This document shows positions 1 to 64,000 of a DNA stretch of 64,000 nucleotides, piece after piece; position 1 is the stretch's first letter, and the number at the start of each line of letters is the position of its first letter. The notes under the pieces are model-generated. The model was given only the letters and a program-made list of their open reading frames with translations. It was not told the origin of the DNA and did not search any database. Source of the stretch: Zopfochytrium polystomum. Lineage: Eukaryota; Chytridiomycota; Chytridiomycetes; Chytridiales; Chytridiaceae. Made by a program: the position numbers and the translations under genes. The stretch spans positions 62,001-126,000 of the forward strand of contig JAIVFJ010000099.1 in assembly GCA_025765615.1 (NCBI GenBank). Reading direction: 5' to 3'.

Positions 1-963
1 GGCAACGCGTTCCGCATGGGCCTCCTGTCCAAGGTCGGCGGCGTCTACCTCGACATGGATATCATCAGCGTCAACCCCATGGCCATGCTGTCCGGCGGCA
101 AGGGCGACGGCATGGCGAGGGCGCTGACGAAGCAGGACGCCGAGTGGTTTAATAACGCGTTTTTGGCGTTCCCGAGGGGCGACGCGTTTTTGGAGGAGCT
201 GATGAAGGAGTTTGTGAGCGGGTTTCGCGGGTTTATTTGGTGAGTTCTTTTTGAGGGCGAACTGCGCGAAGGTGGGGGGGCTGGAGTGGTCGTGACGGAG
301 GATGTCCTGCGATTTGCTTGCAGCTTTGAGCCTTTCTGACATTGTTTTTGTTTTTGTACTGCGTAACCGAAGGGCAAGGAACGGTCCGCGAATGGTGACC
401 CGCACGTACCAAGCGAGGTGCCGGCCGCAAAAGGGCCCTCCCGCGCCTGAATGCAAGGGCCTGAAGATCACCTCGACGCACGTGTTCCATCCCGCGACGT
501 ACAACAATCGCCAGGTTCTCTTTGACGACTGGTCGCGGTCGTGCGAGTTTATGGGCAACCTGGCGAAGAGGTTTGTGGCATACTTGTTTTATTGAACTGT
601 TATCGGTCTCTTTATCTCATCCGTTACCCTCGTCCCCCCACACATTCCAAAATCTCCGTCGACCCGCTCTCCCCGTTCATAATTTTTTTCACCTCCATCG
701 TTTTCTCAACACACACACACACACACAGGAGTATTGGCATTCACTGGTGGCACCGCCGCGTCCAGGACAAGGTCGAGCTGAACCCGGAATCGGTGCTCGC
801 GCGCGTCATTGCAAAGAGCTGCCCCGCCGTGGTGGAGTCGTTTGGGCTCGAGTCGCTCGGCATCTCTGAAAAGGTTGCGGTCGGCATCCCAGAGTCGCTG
901 CGGAACGAGGACCCGGACCTCCTCCTCAAAAAGCAGACCGGGGCCGCGGCCAAGAAAGCCTAA
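1..963 (+). CDS. A4GALT-like alpha-1,4-glycosyltransferase, 3' part (three exons)
   Basis: The gene is cut by the window start, so the N-terminus is missing. Exons read as 1-239, 373-570 and 729-963, with GT-AG introns at 240-372 and 571-728; the second intron ends in a CA repeat. The spliced product has a DxD-type sugar-nucleotide motif (YLDMDII) near the beginning, then FIWARNGP spanning the first junction. The C-terminal block contains HVFHP and GIHWWH. This order (DxD, then W-x-x-NGP, then HWW) is that of the DXD-sugar-binding / alpha-1,4-galactosyltransferase family. These enzymes are type II Golgi proteins that transfer a sugar from a nucleotide donor. The real donor and acceptor cannot be told from the sequence. 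The tail ends in a Lys/Ala-rich stretch. Confidence 0.82.
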
Positions 964-1471
964 ATAGGACAAACGGGGTTTGTGGGGAGGCGATGGGAGA
1001 GCGGGCCAGCGAGGAGATTGATTGTTGCTTTCGCCCCCTTTCCCCACCTTTCCCCACGACCATGACAATTCCTGCCTACTCCCACCAACTTTTTCCACTA
1101 CCGCCTGCGCTCTTTCCCTCCGACTTGATCATTTTATTTTATTTTATTTTTTTTGCGTTGTAAGGGATGTGAAGTCACGACGGGCATTATTTTAATTTGT
1201 TACTACTATCCTTATATCATATCGTGGATCGCCCTCCTTTTCTGCCCTCCAACAAACCCAAACCCCTTACTTTCCCCTCCCCCCTCCCTTAACGATTAAT
1301 GAGTGCGTGTAGGTTACTCTTTCGAAAGCAAAAAATAAAGCTGTGCTAATGGATCAAACACACAGCGCAACTGTGTTCTCGGCAACAATGAGCTTGTCTG
1401 GTATTTATTTGTCAGCGACTTTGCTCCGTCTCTCAACATTGGAAAGTCAAACACACAGAACACACACAACA
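964..1471. other. Intergenic: 3' UTR and upstream region
   Basis: About 500 bp between two plus-strand genes. It holds pyrimidine-rich tracts, an ATTTT repeat near 1130-1150 and an AATAAA-like signal near 1333. I see no ORF with credible coding character. Confidence 0.5.
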
Positions 1472-2859
1472 ATGGGGACGCTGCCCTCCCCTGCAGCCGC
1501 AGCCGCAGCAGCCAGCAGGCCCTCGGCGTCGTCATCGTCCTCGTCCTCGTCCTCGTCGTCGTCGTCGTCGGCTCGGCTGTCCGCCACCACCGTTTCGAAT
1601 CACAGCAACACAACGACCGCAAAGGTCGACCCGGGAGCATCGGCAGCCACCAGCGACTCCCCCGCCGCCGTCTTCGCGCTCGCCGCATCGCAGCTCAACG
1701 AGCGCGACGGCCCTCTCTTTCCCGTAGCGCCGCCGCACCCGCTCCTCGATTCGCTCGCCGCACACGTGCTGCTGCGCCTCGGTGCGTTCCGTCCGTCCGT
1801 CTCCGCTGCTTCTTGCTTTGCCGTTGAAGCTATTGCAAATGAGGGACGTAATGCTGATCGTTCCTACACACCAACCCCTTCCCTTCCTTCAACGCCTCCG
1901 CTTTTCAACCTTCGAAATATCCTGCAGAGCACCTTTCCCTCGCCGCCCTGCACGACGATCCCTTCAACGGCATATCCGCCTTGTCGCTCGTCGCGCGCAA
2001 GTGCCTCCCCTACCCAAAGCCGCCAGAACCCGCAGGCTCCCCAGCACACCCCACCGTCGTGCGCATCCGATCCCTCGCCGAACGCATCCTCACCCCTTTC
2101 TTGCCCCCGCAGCCCGAAGCAGCGGCCGCCGCGCCGATCGCAGCACCACCTCCACCCAACCCGCCGCCGCCCGCCGCCGCCACTGCCCCCGGAGCCGGGT
2201 TCTTGCCGCCGCCCTACGACCTGCACGAGGTGCTCGCCGACGACGACGCCGACGGCTTCGTCCTCTTTGCGCCACGCCCCGCCGGCGGCGGCGCAGCAGC
2301 TGGCTCCGCCGCCGCAGCAGCAGCAGCACCGCGCAGACCGCCCCTCTCCGTCCCGGCCTCGCTGCTGTCCTCGACGACGCCGGCGCCGGCCCGCCGCTGG
2401 ATCCCCAGCGACCTCCACGCCCTGGCGACGTCCCGCGCCCGCGGCATCGCCGACACGGCGCGCGCGTGCTTCCTCCCGCTCGCCTCGGCGCTGGACGAGG
2501 AGCGCATCCTCATCGCCGAGCAGGTGCTCTCCTTCCTCGCCGACGGCATCGACACTCTCGCCGCCGAGCTCTCGGCCCTCACCGACTCGGGCGACGCCCG
2601 CGAGGCCGCCGCCCGCCACGGCAAACACACCTTCCCCGCCGCCATGGCGCTCGCGTACCCCGACGTCCAGACCGTCCTCACAGAGACTTGCACCGAGCTG
2701 CAGGTCAAGGTGCTGGACGCCGTCGAGGACCCGCTCCTCCGCGATCGCCGCAGGGCCGCGAACAGGAAAGCGGAAAGGGTGGTTGCGGGCGTGGAAGGCT
2801 GGGGGGAGCAGGTGGAGCAGTTTCGGCTGATGGTGATTGAGCTTGTTGACATTGAGTGA
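1472..2859 (+). CDS. Unknown Ala/Ser/Pro-rich protein, two exons
   Basis: Exon 1 is 1472-1781 (starting MGTLPSP, followed by poly-Ala and poly-Ser) and exon 2 is 1928-2859. The intron has a GTGCGT donor and a CTGCAG acceptor. Phase 1 joins the two as LLLRL-E-HLSLAALHDD. The product is about 413 aa. A low-complexity Ala/Pro middle (around residues 150-230) separates a short N-terminal part from a predicted helical C-terminal half beginning RRWIPSDLHAL. That half contains acidic/leucine helices and ends in VIELVDIE. The frame is open across the whole of exon 2 and has the GC3-rich codon use of neighbouring genes, so I take it as a real gene. I do not recognise the family. No signal peptide or membrane segment is apparent. 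Confidence 0.6.
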
Positions 2860-3039
2860 CGTTAAATGGATATCAATCAATGACCCAGAGCTATGCCACA
2901 CGTCCACCTTTCCACTACTACATAGTAATAACAAAGGTAAAGAGGAAACAAGAAATAAAAGAAACAGGAAACAAAGAATGTATCGATCGTGTAATCGCGG
3001 CACTGTGGCTTTTCGTTTTCCTACTCGGTATCGCGGTTG

Positions 3040-5735
3040 TCAGCCACGGCCGCTTGGGCGCCGTGCATCCGGCCCAGGCTGGTAACGGTCAAGGAAGGCG
3101 CCTCCGAAGCCTCGTGACGGTAGGCGGTCGCCAGGAGGCGCGAACATTCCTGGACGATCGCCATGAGGCGCGAACCCTCCTGGACGATCGCCGTGGGGCG
3201 CGAAACCTCCTGGACGATCGCCGTACATGACGTGGCCCAGTGGGGGCGCGGGAGATGGATACAAGTCAAGCCGCCTATCAGAGAATGGAGCGTGGGGAGC
3301 AACCATGGGTGGCCCATAACCAGGGGGGGCCATCGCTCCTGGCGGAGCCCGCTGCCTAGAGTCGGTTGGCGGCATCACGTAACCACGCTGCTGATCTGGA
3401 TAAGGGCGATGGGGCTCCGAGCGGTAAGTCTGGGGCTCCGGGCGATAAGTTTTGGGCTCCGGGCGATAAGTTTGCGGCTCCGGGCGATGAGTCTGCGGCG
3501 CCGGGCGATAAGTCTGGGGCTCCGGACGATACGGCTGTGGCGCCGGGCGGTTTTGCTGCGGTTGTGTCTGGTGTTGCTCATGTGGTGTTTGCGGTACCTG
3601 TGAGGATTTTCCAGATGAGACACCCTGATGGTCCTTGTGACCGTTCGAAGAGGAGCGCTCCTGGCCAGTCAAAACGCCTCCAGGGATCGGTCGGACCAAA
3701 TGGTCCGACAAAGAGGCAAGAGCTGCAGCGATGGTAAGCACTACGTTTCCGTCGAACCTTGCAAGCAAAGCCTGCGCAGCCTCCGAGAAAAATTCAAGGT
3801 CGGGCCGCTCTGCAGGTGAAACGTAAGCCGATGCGACAGCTGTTCCGCGTGCAATTTCTTCAGGCTCAGGCGCTCCACCATTCTGCACCGTGAAACCTGT
3901 ATGTCGAGACGACGGTCTGTTAGCCAGCCAATAAAGCCATGAGGTCCAACTCACCTTCCTGCTTGCAGTGTATGCTAAAAGATGACCACTCATCTGCACC
4001 ATAAAAGGTGAGGCAAACACCTTTCTTGCCAGTGGCTTGAATGTAGCTGGTTCGTTGCGTGTATGTTTCTGCGTTCTTCGGAGGCTCATAATTGACCAAC
4101 ATGTCACATTGAGGTATCTTCATTCCGCTGGCGCATTTACTTTGAATGATGAGACAGTGAAGTTCGGATTTTTCAAACGCGGTCAGAAGGATCAATTTGT
4201 CCGTTTCGGGCGAGTCTTCGTTCACAGCATTCACTCTGAATCCCTTGAGCTTTGCTTGGCTGCGAATATCCTTTCCGTCCTGGACTGTTTCCACAAAAAC
4301 GAGGACGCGGCCTAGTTTCCCAGCCCGAGTTCCAAAAGCGTAAATGCAATCTGCTAGAAGGGTAGGACGAGTGACCTTCCGCGACTGAAATGCATAGTGG
4401 TCTGCCGATGCCATTCTGTTTATCCGGGAATCCTCCCCTACTATGGCCCAATTCGGTTGTAAATATTCCGAAGATATCTTCTCAATCCAATCGGAAAGGT
4501 ACGGTGCGAACAGGAGAGTCCGTAGGGGAGGTGTGGGCAAGCCGTGGGCTAGTTTACTCAATTTGGTCAAACGGAGGGCTTTTTCGGTAGTGTCATTCAT
4601 TCCGGCTTCGAGCATGTCGACCTTTCTGTCAACGCAAATATAGCGGAGGTCGTGCACTCGAAGCTTCCTGCGGCTTATTTGGTCGACAACATGGAACGGA
4701 GAGCCAACAGCAACATCGACTCCGCGCTTCAGGGCCTCTCCTGTACAAATTGGGGTCGGTCAAGCCCTGGTGATTAATTCACTTTCACTGACCTGCTTCG
4801 AAGGGCCGTTGGAACAGGTCGACTACTTCAAGCCCCCCTCCAGATAAATCTGCAATCGCTTTTGCCACCTCAGCCGCCACGGAATTCCATATCGTCAACA
4901 CCATAGCTGATGGAAAACGACCTGGTGAGCCCTTTTCAAGGCCGATGCCTGCCTTTCGCAACCCTTCCACAATTGGCAAAACATAGGCAATGGTCCTGCT
5001 CATTCCGGGTGCCTCCAGTGCTATCACATCTTTCCCCGAGCTCACTGCTTCCAAGCATGCAATTTGTAGTGGTGCAAGCGTCGAAAACCCCGAGTCAGCC
5101 AACGCTTTCCTCGATGCGGCGCTCAGGTCGAAGGAATCGAAGGAAGGCACATCATCGACAGCAACAGAGGCAGTTCCCTCCTCAACTTGATCGATGCCCT
5201 TCGTCACATCATCGACAGCACCAGAGGCAGTTCCCGTCTCAACTTGATCGTTACCGTTCGTCACCGAAGTTGCCGGAGAAGGCGGAGCCGCTTTGACTTT
5301 CTTTTCAGACTTTGAGGCCAGCTTCGATTTCCTCTTTTTCGGTGCCGAATCGGTGCCAACGTCGTCCTTTTCTGGGCCGCCCTCACTCCCTTTGCTTTTA
5401 GTTTCGTTCTGGTGGGTGTCCGTTTGATCAGCAATCTTTTCGCTGTCGTTCGTCGCCGAAATCACCGGAGACGGCGGAGTCACTTTGACTTTCTTTCCAG
5501 GCTTTGGGTCCAACTTCGATTTCCTCTTTTTCGATGCGGAGACGGTGCCAGCGACGTCCTTTTCAGAGCCGCCCTTAGTCCGCTTGCTTTGATTTTCGTT
5601 CTGGTGAGTGTCCGTTTGATCGGCAATCTTCTCCTCGGCGCTACGGGCATCGGTGGTGGTGGTGGTTGTCGAAGTTGCAGCAGCAGCTTTATCCTTGCTT
5701 TTACCCTTCGTCGTTTTCCCAGCCTTCGGAGCCAT
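3040..5735 (-). CDS. DDX21-like DEAD-box protein with degenerate catalytic motifs (probable pseudohelicase), three exons
   Basis: Exons on the minus strand are 5735-4793, 4740-3955 and 3896-3040, giving about 861 aa. The N-terminus is a long charged tail (Lys/Glu, repeats of IADQTDTHQNE). Then comes a Q-motif-like segment (FDSFDLS...PLQ) and two RecA-like lobes. A GUCT-like C-terminal domain (FTVQNGGAPEPEEI...) follows, then an extended Pro/Arg tail with about eight PEPQTYRP units and four GDRPGGFAPH units. This order is that of DDX21/DDX50 nucleolar helicases. The diagnostic catalytic residues are mostly changed: motif I APGMSRT, motif II VDRK, motif III APY, motif VI YTQRTSYIQATG. The fold seems kept while ATP hydrolysis is probably lost. 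ATG 5735 is preferred over 5786 because the upstream stretch is short and lies in a divergent promoter. A nucleolar RNA-binding or scaffold role is inference. Confidence 0.8.
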
Positions 5736-5866
5736 TGCTCGACCCGCTGTGTCAGAAAAAAAAGAAAGAAAGTTTTGGGGCCGCACACGGAAAGGCTGAA
5801 AGAAAGAAAGGAAAACGCAACCGTGTCACAGGTGGTTTGACTGTTCTTGTCAGAGATCGAACAACG
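5736..5866. promoter_or_regulatory. Bidirectional promoter between DDX21-like and U2A' genes
   Basis: Only 131 bp separate the two start codons. The segment contains A-rich and GAAAG repeats. I see no TATA box. Shared regulation is inferred from spacing only. Confidence 0.4.
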
Positions 5867-6886
5867 ATGAAGCTGGACTACGACGTTCTCACCTTTGTCG
5901 GAGAGAGCTGCGTCGATCCATTGAAGGATCGGGTGTTCGTCCTGCGAGGTGAGAAAACGTTTGTGAAAGCAGGTCTTGGTTTCAAACTTACCTCTTCATT
6001 ATCGTCGTCACCGAACCCTGTCTCTCTCTTGGGCCACCTCGCGGGTTCTTCCGAAACTGGATTCTGGACGATGCACGCGTAGGCTTAAAGATTCCCCGTA
6101 TTGAAAATCTCGCTATTCTCAAGGTGGATACCCCTTTGCTTTCTAACTATCGGCGGAGAAGTGGGAGCCAGCCATTTCTCGTTTCTCATTGACGTTGTAC
6201 ATTAGAACCAATACGACACTCTGGACCTCACCGACAACGACCTGACGGCCCTCAACCAATTTCCCCTCATGCCGCGCCTAAAAACCCTACTCGTATCGAA
6301 CAACCGTATAACAAAACTGGATGGCCCCAACCTGTCAGCCAGCCTGCCCAATTTGGATTCACTCATCTTGACGAACAATGCTATTTCCGACCTTGGTGCC
6401 GCAGCCGACGCTTTGCGGGGCTTGAAGAAATTGACGCATCTCAGCCTGGAGGGGAATCCTGTCACAAAGCAGAAACATTATAGGTCGTGGATTGTGTGGA
6501 GGTGCAAAGGGATTACGTGGTTGGACTTCCGGAGAGTTACCGATGCGGTAAGGTTTCCCTTTCGGTTTTTCCCTTTTTTTGGTTTGGTATTTCCCCTAAC
6601 GAGTTCATGACAGGAGCGCCGAGAGGCGAAGCTAATTTTTTCGGGTGCCGCTGGATCGAAGCTGGCAGCCTCTCTCTCAAGCGGGTCAGGAAAGCGAACG
6701 TTGGAGGAGGAGGCCGCAGACAGTGCCGCGGAGGCAAGCTCGAGTAAACGACTGAAATCAGGACCGCAGGCTTTGTCACCAGAGGAAGCAGCGAAGCTGA
6801 GGGCTGCGCTGGAGAAGGCTACGACGTTGGAAGAAATGGAAAGGCTGAGGAGGTTGCTGGAGGCCGGTGGAGCTGTTCCCAAGTAG
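5867..6886 (+). CDS. U2 snRNP protein A' (U2A'), four exons
   Basis: Exons are 5867-5948, 6083-6123, 6206-6547 and 6614-6886, which splice in frame to a 245-aa protein, the usual length of the family. The product starts MKLDYDVLTFVG and runs through leucine-rich repeats such as LKIPRIENLAIL, YDTLDLTDNDLTAL and LDSLILTNNAISDL. The LRR cap segment is GNPVTKQKHYR, a near-perfect match to the U2A' signature around NPVTxxxHYR. The C-terminus has the helical EEAAKLRAALEKATTLEEME segment seen in U2A'. In the nucleus U2A' pairs with U2B'' on stem-loop IV of U2 snRNA during branch-site recognition. The 41-nt exon 2 is unusually small. Its stop lies 69 bp from the stop of the convergent arrestin gene, so 3' ends may overlap. 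Confidence 0.93.
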
Positions 6887-6955
6887 TCATAGCGATGAGA
6901 GCGATACTCTTTACAATATTGTAGTATGAAATAAAACACTGGACAACAAAATGCT

Positions 6956-8726
6956 CTAAATGGACAGTCTTCCGAGCACAGTAGTTTCCCCCACCCTTCC
7001 CTGAATAAGCAGTACAGGGATATCAATGACAGCCCTCCTCTTGTACTTCTTCGCAGGTTTCTTCTCCCCTTTCCCGGTTTCCACGGGAGGGTCGGCGAAT
7101 ACGTCTTCTTCCGTGTCCACGTCCTGCACAAACGGATTTTCGACAGTAATATACTCGATAGTGAACCTGATTTTGTGGTAAATCTTGACAAAATTTGTCA
7201 GTCAGCTGACGGTTGGTTCAACCAGAATGAACAAGCAACCTTCAAATTCTTGACATCAACACTGGGGACAAGATTTTCGCTAACTGGGACACCAAAAGAG
7301 AACTCCTTTTTCAACCTTTCCTGCGCTCGGTCCACTTCGTAAATTTCTGGGCTCGCCGGTGTGTACGTTTCGTCCTTTTTGTGAAAGCGACTGAGAAACT
7401 TGGATAAAGATGGTGGTAGGTCAGGACTGGCAGTCGGTGATGAAGCCGCAGCATCAAATAGCGCCAGCGTGGACTCAGAGGCTGCCGGAGCATTAAGGAA
7501 GGCAGACAGCGCTTTCGTTTTTGTAAGGGGGTTGAGGAATTCCGAGGAATCGGGTCTGTGATCATGAATTAAAGAAGATCTTGCAGAAGGGAATTATTTT
7601 CTTACATGAAGTCAACCATAGTAACCAGTCCACACTTGACATTCCTTACTCTACCAATGCAAAGCGCATTTGGAAACACCGTAATAGATGCTTCCCAAAG
7701 CTTCCAGTTCAAAGGACCGATCACAATAGGGGTGGATAGTAAGACTTCGTAAGTCAATTCTCCGTGTGGCGATGTGCCGTTGAATAAGCCCAGTTCGGGC
7801 TCCGTTTGGGTTGTGATGGGCCTCCGAATAATGAACACTCGCTCTGTCGTCACGTAGTTTTGAGCAGGGGATGATAATGTCGAACTGCTGAGAATGTTCG
7901 CCTTTACACTAGAAGATTGTTGCGATGCTCCGGCCTTCCCGGTAACGTCCTTTTCTGATACAATAGCGGCGACTTTCCCCAGTGTCAGCGTGGCAACAAC
8001 TTTCCACTCTATGTTGCCACCCCCAATTCCAGGAACTTCCAAACTGGGTGGCACTTGGAAGACAGGAAGGCTGAGGGTGAACGGAAGGCTTGAAGTCAGA
8101 GTTGAGAGTTTGTTTGAGCCGGCCGTTGGCCACAGCACTGCCGGCTCAGACGCGTAGAATTCAGTTTTGTAGGTTCCGCCATGCTCTCGTATATGTCTCT
8201 GTCCGGATTCGCCCTCTTCCATGAGAGGATTTATGTCTGGCTTCGAAGGAGCGTGGAACCATCCATAAGCCGCTGCACTTTCATTCAGGAGTCACTTACC
8301 AACGATGACCGAGCCCACCAGCTTCACTTCAATTGATTGAGCCGGAAAGGCTTCGCTTGCGAGAATGCGAACATGCCCATGGACTTGAGGAATGGTGTTG
8401 GTCGCACTGGCGGCGCTGTCCAGCTTTCCCTTCAACGTCGAGTCTGCAATTGCGGGTGGAGCCGCGCCGGCCATCCCGGCTGTGGACGAGGAGATCGCAA
8501 CCCGGCTTAGTGGCTCATTGGGGTCGCAGGGTAGTTCGATGATGGAGTTGTGAATATGGACCTCGAGCTTTGGCATCTTTGGAGCCGTGGGGACGAAAAG
8601 CGACTTCAGAAGCTGTGATGATGAAGGTGAGGACGCTTGTGCAGCTCCAGCAGCAGCAGCAGCAGTAACACTGCTTCCGCCACCCCCAGCAGCAACCGAC
8701 GGGCTTGCAGATGAGGCAGCGGTCAT
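6956..8726 (-). CDS. Arrestin-fold protein, four exons
   Basis: Minus-strand exons 8726-8300, 8272-7606, 7555-7240 and 7183-6956 join in frame to 545 aa. After a low-complexity Ser/Gly/Ala leader, the arrestin N-domain begins with KLEVHIHNSIIELPCD. It continues with GHVRILASEAFPAQSIEVKL, typical beta-strand spacing for alpha-arrestins and Vps26-like proteins. A long beta-rich middle follows, and the last exon begins IYHKIRFTIEYITVENP, which resembles the arrestin C-domain. The last intron ends TGTCAAG, immediately before ATTTAC; only this acceptor keeps the reading frame. Arrestin-fold proteins act as adaptors for membrane-protein ubiquitination or trafficking. No PPxY motif was noticed, so a Rsp5-adaptor role is not supported. 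It starts only 66 bp from the divergent SNARE gene. Confidence 0.8.
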
Positions 8727-8792
8727 TGGCGAGCCTGGTTGGTGTCTTTTTTTTCTTTTCCATCTATATCCCTTATCGCTGGAAAAGCTAAA
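8727..8792. promoter_or_regulatory. 66-bp bidirectional promoter
   Basis: This is the whole space between the start codons of the arrestin-fold gene and the SNAP-25-like gene. It is pyrimidine-rich on the plus strand (TTTTTTTTCTTTTCC) and has no obvious TATA. The two transcripts probably have very short or overlapping 5' UTRs. Confidence 0.4.
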
Positions 8793-9859
8793 ATGAACTC
8801 CCTTGTCAAGCTTCTCTTTGAGGACGAAGGAGCCACCGCCGCCGCCGCCACCTCCCATGCTCGTGTGCCCTCCAACCCTGCCTACAACCCGAAGGCGTTT
8901 GGCTACTCGAAAGAGCGTCATCTCCAGTCTCTGGTCAGCGAAACTCTGCGAGAACAGTCTGAAGCCGCTCAAGAGTCCACGAAAGCGCTCCGATTGGCCC
9001 TCAGGGCTGAGGAGATCTCACGTTCCTCCCTCTCAACGCTTCGAACACAATCGGGTACGTTGCAGGAGCATCTGAACAGGTTGACGATGCCTCCGATCGC
9101 TTCTTACGAGCAGCCTCTCTGTCTTATTGCAAATGCTCTCGCCATCTCTTCCTTTCGCTCCCTTTTGCTCTTCCTGCAAACCAACTAGAGCAACTCGATC
9201 GCACCGAAGACACATTGTTCGAACTCAACGAACGAATCGATCAGGCTGATAAGCAGGCGGCCCATCTCCGCAAGCTCAATCGATCCATCTTTCTTCCTGT
9301 TGTGGGAAAAAGGCCGCAGCCGCTTGTAGACTCAGGGGATCCTCAGCCCGGACTGATGGCGGCAGCCGATCTGCCCGGTCTCGTATCCAAAAGCATATGG
9401 GCCGGGCTTGGACTGGAGGAAAAGCCTCCACCAAAGAGGCCAGAGCTATTGCCGAGGTCCTCCTCTTTGTTCGACCCTAATTACCCCAATCCTCACGAAA
9501 TGCTGGAGGAAAACGAAGAGGCGAATGGGGCGGACACAAACGCACAAGCTCCATCTGCTCTCCGCGCCTCCTACGCGTCAGCAACCCAATCATCGATGAA
9601 AACCAGCAAAGGACAATTAGTCGCTTCGGCGACACCAGACGAATTGAAGTTATCGAGAGCTCTCGATGCTGAAACGGACAGGAATTTGGATCTCATGTTG
9701 GAGAGTCTCGCCAAAATGGTCAATCACGGTTTGGCTATGCGGGAGGAAGCCGATAAGCAGACCCTTCAGTTAGACCGTCTCAAGATATCTGCTGATCAGG
9801 CAAGCGCGAATTTGGACCAAGTGCACAAGAGGGTTGCGAAAGAGCTGTCGCGCAAATAG
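8793..9859 (+). CDS. SNAP-25/Sec9-type Qbc SNARE, two exons
   Basis: Exons 8793-9054 and 9189-9859 give 310 aa. The sequence has two SNARE heptad-repeat regions separated by a Pro-rich linker. The first runs from STKALRLALRAEEIS to the LRKLNRSIF segment and has its zero-layer Gln just before the exon junction (RTQS, then EQLDRTED). The second is near the C-terminus (LDAETDRNLDLMLESLAKM, then DKQTLQLDRL) and also keeps a zero-layer Gln. There is no transmembrane segment and no cysteine cluster in the linker, as in yeast Sec9. Such proteins form the plasma-membrane t-SNARE with a syntaxin for exocytosis. Length and layout fit the family. The N-terminal 45 residues include FGYSKERHLQ and are unlike animal SNAP-25. 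Confidence 0.88.
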
Positions 9860-10090
9860 GTTGGGCGTATACCCAGCCCTAATTTATTTAGTGTTTGAAT
9901 ATATTGTGAAGCAACCAACCAAAGAGGTCCTTTCAAATAAAGCAGAGTCACTCTACTTTCCAAACCGATGGGATTTTTGAGAAAACTTGTGGAGGCCCCA
10001 CAAAAAGTCCTGATAACGAATCCTATCGTCTCCACCAAGGCGCCTTAAGAGGAGGGAAAGCTACATTTAGAAGTTCATTCGTTGGGAAAG

Positions 10091-11134
10091 TCAACCAGAC
10101 ACGAACCAGTACTCCGTCAATCGCGTTTGCCACGGCATGTACCCATGCGGAGAGAGAGGCAAATACTTATCACCGAATATTAACATGAACTCGGGCTCCG
10201 GAATACCATCTTTAAAATTGTTGTTTAGATACAATAGTCCCGCACGTTTACCAGACTCACCTTGCAACAGCTCATGGACGCGATCGATTGTTAAATCTGC
10301 ATCCGATTCGGAGGCGGCGCGTCTTGCTTGAGCCAGCCGCCGTCCCAGTGCTGCAACTTGGTCCTTCCCGTGCGACGCTCGAGTTCCGAACCGAACGGTT
10401 ACTCGCCTAGTCCGTACGAAGCTCGAGTACACTCGCGTAGAATGCTTCGCATCGTCTTCCAAAGGAATCTCGTCTCCTCGAACGCTGCCCACCCCACTGT
10501 CCTCATCTTCGGACCCGCCATCGAAGTCTCCCGGTGCGCTTGTAGAGGCGGCCCCTTGCTGATCACGGTCTCCTGGTCGTTCGATGCACTCCATCGTGAC
10601 AGCGTTCAGTCCTTCGGAAGGTCCAACTTTCACTGCGACCTCATCGCCACTGAAGTAATCGCCGTCGATGTACTCCTTCGCCAGCGCGTCGGCAACACCG
10701 CTTGCATCCAGGCCGCACCCTAGCACGACAAGCTCGGTTACGCCTGAAGACAAGCACCAGCTGCACAGCCTTGCCACCTCGCGGCAGAGCTGGAACTGCT
10801 TCCGTGCCCGCCGGGTTTCCGGGATCCCGGCGTCGTCCGCATTCCCCGCCCACGCAATGGCGACCGTGCGAGGGACCGACCTGCTGGAACCCTCGAAAAC
10901 GGCGGCGACCTCCGACTTGACGTAGGCGTCTGTGGTTGGGGGACATGTGGCGGCCGAAAGAGCATCCCGGGCGACGTTGTAGAGAGAGGCGCAGGCGATG
11001 AGGGCAATGTACAATGCTCTGAGGATGGAGGCGTACACGAAGCGGGCGAGGGGTAGCAGAGGACGGATTGGCGCGGGGGGTGGCTGCTTCGCTGATCGGA
11101 GAAGCTCGGCCTCGCGAACCGCCCTGTCAGCCAT
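10091..11134 (-). CDS. Nus1/NgBR-like cis-prenyltransferase subunit
   Basis: A single long ORF of 347 aa from ATG 11134 (an in-frame ATG at 11176 is less likely). An N-terminal hydrophobic segment (LARFVYASILRALYIALIAC) fits a membrane anchor. The body has the atypical cis-prenyltransferase fold pattern. The C-terminal block PEFMLIFGDKYLPLSPHGYMPWQTRLTE is recognised by its family signature (G-x-x-PWQ-x-RLTE). Nus1/NgBR pairs with a Rer2/DHDDS-type catalytic subunit at the ER to make dolichol for N-glycosylation. A variable acidic insertion (GGSEDEDSGVGSVRGDE) lies in the middle. The ORF stops a few residues after TRLTEYWFV and shows no RxG tail, the motif Nus1 contributes to the shared active site. 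Either a small last exon is missed or the motif is absent. Confidence 0.78.
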   Translation of the reverse strand: MADRAVREAELLRSAKQPPPAPIRPLLPLARFVYASILRALYIALIACASLYNVARDALSAATCPPTTDAYVKSEVAAVFEGSSRSVPRTVAIAWAGNADDAGIPETRRARKQFQLCREVARLCSWCLSSGVTELVVLGCGLDASGVADALAKEYIDGDYFSGDEVAVKVGPSEGLNAVTMECIERPGDRDQQGAASTSAPGDFDGGSEDEDSGVGSVRGDEIPLEDDAKHSTRVYSSFVRTRRVTVRFGTRASHGKDQVAALGRRLAQARRAASESDADLTIDRVHELLQGESGKRAGLLYLNNNFKDGIPEPEFMLIFGDKYLPLSPHGYMPWQTRLTEYWFVSG

Positions 11135-11430
11135 GAACGAAAAAAAGTGGGATGACGTAACTATTCTACAAGACAAACATTCGTGGCGTCAATAGTTCCC
11201 AATGCATACCAAGATTGGCGGCCAAAATTGGATTTCTTGGGGGATGGGCCTTCGTGAGTGTGTAGCGGAATGCATCAGCAACAAAGCCACCACCCACTTC
11301 CCCTGTCGAGTAACCTCACTCACGCTGGTATTGATCCACACTCATGGTGAATTCAATATCTTGCAACACAAACTCAGCCTAATATCGCAACTGCAACAAA
11401 TGTACTCTCTCAGTTCCAACTGAAGCTACC
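11135..11430. other. Intergenic, upstream of Nus1-like gene, running into retroelement
   Basis: About 300 bp with no coding signal. The recognisable copia-derived sequence begins near 11430. Confidence 0.4.
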
Positions 11431-12105
11431 CCAGTGCCATCGCAATGCACTCTGCTGCCTGCTTTGTTAACTCTGAGGCACCTGGGACCACAGATTATTT
11501 TACAGGCGAAGCCACAAGCCACTATGGCTCTTCACAAATGACACTCATGAACCAGCTGCATACACTGATGCATCCTATGGGGCGAACCTGGAGACTGCAC
11601 ATCACGCACTGGATATGTTTTTTTCCACATGGGCGCTGCTGTCTCTTGGGTCTCTTGCAAACAACATTGCGTATCACAATCCTCCACAGAAGCAGAATAC
11701 TACTCACTTTCTGAAGCCTTCCAAGAAGCACAATGGCTCTTGGCCATATTATCAGAGTTGCAACTCCCCGCACAGCAGCCACTTCCAATCCTTGAGGACA
11801 ATCAATCTACATTCGCGCTAGTCCTCAACCCTCTCACACATGCTTGCACAAAACACATTGACATAAGTGCTAATTTCCTCCAACAAGGCGTAGCCACTGG
11901 AGAGATCACTGTACACTACATACCAACCAGCAACCAGATTGCAGACATTCTCACAAAGTCACTCTCAACAAGCACCAGCGACTGACCTCACTACTTGGCC
12001 TCCCACCCCACTCCAACCTTTCAAACACTCTTTCAGTCAAAGCCTCAGACACTTACGCACGCTTTGCATAACAGGTGCTACACCCATGGCCATTGTGCGG
12101 GGGGG
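11430..12105 (+). pseudogene. Ty1/copia RNase H remnant
   Basis: A decayed end of a copia pol. The clearest block is at 11629-11985: GAAVSWVSCKQHCVSQSSTE, then AEYYSLSEAFQEAQWL, KHIDISANFL and the terminal IADILTKSL. This is the order of the copia RNase H C-terminal part. The upstream YTDASYGANLET segment lies in another frame, so at least one frameshift is present. A polypurine-like run (GCGGGGGGG) directly precedes the LTR at 12106, as expected for the 3' end of an LTR retrotransposon. The rest of the element is missing. Confidence 0.8.
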
Positions 12106-12516
12106 TGTTAGCAGGAACTGACTGGTTAGCAGAAGAGGCACAAGACAGACACAAACCTATTATGACTGTCAGTTATCGTTCTTAAGATGCCCATGGGGGA
12201 GCAAGCCACTGCCAATGCAGACCTGGGCGCTGGCTTGTGCTGTTGACAAATACTTCAAGTATTAAGTGGAATGGAAACCTGGTGTCAACAGTTTTCCTCC
12301 TCCTCTGCTCAAGCAGATAATATAGGAGAGGTTTTTACCCTGTGCCAGTCACACTTGTCTAGCAACTATTACATTGTGCATATCATCATCATGTATAAAT
12401 TATTCATAACAGAGTATTTCTCTTTCTCTCCAAGTTGGAGAGAAGGACCACCAGCAAACACACATCTCCACTTCGTTCGCTCCTTCCACTCACTCACTCA
12501 GAGTATACTGTTTACG
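12106..12516 (+). mobile_element. Copia LTR, about 410 bp (3' LTR of the remnant)
   Basis: Starts TGTTAGCAGGAACTGACTGG and ends around CTGTTTAC(G), where other copies end CTGTTTACA. The same LTR recurs at 23,894, 41,430-41,808 (minus), 49,266/52,182 (split) and 62,509. It follows the copia RNase H remnant and a purine tract, which defines it as the 3' LTR. Confidence 0.8.
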
Positions 12517-13563
12517 GTCTCTGTCTCTTGCAATCTGTGGTTTAAAAGGCACTGCATAGTGCCTCTTCAAAACGCTTCCTCCGTCTGTCTCCTTCCAAAG
12601 CAGCTCTACTCAAGGGACCAAAGTGTGCATCAGTGTCTCCAACTTTGTGCGAAAGTTGCTTTTCCCCTTCTTTGAAGATTGCAACCAACCCAAAAGGAGA
12701 AGCAAGGGGTGGAGGCTGAGCCCCTTCCCTGGGGTCACTGGGAGGAGCCAACTGAAATGATACATTGGTTAGGGTGTGAGGCACATCTTGTTTCACTCTG
12801 AGAACAGTCTTCTGCGTAGAAGGAGTGGGGGAGGTGGGAGATGTGTGTTTGTGTGTTTGTTTGAGTGTGGTCCTTCTTCAGAGCTTGGAGAGTGTTGGTG
12901 GGCGCTATTTTAGTGGGCACCAGCAGTCAGCAATCCGGGTCACCAGGGCCTTCAGGGTATGTGGACTTACCGTTTTGGACATCAGGGGATGACCCGAGAC
13001 CCAATGCAGATCAGTGATGTGATACTAACGAAATCCAAGTGTGTGTGCGTGTGTATGGGAGAAAATCCTTTGGACACTCGCACAAGGACGGAAAAAAAGA
13101 AAATCCACCACACAGTCAAGCCCTGACCCAATTGATACATCACGATGGTATGCAATCTGTAAAAGTGCTACTGGCACAAGGGGAATCTCCCATTGCTTGT
13201 TGCCTATTTGGTTGAAGAGGACAAAAACTGTTACGCGGGGTTTCCGTTCCATTACTGGGAGTATTTTTCAACAGCTCTAACCAATGTTTGGGTCTGCATC
13301 GAGCCATCGGCAGTCAAGTCATTCTCCTCATGAGCATTGTTTAGAACGACAGCGGACAGTCACAATAAGATCAGGTACGTCTTTTGGGCAATGCTTTCCA
13401 ACCAAACGAATTTTTCTGAATTTTGCCTCGTTTTCAGTGATACGAGTACAATAGGTCTGAAATAACCAGGATTATTTGTTGCAGACAATGCATACTGCAG
13501 TGATGGACCGAGATGAGAAATCCTCTTGCCATGCACTTGCCATGTCATTTACACATGATTGTA
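12517..13563. other. Intergenic repeat-derived sequence, no gene seen
   Basis: About 1 kb without credible ORFs. A segment near 12950-13010 (…GGACTTACCG…GACCCAATGCA) resembles one at 24,330-24,410, so this looks like dispersed repeat debris. A GT-rich tract lies at 12840-12860 and 13040-13055. Confidence 0.4.
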
Positions 13564-14107
13564 TTAGGTCGCAAGGTCAAGAAGGGCGACAACCTCATCG
13601 ACTGGCATCATAACTGCCACTGAGCGCACCCCGTCAGTGGAGAGGAAGATTTCGCATGTTCCGCGACCACCATCCGCAACCCGATACACTGCCTTCGGGT
13701 CGATAAGTATCCTCAAAAACCTGCTTCCCGGCTTCGGTTTGGTCATGGTGTTGCGGATGTCCACCAACCCACCAGCCTCTCCGACCACCATGGAGCTCTG
13801 AAACTCGAGGAGCTCAGGAAGCTTGAGGCGAAGTGTGTCAAAGGTGTAATTGAGAATTGCTGTAGTTGCCCCCTCGGTGGATGCAAGAACCGATGGGGGC
13901 TTGTTCCAGTGTTCTCTGACGACCCTAAATTGCAAGCCGTTTCAACGTAGCTCCGAAGAAAGAAAACTGCACAAAGATAAGAGCAACTTACAGAATTGAC
14001 TTTAAGGAAATATACTCCATCCGGTTTCCCGTCTTGATGAAGTTCCGGAGGTGGTGGGGTGGAGGGGTCCACGGTGGCGGATCGCCTGAATCTTCAACCT
14101 CGCTCAT
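13564..14107 (-). CDS. Small unknown protein, two exons
   Basis: Exons 14107-13992 and 13924-13564 join in frame (phase 2) to 158 aa. The start MSEVEDSGDPPPWTPPPHH is proline-rich. The junction reads MEYISLKSI-L-VVREHWNKPP. The body is a mixed alpha/beta globular sequence with LRLKLPELLEFQSS and GSRFLRILIDPKAVYRV. No signal peptide or membrane helix is seen. The alternative start at 14072 lies in the wrong frame for the splice, so 14107 is chosen. It is divergent from the Hir3/CABIN1-like gene with 63 bp between starts. I do not recognise the family. Confidence 0.55.
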
Positions 14108-14170
14108 CGTTGATTTGGGATTCAAAAAGGCGGGTGGCGCTCGACTCTGCCACACAAGACCTTGTCAAAC
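14108..14170. promoter_or_regulatory. 63-bp bidirectional promoter
   Basis: The complete interval between the starts of the small unknown gene and the Hir3/CABIN1-like gene. No TATA box is visible. Confidence 0.35.
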
Positions 14171-17100
14171 ATGTTCCGCGCCCTGAATGCCGACGAGGAA
14201 GGTGCCGCTGGCGATGCCAACAACGCGACGGCTTCCCGGTCGCGCGAGATGGAGGTACTTTAGTTTGTTGCGAGTATGGCGTCCTTCGGGGGTCGATAAC
14301 ATCCGTAGGTGGAGGAATGCCTCGAGACATACACCCGCGTCGTGAAGCTTCAGCAAGGAGGTGCTTTCAGCGCTGCCAAATTGGAGTACGAAGAGCTTCT
14401 TGCGAGGCCACTTTTTTCACTTTGTAGCATCAATAGGGTAGTTAATTTTTCCCTACAAGCCCGCGAAAAATGTACTAACGATGGTCCAACTGATGCCGAC
14501 TCGCTACAATGCAGGTCCAGCGAATTCAGGACTCTCCCATCCACACACTATTCTTTGTTGTATTCAGTAATTATGCGCGGGTCTTGGAGAAACTTGACAG
14601 GACACGGGAGTCCCTTAGATGGTATCAAAAGGTACGGCCATAGTTTCGGAAAAGCGAGGAGTAACCTTCGATGTAAGGCTGTTTCAATTGACCCAACAAG
14701 CAGCGCAACGTGGCGCCGCATTGGGACGATTGCCCTTTCCGAGCGAGAATATCGAATCGCATGCGAAGCATTCGAAAGCGGCTTGCAGTGCTCTGAAACC
14801 TCCACAGATTTTTGGCTGTGCCTCGATGGTCTGTGCCAGGTATGAAAGTCGACGCTCAGCGACCCTGGTTGGTAAATTTCCCGCTCAGGCGACGCTTCAA
14901 AGTGGAGACCTGCTTTCGTGCAAAGCTGTTGTCAAATTCGCTCTCGACCTGGACGCCAAATTCGCTCCAGCGAAGGAGCTGTACAATTTACTGCGTGATT
15001 CCAGGTTGCCCCCTTCATTCATCGCTGCTGGAGGTCGCTGATTTTCCCTAGTAAACTTGCCATCGCACGGAAGAACATAACGCCGACAGGTTTGTCGCAG
15101 GCGGTGTTGGCAAAAGCCTCAACATTTTACAGGACTGTATCAATTAAAAGCCACACCGTACAAATATCCTGTGCAATCCGTAAACTGGGTCGACTTAAGT
15201 CGAATGCTGCTTAAGCTGACAGCAACGAACGCAACGTAATTAAGCCTCCGAAATCTTTTCCATTCATTAACCCTTTTGCGCAAAGAATTGCATTGAGTTC
15301 AAATAATGTTTCAGTCGAACTTACCCATGCTCTTGTAGCTCCATTGCACGTTGGCCAATCTGCTCTGGAGGAATCGCTTCCAAATGCTGAATTAGAACCC
15401 CAAACCAATGGTGGTACGGAAGATTCGGACGTCTATATTTTCCCCCAAGCGGGTCTCTTGGATGACTCAATGGTCGTGACAAAAAAACGACGCAGAAAGG
15501 CAGAATCCACAAGGTAGAATATTGTTGCTCCCGCCCTGGCTAACCTCAACACAAGGGTCTCCAAGCGTGCTCGCACAAAAGACCACCCAGTAGCCGTAAC
15601 TGATGGGAATTTAATGAGCGACGAGGAATTTGAGGCCGCTTTGAACGAAAAACTTCCCTCCTGCTACCCGCATCATTTTGGCTGGGAGGGCGATGACGAA
15701 AGTATTGCTCGTATGTGCAAGGAACTACGGCGCTTGGTCGATCCGGCTTGTGAAAGCGATGGGGAGGCAGAAATGTCTGTTTTTCACGCTTGCATACTTC
15801 AAAGAAACAACTTACCTTTCTGTTACACGCTTCTCCAAGGTCCAGCACACGTGAGAAGCAACAGAGCTCTCCAGAACATTTTAACATCTCGTTGGAGCAA
15901 GATGCAAGCGCCCCTTTTTCGGTGGAGAGACTTGAGAAGTTGCTCCTGGAATCGGATGGGCTCGATCTCAGTCAAATTGTTATCAAGTTCCTCCAGTATT
16001 GTTTCGTCGATTGGGCAAATTTTGTCTCGATTACCAGCTGGAATGAGCAGACTCCACCTTGGCCTGTTGGTTTGCCGGACTCCCTTGTTGATCTCCTCAG
16101 CTACCTTGGAACAATTGGTTACCATTACAGAGTCGCACGAAAAGTCTCATCTGCTGATGGCGGTTCCGAAGAAGAGGCTATTTTTGCGATGCGGGTACGC
16201 ACAAATTTTTGTGAATCGCTCGTAATGCAACGAATGTAGGTATATTTTGGCATCGCAGAATTGTACTTGTCGCGGATCATGGAAGAAGAATCCAGCGCAG
16301 CTGTTCAAAGTCTGTGGGATTCCTTTGAGCCTTGGTGGTTTTCACTTCAATGCAGCGTTGACATCTATGCAAATCGTGCCAAATCTCATGAGTCTGCGCT
16401 GGATCGGATTCGGTCGGACTGTTAATGTGGAGTTGAACAGCTTCTAACACAAATATACAGATTTTCGTACTTAAGCGCTAAAATCCTTGATTTGCAAAAA
16501 TTTCCGGAGGAAGCTGTTGAAGCTTACCAGCGGTGCCTTCGTGATATGGTCACTGACAGTGTTGCGAGCTTCAAAGTCAGTTTTTCGAGGTACGACGCCA
16601 GTCCACACAGCTCAACTATGATTTCCTCATTCATGTTCCCCCATAATTTACCTTCAGTACCGAAATTGTTGAGCCGTCATCTGTCAAGAAGAGAATTTAC
16701 TTCTTGACGATTCAAAGCTACGTGTTGGGCGCAATGGCTTCATATCGTCAGAGGAACTTCCGTGAGGTTGTCAATCGCCTCAGCATGGTTTTTCTTGGAG
16801 TGGAATCCCCACTTGCTGATGAAAAGTGGGGATTGAAAGTCGACGAACTTGATGACGGTGAAACTCTCGCCATCGCTCGGAAGATTTGTTTTGAGAGCTT
16901 GTCTATGCCCGTTCGCCATGAGTTGATGCAAAGTCTTTCAATGGTTCGTCAAAGGAGCTCTGCACTCCATGTATCACTTAAAATAAAACAGGCGTTGATG
17001 GAGACAGGATGTACCGAGCTTGCTTTTGTGGGACACGTCCGCTCACTTTGGGAGCTGATGAGGCATGCCAGCGTGGTGAACGTTGATTCAAATCTGATCG

Positions 17101-20100
17101 ATAAGGTAACGCTCCATAATGGGCGATGTTGAAATCTAACGTCTTCAGATTAATCATCTATCAAGTGAATTAGTCGAGGCATTGCGGAACGACTCGGACA
17201 GCCAACTACTTGAGGGTACGTGCAATGCGACGAATCAACTTTCTGATGTTCCGAAGGAGTTCAGCGTCGATCCGCTGAAGTGGATCTCTCTCGCCAGCAG
17301 TTTTTAGAGTATGGGCGGTGCAACACTTTCGCGGAGTTTGTCGCCTCTGTTCTTGCCGCTGTCCGAATGGCTTGGTTTCTAATGCGTCAAGCGACTGAGA
17401 TTAAGTTACCGGATGTCCTCGGCGAGTTTGTAACCAATAGTTGGAAACTTATGCTATTCCTTGCGAAGGCATTTCGCAAGATGACGCAAGCAGACGAATC
17501 AACTTCCCCGTCAGACCCGCTGCCATTGATCGAGGAAGAGGAGTATTTTGGGCTAATAAGCCTTGTGCATAGCCAGCTGGGAGAAGTAGGGCTGTGTTCT
17601 GCCGACAAAGGTTCGACTTCAGCTCGTGAAGCCCATTAACAACTCTGAGTAGGTGACTTTCTGAAGATTTGTTTAAACGAGTTGTCGACAAAACCGAATC
17701 CCTCAGCCAACTGGGAGGTTTACCAGTGCTATTGCTGTCTTTATTCGATTGTCATAACTGTGAGATGATAGCTCGCTTTGCTCGTGTTACCAACCAAATG
17801 TCAGATCGACCCTGATCACCCCATGATGGAACATAATGCACCACCGTTAGAATTCACGAAAAGCGCCGCAGTCTCTGTTTACCGCACTATCTATGGCTTT
17901 ATTATTGAGAAGCTAGAGGCCAAAAATTACCGCGCGATATCGACGGATGTTCGTGATGCCCTTGAGCAAATATCAGAAGTGTTTCCAGAACCTCCATGGG
18001 AAAACAGTTAATGCTTAAGTGTGCAATATTGCATAACAATAATGACCCTTTCCAGAATTCATAGCATACAATAGAGACCTGATCACCCAGCTACTGTCGA
18101 GCGAAATTAAAATGATTCAGCCTTCACAGATAATACCGCTGGCAACTTTTGAAGTAAAAGATTGTAATATCCCCGGTAAACCGCATCAACTCCAAAACGG
18201 TAGCTCATTTACAAAAAATGTATTTAGAGATTTATCAAAGTATTTTTTGCCTTCGAGGAAAACTTGCCTCATTGCAGCCAAAGCCTCGCGGTATCGCAGT
18301 CAAATCAGTGAAAATCCTTGAAAATATGGAGTTAGCCACTGAGGACTTCCTGGTTGGTACATAAAGCGTGTTGACGCTTTATTTCATTATCTCAAAAAGA
18401 GTATTAGCATGATCTGTACATAAATCCTCGAAGCTTCGAGACCTGGTTATCCTTGGCCTCAATTTATTCGAATCTGGCGAATGAATGCTTGGCGTGGAGT
18501 GCAAACCAGATCTCCGAAAACTTCGCTGATATTCGAACTTATCAGATGGTTAGCCAACTACTTCGTTCAATTGCACGTCTAACCCCGCGCTAAACGCTGG
18601 TAGAAATCATATCACTGTTTCTGTCAAGCACTGGCCCTTCTCAAGGAATCAACGACCACTCCGCAAGTGTTTTCCGCCAAGTTTTTGGAAATTTGGTCCG
18701 GTTTGGGCTGGCTTTGTTACTCTATTTTGGCGAAACCCATGAGCTGCGCAGCCGTCAAATCGAGCCAGAGAAAAGTTCTTTCAGTCTGGAGCGAGCGGGC
18801 AAATGCAGTCGGCTGTAATAATGCTACAAACGGAGGCATCACGTTGGGCACTGGACCTTCTGACCGTTCTGATGAACTTCCAAGATTGTGGATTGCGAAG
18901 ACTGGCTACACATGTTTTGCACACGCAATGAAGTATGACTCAAAAGATTGGCAGCTTCCCCTCATGGCAGCAAAGTTCCTTATGAAGAGTCGAAGGAAGT
19001 CGAACGTCAGTCGATTTCATATCTTCCCTTCTATCTCCGCGCTAACCCTATGAATCCATCAGCGTATTATTGAGCTGCTAAAAAGCTCCATGGCGTTGGT
19101 GCCGAAAATTTGGTCAACCAAAGAGCAGGAGAATATCATTGACCCGCATTATGTGCTTGTTTCTTATTTGTGTAAGCGCGTCTGGGACAACTCTTTGGAG
19201 GTACGAAAGATGCATCATCGCTAGTCCGTTCTTAAGTTCAATCAGCCTGCCGATGTTGATGAGCACCTTGCCGAGCGAGACCCAAAGTCCGTTGATGGGA
19301 GTGACTTTTTAAACAGAGCAAACGGCGGTGATGCGGATCCAAGAATAAGAGCTTTCAAGCGACTCGCTCTCGAAATTCTTTATCTGCGGAGCTTGGACAA
19401 AAAGCGCTGGCAACACAAACCCACTTGGAAGGTACGGCTTGCTCCAACTCAAATAAGAACGTGGTTTTGGCCCAACACTGTCGATTGCCGGTGGGGACAG
19501 AAATGTCTGCTTTCAGATAGGTCAGGACCTGTCCGACCCTTCCACCCTGCCAAATATGATTGCTCCTTCATGCGGTCACTGGCAATCGACCGTGCTGGCA
19601 GAGTCGCGAAACTCTACGGTCTCACCACCGCAATCGTAATTTTCGAATTTTAGTTGCACTGGATCTACAAGGAAATTTTTGGCGATGTGGAAAAGGCAAA
19701 GATGGAGTTGATGTCCCTGTTCCAACTCAAGTCCGTTTCAAGGAGTTTCAACAATTTTTGGAAGCCCGAATTTGAAAGGTGAGCCTGAATATGTGCCCAA
19801 TTTTCCTCACGTACCCACACAAATTAGGCCCGGTCGCCACTTTGTATTCATCCACCAATACACTTCAGCCATCATACCGCTTTTGCGCGCCACAAACGAT
19901 CTAGAGTCCCTGAAAAATCTCGGCCGAAAAGTTAGAAAAGCCGACGATTCCTTGCTCTACCCGCAAACGATATGGCGTGCGTGCTTCGAGGCCTCGGTTC
20001 AGGTCCTCAGATCCCATGTCCCAGATTGGGAGCGGTCGCTTCGGCTGCTCGTTGACGCGTACACCGTATCCGAGTTCCTTGGAATAGCGGTACAGACCGA

Positions 20101-21173
20101 GAGGGCCGCGTTTTTACCATCTTCCATGGCAGCAGCAGACAACGGAAAAGGAGAGACTTTGCAGCAGCTTTTACTGTCCGCGTTTCAAATCAAGAAGCTC
20201 AATGAAGGAGACGAGGATGAGAGCGAGGTGCGGTTGCGCAGCTTTGTAAAGTAAATCGCGGTGGCTTACAGGCTTTTTGCAGCTCTCAAACCTGATGGTC
20301 GGGCTTTACTGCGACATTTTTCTCCAAACCCGGATAGCTTTCGTGGACGACGGCCCTCGACCGGCCATACCTTTGGCAGGCATTCTCCCTAATGCCATGG
20401 TGATAAGTCCCGATCGACGGCAACAATTCCTTGCCGCGATATTGAAGCGAGTGCTTATTGTCTGCAAAATGCCACAGCAAAAGGTATGCCTCTGAAGCCT
20501 CATACCTCGAGAGTTCAACAAATAACCCCAACGGCTATTTGCCCACGTTCCTCGCTCACTTTTCAGCGCCAGTCGTTGCCGGAATCCGTGGAAGGGGCAT
20601 CAGAAGCATCAAACAAGCCGGCTCCAGCGGCAGAAAACGGCGGCAGAGACGGTTCCCGCCACTTCCTCGGCGGCGGCGGCGGCGGCGGCGGCGACCGATT
20701 CAGACATGCCTGATGTCGAACCGGTCGCAGCGGTAGTTGCGGCAGAGTCGGACGAATGGCCCGAAGGGGAAATGCCTCCGCCTCTGCCACCGGCGGCAGC
20801 TGCAGTCGCAGACGTAAGCGCAAACACAAACGCAGATGCTGATGCAGACGCCGACGCGAATGCGGATGCTGCAAGGGGCGGTGGGCATCTCTCCGGCGGA
20901 AAGCTCTCGTCGGCCGGGATAACAGGTGGTGGCGGAGAGCCTGCGAACGGCCAGCCATTTGCGATGGAGGGCGGTTTCGGTGTCGGAGTGGAAGTGGGAG
21001 TGGGAGTGGGAGTGGGAGTGGGACATGGCGAAGGAGCGAGCGAGGGAGAGGGAATAGTGGGCGAGGAGGACGCGAGTGCGGGTGCGTGCGTGGACGTGGA
21101 AGTGGTGGACGCGGCGGTGACCGAGTTGGCTGTGGTCCCCATCGAGGACGCTCCCAAAAATCCATTTCTGTGA
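14171..21173 (+). CDS. HIR histone-chaperone complex subunit, Hir3/CABIN1-like, about 20 exons
   Basis: The product starts MFRALNADEEG. Clear early exons are 14171-14254, 14309-14437, 14515-14631, 14678-14839 and 14889-15004, all in frame. They encode TPR-like helices (KLEYEELLARPLF; SNYARVLEKLDRTRESLRWY; SSATWRRIGTIALSEREYRI; CLDGLCQ) in the order seen in CABIN1/Hir3. A basic KKRRRKAE/SKRARTKDH segment follows near 15,490-15,580. Later coding blocks include VYQCYCCLYSIVI near 17,730 and RSFETWLSLASIYSNLA near 18,440. A family block, KPEFE-RPGRHFVFIHQYTS, spans an intron at about 19,774-19,828. The complex deposits H3-H4 independently of replication. Exons are small and introns short throughout; the exact number is uncertain. 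The 3' end is Ala/Gly/Pro/Asp repeat-rich and its frame after about 20,650 needs either a 44-nt intron or another solution. Confidence 0.75.
20996..21030 (+). repeat. GGGAGT hexamer tandem repeat in Hir3-like 3' coding end
   Basis: About five direct copies of a GAGTGG-type hexamer encode Gly-Val repeats. An Ala-Asp repeat (ADADADADANADA) precedes it near 20,830-20,870. Length variation is likely. Confidence 0.6.
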
Positions 21174-21311
21174 AACGCCGCGTGGGCGGTGGTTGATCGC
21201 GATCGATGCATGGGATTTGAAATCTCCTCCAAACAAAAACAATCAAAAAGGATCGAGCGAAACCAGAAACCAAAGTCTTGAATTGCGAACAGCTCGATTC
21301 GACATTGCATC

Positions 21312-22664
21312 ATGCCCCTCGTTCTGGTGAGTGGGAGCAGCCGCAAGCCTGCAACCCATTTGATGATGAAGATGATGATGATGATGATGATGATGGTGTT
21401 GGTGGTGGCGATCGGTTTGTTGGCCTAATCCTTTGGCGCGCCTTCTCCCCCCTTGTGTCGCCCCGTCTCTCCACTCCCCACCAAAGGTTACCGGTGTCAC
21501 TGGCTTCATTGCCGCTCACGTTGCGCACGAGCTCCTGTCGAACGGCTACCACGTCCGCGGAACGCTTCGCAGCATCGACAAGGGCGAGTACCTCAAGTCG
21601 GTCCTGCCCCACCCGGAGAACCTGTCGTTTGTGGTGGTGAAGGACCTGATCGACGAGGGCGCGTTCGACGAGGCCGTTAAGGGCGTCGACTACGTGATTC
21701 ACTGCGCGTCGCCGTTCCACTACAAGGTGCAGGACGCCTACAAGGACCTGATCAACCCCGCCGTCCTCGGGACCACCGGCATCCTCAAGTCCGTCGCCGC
21801 CCACGCCCCCTCCGTTAAACGCGTCGTCATCACCTCGTCCATGGCCGCCGTTCGCACCCAGACCCCCACCAACCCAGAGGGCCTGTCCGAGTTGGACTGG
21901 AACAATGGCGCGGTCGAAGGCCTGGAAAAGCAGGGCGCCAGCACCCCGCCGGGCATTGCCTACCCGGCGTCAAAGACTCTGGCCGAAAGGGTGGGTTGGG
22001 TTGGGGGGTGGGCGCGGCGCTTTCTTTGCTCTGGGTCGCTTCGTTTGGAGATCTGACGCTGTGCTTCTCTCGTTACAGGCCGCGTGGGACTTTTTGAAAG
22101 AGTCCCCTCGCTCTTTTGACCTCGTTGCTTGCAACCCTCCGTTTGTTTACGGTCCACTATTGCAGAAGGTCACGTCCGTCGACGAGGTCAACACGTCGGT
22201 AGGTCATCTTTCCCCCCACTCTCGTCTTTGATCGATTTCATATGAGATCGTGCCAACGTATAGTAATATTCCCCTCCCCCCTTTCTTTTTCGTGTGCCCT
22301 TCTTTAGTGCAAGTACATCGCCGACTACCTGACCGGCACGACGACCAAGATTCTCCCGATCGCCGCCGGCTTCGTCGACGTGCGGGACGTCGCCCACGGT
22401 CACGTCCGCGCTCTGACAGTTCCCGAAGCCGGAGGAAACCGCTTCATCCTCTCCGGAGGCTCCGCCTCGCACGAGGAGCTGGTGGCGGTCCTTCGCAAGG
22501 CCTTCCCCGACCGCACGTTCCCGCCCGCCGGCGAAACTCAAACGTCTGTTCCTCTGAGAGAGATCAACACCAAGGCGCGGAAGGTCCTCGGGGTCGAGTT
22601 CCGCACATTGGAGCAGACCGTCAAGGACACCGCCGACAGTCTCATTGAAAAGTTGAAGATTTGA
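21312..22664 (+). CDS. NAD(P)-dependent epimerase/dehydratase-family reductase (Gre2/dihydroflavonol-reductase-like), copy 1
   Basis: Exons 21312-21326, 21487-21990, 22079-22198 and 22308-22664 give 331 aa. The first exon codes only five residues, MPLVL, which complete the Rossmann motif VTGVTGFIAAHV after splicing. Further family marks are HVRGTLRS (cofactor-discriminating basic residue after beta2), CASPF, VVITSSMAAV, the catalytic Tyr-Lys as YPASK, and CNPPFVYGPLL. This is the extended short-chain dehydrogenase type near yeast Gre2 and plant DFR/CCR. Substrate is unknown; an aldehyde or ketone is likely. The gene at 32,007-33,399 is a paralogue with identical exon lengths. The upstream intron holds a GATGAT run and a second repeat-rich segment. 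Confidence 0.9.
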
Positions 22665-22919
22665 GCTTCTTTTTTTTTCGCTTTTGATCTCAGGAGAACC
22701 GTTGGGTTGTCTCAATACAGCATGCTCACATTTACGTCGCAAATAGTGAAGGAGCTTTTCAAATGACATAGCGCCAGTTCGTCGATTTTTTTTTCGGAAA
22801 AAAAAAGCATGTGGAAGTCTGACACCTGGCGGAAGATGGGCGATGAAGCGCGGGGCTGACATCTCCCCTTCCCCATTCCTCTTCTTCATTTATTCTTCGC
22901 CTTCTTTTCCTCGCACTCT

Positions 22920-22981
<62 letters not shown>

Positions 22982-23150
22982 TCTCTCTCCCTCTCTCTCA
23001 CACATTCACTTGCAGATAATGTCTCCAGGCCTCATTGAACGTTCCTAATGTTTGTTTATTGGTCGGTGGTGATGGTTTAAGTCATTACTGGCTGAGGGTT
23101 GGTTTGTACAACAGGCGGGATAAGAATTTTCCATAGATCTTCTCATGTGC
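22665..23150. other. Intergenic with long CT microsatellite
   Basis: The (CT)n tract at about 22,920-23,000 is roughly 80 bp. No gene is seen. Confidence 0.6.
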
Positions 23151-23500
23151 CACGAGAAGGAGATAGCCGAGTTGGTCCAGCCCAATGTTCTGCAGGGTTA
23201 TGCAGACGCCAGTTATGCTGAGTAGGAGGGGTGTTGAAGCTGTTTCGGTAATGTATTCCTTCTAGCTGGGGCTGCGGTGAACGGGTTGAGCAAAACCAAA
23301 GTACAGTTGCTCTGTCTTTGACTGAGGCAGAAAGAAATGCCTTGCAGAGGCGGTAAAAGAAGTGAGCTGGACAAAGACCAAGGAAGATAACATGTCGACC
23401 ATAGCAATTGTCATGAATCTGGTGCACCATGGTTGTGTCAACACACTGAGCGTCGGGTTGGTTTATTTACGTCAGGAGCTCAAGGAGCAGAATATCCAGT
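23150..23500 (+). pseudogene. Copia RNase H remnant
   Basis: In shifting plus-strand frames I can read GYADASYAE, then GNVFLLAGAAVNGLSK, STVALSLTEAE and ALAEAVKEVSWTK, the copia RNase H order. At least three frameshifts or stops break it. It ends against the gypsy-type LTR at 23,502. Confidence 0.7.
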
Positions 23501-23520
23501 TTGTTATGAATCACCCTCTG

Positions 23521-23629
23521 GAAACCTCTGGAACCTTCTAGAACATTCCTTCATGGAACCTTCTGGAACCTTCTGGAACCTTCTAGAACATTCCTTCATG
23601 GAACCTTGCGGAACCTTCTGGAACCTTCT
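23521..23629 (+). promoter_or_regulatory. Heat-shock-element-like array (GAAnnTTCnn)
   Basis: Read in 5-bp steps, the units are GAA, CTC, GAA, TTC, GAA, TTC, TCA, GAA, TTC, GAA, TTC, GAA, TTC, GAA, TTC, TCA, GAA, TTG, GAA, TTC, GAA, TTC. This is about 22 consecutive pentamer slots, most of them perfect alternating nGAAn/nTTCn, the binding pattern of heat-shock factor. Three or more such units are normally enough for HSF. Confidence 0.7.
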
Positions 23630-23738
23630 TTGCTTTCCTGACTTGTCTTGTTGTCATTGGTATCATTGGTATCATTGTATTACTAATTGCTCTTTCTGGA
23701 ACTTTCTTTGAGTCTTGACAAGGAAGACTCTCAAAAGG

Positions 23739-23745
23739 TATAAAA
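23739..23745 (+). promoter_or_regulatory. TATA box of the gypsy-type LTR
   Basis: TATAAAA lies about 110 bp downstream of the HSE-like array; the same spacing is kept at 47,309 and 51,105. Transcription would start about 25-30 bp further on. Confidence 0.6.
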
Positions 23746-23893
23746 GGGGGATGGGGGACCTGTCCCATCCCTCAAGTGAATTATTGTTTCCAATACATTC
23801 ATCACTCCTCTCAGTTCCTTGTCTGCCTTGTCCTGTCCTGCCCTGTTCCTGACACAGTTGGAATTTTGCAGGATGGAAGACATGGTTGTGGAC

Positions 23894-24158
23894 TGTTAGG
23901 CGGAACTGACTGGTTAGCAGCAAGAGGCACAAGACAAACCTGAACCTATTGTCACTGTCAGTTATCGTTCTCATGATGCCCATGGGAAGAGTGAGCCACT
24001 GCCAATGCAGACCCAGGTGATGGCTTGCGCTGTTTGACAAATACTCCAAGTCTTACTGGAATGGAAACCTGGTGTAAACAGTTTTCCTCCTCCTCTGCTC
24101 AAGCACATGAGTTTTTTTCCCTGTGCCAGTCACAAATAATTCATAACAGAGTTTTTCT
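23894..24158 (+). mobile_element. Copia LTR, partial
   Basis: Starts TGTTAGGCGGAACTGACTGG and aligns with the LTR at 12,106. It has an internal deletion after GTGCCAGTCAC and lacks the last ~100 bp. Confidence 0.7.
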
Positions 24159-25368
24159 CTGTTCCTGGGTTTGGAATGTTTCTCTTTGTTTCTAAGCACG
24201 AGGGATAGTTACCCTTCATAGTGGATGCTGCACGTGCAGGTGTTGTAGAGATACCGTCTCCTCTCCAAATTGAGGGAGAGTGTTGGTGTATGGCGATGGT
24301 GCTGGGGCTGAAGTAAAGCAATTTGGTCCCAGTGTTACTAGGCCCAGGGAATGCAGGCTTACCGCTTTAGACACTGGGGGACGCCTTGGGACCCAATGCA
24401 TAGGTAGCGTAACGATGGTACCGCCTACATCTGTGACTGGAGGTCATGTGGTAGGCGTGTGACTTGTGGGAGACGAGAAGCGTGGGAAACAAACTAAAAA
24501 AAAAAAAAAAACAAAAAAAAAAAAACACCACATTTGTCAAATCCCAAACATCAAAGGTGCAGTCAAGCGCCAACAGAAGTAATCATCCCCTAATTGATTC
24601 CTATCAAATTGCCGAGGTAAGCAGAATGATGTGTTGCCCAACCCTAGAAGCAGCTGTTTTCTTTCACAGTTCTGTTTACGCTATTTTGGTGCACAGTGAC
24701 GCATATCACATATCACATTTGACAGGTCGCCCCTCCGATTTGGAGGCTTGACCAAAAAAAAAAAATAAAGGCGATTCTGTTTCCAAACAGTAGAACTCAA
24801 GACATATGCAACTTGTCTACTTTGGATATGTTTCTTACATATCACACCAATAGTATTCGGTGGATGAATCAGCTTTGCACATTTCTTCACAAATTGGATC
24901 AGAACTGATTAGTTTGAGCCACGGAAGGAGGCCAGCCTCCTACGTTGACAGCGACCTTGTCGCCACCGTGCAACCTACACAAAGTCTGAAGCCAACGAAA
25001 AGAGTGAGGTAAAGACTGCAGTGACAACCATTTTAGCTTTCCTTTCCAAGGCTTTGAGGTTTTAATCCACCCTTCCCGTCGAAAATCGTTCTCCAGAAAA
25101 AACAACACAGCGGTCGAGAAGCGTTTACCCCATATGAGAACATACCGGCAGCACGCACGCACGCGCGCACCCTGCTAATGGTTATGACGAGCGGGGAAAA
25201 CCGGGACGGCACCTTCCCTTTGGAAACGAGCAAGACGAAGACACGTTTCCTGACGTTTTCTTTCTATACTGTTCTGTCAGTCTGTCTGCCGGTCTGTCTG
25301 CTTGCCAGCTCTTTGCACATCTATTCGTTGAAAAGGGAAAAAAAGAGAAACAAAAAGAGTCCGCGATC
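24159..25368. other. Intergenic repeat debris, no gene seen
   Basis: Contains a partial repeat shared with 12.9-13.0 kb (near 24,330-24,410), an A-rich run at 24,495-24,526 and scattered short ORFs without coding character. Confidence 0.45.
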
Positions 25369-27587
25369 ATGGCCGTCGTCGCCGCCGCCGCCGCCGCCCC
25401 CTCTGCCCTTGCTGCTCTGGGCGCCTCCTCCTCCACCTCGTCGTCATCCTCGTCGTCCTCCCCGTCGTCCACTGTTTTTGCCTCGACCTTGATGTCGTCG
25501 CTGGACCGCCATGCAATCAACGCCGCAGCAGCAGGAAAGGAGGCGATAATGACGGCGACGACGATGACGGCGACGATGGCGTCGATGGCTTCGAGGACGG
25601 GGTCTCCACCTTCACCTTCCCGAGATCTCGCCGCCCCGACTTCATTTTCGTCACCAGCGTCCTCCACCCACAGCGCCTCCTCCTCCTCCTCCTCCTCCTC
25701 CTCCTCCGCTTTCCCCTCATCCCCCTCCCGCCCCAGTAATCCGTCACATCCTCAATTCGCCCTCACCCCGTACTCCTCCCAAGTCCACAACCGCAGCAGC
25801 CATCGACACTCCCAGAACCACCACTACCACCATTCCTACACGCACCAGCCGCAGCAGCACCTGATTGTCCTTCCCGCCTCTTTGACGACGCAGTCGTCCA
25901 CACCGACATCGGCAGCGGCGGCGGCGGCTTCCCGCGGCGTGTCGTTTTTTGACCCCTCGCGGTTGATCCACATCTCGACGCCGTCGCCGCTGGTCACGGT
26001 GCCAACCGCATCATCCCCGTCCTCGACCTCATCGCCGCCGCCGCCGCCGTCGTCGCGGCCGTCGTCCGTCGCCATCGGCGGGCTGGCGGGTGCCGCGACG
26101 GCCGGATTCTTGGAACTGTTTTTGTTTCATCCAGTTGACACAGCCGCGAGTGAGTGTGCCGTTCCTCTATTTCTCTCACACACGCACGCACCACACACAC
26201 TCTGTCTCTTTCTCTCTCTCGCTTTCCTCGGTCCGCCTCAACCCTGTGCGGATTGGCTTTCGCGCGCTGGCGTTGGGTGGGAGGAGAACCGACCCATTCG
26301 AGCAAGCAAGAAAAAGCGCAAAAAAGACAGCGCGAAGAGGGCGGGCGGAGAAAGAAAGAGAAAATTTGAGGAACAGACAACCCATGACGCCGTCGCTGAC
26401 GCCCGACTTTCCCCACAGAGCGCCTCATACACCACCGGGGAAGGAACTTTCCTCGAGGCTCTTCCTACAGGGAGGCCGCGATGGGTCTACGTAAAATCAT
26501 CTTCAAGGATGCCGCGAATAAGGGAAACCTGAGGGCGCTGGCGAGCCTGTACCCGGCGTTCGGGTACGCCGTCCTCTACAAGATGCTTCAACGGTGCGCG
26601 CGTTTTTCCGTCCGGCCTTGACACTATTCTCGCAAGTAGTACAGAACAACCGCGCTGACCCTATCCCCCACGCCCCTGACACTGACACTAGGTCGCTGCA
26701 GTTTGGTGTCCACCCGATCGTCAACGCGCACATCAGAACAAACTACGGCCCGTCTTTCACGCGCACGGTCGGCGACACGTGGGCGAAAACCCTGATGGCC
26801 GGCTCCGCCGGCGTCGCGATCGGCATCGCCGAAGTCGTCCTGCTCCCCCTCGACGCGCTCAAGGTCAAGGGCCAAACCGGCACCAAAATGCTGTCCCACG
26901 CCTCCTCGCCACCGGCGCCGTCGGCGCCGCCAACGCCGCCTCCGCCGCCGCCGCACGTCCCCGCTGCTGCCGCCACCGCGACCACCACCTCCCACCTCGC
27001 GTCGGCGGGTGCGAGACACCTGCACGCGGCGGCGGCACCACCGCCGGTGCCACGGCCGACTCCTACTCCGACGACGACGGTGGCGCACCTCCTGCGCAAC
27101 CCCTTGCTCCTCGCAAACCTGTACCGCGGGGCGTCGTGGACCGCGGCGCGCAACGCGTTCGGCTGCTTTGCGCTGTTTGGCGCGTCGACGCTGGTCAAGG
27201 ACCAAGTGTTCCACCACTACGCGCCGCCGACGTCGGCTTCCGCGTCGCCGCCTCCGCCACCACCCGTGTTTGAGCTGTTTGTCGCGTCGCTGGCGGGAGC
27301 GACTGCGTCGATCGCGGTGGCGGCGCCGCTGGACGTGGTCAAGGTGCGAGTGCAGGCGTCGCCGTTGGACGCGCCGGTGTCTGGGTTCGCGGGTGATACG
27401 AGGGTTGTTGGCGACGGAGGGGATGTGGGCGCTGACAAAGGGCATCGTGCCCAAGCTGCTGGCGTCGGCGCCAAAGGTCACGTTTTCGTTTACGGTGGCG
27501 CAGGCGCTGGCGGCGTACTTTGAGGAGCGGTTGGGCGGCGGCGGCGGCGGCGGCGGTGGTGGGGGGACTCGTGGCGGGCGGCATTGA
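25369..27587 (+). CDS. Mitochondrial carrier, Yhm2-like (citrate/2-oxoglutarate type), three exons, with apparent frameshift
   Basis: Exons are 25369-26149, 26419-26593 and 26692 onward. All three carrier signatures are present: HPVDTAAKR, PLDALKVK and PLDVVKVR. The segments LASLYPAFGYAVLYKMLQR, ARNAFGCFALFGAS and GIVPKLLASAPKVTFSFT match the Yhm2 subgroup of inner-membrane carriers, so citrate/2-oxoglutarate exchange is the best guess. Three features are odd. There is a Ser/Ala/His-rich N-terminal extension of roughly 230 residues. Pro/Ala-rich loops are inserted after the second signature. At 27,390-27,393 one extra base separates VSGFA from VIRGLLATEGMW, so the last ~65 residues lie in another frame. 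This could be a sequencing error or a disabling mutation. The gene ends in poly-Gly. Confidence 0.8.
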
Positions 27588-28320
27588 AGGAAAGCGGGGT
27601 TGGCGGGGCGATTGTTAGGCGTGTCGAGGAGGAGGAGCTTGGGGTGAGGAATTCGTATTTTTCGTTCTTTCTTCTTCTTTTTTCTTTCTTTCTTTTTTTT
27701 TTTTTTTTTTTTTTTTCCCTGTCCCCCCATCTTTTTATTCAAAATAATCTTCTGGCGGGTCACCTCACTGGTTGTTTGACCGACAACTGTCGCCAGCTTC
27801 CTTCGAAAAGTTAGGGTCGGGGAAAGGGAAAGCGAGAAGCTTCGTTTCTGGAGGGTCGGGAGGAGGACCAAGGGGGGTTATTGCAAAATACATAGAATCA
27901 TCATCATCGCCGCAAAAGCAGACGGTTAAAACTCCAGTGGTTGCCAGAGACCGCGGCCTTTTTGCCCCGTTCTCCCAATTTGGTTTGCAAACTTTCTCCT
28001 CCTCCTCCGTGTTTCTGTTCTGCTCGTTGCTGTTCTCACCATCCCCAAGAGCACTGACTGTGACTGGCCTCACACTCCAGACAAAGCCGAATGCAATCAA
28101 CCAATCGTGTGTTTTCTTCTTGATTTTTTTTTTTTTCTTCTTTGTCACACTGCAAAAGCAGTGCGTAGTGGTAGGAGTAGTGGGTAGTAGTAGTAGTAGC
28201 AGTAGTAGTAGTAGTAGTAGTAGTGACAGTGGACATTGTTGGTGACCTTGCGGTTATTTAAATGTTCTGTCCCTCTGTCCTTGTGTTCGTCGTCGTTGTG
28301 CGCGATGGGACAATCCCACG

Positions 28321-28355
<35 letters not shown>

Positions 28356-28651
28356 CCACATCACTCGGTCACATGAACTCAATCAAGAAAAGAAAATAAG
28401 AAAATAAGAAAATAAGAAAAAAAGAAAAAAAGAAAGAAAAAAAAAGAGCCCAGCCTTCGAACCCTTCCCCTCACCCCCCAAAAAACACGCACAACAGCAG
28501 CAACAACAACACACAACAAATCCCCGGAGCCTTGGCTCTCTCTCCACCGCCACCCACCCCACCCACCCACCCCAACTAACTACCACCTCCCTTTTCCCCC
28601 CAGTGATCCACCCCCGCCGAGTTTCTATCCATCAAACAACGAATAAGGTCC
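27588..28651. other. Intergenic with T-tract, TAG and CA microsatellites
   Basis: T-rich tract at about 27,690-27,716, (TAG)n at about 28,180-28,224 and (CA)n at about 28,324-28,353. No coding sequence is supported. Confidence 0.55.
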
Positions 28652-31508
28652 ATGCCATCATCCCCCGCCGCCTTGCCGGCGCCGCCGTTCTCGTCGCCGC
28701 CGCCGTCGTCCTCCTCCTCGCGCCGGACAACACCCTCCGCCGCCGCCACCGCATCCGCGTCCCTGCGCAAGGGCCGCCTGCTGTCCACCCTGGCCTGCCG
28801 CCACTGCTCCGAGCGCGCCCTGCTGCGCGTGATGCTGCTCGTCGTCGCCGCCGGTGAGGGCGCGTGTGTCCTTTTTCTCTCCCACGCGACCCCGTTCCGC
28901 TTTATTTTTATTTTTATTTTTATTTTTATTTTTATTTTTTTTGTGGGAAGAGAAAATACTAGTTCCACCATCCTCAACTCGCTTTCCCCGCACAACACAC
29001 AACAACACAACACCCCCCCAACCCCAACCCCAACCGAAAACAATCACCGGAAACAAACCCCCCCCCCCCCCCCCCAAGGCTGCGTGCTCCTCCTCCCCGT
29101 CCTCTACTTCCACAAACTCGGCGGCATCATCGGCACCGGAGGTCGGGGATTCGTTCCCCACCACCACCACCCGGCGCAGCTCGCGCAAGCCGCCGACGAC
29201 CGCGCGGCGGCGGCGGCGCCTGCGGTCCCTGCGCCGCGCGTTTGGGTCGAGAGCGGCGGCGGCCGGAGCGGGGGCCGTGGCGGCCGCGGGGGGCGGGTCG
29301 CGAGCGGCGACGGGGGCGGCGGAGCGGGTGGGGCGGGCGGGGCGGCGGGGGAGGGTGCAGAGCGGCGGCGGGAGGAGTGGGTGCTTGCGCAGGCGACGGC
29401 GGCGGGGACGGGCGAGGAGGCGCGGGAGGTGCGGGGAGAGGAGGATGTGGTGGAGGCAGATGTGGGTGTCGGCGGGCGGCGGCGCGTGGGCGGCGGGTGG
29501 ACGTGGGGCGATGACGACGGGGGGGACGGCAGTGACGGCGGAGAAACGACGGGGACGACGACGACGACGACCCCTGCGACGCCCGAGCGCGGGCGCGAGA
29601 CGCCTGGCGGTGGCGGCGGCGGCGGCGGCGCGGGGCAGGCGGCCAAGGGCGTCACGGCGGCGGCGGCGCCCGGTGCTGCTGGCGCCCAGCCGGTCCTCCT
29701 TCCCGCCGGGTGGTACATTGTGCAGCAGACGAGCCGGCGCGGCATCGGCAACAGCGTTGCCGAGTGTGAGTTACTGCCATCCGTCTTTCTCTCCGTCTTA
29801 TGCGCTTTTTTTTTTGTTCGGACTGAAACCAAACCTCAACCCCCCGCTAGACAACTTTGGCATGCACCTCGCGCTGCACTACAACCTCACGCGCATCCAC
29901 CGCGACCTGCGGTGCGCGCGCATCCCGCTTTCGGCGTGCGCGGACCTGTTCCGGCTGGCGTCGCTGAACGACGCGGGCGGCGGCGTGTCGGACGAAGGGC
30001 TGGCGGCGGCCGAGGCCGCGGGGTTGTTTTCCGCCGAGGGGCGCAACCGGATGATCGTAGTCGACGTGCCGGCGCTGAAGCGGGCGAAACGGTCCGGCGG
30101 TGGTGGTGGAGGCGGCGGTGGGGGCTGGCGCGAGGTGGTGGAGCGCGAGCTGGGGCGGCTAAGGGCGGAGTCGTCGGCGGCGGCGGCCGGGGGTGGGGCT
30201 TCGGGTGAAGGGGTGGAACGGGTGGTGGTGAAGGTCGTTGGAGCGGCGGCGTCGCACGGGTACGCGGACACGTGGCGGTTCTGGAGCGGGGCGTACCGAC
30301 GGGCGCGGCGGCTGGGCGTTGGAGCCGGCGGCGCGGGGTGTCCGCTGGTGGCGGCTGCGTCCGGTGGCGGCGGCGAGGAGCGGCTGTTACACGTGGCGCT
30401 GCACGTGCGGCGCGGCGACGTGCTGCGGTACGCGACGCGCGGGGCAAAGGGGTATAGCGCGCGGCTGGCGCGGCTGCGGTTCACCGCGGACGAGTGGTTT
30501 GTGGGCGTGGTCCGCGCGCTGGTCGAGCGCGCCGGCGTCGACCGCGACCGCGTGGTCGTGCACGTCGTGACGGACGGCAGCCCCGACGACGTGGCGGCGC
30601 TGATCGACGCGCTGGCCGGCGTGCTGGCGGGGAGCAGCGGCGGCGGCGGCGGTAGCGGTGCTGGCGTGACGTCCGGCGTGCCCGCCGCCGCCGCGCACAG
30701 GCTTGCGGCGCGGGACTCGGCGGCGGCGGGCTTGGGGCGAGACTCTGGCGGCGGCGGCGGCGGGAGGATCGCGGTGCCGAAGCCGGCGGAGGGTGCGCCG
30801 TGTCTTGACGGGGACGACAACGAAGACGCGAACGCCGTTGACGCGGACGACGACCGCGACGACGACGACGACGATGACGACGACCGCAAAGGCTTCAGCG
30901 GGTGGTCGGACGAGGAGAGGGCTGCGTACGACGCGCTGTTTGGCGCAGACGGGCCGATCCGGTCGCCCAAGCTGCTCCTCGCACGACGTGGCCGCGGCCT
31001 CTCGCGGCGCGACCCTTCCGCCGCCGCCGGCACCGCCGCCACCACCACCAACAAGGACCGCCTCGCGCACCACCACCATCACCACCACCCGCGCGTGCGG
31101 TTCCACGGTGGCGCGCCGACGCAGTCGCTGCACCTGCTAGCGGCGGCGGACGTGCTAGTGGGGTCGAAGAGCGGGTTCACGCAGCTGGCGGCGGTGATCG
31201 GGGCGGGGCTGGGTGCGGCGGTCAAGGTGGTTCCGGACGCCGAGTGGCCGCGGTACGACGGGATCCCGAACGTGGTCAAGGCGTCGGAGCGGATTTTGGA
31301 CGACAGCAACAACAACGGCGGCGGTGGCGGTGGCGAGGGCGGGGGCGGCGAGGCGTGGGCGACGGCGCTGGGACAGCGGCTTCGCGACGCGCTCGGGGTC
31401 TTGGTCGCCGAGTACAAGGGCGAGGACCAAGGGGCGTGGACGTGCGAGGGGCGGCCGCCGGCTGTCGTCAGGTCGGCGGTGGAGTCTGCGGTGCGAGCCG
31501 TTGTGTGA
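28652..31508 (+). CDS. Type II membrane glycosyltransferase with HVRRGD motif (fucosyltransferase-like), three exons
   Basis: Exons 28652-28853, 29079-29765 and 29851-31508 give 848 aa. The first intron splits an N-terminal membrane anchor, ERALLRVMLLVVAAG then CVLLLPVLYFHKL, preceded by a basic cytosolic tail. A long Gly/Ala/Arg-rich stem follows. The catalytic part begins RRGIGNSVAEYNFGMHLAL and carries HVALHVRRGD near residue 480, the HxRRxD pattern used for GDP-fucose binding in several fucosyltransferase families. SLHLLAAADVLVGSKSGFTQ lies near residue 730, similar to their C-terminal motif. Large Gly/Ala/Asp insertions break the domain, including poly-Asp near 30,850 and poly-His near 31,070. 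Golgi location is inferred. Donor and acceptor are unknown; O-fucosyl or alpha-1,2-fucosyl types are candidates. Confidence 0.6.
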
Positions 31509-32006
31509 AGCTTTGGCCCGACCTTTGCTGGAGGGGAGGGGATTGGATTCACTTAGAGTATCTTTTTTTAGAGCTAGAGCTAGAGCTAGAGCTAGAGTTG
31601 GAGCTGGAGTTGGAGAAGCTGCCCAGCACTTCTTCTTCTTCTGTAAAATATCACCCGTCTGGTATTGATCGGCATCTCGTCCATTGCCGCAAAGGGAAGA
31701 GGAAATAAGAAGAGCGCCGAAGGTATGGGAAGGCGCAAGTTGGGCAAGGTTCAGCGAAGCAAGGTCCAATGGTCGAGATTTTTTCCGTAATTACTTTTTC
31801 TTTTCTTTTTTTTTTTTTTCTTCCTGACCCATCGGATGAAGGCCGATGAAGAAAAACGGTCGACACAACCTAAAAAACCAATGAAAAAAAAGGGGGGGGG
31901 GGAAAAAAAAAAATTCAAGGAAACAATCAGAAGCAAAAGCGCGTGGACTCTTTTCCTTTAAATTCGAATTGACCCCCGCCGCGCCCCAAGCCCGCCCTAT
32001 CCTCTT
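31509..32006. other. Convergent intergenic region
   Basis: Lies between two converging stops. It contains a GAGCTA hexamer repeat at about 31,568-31,612 and T, G and A homopolymer runs at 31,790-31,915. Confidence 0.5.
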
Positions 32007-32362
32007 TCAGAGCTTCAGCGACTCGACCAAGCTCGCGGCCGTGTCCCTGACGGTGGTGTCGAGCGACCTAAACTTGATGCCGAGCACCTTTTCGGCCTTT
32101 GCGCTGACCTCGTTGGGCCACGGGCTGGACGGCGGGCCGTCGACGGGGAAGCTGCGGTCCGGGTAGGCGGCGCGGAGGATGTCGAGGACCTGGTAAAAGG
32201 TGTGGTGGCCGGCCGAGAGGACGAAGCGGTGGCCGGCGGCCTCCGGCACCGTCATGGCCTGGACGTGGCCGATCGCCACGTCGCGCACGTCGACGAAGCC
32301 GCCGGCCATAGGGATCACGATCTTGGGCGCGTCGGCGGTGAAGTAGTCGGCGATGAGTTTGC

Positions 32363-32399
<37 letters not shown>

Positions 32400-33399
32400 T
32401 TGGTGGAGGGGGGGGGGATGGGAGGGTGAGCGAGAAGTTCAAAGTTGCGGTGGCGATTCGCTTACCGAGGTGTTGACTTCCTCGACGGACGAGACTTTTT
32501 GGAGGAGCGGCCCGTAGATGAAAGGGGGGTTGCAGACGGCGAGCTCAAAGGAGCGAGGGGCGGCTTTCATAAAGTCCCACGCGGCCTATGGAATATGGGT
32601 GTGGAACCGGTCAGTCCAAAACAAGCCCGTCGTCATTCGCACTCCCAGAGTTCCTCCCACGGTTTCCGCGACAGCGATTTGCGGCTCCGTCCTTCCTGAC
32701 TGCAAAAAAAAAAAAAACACACGCGCGCACACACACACACACACAACACACACACACGCGCGTACCCTTTCGGCGAGCGTCTTTGACGCGACGTAGGCGG
32801 TCTGCGGGGACGTCTTGTTGCCGTCCCTTTCGAGGCTGCGGACCGATTCGTCGTTCCAGTCTTCTTCGGTCAAGCCCAAGGGCGAAGCGGGGGTGGACGT
32901 GAACACGGCGGCCATGGACGACGTGACGACGACGCGCTTGACGGTGGGCGCGTGAGCGGCGACGGACCGGAGGACGCCGGTGGTGCCCTTGACGGCGGGG
33001 TCGATCAAGTCCCTGTAGACGTCCTGAGTTTTAAAGTGGAAGGGCGACGCGCAGTGGATGACGTAGTCCGCGCCCTTGACGGCGTCGTCGAAGGCGCCGG
33101 CGTCGGTCAGGTCTTTGACGACGGCGAAGGACAGGTTTGCCGGGTGCGGCAGGACGGTCTTGAGGTGCTCGGCTTTGGCGAGGGAGCGCACGGTGCCGCG
33201 GACGTGGAAGCCGCGCGAGAGGAGTTCCTTGGCGACGTGGGCCGCGACGAAGCCGGTGACGCCGGTGACCTGAGTTGTAGAGTATGGTTGGTTGGTAGGA
33301 GTAGTTGTAGTGGTAGTAGTAGTTTGGAGATTAGAGTGACGTTCGATGAGCATGCGTGTGTCAAGGGCGGTCCCCATTCCTTACCAGAACGAGAGGCAT
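32007..33399 (-). CDS. NAD(P)-dependent epimerase/dehydratase-family reductase, copy 2
   Basis: Minus-strand exons 33399-33385, 33269-32766, 32585-32466 and 32363-32007 give 331 aa, with exon lengths 15, 504, 120 and 357 nt, identical to copy 1. Family residues are kept: VTGVTGFVAAHV, HVRGTVRS, CASPF, VVVTSSMAAV, YVASK (catalytic Tyr and Lys), CNPPFIYGPLL. It differs from copy 1 mainly in the C-terminal substrate region (AGHHTFYQVLDILRAAYPDR). The third intron has an A-rich run of about 30 nt directly before its AAG acceptor, where a polypyrimidine tract would be expected. Introns also contain CA repeats. Probably an aldehyde/ketone reductase of unknown substrate. Confidence 0.88.
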
Positions 33400-33595
33400 C
33401 TGTCGATTGTATTGAGTGTTAAGAGAGAAAGAGAGATGGAGAGCTTTCACCCTTTGGTAGGATCTGGGCCACACCCCCGCTACTTATAGGGCGTGAAAAA
33501 AAAAAAAAGCAATAACAACAAAAATTCGCAGTGGGGAAATCGAACACACACACACACACACAAACACACACAGACACACACAGACACACACACAC

Positions 33596-33628
<33 letters not shown>

Positions 33629-33926
33629 GCCACGGATGCGGAAGTTAGTTATGAGCAGCGAGAATATTTATTGGACCAGTCAGCTGACTGAATGAAAGGC
33701 TGACGCGTCCCTGTTGTCAGAAACACCAAAGAAGACGCGGCCTTTTCATATTTTCTGTTACTATTTATTGGTGGATCCGCACAATTATTAATTTTTTTTG
33801 GGGGGGGGGTCTGGACCTCCGTTTGTTTGGTGGGCAAATCCGAATCCGTGAATCTATTAGTGACTGGTCAAGTTAGTTTCAGTTTATTGTCCTTCTTCCT
33901 TCGTTTGTTCGCTTTGAGAGTCGACC

Positions 33927-33990
<64 letters not shown>

Positions 33991-34218
33991 CGCGTCATGA
34001 GTTTCTTAACATTCCATTGCATCTGAGGCGAACGTACTTATGATATTATCGAAGGAATTACAAGCACATACGTGTTTTCCATCAAAGACGTGGGAGGGTT
34101 AAAGAAAAAGAAAAAAAAAATACACAACTCGGAGTGGGATAGGAGGAGCGTGCACAGGGCCAACAAGGAGGGAAAAAGGGGTGGAAAAAAGCCGAAACAA
34201 AAGAAAGCAAAAAACAAA
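33400..34218. other. Intergenic microsatellite region
   Basis: Holds CA/CAGA repeats at about 33,545-33,627, a G run at 33,800 and a (CT)n tract at about 33,930-33,985. No gene is seen. Confidence 0.6.
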
Positions 34219-37200
34219 TTACTCGGCCTTCTCCTTCGCATCCTTCCCGTCGCCCGTCGTCTCCACCTCCGGCACGCCGACAAGCAAGAACCGCTCAATC
34301 GCCCACGCCTCGCACAGCGCGGCCGCCCACGCCCCGGCCGACGCCGAAAGCAGCTTCGCGCCCAACGCCGCCGTTGCGCCCCCTCCGCCGGCGCCGACGC
34401 TTCTCCAGACCCCCAAATGGGACACCGACGCGCGCGCGGCAAAGAAAAACGGCACAACGAGCGCGACGCCGTCGACGCCGCACCACCGGGACGCCAGCCA
34501 GTACTGCGCCGCGGGGTACGCGGCGTCGATCAGCGCGCCGCGCGCGATCGAGAGCAGCGACTCGCGCGCGCTGTCTGTCGCGAGTGTGTTAGTGGTCGCG
34601 TGGAACAGGAGTAACTGGACAAGCGCGAGGAGCGCCGCGGCGGCCGCGCGGCGCGACGCGCGCCGCGTGCCTGGGCGGGTGTACGCGAGGACGTGGTGGA
34701 CGAGCGCGTTCGTGAGGGACGCGCTGATCATGGTCTCCAGGAAGTCGCGGGCGGCTTTGACGAAGGAGAAGAAGGAGGAAGAAGAAGAGGCGGGAGAAAG
34801 GTCAAGGTGTACGGCGTAGACCGTCACCGAGCCGCCGGTCGTTGAGCGCAGAAAGGTGGGGACGAGCAAGTTCTCGACGAGCGACTTGGGGGCGAGCAGG
34901 AACAGCGCGGGGCAGACGAGGAGCGGCACGTCGCGAGGGAGCGAGAAGCGACGGGCGACCCGCGCGTCCCACCGCCGGTACGTGAACGGCGGGGCCAACT
35001 GCGTAACGAGAAAGCTCATGGACAAGCTTCCGAGACCCCCTCCCAGCGCGTTCGTGAACGCCTTGAACAGCACCTGCGGCCCGATCGGAACGGCCGGGTC
35101 GAGCGCCGTGAGCGAGTTGGGGAGGTTCAGCACGGCCTCGGTGACGTTCGCCAGCACGATCACGGCGAAAAACGCGGCAATCCAGCGCCGCTGAATGCCT
35201 TGCCGCGCGACTTGGCGAAAGTACGCGATCATCAGTCCGAGAACCAGAAAGGTCGCGGCCGTTCCTGCCGCAATCCTGAAAGGCGCGAGGTGATTCTGGC
35301 TCGCCTGCTGGCTCTGCCTGTACTGCTGGGAATGCTGCAGCACCGTTGAAAACGCGGCGACCCTGTTGTCCGACACTCTGACTTGATGGACAACCTTAGC
35401 GTCCAGCGGAAGCCCCTCGTAACGCAGGTCGGCGAAATGTACTTCCCAGTCGCGGCGGGCGGGGAGGTTGCTGGCCGCCGTCTTTTCCAAGCGAATGCGG
35501 TCCCTCTCGAGCCCGAGACCGCTGCACGCTTGAGCGGAGCCGCCGCCGCCGCCGTTCTCGCCGCCCGGTCCGCAGCCCAGGAACTCGACCGCCAGGTCGA
35601 CGGCGTTCGACTGGTCGACGTGGGCGCCGGGCGCGCCCAGGGCGACCGCGTGGCGGAACGACGCGAGGCGGCCGCGAAAGTCCCAGACGGCCTCGAACGA
35701 CTCTTGCCGGGCACGCAGCCTGCTGTTCAGGGCGGAGTGGGCGTCTTCGCCGGCGCCGCTGAAGAGCGCCGGGGACGAGGACGAGGAGGATTTTGCGTCG
35801 GCGGCGTCGGCGGCGTCGCCAAACAGGCAGCGCGTGTGGACGATCCACCCGGACTTTGCAAAGAACGGTTCGTCCAGCAGCAGCAAGTCGATATTCGTGT
35901 CCTTGTTGGGTCCGCGGACGTGCCGCAGCAGGAAGAACGGGTCCACGTCCTCGCGCACATTGACGAGCGCGACCGTGTACCACGGTGACCCGGGCGGCGG
36001 CGGGGTTACCCCCGTGGCCGCAAGCAAGGCCGACGCGGCGCCGGCCCACTCGCGGGCGGTCGACGACGAGCGAGCCAGTGCGTGCCGCGTGGCGGGCGCC
36101 ATGTGGGTGAGGTTCATCGTCGCCTGGAGCGCCAAAGTCGACTGCAGCGCGTCCTGCGGGGTGGTCTGCACGACCTGGTAGACGTCGATTTTGCGCGGGT
36201 TGCGGGCGAAGAGGACGACGGCGAGGGAGCCCGCAGCGAGCAGGAGCGCGGGGCGACGGAGGGACGCCGGGGCGCGCAGCATCGCTTTGTACCAAAGATC
36301 CGCGTCCCCCGCGGCCGCGGAAGCGCTTTTCTTTGCCGCGGCGGCGGCGTCGGCTGCGGAGGCTAAGACGTCGGCGTTGCTGGCCGAAAGGTCTGAGTAG
36401 CACACAACGGGCGGCGGCGGCGGCGCGACGACGGCGGTCGCCGAAAACTCTGACACGAACGTCGGGATGCACAAAGCCAGCGGGCCGACAAGGAACAGTG
36501 CCACCAGCGCTTGGCTTCCAAAGAAGATTGCCGGGTTTGCGCTCAAGACGGTGCGCGCCATAAGCACGAGATCGTAGTGGAAATGAACGAGGAAACATGG
36601 TAGGAGGCCGTATTCAATGTAGAGCATGCCGTACATAACGGAAGGCAGAAATAGTTCGACGATACGCGCGTAGCTTGGCTGCATAGCGTAGAATGCGTGG
36701 CAGCCGCCGAAAACAAGAGCCTGGACGACGATCCCAAGCACAATAAAAGTCTGACGCATACCGACGCGCTTTCCCAGTAGGGTGAAGCCAGAGATAATCA
36801 CTGCTCGGAATATGGCCTCTTCAAACAAGCCAGCAGAAAAGGCCATGGCCGTGGGGCCGATACCGGGAAAGTAGGAAGCGACGGCGTTCGGGTTGGTGAG
36901 GTTTTGAGTGGGCAACCAGAAACCAAAGTACTGCGTCGCGATCCAATAAAAGAGCTCCACGAACAGCATTTTGATGGGTACAAGCACTGAGGCGACGAAA
37001 ACCTGTTCCGCGACGATTGGATGGGGTCGACCAGAGAAGAGGGAGCCAACCGCAAAAGAGAGAGCGGGAAGGCGTGGAAATGCCCGAGCGGTAAGACCGT
37101 CCGCGATGCTCAGGCAAAACGACGTCATAAGAGGATTAACCGCTGTTGATGACAGTACGATCGACAAAGCAGTGACCAAAAAGGATAGCCTCGATACAGA

Positions 37201-38163
37201 CGTATTGTACTGAAACCATATTTGGTTGAGGTCGCTCAGGTTGCCGAGGAAAGTGAGCGCCGTGTACAACGCCGCAACACGCAAGGGGAAGCGGAAGCGA
37301 AGCTCTTTGTTTCGGTACAGGTGCCAGAGCCCCGCAGTGAAGGCGAGGGCGGCGAAAACCGCCACGGCCATCGTCGCAATTTTGGTGATGTTCTCGTTGC
37401 TGGCGCGCAGCCGCGTCATCCGAAGCTTGTGGTCGGGAGGCACGAGATAATCGGTGCTCACTTTCGTGACTTTGTCACCCTTGACCTCGACGGCGGCAAA
37501 GAAAGTGGCCTCGCCGAGGCGGACGTCCTTGTCCTCGAACTGGATAGAATGGTCCTGGCGCAGCGACTTTGACACCGACGCCACCGCGTGGGACGACACG
37601 GACAAGTTGAGCGGGGCCAGCCACGGAAAGCTCTCTCGGAGAAAGTCGGCGGCCGCCGCAACGGCTTCGTCGCGGGACAGGGTCGGCAGCGCGGTGGACT
37701 CGTTCAGAGAAGCGCGGAACGACACGACCCTGCCGTCGGCGGCGGCGACGAGGAAGCTTGTCTCTTCAAACTCGAGCTCCTTGAAGACGCGGACGTGCCA
37801 GGCGTGGAAGGGCACCAGCGCGTCGTCGGCGCGCGCGTAGGCCGCAAACGCCGCGCGGCCGCCGCCGCTCAGCTCGAGGTACGAGCCGAGCTGGGTCGAG
37901 CTTTCGTAGCGCGAGGCGACGGCGACGCCGCCGTCGGGAGCACCAAGCAGCAACGGCGACAGCGGGGGCAGGGCGGCGCGTTTGGCAAAGTCGAGGGCGA
38001 TTGCTTCTGCGCCGGCGGCTGTGACGCCGCCGTTGCGGCCGACGCGGGCGACGGCGGGGAAGGCGATGGAGTCGAGCACGACGCAGCCTACGGTGGCGGC
38101 GACTGCGGCCACGACGGCGGCAACCGTTACGACTGCGCGGCGCGGGCGGCGGCGGAGAGGCAT
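34219..38163 (-). CDS. CPBP-family intramembrane protease with internal duplication, single exon
   Basis: One uninterrupted 1,314-aa ORF from ATG 38163. An N-terminal anchor (AVVTVAAVVAAVAATVGCVVL) leads into an extracytosolic domain. A multi-spanning region follows with the CPBP/Abi catalytic motifs: FEEAIFR (EExxxR) near residue 445, FGGCHAFY near 490 and LVHFHYD near 530. From about residue 640 the plan repeats: another extracytosolic domain (YQVVQTTPQDAL...), then hydrophobic helices (TAATFLVLGLMIAYF; IAAFFAVIVLANVTEAVL). The segment in the EExxxR position reads DFLETMISASLTNAL. The second half therefore looks catalytically dead. CPBP proteins include CAAX prenyl proteases and bacterial peptide-processing enzymes; the substrate here is unknown. 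ATG 38457 is rejected because the extension is homopolymer-coded. Confidence 0.75.
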   Translation of the reverse strand: MPLRRRPRRAVVTVAAVVAAVAATVGCVVLDSIAFPAVARVGRNGGVTAAGAEAIALDFAKRAALPPLSPLLLGAPDGGVAVASRYESSTQLGSYLELSGGGRAAFAAYARADDALVPFHAWHVRVFKELEFEETSFLVAAADGRVVSFRASLNESTALPTLSRDEAVAAAADFLRESFPWLAPLNLSVSSHAVASVSKSLRQDHSIQFEDKDVRLGEATFFAAVEVKGDKVTKVSTDYLVPPDHKLRMTRLRASNENITKIATMAVAVFAALAFTAGLWHLYRNKELRFRFPLRVAALYTALTFLGNLSDLNQIWFQYNTSVSRLSFLVTALSIVLSSTAVNPLMTSFCLSIADGLTARAFPRLPALSFAVGSLFSGRPHPIVAEQVFVASVLVPIKMLFVELFYWIATQYFGFWLPTQNLTNPNAVASYFPGIGPTAMAFSAGLFEEAIFRAVIISGFTLLGKRVGMRQTFIVLGIVVQALVFGGCHAFYAMQPSYARIVELFLPSVMYGMLYIEYGLLPCFLVHFHYDLVLMARTVLSANPAIFFGSQALVALFLVGPLALCIPTFVSEFSATAVVAPPPPPVVCYSDLSASNADVLASAADAAAAAKKSASAAAGDADLWYKAMLRAPASLRRPALLLAAGSLAVVLFARNPRKIDVYQVVQTTPQDALQSTLALQATMNLTHMAPATRHALARSSSTAREWAGAASALLAATGVTPPPPGSPWYTVALVNVREDVDPFFLLRHVRGPNKDTNIDLLLLDEPFFAKSGWIVHTRCLFGDAADAADAKSSSSSSPALFSGAGEDAHSALNSRLRARQESFEAVWDFRGRLASFRHAVALGAPGAHVDQSNAVDLAVEFLGCGPGGENGGGGGSAQACSGLGLERDRIRLEKTAASNLPARRDWEVHFADLRYEGLPLDAKVVHQVRVSDNRVAAFSTVLQHSQQYRQSQQASQNHLAPFRIAAGTAATFLVLGLMIAYFRQVARQGIQRRWIAAFFAVIVLANVTEAVLNLPNSLTALDPAVPIGPQVLFKAFTNALGGGLGSLSMSFLVTQLAPPFTYRRWDARVARRFSLPRDVPLLVCPALFLLAPKSLVENLLVPTFLRSTTGGSVTVYAVHLDLSPASSSSSFFSFVKAARDFLETMISASLTNALVHHVLAYTRPGTRRASRRAAAAALLALVQLLLFHATTNTLATDSARESLLSIARGALIDAAYPAAQYWLASRWCGVDGVALVVPFFFAARASVSHLGVWRSVGAGGGGATAALGAKLLSASAGAWAAALCEAWAIERFLLVGVPEVETTGDGKDAKEKAE

Positions 38164-39227
38164 GACTGATCGAACTGGATTTGACTTTCTTTTTTTTTTT
38201 TTTTTTTTTTTTTTTTGTTCTTTTTTGCTCACTTTTGTTTGTGCACGGCTTTTTGTGCAACCTGGAACAAGAATTTTTTTACGCCCAAAAATGGGGCGCG
38301 CCCAGTCGCAGACCCCAGCGCCGCGCCTGGGCAATCTCACCTTCCTTCTGCAAGTGGAACCTGAATGACTTGTGTGGATCGCAACGCAAAAAAAAAAATT
38401 GAGACAAAAAATTAACGAGACCCCCGAAAGAAACCGAAACTCGATCCCCGACAGCAAAACTCAAACGCACCTCCTAAGCCCAATCCTTCCGTGAATCGAA
38501 GCGTTCGCGAAAATAAAAAAAAATTTAGCGAAAAACAGTCTGTTCACACCATCCTCAATACACACACACACACACACACATGCCCACCCGCCATCGATCG
38601 CTGCATTACCCACTTGCAGACCGCAAAATACCCACCTCCCCCTCCCACTCCCCCTAGCGGGGACTTGAGCACCGACGTCTGACACAACCAGCGCTGCATG
38701 AACCCACTTTGCTGTCCCACCACGCTGGGCGCCGCGTGGTGCGGCTCGAGGCCTACGCCCCACGGTGGATGCGCGGCGGCGATGATGCGGCGAAGACAGG
38801 GAAGCGGCGGCAGCAATGTGGTGTGAAGGAAGAGGAGGACAGGGCGGGGGGGAAGCCTGATTCACCTGGGCATGTGGGAAACTCTGAACCCTCGCAAACA
38901 CTTTGACCTATGCAAAACACAAGCAGGGTCTGCCATAAATGGAGTGACCAATCAGGGGTGTCTAACTTTGGAGGCCAATTGAACTGCGTAAAGAAGCTGT
39001 AGAGAGCTGCGTAATATCTTGTTGGAAAGAGGAGATTCAGAGCTTTCAAATGCACTATTGCACGCCCAGATTGAATGGCAGAGTCAGCTGGGAGAGGGTG
39101 CGGAAAATTTTTGGCCCCCAAACAAGAAGGTTTCAAAAGTGCTGATTCTGTTTGTTGGCGTTGGTAGAGATTGATGTTCTGAGCTAGAATCTGTGGTTGA
39201 TGCAGCCAGATAGCTTGCATGCTGTTG
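38164..39227. other. Intergenic: promoter side of CPBP gene and unknown repeat
   Basis: T-rich run at about 38,188-38,216, a CA run at about 38,562-38,580 and no convincing ORF. A minus-strand reading of 39,379-38,753 is open but lacks recognisable coding features. Confidence 0.4.
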
Positions 39228-39275
39228 TGTAAACAGTCTACTCTGAGTGAGTGAGTGGAAGGAGTGTGAGGACGA
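39228..39275 (-). mobile_element. Copia LTR 3' end fragment
   Basis: TGTAAACAGTCTACTCTGAG followed by GTGAGTGAGTGG matches the reverse complement of the copia LTR terminus. Only about 48 bp remain. Confidence 0.6.
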
Positions 39276-39539
39276 CAGGCTGTCGAGCCTGTGACCTCAA
39301 ATAAATTAAGTGTATACCCACTTTTTAACTGGTAATTGTGAGGATTACCACCCCGTCTCGACCCGCGTTTTGCTGGCAAAACGTGACTAGGCTTGGATTC
39401 CTACTCTCTTATTATTTATTGGGTTTCCATACGGCCTCTGACTGGCTCCGTATGTCTGCCTCTGAGCTCTACTATTATTATTTATTATTGGTGATGTTGC
39501 AGACAGAAAGACTCAGTCTTGAATCTAATTGCTGATACA

Positions 39540-39612
39540 AGGCTCCCTTGCTCAGTGGTTAGAGCACTCCCTTCAATTGGGAAGGTGCCAAGTTTGAGAC
39601 ATGCTAGTTAAC
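39540..39612 (+). repeat. tRNA-like head of a possible SINE
   Basis: GCTCAGTGGTTAGAGC forms a D-arm/A-box. A TCCC-loop-GGGA arm with a 7-nt loop follows, then a weak B-box (AGTTTGAGACA). Folding is imperfect (no good acceptor or T stem), so a functional tRNA is unlikely and a tRNA-derived SINE is preferred. Confidence 0.4.
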
Positions 39613-40276
39613 AGACTGAGCAGAAATGCAAAGTCCTACTATGCCTGGCCAATGGCCCCTCACTTTTGGAAATGACTTAGGACTGAAACACTTCTGTGGG
39701 AGAAGTGCTAAGCCCAGATGGACAGAGTTAACAAGATCATGGCAGAGCTAACAAGCCCTACCACCTGCTACCATGATGTATTACCTCATAAAAGGGTATG
39801 AGATCACAGGAGTTTTCCTTATCTTTTCATTGGTGATTTTACTTATTTTTTCAATTAGTAATTTATCCTGTTTTTCCTGTTTTTCCTGTTTTCTCTTTTA
39901 TTTCTTCCTTGTTGTCTCTGTCTGTGCCTTTCCTTTCTTGTGTGGTTGTGAGTGACTGTCTTCTTATCTGTACCAATCATTTCTTGCCAGCCCTCTCCAC
40001 TCTGTTCGCCAAGAAATGCCCCATGATTCTCTGGCTGTTTTCCTTGTTTGGCTGCCACAGCCCCATTTCTTGGTGATTCACTCCTCCCATTCCTTTCTAT
40101 TTTATTTATTGTTTTGCTGTTTTGTATTTGTTTTTCCTCCTTTTTCCCTCCTCCCTGGTGATTCCAACCCTTTACTATTTAAGCTGCTGCCCCCCGTCTT
40201 GTTGAGTGTGTGAACTTGTGCCTGAAGTTGCCTTGCCTGCCCTTTTCTTCCTGACTGTATGTAGAGCTGACGGTGG

Positions 40277-40352
40277 CAGCCCCCTGGTGTGTGACAGGAG
40301 GTTGAAGTCCTCTTGGCCATCATGGCAGCGTGCTGGGTTCAAGCCCCAGTGC
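40277..40352 (+). repeat. Second tRNA-like segment
   Basis: CTGGG-TTCAAGC-CCCAG is a perfect 5-bp T-stem with 7-nt loop (B-box GGTTCAAGCC). GGTG near the 5' side can pair with CACC at the 3' side. The D and anticodon arms are weak. It may be a degenerate tRNA gene or SINE. Confidence 0.35.
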
Positions 40353-41429
40353 ACCTCACCATTTCTGCATACTGCTTAGGTTGGACTGGGTAGGAGCCAC
40401 TTGGTGATGGAAGGATGGAGGGTAAATCTGTGGTGGTGCCTCTCGGTTCCTGTCAATACATCTAGTCAAATCCAGGTCTCTCAAGGTGATATGAATGAGC
40501 TGGCTGGTCAGGTACTGCTGCAGGAATGGTCTCAGGTATGCCCCCTCCTCCCTGGTTGTTGGCTCCTGTGGCCTCTGGTGGGCCTGGTCTTCACTGGGTT
40601 CAGACCCTCTTTCTCTCAGATTAATGCCTGTGATGTCATGGTGCCACATTTGGGTGAGGGAGTGGGTGTTAACCTTCCTTGCTTCTAAGATAGGGAATTC
40701 CTCTGGCTTGGTGAAGCAGATGTCTGTGTCCTAGTAGGATGAAGTAAGAAGAGTCCCACTGTCTCCCACCCCTGTGTGCCCCCTCCTTGGATTGAGTTGG
40801 AACTTCTCCTTGGAGTGAGACAAGTTGTGTCTGGTTCTGTTAAGTGGAAAACAGTTCTGATTTAATTCAAAGGACACCTCTGCACGCTAACTGTTCCTTG
40901 TGTTTGCCCTCTGTGTCCAACCCCCTCCAACTTAGGGCTTGTCTTTGACAGAGAGGGAGCCTTGCTCCATGGTGGTGGCTCCAACAGACCAGGGTCTGGC
41001 CACTTTCCTCCCCACTCTCTTGTCTTCTTCAGGTGGATTGGAGTGCTGCACTTAGTGCCGCTCCCTGGAGCTTGCTGCATCTTGCGCCTCCAGCATTGTT
41101 ACCAGATTTCCCTGTCCCCTTTGGCTTTGGCTTTTGCCTCCCATTAGGCCCACTCTGTGTCATGGACCAGAGAACCCTGTACATTCTTTGCTAGTGTGCC
41201 ACCTTTTCACAGTTGCCTTTGGTCTGAGTGTGAGAGTCTTCTCTTTGTGTGTAGTAAGAGTTTTCTTTGTGTTTCTTGGGCTTCTTAAGACTCCAAATAC
41301 ATTGTCCTGTCTAGTGACCCCTAGACATCTCCTTTTTGCCCTTTTTCACTTTTCAGGATTGGTATTTAGGCCATTGCTCTATTTGCCAACCATAGCCCAG
41401 GGTGAGGATTTAGAGAGCACAGTCTCACA

Positions 41430-41808
41430 GGAGTGAATGAAGTGGAGATGTGTTTGTGGGTGGTCCTTCTCCCCAACTTGGAGAGAAAGAGAAAAAAAAC
41501 TCTATTATGAATTATTGATACATAATGATGATTTGCAAAATGGAATAGTTGCTGGGCAAGCGTGACTGGCACAGGGGAAAACCTCTCCTACATTATCTGC
41601 TTGAGCAGAGGAGGAGGAAAACTGTTGACACTGGGTTTCTGTTCCACTTAATACTCGGAGTATTTGTCAACAGCACAAGCTTGCGCCCAGGTCTGCATTG
41701 GCAGTGGCTCGCTCTCCCATGGGCATCGTGAGAACGATAACTGACAGTCACAATAGGTTCGGGTCTGTCTTTGGCCTCTTGCTGCTAACCAGTCAGTTCT
41801 GCCTAACA
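41430..41808 (-). mobile_element. Solo copia LTR
   Basis: Reverse complement of the TGTTAGGC... LTR. It begins at 41,808 and lacks the last ~35 bp of the 3' end. Internal match includes TTGGAGAGAAAGAG and GAGGAGGAGGAAAACTGTTG. Confidence 0.75.
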
Positions 41809-43588
41809 GCACCATATGGTTTTCCCATTTTGCCCAACTCTTTGGTTGGGTTCTGCACGTATGCGTGTGCCTTTGAGTAAGTCTGCAGAGGGGCTTTAGC
41901 TTCCTTACTGTAACAGCAAGTTGCGGATATTATCTAGTTCGTAATTGAACTCCTCTTGCGAGGCCTGGGCCATGTGGTGCAAACTGCGCAGCGCCAGCTG
42001 GGTCCAACAACAATTAGTTCATATTCATCGAAGATAAAATGTGAGAGCCAGTAGGTATAAAAAAAATGTTTTCTGGGTGGGCTAATTTTCTTACTTTGCA
42101 ACTTGATGGTGATCATGACTCTGGTTGACAGATTTATTTGGGAATGATTGCGTACACCAAAGGCAATTTCCACCAGTTTATTGTCATATTGAGCTTAGTT
42201 GTTAGGTGGAACGGACTGGATTAAGTCTTCATAGTGGAGAAATAGAGAAAAGTTATGGAAACAACTGGAATTTATCTTAAGTTCGCATAGGTTCACGTGT
42301 CACATATAAAAAAATGTAATGTGTAAAATGTCTCATAGTTAAAGTAAGAGCCTAAACCTTGTGTGCGCGTATCTCATATACCCAGAACATGCTTGACTTG
42401 GCCGCCTCCCAACCTAAATACCCACCAACTTCCTTGGCGACCGTGAGAGAAGCGCCCTCTCAGATGTTCTTTGACTTTGAGAAGGGGCACGCACGCCTCC
42501 TGCATGCGTTTATACTTATTCCGTCCGCGTTTCTCCTCTTTTCTTTGTGAGTTTGTTCATTTGTGTGTGTGTGTGTGTCGTGTCTGCATATTCTGGGGCA
42601 GAAAAGAGAAAAAAAAAAAAAAAAAAAAAACAAAAAGCGAGGCCAGCGCGTCCTGGCGAAACACCCGGGCCGGAAATGGGGTGCTTGTTTGTTGTTTTTT
42701 TCTTTTTTCTTTCCTGGTCGGTCTCCCAGCACCGCGCACCCAATCAGCGTCTTCGCCATCAATGAATCCGAAATTTCGCGCCCCCGACACGAGTCAGTCA
42801 TGTGACCGCCTCGCAGCCAACAATTTGGCTCTGTCTGTATGTCTGTTTGTCTGTCTGTCTGCCTGTCTGTCTGTCTTTCGCATAGTGCACAGTGCCCTCA
42901 GCTGTGTGGCTGTTTTCCTATTTGTGTAGTTAGTCCCTTTTGTTTCCCCTTTCGGTAAATTCAAAAAGAAAGGTTTGTTTTTCTTTGTTTATTTTTTGTT
43001 GTTCCCAAGTCGTTTTCCTCACATGACATCACACTCGTGTTTGTCTCCGCTGCACTCGACCCTCCTTTTTTGTTCACGCGACCATAGACAGAGGAATGCA
43101 GAGTGTGTCTGTCTTAGCGGGATCCTCAGGGAGACGAGACAGGAAAAGAGAAAAGAAATGCGCAAACACTGCAAGAAGGCAACAAAACCATCTCTCTCTC
43201 TCTCTCTCTGTCTCTCACTCTCTCTCTCTCTCTGTCTCACACACACACACACTCTCTCTCTCTCTCTCTCTCTCTCCTGTCAGCCCTCAGCCATCAATCA
43301 TTGCAATATCTTGGCTGGATTTCATTGCCTGTCCTCACTCACTAGATTTTCATTCAGGCGGGCCCTTTCGGTCGTTCCCGCAAAAGTATCGTCATCTGGG
43401 GCAGCTTCATTAGGCAGCATCAGCATCAAGCACGCCCACTCTCGCTTTTTCAAAACCGAGGCGCACCAGCAAGTGTTTTGCGCTACGTCTCTGCATCGTC
43501 AGCAATCATCAACCACCAGCATCAGCAGGCCTCCGCCACTGCCTAGACCCACCCACACCTACATTGGTCCTACTTTCCCGACGCAGCC
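41809..43588. other. Intergenic: upstream of secreted-protein gene
   Basis: Contains an A-rich run at about 42,608-42,630, GTCT repeats at 42,838-42,876, and CT/CA microsatellites at 43,190-43,275. ORFs here are repeat-coded and not supported. Confidence 0.5.
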
Positions 43589-45192
43589 ATGCCCCACCCA
43601 TCCTCACCCATCGATCGCACCCATCGCTTCCGCTCAAGTGCCCGCGCACTGATGGCTGGTTTGGCTGCATTCGCGGCTGCCACAATCGCTCCCGCCCAGG
43701 GCGCCTCTGTGAGTAGATGGCTTTCGGACCGATCGTCCAGTCCCCTCCACCTCTTTTCCCTTTTTTCCTCTTTATCGAGCCCTACAAGGAACTCATCATA
43801 AATCAATCCTCGCACACTCACACACACACACATACGCAGACATGCACAGCCGTCCAGCCGGGATCGATTTGCCTTGCGAACTGCGACGGAACGGACAACG
43901 GCATCTTCTTGGCCGTCCCACCGCTCGTGACGGGGCTCACGCTTGGCTCGTTCCAGCTTGACTTTGACTCGGCCAACCCGTACAAGCCCAAAGTCACGAC
44001 AACGGCGGTGGTCGGGCTCTCGCTCCCGGCGGCGTTTTCGTCCATCAACCTGCAGTTCACGGGCGCCGGGGCCAATTTGGCCATTTCGGGCCCGGACGGC
44101 GTGCAGTCGGTGCTCTTGTCGGTCGCTGACTACAACCCGCGCGCGACCGGGTCGTCTGCGACGTCGTCTGTCACGCTGCCCCTGTCCAAGGACAACGGTG
44201 ACACGCTGGGCGTTGTGAACGGAAACACGGCGGCGTTCGGCAACTTTTTGAAAGCCGTCACGCTGCAATCGGGCGACTTCAAGATCCGCCTGCAGGGCTA
44301 CGCCGACACGCGCGCAACCGCCTCTGGCGACGGCAGCTCCGTCGACCTGTGCCTGCGCTACGTTGAGCTCGACCAGACTGCCGCTCTGCAGGGGCTGGGC
44401 GGCCTGACGGACGCAAAGGTCTCCAAGCCCAGCGTCAAGGGCGGCAGCCCAACCAACGGCATCGAGCTGTCCGTGCCGTTGACCATCAACAGCCCGTCCA
44501 GCAACATCTTCCTGAACTCCAACACCGACGCCATCTTCAACCTTGTGTACCAGAACGGCGTCGTCGGAACCGTCCGCGTCCCCAACCTCTCCATCAAGCC
44601 CGGCGTCAACTCGTTCGTCGGCCAAGCTTTCGTTAACCCGGACAAGAACGACGCCGCCGCCGTCGCCGCAACCTCTGCCCTTCTCACCGCCTTCACCGGC
44701 AAGCAGGCCGCCCAGGTCACGGCCACCGGCGGTCGCAGCTCGAACATGCCGTCGCTCGACACAGCCTTTAGCGCCGTGTCCCTCTCCCTCTCCCTCCCGC
44801 CAAACACGCAGGACCTGATCGTGTCGGCTTCCTTCAAGTTCCCCAACCTCCTGACGCTCACGGCAAACGCAAACCTCGTCGCGTTCAACCCGTTCGAAGC
44901 CCCCGCCTCCATCACCTACGTCAAGGGAACGCTCACCTACTCGGGCCAGACCATCGGCACCATCGACACCGCCGTCTCCGGATTCACCCTCCCCGCTGGC
45001 GGGCAGGCTACCAGCCCGTCGCTCACCCTCCACCTCAAGCTCGACATTGCCTCCATCAAGGCGCTGCTCGTCACGCTCGGCGGCAAATCGATCCCCGTGG
45101 ACGTCACCAGCTCGCTCACGATCGACTTTGGCGGTTACTCGACTTCTCTCAGCTACAACCAGAACGGCGTGCCGACCGTGCTGGACCTGTGA
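43589..45192 (+). CDS. Secreted beta-rich protein, LEA/DUF3712-like, two exons
   Basis: Exons 43589-43708 and 43840-45192 give 490 aa. Exon 1 encodes a signal peptide (ALMAGLAAFAAATIAPAQGA); an internal ATG at 43,652 could also serve. The mature part has a Cys-containing start (TCTAVQPGSICLANC), then repeating beta modules. Examples are FLAVPPLVTGLTLGSF and LSVPLTINSPSSNIFLN, the latter followed by FNLVYQNGVVGTVRVPNLSI. The module pattern resembles LEA-2/DUF3712-type proteins common in fungi. It ends LSYNQNGVPTVLDL without an anchor. It has many Ser/Thr but no transmembrane segment, so it is probably extracellular or cell-wall associated. Function unknown. Confidence 0.72.
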
Positions 45193-45691
45193 GCAGGGAG
45201 CGCGGAGGTCCGTGGAGAGTGATGGGATTGGGAGAAAAGGGGTATTGTTGGCTTCGAAAGACGGTTAGAGGGGCCAGGAGAATAAGTTCCGCTGCGTTTT
45301 TAACGGCAGAGCTGTTCATTTTAATTCTTTTTTTTTCTCTCTTCGATTTTTTGGTTTTTCTCCGTCTATGGTTATTCCCGCGAAGTGGTGTGAACAGCGT
45401 CTCCTTCCTCGGCTTTCACGTCTGACTGGCCAGCGTCGTTGTGTGTGTGTGTGTGTGTGTGTGCGTGTCGTTGTTGGTTCTACTAGCTCTCGCACTCTCT
45501 CCCACTCTCTATCTTTCTCCCTCTCACTCTCCACTCTCGTTTCTCTCTCTTTCCCTCTATTCGCTTTTGACTATTTTCTCTGTCTCTCCGCCTGTGCGAG
45601 ACAAGCGTCCTGGTGTGTATATTCGTGGTGCGTGCCTTTTTTTTCTTCCACGTGAGCCCTGAAGAAAGAGATCCAATTTTTTGCAACCAAC

Positions 45692-45724
<33 letters not shown>

Positions 45725-46284
45725 CCTTGACTCTTACTGTTGGAATTCGGTGTCAACGGTTGAGAACGATTGCGATTGTGATCTCCGGAGCGACGATGTG
45801 ATCGCGGGAGCGGATGAGAGGGCGTAACAAGTCAAGTTTTTTCATTCCAACACTCCCCCTTGCACATGGCTTTAAAAGCAAAACTACTTCAAAAGAAAGA
45901 AACTGGTGAGAGAATTTAAAACGCTACTGCCCGGGTGAAAACCCAAACCAATTGACCAATCTGGGGAAAACCGTAGCAGGGTGAGGAAAGGAAACGTATC
46001 AGGGAAGCAGCTGCAGCGAAGAGTACTGCAAAAGGGTAGGGAAAACAAAAGGGTGCCCAAAACAGCAAAACGAAAGAAGGAAAATCTAAGTGGTGCCCCA
46101 CCCTGGGGCCTAACCCACTACTTTACCCTTGCAAGCCATGTGCACCATCCATGCAGCGCTGTGCGCTGCATTCTTCTCCTTGTCCTTGGTCTGTTTCTGA
46201 AGAAATTGACCTTCGTGGCGTTTCGTCCTAATTGCTCATGCATGCTCAATCAACTTGTTATCTTCAGCTGGTCCCTTGCTTGAG
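45193..46284. other. 3' region with GT and A tracts
   Basis: (GT)n at about 45,439-45,466, a CT-rich stretch and A29 at about 45,691-45,719. No gene seen. Confidence 0.5.
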
Positions 46285-47118
46285 TCAACAAGTCCAAGTA
46301 GCATTCAGCCTTCGAAAACCATGTCATGTCCATGCAGCTTGGTGAGGAGGTCAGTGAGCTGATTGAAGGAGGGGACGTGATCAACCTACACAAGTCCTTC
46401 TTCAACAATCAACCAAATGTGGTAGTAGCAAAGTCAAATGTGCTTGGAGCGGTCCGTATGAAGATTGTTCACTGTCATGTGGATCGTTGGTGTGTTGTCC
46501 TCATAAGCAGTCAGTGGTAGCTTGAGGGGCATCTTGACTGACAGGTGAAAGTTGTTGTGAAGGTTGTTGATAGCCTCAACCTCCCAACCAAGTTCACTGA
46601 GGGCAATATACTCTGCTGCTGTTGATGAGTTGGGACTGTTGACAAACGTGTTGACTTCCACCCAATTGCGCCCCCTGCTAGCAGCACAAGGTATGCTATC
46701 TGCAAACAAGAGTCATGGCAGGAGTTGAACTACGCGTCCGTGTATCCGACAGGTTGAGGGTTGCTGTCTGCACTGTAGCAAAGTCCAACTGTCGACACTC
46801 TCTTCGTCAGGGTCAATGGAGTCTGGTATGCAAGGGTGAGCTTGGAGGTAGTCTTGAGTGGAGCACCTCAAGGCCTCACAGTGCCATGTTCGGCCTCAAA
46901 GTGAGATAGGAAGTTTCAGATGAAGTTACCTTAGTGAATGATTGTGAAGTTTGAATCACGGATAACTTCCATTGAGAGAACGAATGTGAGCTTCCCAAGC
47001 TCCTGAAGCTTGAACTTCCCCTTGAGGTCAGCAATCACATCCTTGATGGCAGCAGTGTGACCGAACAAGGGAAGGTCATCAACGTAGGTGAGAATGAAGC
47101 AAAGTTCATGCTGGTTCT
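46285..47118 (-). pseudogene. Copia reverse transcriptase/RNase H remnant
   Basis: On the minus strand, FILTYVDDLPLFG carries the copia RT catalytic YVDD. LKGKFKLQELGKL and the RNase H pieces SSTAAEYIALSELG and YEDNTPTIHM follow. A last block (VDHVPSFNQLTDLLTKL) lies in another frame with stops. The 5' part is cut at 47,118 by the gypsy-type LTR, so that LTR inserted into this older copia element. Confidence 0.8.
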
Positions 47119-47425
47119 TGTTATGAATCACCCTGGAAACCTCTGGAACCTTCTAGAACATTCCTTCATGGAGCCTTGTGGAACCTTCTGGAACCTTCTT
47201 TGCTTTCCTGACTCGTCTTGTTTTCATTGGTATCATTGGTATCATTGTATTACTACTTGCTCTTTCTGGAACTTTCTTTGAGTCTTGACAAGGAAGACTC
47301 TCAAAAGGTATAAAATGTGGATTGGGGGACCTGTCCCATCCCTCAAGTGAATTATTGTTTCCAATACAATCATCACTCCTCTCAGTTCCTTGTCTGCCTT
47401 GTCCTGTCCTGCCATGTTCCTGACA
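47119..47425 (+). mobile_element. 5' LTR of a Ty3/gypsy element, with HSE-like array
   Basis: TGTTATGAATCACCCT...CCATGTTCCTGACA, 307 bp. It carries an HSE-like GAA/TTC array at 47,136-47,199 and a TATA box at 47,309. A gag ORF starts 36 bp downstream. Confidence 0.8.
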
Positions 47426-47460
47426 TCATAATTCACTTCACCCTCTCCTTCCACGCCATC

Positions 47461-49265
47461 ATGTCTGACCCAAACAACACCTTCCCTGATGCAACTGCCT
47501 TCCAAGCCTTGATGGACAAATTTCAAGCCCTTTAAAGACAGGCACACCAACTTCAAGAACAAGTCCTTCACCAGCAGCACCAGCTTCAACAACAACTTCA
47601 CCAACAAGAACATCAAGCTCTTCCCCTGCCCCAAGCCAACCAAGCAAGAGAGCCCAAGGTTCCCAGCCCTGACAAGTTCACTGGGCTGGCCAAAGACCTT
47701 AGGAACTTTATGGCCACTGTGGAGAATGTCATCCTTCTCCAACCTTCAAGATTTCCCAGTGAGCAAGTCAAGGTTCTTTTCACAAGCACCCTCCTGTCTG
47801 GTCAAGCTCAATCATGGTACAGATCTCTCCCAAGCACACCCACCACCCTGCAAGAGCTCTGGGAGGGGCTGGAAGCTACCTTTGGTGACCCCTACGCATC
47901 TTGGACAGAAAGATCCAAGCTTAAGCATATCAAGCAAGGAAAGCAATCTTGTGTGGCCTACACCAACCAATTCAAGCAACTAGCCAGAGACTCTGGATAC
48001 AATGATGCAGCTCTGATGGAGCTGTACCATGATGGTCTCCATGAGTCCATCCAAGACATGCTCTCCCAGTCTCTACACATCCCTGAGACCTTGGAAGAGT
48101 ACATTCTCCTTGCCATCAAGATTGACAACAGACTCTACTCCAAGAGGCTGAAGCAAAGACAAGTAGGAACTACATCAAGACCTACCCCAGTCCCTCAAGC
48201 TCTTACAGTTCCTGAACCCATGGAAGTGGATGCAGTTGAGACACTTCCTAAGGGTCCTCTGAGCCAAGAGGAGAAACAAGGAGGGCCCAGCAGCGATTGT
48301 GTTTTTACTGTGGCTCCAAGGACCACGCTGGCAAGGCCCAAGGAAGAAGCACCCAAACTCCCAGGTCCAGGCTCACTGAGGGGCGATTCCCTGGACTCTT
48401 CTCCAAGCTGCCCCTTCTTCATCACCACCACCAGCACCACAAACACCTCAGATTCCAAGCCCCACCAACTCTCCATGGATTTCAAGATTCAACTCTCACC
48501 CAAGTCAACCATCACAACCAAAGCCCTTATCGACACTGGATCATCCTGCAACATCATTGATGCCACCCTTGCCAAGTCTTGTGCCATTCCCACCATCATC
48601 AAGAAATCCACACCCCTCAAGGTCCACTTTGCCAATCATGCTCTGTTCAAGGAAATCAGCCATGAAACCAAGCCAAACCTCCACATCCAAGACTTTCCAC
48701 CATCCATGGTCAACCTGGAAGTATTGGAGCTTGGTTCACCCATATTCTCTGTCATCCTGGGATTACCATGGCTGCAAGCCCAGAACACTGCCTTTGATTG
48801 GGTCACTGGTCACAGAACCCACAGTCAAAGATTCAAGTACCACAGTTCACAGTCCACATTCAAGATTCAAGTTCCACAGCTCACAGCCTTTGCCAAGAAC
48901 AGAACTCTCAGTCAAAGATTCAAGAATCACAGTTACCAGTCAAGAATTCAAGCCCCACTGCTGATGAGCACAGAAGGACAGACCTTGCACCTGAAGGGGG
49001 AGATGGTTTCACCCCACAATCCAAGACACACCTTTCACTGCTTCCTGACAGTGTGTGGGCCGATGCTATTTCCAAGGACTCCGAGCCTCACAAGATTCAA
49101 ATCAGCCAAGAAGAGGAAAAGCTTGAGATACTCAAGACCAGGCATGGTGCAGCAACAGCTGGACACCCAGGAGAGCACAAGACATATGAGCTTGTTTCCA
49201 GAGACTTCTACTGGCCAGGCATGAGGAAGTACATCAAGAACTATGTCAGCAACTGTAAAACCTGT
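47461..49265 (+). pseudogene. Ty3/gypsy gag-protease with fused integrase zinc-binding end (RT and RNase H missing)
   Basis: The gag starts MSDPNNTFPDATAFQAL and is broken by a TAA at 47,533. It continues with a retrotransposon-gag domain (LLSGQAQSWYRSLP; YTNQFKQLARDSGYNDAALM). A CCHC-like knuckle (CFYCGSKDHAGKA) lies in another frame. Then comes an aspartic protease with ALIDTGSSCNIID, followed by VILGLPWLQ. Short repeated SQRF..HS units follow, and then directly the HHCC zinc-binding part of integrase (RHGAATAGHPGEHKTYELV; YVSNCKTC). Reverse transcriptase and RNase H are absent. The sequence stops at 49,265 where a copia LTR is inserted. Confidence 0.82.
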
Positions 49266-49424
49266 TGTAAACAGTCTTCTCTGAGTGAGTGAGTGGAAGG
49301 AGTGAATGAAGTGGAGATGTGTGTTTGTCAGTGGTCCTTCTCTCCAACTTGGAGAGAAAGAGAAAAACTCTGTTATGAATTATTGATACATGATTATGAT
49401 ATACACACTGTAATAGTTGCTAGG
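49266..49424 (-). mobile_element. Copia LTR, 3' half (split copy)
   Basis: Begins TGTAAACAGTCTTCTCTGAG, the reverse complement of the LTR end, and stops at ...TTGCTAGG where the TGTGAGAC element starts. Its other half lies at 52,182-52,427. The gypsy flank is CCTGT on this side and AGG-ACA complement (CCTGT) on the other, a 5-bp target duplication. Confidence 0.8.
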
Positions 49425-50506
49425 TGTGAGACTACACCGAGGTCTCAGTGATAAAGTCTAGAGATTTTATTCGCAAAAACAAGGGTACCTGTCATAAAAC
49501 CGCAAGGATCGGGACCCCTATTATTGCTCCCAGTTCTTTAGTTTCCAAGGCGTTATCAAAGTGTATTTGCAGCTAACCCGTCTTTATTATTGGGCCTGCT
49601 CTTACTACTTTTGTCTTAACAGTTTCCGTTGCGCCAGGGTTTTCTCAACATATTTTCTTTTTCGGTGACTAACAGAGACTGCCTGACTGCCTAGGGATGG
49701 GGTGCCTGACAGGCTGTACCCCAAGCCTGCCTAATTTATTATTTATTTTTGGCACTTGTACATACACGCATAGGGTTGGGGGGGACTTAGAGCATTTGTG
49801 GTGGATGCTCCAAGTCAGGGGGGTTGACTTGTCAATTTATCTCTCTCTGTTTTTGGGCCATTTCTCTTTTACCTTTTTTTCTTCAATCTGATTTCTGTCC
49901 ATTGGCACCAATACAGAGTCCCTTCAAATCCATCTGGCTCACAAAGGTGAGGGTAGTGAGAGATGGTACACACCCGGGTGTGTACATGGTCCCTTTGTGG
50001 GGCTCCTCTTAAGGGGCTGTGGGTGGGGAATGCAGCTGGCCCCACCAGCGACTGTGTGACATTGCCAGCTCTGTGTTGGAGTGAGGATCCCTGGCGCTTG
50101 CCCGCTGCAACGACGGTGGTGGTGGTGGCGACGACAGCGTTGTCGTCCCCAACCTTCCCGTCCCCGCGAGGGTGTTGGTGGCTGCGCCCGGTGCAGCCCC
50201 CAACACCTGAGAGTTTGATCTACAAGCACCTGCCTCAGTCCTATTGCTGTGAGGGTGAGATGTGTGAGTACAAGTGCGATGCGATAAAGCCCGTTGGTCG
50301 AGTGATCGTGTCGACGCAGCCCAGCGGTGTGCGTGTTCGATCACAGGTGTTTCTGCGTGCGAGTTCCCTGCTGGCGACCTTCCGACCCCTACATAGTCGA
50401 CTCCCTTCTCTCTTCCCCCCGTCGCTGGCAACAACAAGGGCTCCCACAGCACTGTCTGTGACAAGGGGCGCTAGGTTGCACCCTGTCTGTCCTGTCGCTA
50501 TTAACC
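49425..50506 (-). repeat. TGTGAGAC element, left arm of a ~1.04-kb inverted repeat
   Basis: Starts TGTGAGACTACACCGAGG. From 49,468 to 50,506 it is nearly the reverse complement of 52,796-53,835. It contains a roughly 180-codon open stretch which is open in both copies because they are near-identical, but it has no recognisable domain. TG...CA ends and short terminal inverted repeats suggest a small LTR-like or TIR element. Confidence 0.75.
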
Positions 50507-50879
50507 CCTGATGATTTCAAATCATCTTTCCTCTGTGGGAAGACTGGTCACTGCACACAGACCTCTGGACAGACCTTGGTTGATTTGAAATGCTCTGAAT
50601 ATTTCAAATCACCCTCCCTCTGTGGGAAGGGGTTTACCTCCCCCAGAGCAAAGTCCTGTCTGAAGCAGTTTGCAACTTGTTCGGATAGGCAAAACAGGAA
50701 AACTGATCAACCTCCCTGCAGGAGTATAAATTGGGAAGAGTTTTCTTATTGGGAAAAAACTCTCTCACTCCAATTTGCCAGTCCCTGTCTAAAACAAGAT
50801 CTCTTTACCCACTTGCCCTTGGTCGCTTGCTCCGCTTGATCCAAAGTACAAGTTCTCAATTCAAGCCTTGGTGCCTTGA
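50507..50879. other. Spacer with repeated 'TTTCAAATCA' segments
   Basis: Two related units near 50,512-50,545 and 50,595-50,630 (TTTCAAATCA...CTCTGTGGGAAG). No gene seen. Confidence 0.4.
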
Positions 50880-51195
50880 TCTTATGAATCACCCTCTGGA
50901 AAGCTCTGGAACCTTCTAGAACATTCCTATGGAACCTTCTGAAACCTTCTAGAACATTCCTTCATGGAGCCTTGTGGAACCTTCTCAAACCTTCTTTGCT
51001 TTCCTGACTTGTCTTGTTGTCATTGGTATCATTGGTATCATTGTATTACTAATTGCTCTTTCTGGAACTTTCTTTGAGTCTTGATAAGGAAGACTCTCAA
51101 AAGGTATAAAATGTGGATGGGGGACCTGTCCCATCGCTCAAGTGAATTATTTTTTCCAATACAATCATCACTCCTCTTAGTTCCTTGTCTGCCTT
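50880..51195 (+). mobile_element. Truncated gypsy-type LTR with HSE-like array
   Basis: Matches the LTR at 47,119 from TTATGAATCACCCTCTGG to TTGTCTGCCTTG and lacks the last ~30 bp. It abuts the integrase fragment, whose coding strand is opposite. GAA/TTC array 50,899-50,994; TATA box 51,105. Confidence 0.75.
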
Positions 51196-52181
51196 GGTTC
51201 AACCTCAAATTCCTCTTCACCTTCTACCTCAACTGGAGGAGGAGGAGGAACAACTCTGCCTGGAATGGAGTTGGCCACAAACTTCTCCAAAAGGCTGACA
51301 TAGAAAACTGGGTGGATCTTCATAGATGCAGGAAGATCCAGCTTGAAGGTGACTGGATTGATTTGCTCCAAGATCTTGAAAGGTCCCAACTTGAGGTTGT
51401 CCAGCTTGGGACTTGGTCTTTTGGTCTGCAAGTTTTTCCTCGGAGGCCAAACTTGCTGACCCACAGCAAGGTCATGGCCCATTCTGTGAGTGTTGCAAAT
51501 CTTGAGGCATCTTCTTGGGCTCTCTTCAGGGTGGGAGTACAGGAAGGTGCTGATGATCTTGAGCTTATGCAAGTGTGAAGCCACAGCAAGAGCTTGGACA
51601 TTGGATAGGGTCCCTTGTCCCAGAAGATCTCCTCTTGGATTGAAGCCATATGTTGTAAAGAAAGGAGATAGCTGGGTGCTTGAGTGGAGAGAATTGTTGA
51701 GAGCAAATTCTGCCAGTGGAAGGAGGGTGGGCCAATCATCCTGTTGATAGCTGACATAGCACCTCACTCAAATACTGCTCCAGGGTCTGGTTCGTTCTTT
51801 CTGTTTGTCCATCAGTCTGAGGGTGATAAGCAGTTGACAGTTGAGACTTGATTCCAAGGGCTGCTGTGAGTGCTTTCCAAATTTGGGATCTGAACTGTGG
51901 TCCTCTGTCACTGATGATTGACTGAGGCAGTCCATGGAGCCTGAATATGTGCTGCAAAAACAGGTCTGCTGTTCCTTGTGCATCTATATTCTCAGTGTAG
52001 GTGATGAAATGGGCCAACTTTGTCCTTCTGCAGATGACAACAAGGATAGAGTCAAATCCATGGGATGGTGGCAGTTTCACAATGAAGTCCATGGATATTG
52101 ATGACCAAGGGCTGGTGGCAATTGGGAAGGGCTCCAGAAGTCCATAGGGCTTGTGTCTGCTGGATTTGTTTCTTTGACAGG
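51190..52181 (-). pseudogene. Ty3/gypsy integrase catalytic core and C-terminus (inverted fragment)
   Basis: Minus-strand reading gives CQRNKSSRHKPYGLLEPFP, then the integrase core with SMDFIVKLPPSHGFDSILVV (first Asp), IISDRGPQFRS (second Asp) and HPQTDGQTERTNQTLEQYL (Glu). A frameshift near 51,760 leads to WPTLLPLAEFALNNSLHSST and a C-terminal GPFKILEQINPVTFKLDLP domain. Its beginning, at CCTGT, is the direct continuation of the integrase HHCC part that ends at 49,265. The two pieces were thus one element before inversion. Confidence 0.85.
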
Positions 52182-52427
52182 TGTTGGGTGGAACTGACTG
52201 GTTAGCAGCAAGAGGCACAAGACAGACCCAAACCTATTGTGACTGTCAGTTATTGTTCTCACAATGCCCATGGGAGAGTGAGCCACCACCAATGTAGACC
52301 TGAGCGCTGGCTTGTGCTGATGACAAATACTCCAATATTAAGTGGAACGGAAACCTGGTGTCAACAGTTTTTGCTCAAGCAGATAATGTAGGAGAGGCTT
52401 TTACCCTGTGCCAGTCACGCTTGCCTA
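52182..52427 (+). mobile_element. Copia LTR, 5' half (split copy)
   Basis: Starts TGTTGGGTGGAACTGACTGG and stops at CTTGCCTA, where the TGTGAGAC element begins. Together with 49,266-49,424 it makes one ~400-bp LTR interrupted at CCTA. Confidence 0.8.
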
Positions 52428-53849
52428 TGTGAGACTATACTCACTCCTTTGACCCTGGGATCTGGGCCCTAGAGTGAGGGAAAGCAAATAATAGGCTAAA
52501 ACTAACTTTATTGGGCTGTTGTCTAGGGGGTGTTTCAACCCTACTACTTGCCTAGTCCACGAAGTATCCCTACTGATCTGTCTAACAGGGGTCTCAAACA
52601 CAAAGAATGAACATTCAGAGGGACAATCCTCTGAAGGATCGGTGCCAGAGCACCGATTACTCGCGTGGCTGCAGGCTGATGCAAGGGGAAACAGAAGGGC
52701 ATTCCTGAGGGCGCAACACAACCGCAGAATAAAGAGAGAGAGGAGGGAAACGGGGGTTTTTATCTCAGGAACCTAATCTCAAATACAACCGGAGCGGTTA
52801 ATAGCGGTGGGACAGACAGGGCGCGACCTAGTGCCCCTCATCGCGGACGGTGCTGCAGGAGCCCTTGTTGTTGCCAGTGACGGGGGGAGAGAGAGAAGGG
52901 AGTCGACTATGTAGGGGCCGGAAGGTCGCCAGCAGGGAACTCGCACGCGGAAACACCTGTGATCGTACACGCACCCCGCCAGGCTGCATCAGCACGATCA
53001 CTCGACCAACGGGCTTTATCGCATCGCACTTGTACTCACACATCTCACCCTCACAGCAATAGGACTGAGGCAGGTGCTTGTAGATCAAACTCTCAGGTGT
53101 TGGGGGCTGCACCGGGCGCAGCCACCAACACCCTCGCGGGGACGGGAAGGTTGGGGACGACAACGCTGTCGTCGCCACCACCACCACCGTCGTTGCAGCG
53201 GGCAAGCGCCAGGGATCCTCACTCCAACACAGAGCTGGCAATGTCACACAGTCGCTGGTGGGGCCAGCTGCATTCCCCACCCACAGCCCCTTAAGAGGAG
53301 CCCCACAAAGGGACCATGTACACACCCGGGTGTGTACCATCTCTCACTACCCTCACCTTTGTGAGCCAGATGGATTTGAAGGGACTCTGTATTGGTGCCA
53401 ATGGACAGAAATCAGATTGAAGAAAAAAAGGTAAAAGAGAAATGGCCCAAAAACAGAGAGAGATAAATTGACAAGTCAACCCCCCTGACTTGGAGCATCC
53501 ACCACAAATGCTCTAAGTCCCCCCCCAACCCTATGCGTGTATGTACAAGTGCCAAAAATAAATAATAAATTAGGCAGGCTTGGGGTACAGCCTGTCAGGC
53601 ACCCCATCCCTAGGCAGTCAGGCAGTCTCTGTTAGTCACCGAAAAAGAAAATATGTTGAGAAAACCCTGGCGCAACGGAAACTGTTAAGACAAAAGTAGT
53701 AAGAGCAGGCCCAATAATAAAGACGGGTTAGCTGCAAATACACTTTGATAACGCCTTGGAAACTAAAGAACTGGGAGCAATAATAGGGGTCCCGATCCTT
53801 GCGGTTTTATGACAGGTACCCTTGTTTTTGCGAATTATGCATGTATGTA
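52428..53849 (+). repeat. TGTGAGAC element, left end plus right arm of inverted repeat
   Basis: Begins TGTGAGACTATACTCACTCC at the copia LTR break. From 52,796 to 53,835 it is the inverted counterpart of 49,468-50,506. It breaks off at GCGAAT and joins a short piece (TATGCATGTATG) of another copy just before the Tc1 insertion. Confidence 0.7.
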
Positions 53850-55170
53850 CAGGGGGAGGACAAATGTTTCTGGGCACCGCTGTGCCACCCGCCACCGCCA
53901 GCTCGTCGATCTGCACTGCCCCATTGATGATCTCACCAAACTTGGAGCAATCGCCTCGACATTTGACATGGGGACAGCAAAGAGAGTGAAGAATGATCAT
54001 GGCGTGTGCAAGACGCTGATTGCGATGCACAACAACAGGAAGAGCACCTGTGAGATTGCCAATGACACAACTGTACCGAAGTCAACGGTCCAGGATATAA
54101 TTGCGCGCTATGAGAACACTGGCAGTCTCACTCACCTGCCCCGTTCCAGACAGCCTCACAAGCTCTCAGAGAACAATCGCCGTTATTTGGTTCGAGCTAC
54201 AAAGGGATCTGCATCAAACAGAAGGCAAACACTTGGGGACCTTACAAATCAGTTGAATTCCGCTCGTGACGATCCCGTTTCAACGAGGACTGTTTGACGT
54301 GTACTTCACGAGGAGGGGATTTTCAACCGTCTTGCAGCCAAAAAGCCCTATCTAAAGCCAGAGCATCGATGTAAACGGCTTGAATTTGCTAAGGAGCATG
54401 TCAGGTGGTCCGTTGAAGAGTGGGAGAAGGTAATTTGGACTGATGAGGCCAGCTTTGAGACTGGAGCGCATGGGCAGGTCCGTGTTTGGCACTGTGCTGG
54501 TGAAAAGCTCAAACCAGAATGTCTTCAAGCAACAGTGAAGAGTGGCCGCCAGTCGTTCTCAATTTGGGCTTGTTTCCGCGGTTCGATTGCGGGCAGGAAG
54601 CTATGCATTCATTGACGGGCGACTGAACAGCTCGCAGTATATTGACATTTTGGATGGTCAACTTCAAGTCTTTATTGAATATTTGGATGAACAGAATGCC
54701 GACGAGGAGTTTCTTGAGAACAGCCTGATCTATCAGCATGACAATGCACCAGCTCACACAGCCCTGAAAGTTAAAGCTTGGTTCAAAGAAAAGGGCTTGC
54801 CTATCATGAACTGGCCAGCTCAAAGCCTGGATTTGAACCCCATAGAGAATCTCTGGGCTCGACTTAAAGATCAAGTATCAGAAGACCGACCACTTGGTCT
54901 CAAGGTGTTGAAAAAGTCAGTTCGAAAAGCTTGGCAGGAAATTGAACCCCAGTTCCTCCAATCATTAGTGAAGAGTATGCCTGCAAGGATGCAAGCTACT
55001 ATTGAGAGCGATTGAGAGCGATGGAGGGCCAACGGACTATTGACCAGACTTTCGAACCATCACGCTCTTTTTGCTTGAAATACAATTAAGTTTTGTGGAA
55101 TTGGATGGCTCATGTTGAGCAAAATTTTGGTGGCACAGCAAGTGCCCAGACACTTTTGTCCCCCCCCCTG
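53850..55170 (+). mobile_element. Tc1/mariner-type DNA transposon, ~1.32 kb
   Basis: Ends are CAGGGGGAGGACAAATG at the left and the complement of CAGGGGGGGGGACAAAAG at the right, both continuing to CTGGGCAC. It is flanked by TA at 53,848-53,849 and 55,171-55,172, the Tc1 target duplication. It sits inside a TGTGAGAC element copy (target TATG-TA-CAAGTGCC). Confidence 0.9.
53968..55014 (+). pseudogene. Tc1 transposase, broken
   Basis: N-terminal helix-turn-helix (TLIAMHNNRKSTCEIAND; VQDIIARYENTGSL) leads into a second HTH. A TGA stop at 54,295-54,297 follows STRTV. The DDE domain has IWTDEASFETG (first Asp), IYQHDNAPAHTALKVK (second Asp) and MNWPAQSLDLNPIENLW (Asp with the final Glu in PIEN, DD34E spacing). 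A frameshift near 54,560-54,580 separates the first Asp from the rest. The element is therefore non-autonomous as it stands. Confidence 0.88.
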
Positions 55171-55172
55171 TA

Positions 55173-55493
55173 CAAGTGCCAAAAATAAATAATAAATTAG
55201 GCGGGCTTGGGGTACAGCCTGTCAGGCATCCCATCCCTAGTCCGTCAGGCAGTCTCCATTAGTCACCGAAAAAGAAAATATGTTGAGAAAACCCTGGCGC
55301 AACAAAAACTGTTTAGACAAAAGTATTAAAAGCAGGCCCAATAATAAAGATGGGTTAGCTGCAAAGACACTTTGATAACGCCTTGGAAACTAAAGAACCA
55401 GGAATAATAATAGGGGTCCCGATCCTTGCGGTACGCTTGTTTTGCGAATAAAATCCCTAGAATTTATCACTGAGACCTCAGTGTAGTCTCACA
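55173..55493 (+). repeat. TGTGAGAC element, terminal part of a third copy
   Basis: Repeats 53,550-53,835 (CAAGTGCCAAAAATAAATAA onward) but continues to the intact terminus ...GTGTAGTCTCACA. The Tc1 insertion lies between copies two and three. Confidence 0.75.
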
Positions 55494-55851
55494 TGTTGGC
55501 CTCAGGCACTGCACCATGTGCAGCCCGATTTTCTGCTCATCTCTGAGTTTGGGAGGTGTGGTGTCCACGTAGCTCAGATCGCCGTTCTGCATGCCGTTCT
55601 CTGCCCTGTCACCCACCACAGCCACCCCGACCATGGCAGCACCCACCACGGATTTCTCTGTCATGGTGGTGTCACTCAGCCTGGTGGGAGCGCCTTTGCT
55701 CTCAGTGGTTGTGGAAGTTGCTAAGTAGTGCAGCCTCATTGACTGGCTCTGCTAGTGGTGCGACAGTTGGTCCTTTAGGTTTGTTACAGGCTTCCATAGT
55801 CTTGGGGAAGGCAAAGAGGGCGGTTATGGCTGTGATGGTGTTGTTGTCCGC

Positions 55852-56523
55852 TCAAGATAGGTAGTTCTCAGTCCAAATGTGCCAGTACTCCTCGTCCTCT
55901 AAACATTCTGCCAGTTGATCCACCATTGACTTAAACTTTAGCATTTCGTTGATTTTGCCTAAGACCCCTGGGGGCAAGGCTCCTGACTTCCACTCGGTCT
56001 CTGTAGTGCTTCTCAGATATGGGTTGAAAGCAGCAATCTTTCCCCCTGGTTCAATCTTGCGAATCAGTGCACATGCCTGCGCTTCGTCAAAGCATCCAAT
56101 ATTCCTCTTGAGTTCTTCAAGTGCCTGAAAGACAAACTTAATGCCACTGATTTTGTGTTCAAGAGTCTCGCTTATGTGATTGTAGATGTGCAGCATCCCA
56201 GCCCAATTCTGGTCATACGTTCCTGGGAAGACGTTCACGTCATCGCTAAACGTCCAGTAGCCAACGTATTTTGGGTTGTTCGGGACGTATTCTTGGGTGA
56301 TGTGCATGACTTCCCATTCCTCATATCCCGGTAGGGGATTTGCTGACCAGAACTGGAAATGCTCAGGGACGGCAGGATTTGTGGCAGTTGTGTCTGTAGT
56401 GGGGCTGCTGGGACAGCAGCAACTTTGTGCAGGAGCAGCACTTAGTTGCTTACTGGCAAAATGCCCCTTCACGTAGTCCATCCATCTTGTGAAGTCGACA
56501 GGGTTGACTAGCTGACAGTGCAA
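55852..56523 (-). CDS. Unknown ORF, 223 aa
   Basis: Open minus-strand frame with non-repetitive, protein-like composition: FTRWMDYVKGHFASKQ near the start, YVGYWTFSDDVNVFPGTYDQ in the middle and LEDEEYWHIWTENYLS at the end. A plausible splice acceptor (CTGTCAG) lies just inside the first codons, so it may be a 3' exon of the neighbouring membrane-protein gene upstream on the same strand. Its own start is not strong. No transmembrane helix, no known motif. It lies at the edge of the repeat cluster, so it could instead be a cargo ORF of an unknown element. Confidence 0.45.
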   Translation of the reverse strand: MHCQLVNPVDFTRWMDYVKGHFASKQLSAAPAQSCCCPSSPTTDTTATNPAVPEHFQFWSANPLPGYEEWEVMHITQEYVPNNPKYVGYWTFSDDVNVFPGTYDQNWAGMLHIYNHISETLEHKISGIKFVFQALEELKRNIGCFDEAQACALIRKIEPGGKIAAFNPYLRSTTETEWKSGALPPGVLGKINEMLKFKSMVDQLAECLEDEEYWHIWTENYLS

Positions 56524-56621
56524 GAGCTTCGCTTGACTCGCTTATCGCGTTGAGGGAGAACGAAGGTAACGGGGGGATGAGAGTAGTTGTTGCAACAGAG
56601 ATAACAAGCGAAGTGGGTAGA

Positions 56622-57444
56622 TCACTCAGAGCTCGTTGGGGTATGATTTATATCGCGCGGCTCGTGCCTTTTGGTTCTCGTAAACGGTGCCCTCAGGTCG
56701 ATCGTCATTTCAAAGTTGCTCAAAAAGTCGTCGCTGTCCGTCAAGACCACGAGCACGCCAGGCGACGCCTCGGCCGCAAACCCGCGGATGATGCGGTACC
56801 CGGGGAACGATCGGATTTTAAAGTGCTCGTTGACTTCGTTGATCATGGCCTGAGCGCAGCTTTTGAGCGACGTTGGGATCAGGACGTGCATGCCGACTTG
56901 CAGCTCGGCCAGGACAGCGGTTGGGTCGGAGGTCGCAAGAAGAATGGCGGACTCGGTGCATGACACGTCGGTGACGCCAGTGACGGACGCGTCGAGGTAT
57001 AGGAATTGTTGGTCAGCGTTTGCGTGGGTATAGGAGAGGTGGCCGACAGCCTCGGGATGGTCCACATATACAATTTTCGAGTTTGCAAGGCCCGAGTTGA
57101 ACGCGTTCTGACCGCTGAGGGCAATGGTTGGCCTTGGTTGCGGCGGGCTTTCTCCCGATGTAGTAGGAGTGGCTTCGTATTCCGGAACTGAGCGGACTGA
57201 AGATACTTCCGAGAGAGCCACCATGCCGGCAATTACCCCGCCGGCCAGCAAGGCACAGAGCAGAAGGGTGACAAAGGCTTGAGCACGAGCTGCGACGAGC
57301 ACAGAAAAGTTACCACATCCATTTTGCTCAACATTCCTGAAGATCCAAACCTTTCTTTTCCGTGCCCTTTGGTGACGGAACATCTTCGTCGTTAGAAATC
57401 CAGCCTTCATCGTCGTCAGGGAGCTTGGTGAATCCTCGAGTCAT
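56622..57444 (-). CDS. Single-pass membrane protein of unknown function, two exons
   Basis: Exons 57444-57351 and 57289-56622 join in phase 1 to 253 aa. The short cytosolic N-terminus (MTRGFTKLPDDDEGW) is acidic. The helix AFVTLLLCALLAGGVIAGMV follows as a signal anchor. The rest should be extracytosolic: TIALSGQNAFNSGL, VTDVSCTESAILLATSD and KSCAQAMINEVNEHF, with two cysteines that could pair. I do not recognise the family. If the downstream ORF at 55,852-56,523 belongs to the same transcript, the stop at 56,622 would be spliced out. Confidence 0.6.
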
Positions 57445-58644
57445 TTTGTTCCGCTTGTACGGCCGAAAAGAAATTTCGGGAACGAGAGCTTTTAAAGCGT
57501 TCTGCACGGCCGGTATCTATTCATGGAAGTGCAAGCACCCGAAATAAAGTGGAAAGCTTCCCGAAATAGCAAATTGTCGAAAGAATGTGTATCTCCCGCT
57601 CCGACAAGTCCCCCAATTTGCTGAATCCGTTTCTGTCAAAAATAGAGTGTTATAAATGCTTTTCTAATCATAGACAGAGTCCTCCCTTCGCTTGTTTTCT
57701 TTCCATTCTGTTAGTGGTAAGGCGTTTGTCCAGACTCCGAATGGTTGACGTGGATTGATTGCCGGCTCTGTTGGGCAGGACCAACAGGAATTTTTTAAAG
57801 GGAGCGCCTACTCGTTGAGCCCCCCATTCTAAGTAAAGTATTGAACCATCAGACTGTTTTCAACGAAGAAAAGCATGTGGTACGGTCTGAGAGCACCGCG
57901 CGGCGGCAAACTGTTCAGCAGCGCGGAGGGCACGGTCTATGAGGGAAGGCGGCATCGGCGCCAGTTGCGGTAGACAATACGGTGAACGTGCGAGGACAAA
58001 ACAGGTCGCTCTGGCGTGGTGCGCCCATGATGCACCGCCCCGCCATCGTCTCCTGCCGGAAGCAAGCGTCAAGGTTGAGAGGGGCAGACTCCAGAAATCA
58101 ACTCCGATGATCCAATGCGCGCGCCAAATTCGAGCAGATCACCGCTGGGGGGGGAAAGGGAGGGCCTGCGATCTTCTGCTCGGCTCTGCTCATTAGCGCC
58201 ATTCAAGACACCACATCGCCAGTGCGAAGCGCAAGGATGCAGCGAGATCCCCGCGAATGTGTGGCCTGGGAGGACACCAACAGACTTCCGCACATAAAAC
58301 ATGTCGTGTCGGACTACCGAAATTTGTTTGTCTCACTTTCTTTTGGTGGTTGAAGTACAGTCTATGATTTTACTTCAACGATTGGGCGCTCCCTTTTTAA
58401 TCGTAGGCTAAACTCATTTTGCCGGAGCCAACTCCCTGACTTGTGCGAAGGATGTTTTCTGTTTGTTGTGTTCTCCGACTTCGAACTCCGACCTTCGTTT
58501 GGTGCGTCAAAGTATCCTCTTTGTACACGGCAGAATGAGTGGAGAAATTGTTCCCCATTGTGTCAAGAACTAGGATGGAAGTGTAACCTAAGTTGGCCTG
58601 CTTTTGGCACTTACATGAGCAGACTCCCAAGCTGTCATTAAAGT
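57445..58644. other. Intergenic, no gene seen
   Basis: About 1.2 kb with mixed base composition and no ORF of coding quality on either strand. Confidence 0.4.
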
Positions 58645-59049
58645 ATGGGAACCCCAGACTTCCCACCGCCCGCCATCGTCGCACCCGCTGTCCAGCACGC
58701 ACATAGCCTCCCAGCCGTTGACTTCGTGCACTTTTCTTCAGCTACTTCCCGCCACCGTCAAATCATGCGCTCACTAAATCCTCTCACGCTTCTTATGAGC
58801 CCTGCCGACGGGCGTTTAGACAGGTCGGCAAGCCACCAAGCATCCGAATCGCTCACCAATCGTGCCGCTCTCGTCATCGGCCCGTCTGGGTCAGGCAAGA
58901 CGCTCCCTGTGAACACGCTGACCGGCGCAAACTTTGTGTCTGGCGACAGCGAGTTTGGCACCACCGCAGTCCGCAAAGCGCCTGCGCCGTCTAGGGACTC
59001 GGAGCAGGAGGGCTGCGGGAACTTGCCAGAATTGAGGAATCTGATTTGA
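58645..59049 (+). CDS. P-loop protein fragment (GTPase-like), doubtful
   Basis: 134-aa ORF. The part ALVIGPSGSGKTLPVNTLTG is a clear Walker A/G1 motif. A Thr-rich FGTTAV segment follows about 16 residues after, in the position of a G2 switch of GIMAP/septin-type GTPases. The ORF ends soon afterwards and no G3 (DxxG) or G4 (NKxD) was found in the next exon-like stretch at 59,140-59,390. It may be a truncated gene, a pseudogene or the first exon of a gene whose splicing I cannot solve. Confidence 0.35.
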   Translation: MGTPDFPPPAIVAPAVQHAHSLPAVDFVHFSSATSRHRQIMRSLNPLTLLMSPADGRLDRSASHQASESLTNRAALVIGPSGSGKTLPVNTLTGANFVSGDSEFGTTAVRKAPAPSRDSEQEGCGNLPELRNLI

Positions 59050-59512
59050 GCATAAGCCCGTTTTTGCAAGTCGTTTCCTCTTAACAACGGCCACTTTCCT
59101 ACACATTTTTTGACCTCTTCGAAGGTGGCGGTCTTGAAATGTGCCTGGCGGTGCTCATCATCGGCCAATTCGGTGCTCATTTCTCGAATATAGCTCTTGT
59201 TATCCTGGGGATTTCAACCGCTTCAATGGAAATTCAGGTTGTTTGGAATACCAACGAGCAGTCACAAGGGTCCTTTCTGCTTCTCCCTTCCTCGCTGCAG
59301 GGAGCCTCAAGAACAGAAATGTTTACGAGGGGTTGTTGCAAGTAGACAATCAGAGAATTGAAAAAGACCATTCATTCAGTTTGAAAACCTGAGCAGCCTA
59401 AACAGCCCACCTACTCCTCACTCTTCCCCCCAAATCCTCAACCCGCGAAACGGGCCTAAGAATAAAAAACCTCTCTCCAGCGTGGCAAAACAAAACAACA
59501 TATATATTTGGT

Positions 59513-61049
59513 TCAAGCTGGCACCGCGTCCACTTGCGCCGACGGGTGCGCCGCCGCAAACGCAGGCACAGTCGCCAGCCGCGCGTCGATCGCCGATATC
59601 GTCGGAAACGCGCTCATGTCCACGCCGAATCTGCAGCGGTGTCGTGATGCGTGCAGGTGAGGCGTGCGAGCGTGTGAGTTTGTTTTTACAATAAAAATAA
59701 GAAGGTTCACGGCCGACACACCTCCGCGCGTTGAACACCTGCGGCGCCAGCGCCGCGTCCGCGAGCGTCACTGTGTCGCCAAAGCAGTACGTCCCCGCCG
59801 ATTCCTTGAGCATCTCCTCGACCGCTGCGTGCCGAAGGAAACGGGGGGGTTTATGAGCGAGGAAAAGAAACAAAAACAACAAAAATGCACACCGATGAAC
59901 CCGCGCTCGATCCAGTGCCGCCCCCATTCCGTCTTTTTCTCGTCGCCGACCATCTTCAACACGCGCAAGTTTTGGATCGGGTGAATGTCGCAGACGATCG
60001 TGTCCACGAGGGCGCGGACCTGGTGGGGGAGCGTGTGTGTTTGTTTCCTTCGAAAAGAAAAAAGAGAGGACGAAAGAAAAAAAAGGAATTTTACCTTTGC
60101 TCGCTGGATCGGGTCCTTCGGCAACAGCGACTTCTCAGTGTACGTTTCTTCCAGGAACTCGATGATGGCGAGGGACTTTTGCGTATTGGTGTTTTGCGAT
60201 ATGTTTTGCGGTGTGTAAAAAAAGAGAAGTGAAAACATGACCCCCCTCCAAAAATACCTGAGTAAGAATGGTGCCGTTGTAGATCAGCGATGGGATTGTG
60301 CAATTTGGGTTCTTGGCCTTGTACTCGTTGGATAGCTGGTGGTCAAGTGTGAATTTGTTTTGGTTTTTTTTTTTTTGTTTTGTTTTTGTTTGAGGTCCTC
60401 CCCACGTAAGCGTTTGCGAAGAGAGTGGTGGGGGACAGTTTCCTTATCGTACAACACCGCCCTTTGCAAGACAGGCGCACGTGTGCGGACACACAGAAAC
60501 ACTCACACATACACACGCATCCATGCGCACACGCACACCACCCACATACACACACACACACACAGCACTCTGCGCACCTGTTCGTCCTTGAGTAAATTCA
60601 CTGGTACGACCGTGTACGGAATCTCCTTGTGGTTTAACACGATTCTGCAAAGTTTGATGTGCGCGGAAATTCGTGCGGCGGAAGAAAGGATAGGTGAGGC
60701 GGGTTTTCGTTCGTCGGCAGCAAAGGAAACGGAAAAAAAGAAGAAAGGGCGACGAGTAGGAGGAGTGGGATCTCGAATCGCTCTTATGGTGCGCCCTGGG
60801 GGTCTCCGCGCGCGCGGCGAGCATGGAAAGCAAGCGCTGGTGCTGGAAGAGAAAGTCGCAAACTCGAATCCCAAGTGAAGCAGCCACGCGATCAAATCAA
60901 AAAAACAAAAGCGACAGAGCGGGCGAGGATGGCACGACACAGACGATCGACGAGGCTGCAGGCGCGCGCGCGTACCTGACGCGCCACGATGCGCTGCTTC
61001 GCCAGTAGCTGTACAGGGTGAGGGACGGCGTGGCGTCTGTGTTGGTCAT
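59513..61049 (-). CDS. Zeta-class glutathione transferase / maleylacetoacetate isomerase, seven exons
   Basis: Minus-strand exons 61049-60976, 60644-60578, 60335-60258, 60175-60095, 60019-59893, 59824-59722 and 59630-59513 splice in frame to 215 aa, the family's length. The N-terminal active-site stretch is YSYWRSSASWRVR. Thioredoxin-fold and contact segments YTVVPVNLL and IPSLIYNGTILTQSLAII follow. The all-helical domain has DIHPIQNLRVLK, GRHWIERGF, TVTLADAALAPQVFNARRF and the ending FAAAHPSAQ. The enzyme isomerises maleylacetoacetate to fumarylacetoacetate in tyrosine breakdown, using glutathione. The usual SSCS is SSAS here, so the cysteine is absent. No other tyrosine-catabolism gene is in the window. 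Confidence 0.92.
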
Positions 61050-62508
61050 GTTGGCGGGTGGTTGTTTCTTCTTCTGGTTTTTTTGTGCTTTTTATTGATT
61101 TTTTGTTCCTTTCGTTTTCCGATTGTTTTCCATCAACCCGATCAACTCCGTTTGACGAATCATCCCACAGGGTTTCTTCCCATTTCATTTTCCGGTAAGT
61201 TTGCATGCCTGGACAAGCTGATTGTGGATTTGCGAAGACCAGAGTCTTAAATTATTGGATCTCCTGGCCTGTAGAAAATGGTTTCCCATCATCAAGATGA
61301 TCCTTAAAAGTTTAGCTCCAGATGGACAACAATGTGTCGACCCTTGCAGAAGCGCCTGCGCTTCTTTTGTTGCGTGCTATTGTGCCTTTCCCCATGTGTT
61401 TTGGAGTCTTTACCTTGTGTTTCGCTTGATTTTGAGTACAGAAAGCGTCCTTGTCAGTTCGTCGTTGTCCTCGTGGCCGCTGCCTTTCGCCTTCCACCTT
61501 CCGCTACGCCATGCATCATCCACCTGATCCCTTCGACACCGGCTATGTCCTTCGCTTGCGCACAGTTTTGCCCTGGGGTTGCACTCCCATCTTCTGCCAG
61601 GGGTAGGTAGTACTGTGAGACAACAAATGCATTTCAGGGCGACTTTACAGCAACGGTAGCCCCTCCCAGTCTTCACAACTGGCTTTTAAGCCAACTTCAA
61701 GTATCCTGCACACTCAAATTGAGGGGCTGCTTGGCCTGGTATTTGTGACCTTCTTGTCTACTTTCCCTTCTGTCTAACATCTCACAGTACTCAACTGTGA
61801 GATCTCCTCTTCATCTACAGGGGCTCATCTATAGTCTAGTGGCAACAGGGATAAGACAAGTCTTTAAGATGGGAAGCTCCTGGTTATTAGCAGAGCCAGT
61901 ACCCTGGGTTCAGCTCAAACTCAAAGATGGATGATGTGGTTCAGTTCTGTCCCAGCTCAATGTGAGAACGAACTAGGTAGGGGAAGGAAGAGGAAGGAAG
62001 GGAAGGACCTGCTCCAAATTTGGGGTGGCCATAAATTGAGGCTTTGAGGCCTCATCAGTGTGGGACAGTGGATTGAAAGGTAGGAAAATGAAACATAAAG
62101 GAAAATGAGTAAAAATAAGAATGAACAAAATGAATAAGGGGTATGCCCCTTGTGCTTAGCCCCATTCAGCACAAGGAACACAGGAAGCTCTTTTATCGTG
62201 ATAAACACTAGAGCCGGCAAGGGGATGTGATGAATGGTAATAAATATAAAAATAAAATATGGGGGGCCAATATAATGACATAGTCATAACTGGGGTGAGC
62301 TTCTAGGAAACCTCAGCTAAGACCATGATCGGTGAAATAGGAATCTCACACAACCCATGGCCATAGTTTTGCAATGCTCTCCTGTAACAGAAAGGTTTCA
62401 GCTGAGGCCGCTCTGATTGTCTGGAACAAGACAAAGAGAGGGTAAGTGGTGCTACCACCCCAGGTTCCCACCCGCACCATTACTGACACCTACTTGTTGT
62501 AGCATTTT
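61050..62508. other. Intergenic with one tRNA-like (SINE-like) segment
   Basis: At about 61,840-61,915, TAGTCTAGTGG is an A-box match and GGGTTCAGCTC a B-box match at tRNA spacing with a long variable region. This suggests a tRNA-derived SINE. The remainder shows no gene. Confidence 0.35.
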
Positions 62509-62815
62509 TGTTAGGCAGAACTGACTGGTTTGCAGCAAGAGGCACAAGATGGACCGGAACCTATTGTTACTGTCAGTTATTGTTCTCACGATGCTCATGG
62601 GAGAGTGAGCCACCGCCAATGCAGACCTGGGCACTGGCTTGCGCTGATGACAAATACTCCGAGTATTAAGTGGAACAGAAACCCAGTGTCAACAGTTTTC
62701 CTCCTCCTCTGCTCAAGCAGATAATATAGGAGAGGTTTTTACCCTGTGCCAGTCACTCTTGCCTAGCAACTATTACAGCGTGCATATCTCATTATGTATC
62801 AATAATCTATATAAT
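62509..62815 (+). mobile_element. Solo copia LTR, partial
   Basis: Starts TGTTAGGCAGAACTGACTGG and matches the 12,106 LTR as far as TAGCAACTATTACAG and a short stretch beyond. The last ~100 bp are missing. Confidence 0.75.
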
Positions 62816-62944
62816 AAAAAAAACAAGGATTTGCAGCTAAACTGATTTTCTTATTGCAATTAGTGGAGCAGGGGGGCTAATTTTTTGTCTTTGGTGCCCA
62901 ATCAAAACTCGGCAGAAAAATCGGAAAAGGAAGGAGCTCAATGC

Positions 62945-63585
62945 GTTGTCTGTCTATCAGATATGTCTGTCTATCAGATATGTCTGTCTATCAGATTGTC
63001 TGTCTACCTCCCTGTCTGTAGGACTGGCAGTCAGTGGGCTGTCTGTCTCTCTGTCTGTCTCTCTATCTCTTCGCTCTGTCTCTCTCTCTGTCTCTCTGCC
63101 TCTTTCTCTCACTCTGTCTCTCTGTCTCTCTTTCTCTGCCTGTCTCTCTCTCCCTCTCCTTCTCTCTCTCTCTCCCTGTCTTGCTCTGCCTCTTTCTTCC
63201 TCTCTCTCTCCCTGCCTCTCTCCCTCTCTCCCTCTCTCACTCACTCTCTCTCTCTCCCTGTTTCTCTCTCTCCCTGTCTGTAGGACTGGCAGTCAATGCG
63301 CTGTCTGTCTCTCTGTCTGTCTCTCTATCGATTGCTCTCTCTCTGTCTCTCTTTCTCTGTTTCTCTCCCTGTCTCTCTGTCTCTGTCTCTCACTCTGTCT
63401 CTCTCCCTGTCTCTCTCCCTGGTCCTCTCTCTCCCTCTCCCTCACTCTCTGGGACTGACAGTCAACAGGCTGTCTGTCTCTTTGTCCGTCTCTCCATCTC
63501 TTTGCTCTGTCGCTCTCTCTCTCTCTCTCTCTGCCTCTGGCTCGCTCTCCCTGTCCTGCTTTCTCTCACACACTCTCTCTCCCTG

Positions 63586-63677
<92 letters not shown>

Positions 63678-63760
63678 GAGCAGGGGGGTTGAGGGGGCTC
63701 AGGGTGCGGGAGCCCCCTGACTCAAAAACATATTTCCTGTCTCTCTGTCTCTTCCTTATC
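62945..63760 (+). repeat. 800-bp TCTG/CT/CA microsatellite field
   Basis: Begins with three copies of a 17-mer (ATATGTCTGTCTATCAG). It then continues in TCTG and CT repeats, with a ~130-bp unit repeated around 'GACTGGCAGTCA' at 63,020, 63,285 and (as GACTGACAGTCA) 63,450. It ends in (CA)n and (CT)n at 63,590-63,673. Confidence 0.8.
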
Positions 63761-64000
63761 TCTCTATCTGTTTCACTGCCTCTGTCTCTGTCCCTCCCTG
63801 CAGTTCTTGGTTACTTTCTCGCTTGGGGTGGGGTGACTCTGACCATCTCATTGGAGGCAGACCAACCCATCTGATAAGGCAGCTGCAAGGAACTTGACGC
63901 AACCACAGGAAGGTGTCAGGATAGACAAGTGAGGAGTCTCTTTCTCTCTCTCTATCTCTCTTGATCGATTGAGCGGGGGAGGAGGGGGGTGGGGAGCCTC

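Follow-up and report, generated by a model that had tools for sequence, protein, structure and literature searches.

The window analysed here is a 64,000-nt stretch of the Zopfochytrium polystomum genome, part of contig C99, and searches were run on the 80.16-Mb genome assembly. It contains a solo long terminal repeat (LTR) of 353 bp (23502..23854, forward strand; TGTTAT...CTGACA) that has no internal region and is flanked by two identical 5-bp target-site duplications (TSDs; cagtt, read directly at 23497..23501 and 23855..23859). Its best-scored genome matches are 98-99% copies over about the same span. The LTR holds an array of heat shock elements (HSEs; 23521..23628, +), a TATA box (TATAAAA, 23739..23745, +) and AAGTGAATTAT (23774..23784, +), the predicted start of R, which would be both the mRNA 5′ end and a self-primer. 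The LTR lies ~0.8 kb past a frame ending at 22664, which by eye looks like a reductase, and a mitochondrial-carrier match on the same strand (26522-27523) follows ~2.7 kb beyond it; any effect of the LTR on these two frames is conjecture. Elsewhere in the window, four repeats (23886-24134, 11738-12515, 41429-41815 and 62509-62806; best identity 91-94%) are each common to 11-14 fetched loci, and the first of them directly adjoins the solo LTR. A 1,413-aa uninterrupted frame on the reverse strand (34219-38460) has a single CAAX protease (Rce1-like) match mid-frame.

The original prediction described this array as about 22 consecutive strict pentamers. We found 22 units phased on a 5-bp grid, as predicted, of which 18 have exact GAA or TTC cores, compared to a mean of 3.9 and a maximum of 7 when the LTR was shuffled 1,000 times with dinucleotides preserved. 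The claimed strictness did not hold: GAA/TTC alternation is strict only within runs of 4, 8 and 4 units. Units 2 (CTC) and 18 (TTG) are degenerate, while units 7 and 16 read TCA and coincide with a flip of the alternation, which is interrupted twice, each time by CTTCATG. The three runs, all upstream of the TATA box, each exceed the three adjacent phased nGAAn units that would be expected in the LTR promoter of an HSF-driven (heat-activated) retrotransposon. The four-unit pattern GAAnnTTCnnGAAnnTTC matched eight times in the 64-kb window, always inside one of three LTR copies, and never in 100 dinucleotide shuffles.

Shorter phased arrays had been foreseen near 47,136 and 50,899, about 110 bp upstream of a TATAAAA, and both are present (47136-47198 and 50899-50994); the distance from array end to TATA box is exactly 110 bp in all three window copies (TATA at 23739, 47309 and 51105). 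The second copy (47119..47425, +) is the 5′ LTR of a partial element. It is followed by a primer binding site (PBS), TCATAATTCACTT (47426..47438, +), and by an open frame (47536..49224, +) matching Retrotrans_gag (PF03732, E 8e-12) and an aspartyl protease (PF13650, E 6e-5, just under the curated cut-off). The third copy (50882..51196, +) is truncated at both ends.

Identity, priming and abundance of the element

The same PBS sequence follows the LTR in all five further elements inspected (L011, L014, L017, L020 and L034). The 13-nt stretch that follows the 5′ LTR contains an 11-nt exact complement of AAGTGAATTAT, a length of complementarity that was reached in one of 2,000 shuffled LTRs. Such a PBS, complementary to the predicted mRNA 5′ end, is the arrangement of Tf1/sushi-type self-priming. 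Placed by this complementarity, the likely start site is at 23774, 35 bp after the TATA box, and the array would therefore occupy positions of about -253 to -146, in U3.

Across the element pieces we identified gag, aspartyl protease, reverse transcriptase (RT), RNase H, an integrase H2C2 zinc-binding domain, a Tf2-1-type SH3 domain and a chromodomain, and the claim of a gypsy LTR is borne out by these domains. The gag/protease (L014) and RT/RNase H (L102) pieces belong to one element (C1:121-127 kb), and the integrase zinc-binding and chromodomain pieces (L012) to a different, shorter copy (C1:91-94 kb), in which the chromodomain (PF00385, E 1e-16) comes after SH3_Tf2-1 (PF24626). The integrase core (PF00665) had no match in the six element pieces scanned. 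Judged by these domains, the element is a chromodomain Ty3/Gypsy LTR retrotransposon (a chromovirus), self-primed by a predicted pairing of PBS and mRNA. The best-scoring named relatives of its RT (P0012, P0014, P0016, P0018 and P0019) are annotated in frog genomes, with 57-62% identity over 49-72% of the query among the best 120 of 7,873 matches; horizontal transfer, descent from an old sushi-type lineage or contamination by fungal DNA could account for them.

The LTR ends are of the TG...CA type, and a matching 5-bp TSD flanks the window copy, five further solo LTRs and three of the eight LTR pairs tested (L011/L012, L034/L035 and L014/L015). The flanks do not match in L026/L025 and L029/L028, and in the pair L032/L031 the second member is a solo LTR in its own right. 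The distance between LTR tags is about 4.9-5.4 kb for long forms of the element and 2.8 kb for a short form (2,783-2,829 bp, ~60% of the long-form length), which carries both 83- and 128-bp arrays and is perhaps a non-autonomous partner of the long element. Two short-form insertions, L011/L012 and L034/L035, have identical LTRs with matching TSDs, and by this measure the element appears to be young and recently active.

The family is abundant. A 28-nt LTR tag, allowing up to 3 mismatches, matched 2,233 times genome-wide, compared to none for the reversed control, and a strict five-pentamer HSE matched 4,463 times, counting both strands and overlapping matches, compared to once for the reversed pattern. 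The 100 five-pentamer matches listed fall into 27 clusters, 25 of them in this LTR family; among the matches listed, 22 clusters lie at most 300 bp from a perfect LTR tag, three (C3:34476, C3:39428 and C5:537081) are inside listed LTR spans, and two (C3:472624 and C5:431919) are outside the listed spans of the family. For Cladochytrium polystomum, an 81.2-Mb genome with 12.3% transposable elements has been reported, with a citation of the work in which Zopfochytrium was erected (PMC9926174).

Host heat shock factors and chaperone promoters

The genome has 14 matches to the DNA-binding domain of heat shock factors (HSFs; PF00447), and SFVRQLNMYGFHKV, the standard recognition helix, is present in all five HSF domains translated; the C19 domain matches solved HSFs, one of them at 3e-26. 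The five translated sequences differ and come from separate loci. Three of them we take to be HSF1-like, while C65 and C34 are unlike these three outside the helix. Some HSF and small-HSP genes are near-duplicates on short contigs and may be alternative haplotypes.

The genome has 33 matches to HSP20 (PF00011), 12 of them nearly full length, and we read the 1 kb upstream of 12 of the 33. The motif GAAn7GAAnnTTC lies 49-93 bp upstream of a TATA box in 10 of these 12 stretches and is missing from two (L090 and L092). Mononucleotide shuffles give 0.03 expected per set, a figure that overstates the surprise since the pattern was framed after reading the HSP20 promoters. Its conservation among the promoters is independent support for a candidate gapped HSE: of 45 promoter pairs, 29 have motifs at least 95% alike and the other 16, those joining L094 or L099 to the remaining promoters, have motifs 68-77% alike, while the upstream flanks align at 53-65%, excepting the near-duplicates L093/L101, L095/L100 and L097/L098 and also the pair L094/L099. 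With near-duplicate pairs collapsed to single entries, about seven cases remain. The motif amounts to four grid pentamers, one of them degenerate, and the host therefore uses the same phased code as the LTR.

Extended HSEs are not a general rule of chaperone promoters, as a strict three-unit run was absent from all 12 HSP20 stretches. Of 41 HSP70 matches, seven were read over 601 bp upstream, and neither such a run nor the gapped form was found there; by our own reading, most of these seven look like genes for mitochondrial or ER-resident proteins. One HSP90 gene (C150) has a single gapped, reverse-oriented HSE 204 bp before its TATA box and 490 bp before the start codon, where 0.005 are expected per kb; upstream of the other (C43) neither form was present. 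The original prediction also suggested that copies may bring neighbouring genes under HSF; no LTR of this family was found at the fetched HSF, HSP20, HSP70 and HSP90 loci.

HSF-driven transcription best explains the anatomy of the LTR, the host factor and the host promoters taken together. We consider it probable that the array, in the U3 promoter of this young and abundant self-primed chromovirus, is a multi-trimer platform for host HSF and gives stress-driven transcription. From what was observed directly (the anatomy, copy number, phasing and length variation of the LTRs, the host HSF domains and the host HSP20 HSEs) we infer that HSF binds the array, that heat induces the element and that it transposes under stress. 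Under heat or proteotoxic stress, HSF trimers would load cooperatively onto the array, activating Pol II transcription from the TATA box 110 bp downstream, with a start near 23774, and the 5′ end of the resulting mRNA would then prime reverse transcription. Long rows of HSF sites in a promoter imply that heat or protein stress probably switches the element on, and its heat induction is strongly indicated. The original interpretation is thus supported in part: gypsy identity and changing array length are confirmed, and an HSF-responsive promoter, as a prediction from sequence, has strong support in the position of the array in U3 upstream of the TATA box and predicted start, the host HSF helix and the HSP20 HSEs.

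The array could instead serve HSF-family factors under a different cue, such as oxidative or osmotic stress or the development of zoospores or sporangia, through an HSF paralogue or a factor that we presume to be SKN7-like. The five differing HSF-domain sequences at separate loci, with C65 and C34 distinct outside the helix, would provide candidates for such an activator. However, HSP20 promoters bear the same phased code, which suggests a chaperone-type HSF, and we regard a non-heat cue as unlikely.

One could imagine that most of the strong HSEs in the genome now belong to this element, the host's HSP20 genes having a gapped HSE with one degenerate unit and the LTR family providing thousands of perfect multi-trimer sites. 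Under stress, these LTR sites would drive mass transcription of the element while titrating HSF, and array length, HSF number and HSP promoter strength would co-evolve as an arms race inside a single genome. We offer this only as a speculative extension of HSF-driven transcription, and a rather improbable one.

Array length, rearrangement and site variation

The original prediction held that pentamers expand or contract between copies. They do, mostly in steps of 45 and 10 bp, and also between the two LTRs of one insertion. Array lengths cluster at discrete values, chiefly 83 and 128 bp. Two bins, defined by length only, hold 1,753 copies: 892 with arrays of 66-96 bp and 861 with arrays of 113-143 bp (controls, 0 in both), and among the 100 matches listed for each bin, 92 are at 83 bp and 92 at 128 bp. 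The 200 listed copies of both bins thus include 184 at these two lengths, 11 that differ in phase (73, 93, 118 and 138 bp) and 5 that differ out of phase (70, 82, 84 twice and 125 bp). In 41 LTR copies with both end motifs, two of which have an early end match, the array is 128 bp in 17, 83 bp in 13, 173 bp in two and 73 bp in two; the lengths of the remaining seven vary, and some do not fit the 5-bp grid. The 128 class adds an eight-unit run beyond the four-unit runs of the 83 class, and in the 173 class 26 of the 31 units are exact. Units randomised in most copies would have spoken against the original prediction; the longest strict run is instead at least 4 in 42 of 43 rows (8 in 22, 6 in 3 and 4 in 17) and 3 in one, the rows representing 42 LTRs with L030 entered twice.

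Two substitutions and a single 10-bp unit distinguish the two LTRs of L014/L015 (TSD aaagt), and an array therefore changed during or after that insertion. At C1:658-673 kb, inverted copies (L020/L021 and L023/L022) have reciprocally swapped TSDs, agcta and ggtgc, as expected if recombination between oppositely oriented copies had caused an inversion; the arrays of one of these pairs differ by 90 bp. Tags or arrays also recur at constant spacing, four at 1,725 bp (C6:235-241 kb), five at 3,171 bp (C6:360-373 kb) and three at 4,952 bp (C11:158-168 kb), and these are probably head-to-tail element arrays.

We compared variable sites within the copies of commonest whole length in each class, which leaves out 5 of 17 copies in the 128 class and 3 of 13 in the 83 class. 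Variable sites in the 128 class (12 copies) number 0 of 60 in the cores, 5 of 48 elsewhere in the array and 7 of 225 in the later LTR; the corresponding numbers for the 83 class (10 copies) are 3 of 33, 2 of 30 and 20 of 225. In the pooled classes, the lower variability of core sites was not significant, either against other array sites (3/93 vs 7/78, P = 0.19) or against the remaining LTR (3/93 vs 27/450, P = 0.45), and it may reflect the young age of the copies rather than purifying selection on the GAA/TTC cores. The 128 class alone, one of the two classes, gave P = 0.015 for core against other array sites.

In-phase length steps are also expected from slippage of 10- and 45-bp units. A rival reading, which we consider very unlikely, is that slippage and ectopic recombination have merely spread a tandem repeat of no regulatory meaning, its phasing being a by-product of copying a short palindromic unit. 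In favour of this reading, the length steps mostly equal repeat units, ectopic recombination is visible in the swapped TSDs and the pooled cores are not significantly conserved; against it, the array end is fixed 110 bp upstream of the TATA box in all three window copies, the unit fits the HSF code exactly and host HSP20 promoters use the same code.

Known heat-responsive elements and what the array may mean

HSF-driven transcription of the element also follows the logic of known systems, which we compared as they are described in the available portions of the cited papers. HSFA2 binds the LTR of ONSEN, and its activation requires HSFs (PMC3907296); in Brassicaceae COPIA families, at least four adjacent nGAAn units make the strongest response type (PMC5059998), and a strong element arose by duplication of a shorter one (PMC3907296, PMC5059998). 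By analogy with HSFA2 on ONSEN and with this four-unit rule, the runs seen here would be expected to respond to HSF. ONSEN/COPIA78 and the Brassicaceae COPIA families likewise have HSF-type elements in the LTR, but they are Ty1/Copia elements of plants, whereas the Z. polystomum element is a Ty3/Gypsy element of a chytrid. The longest cluster in the available descriptions, that of TERESTRA, has up to five nGAAn units, whereas strict runs in the present LTRs reach eight units and a single LTR can have as many as 26 exact units, and the described Brassicaceae COPIA families have tens of copies, compared to about 2,200 LTR tags.

Among fungi, Cryptococcus is a basidiomycete, MAGGY of Magnaporthe is a Ty3/Gypsy element and Tf1 is not known to have a chromodomain. 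The Cryptococcus elements TCN12 and TCN3 are mobilised at 37 C and have one (TCN12) or two (TCN3) putative LTR HSEs, and Hsf1 has been suggested to act on them (PMC12810828). They are fungal LTR retrotransposons with LTR HSEs, as here, but the available text mentions no long array; their mobilisation was measured, whereas the Z. polystomum element is known from its sequence. MAGGY has a chromodomain, as the present element does, and stress-induced promoter activation and transposition are reported for it (PMC3978060, PMC4600332), while the terms HSE and heat shock element do not occur in the available text of PMC3978060. In Tf1, Tf2 and Tj1 of fission yeasts, the PBS is complementary to the 5′ end of the mRNA, which primes its own reverse transcription (PMC4600332), and Tf1 is mobilised by stress (PMC6927752). 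The Z. polystomum element shares their priming arrangement and has a Tf2-1-type SH3 match in its integrase piece, but it has a canonical chromodomain, and the available accounts of Tf1, Tf2 and Tj1 describe no HSE array.

In Caenorhabditis, many of the HSEs in the genome lie in Helitrons, where overlapping tandem HSEs are bound by HSF-1 (PMC6927752). These are HSE-rich transposons, as here, but DNA transposons in animals. The HSEs of these Helitrons are not known to act in the promoter of the transposon itself. The titles and abstract openings that we surveyed on HSEs or Hsf1 in LTR retrotransposons of fungi, chytrids and Zopfochytrium contain no description of this element. Its kind is thus already known from ONSEN, TCN12/TCN3 and MAGGY; the length and abundance of its arrays are unusual.

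The element would extend the capture of HSF by LTR retrotransposons to an early-diverging fungus, a chytrid, and to a self-primed chromovirus. Its arrays exceed those of the known heat-responsive elements compared, as far as their available descriptions go, and about 2,200 LTR tags are present per 80 Mb. The natural, stepwise array lengths on otherwise similar promoters are a ready dose series for relating the number of HSF sites to induction, and the element offers a test of whether a stress factor can be sequestered by a transposon. Its copies have probably scattered candidate stress-response switches across the genome.
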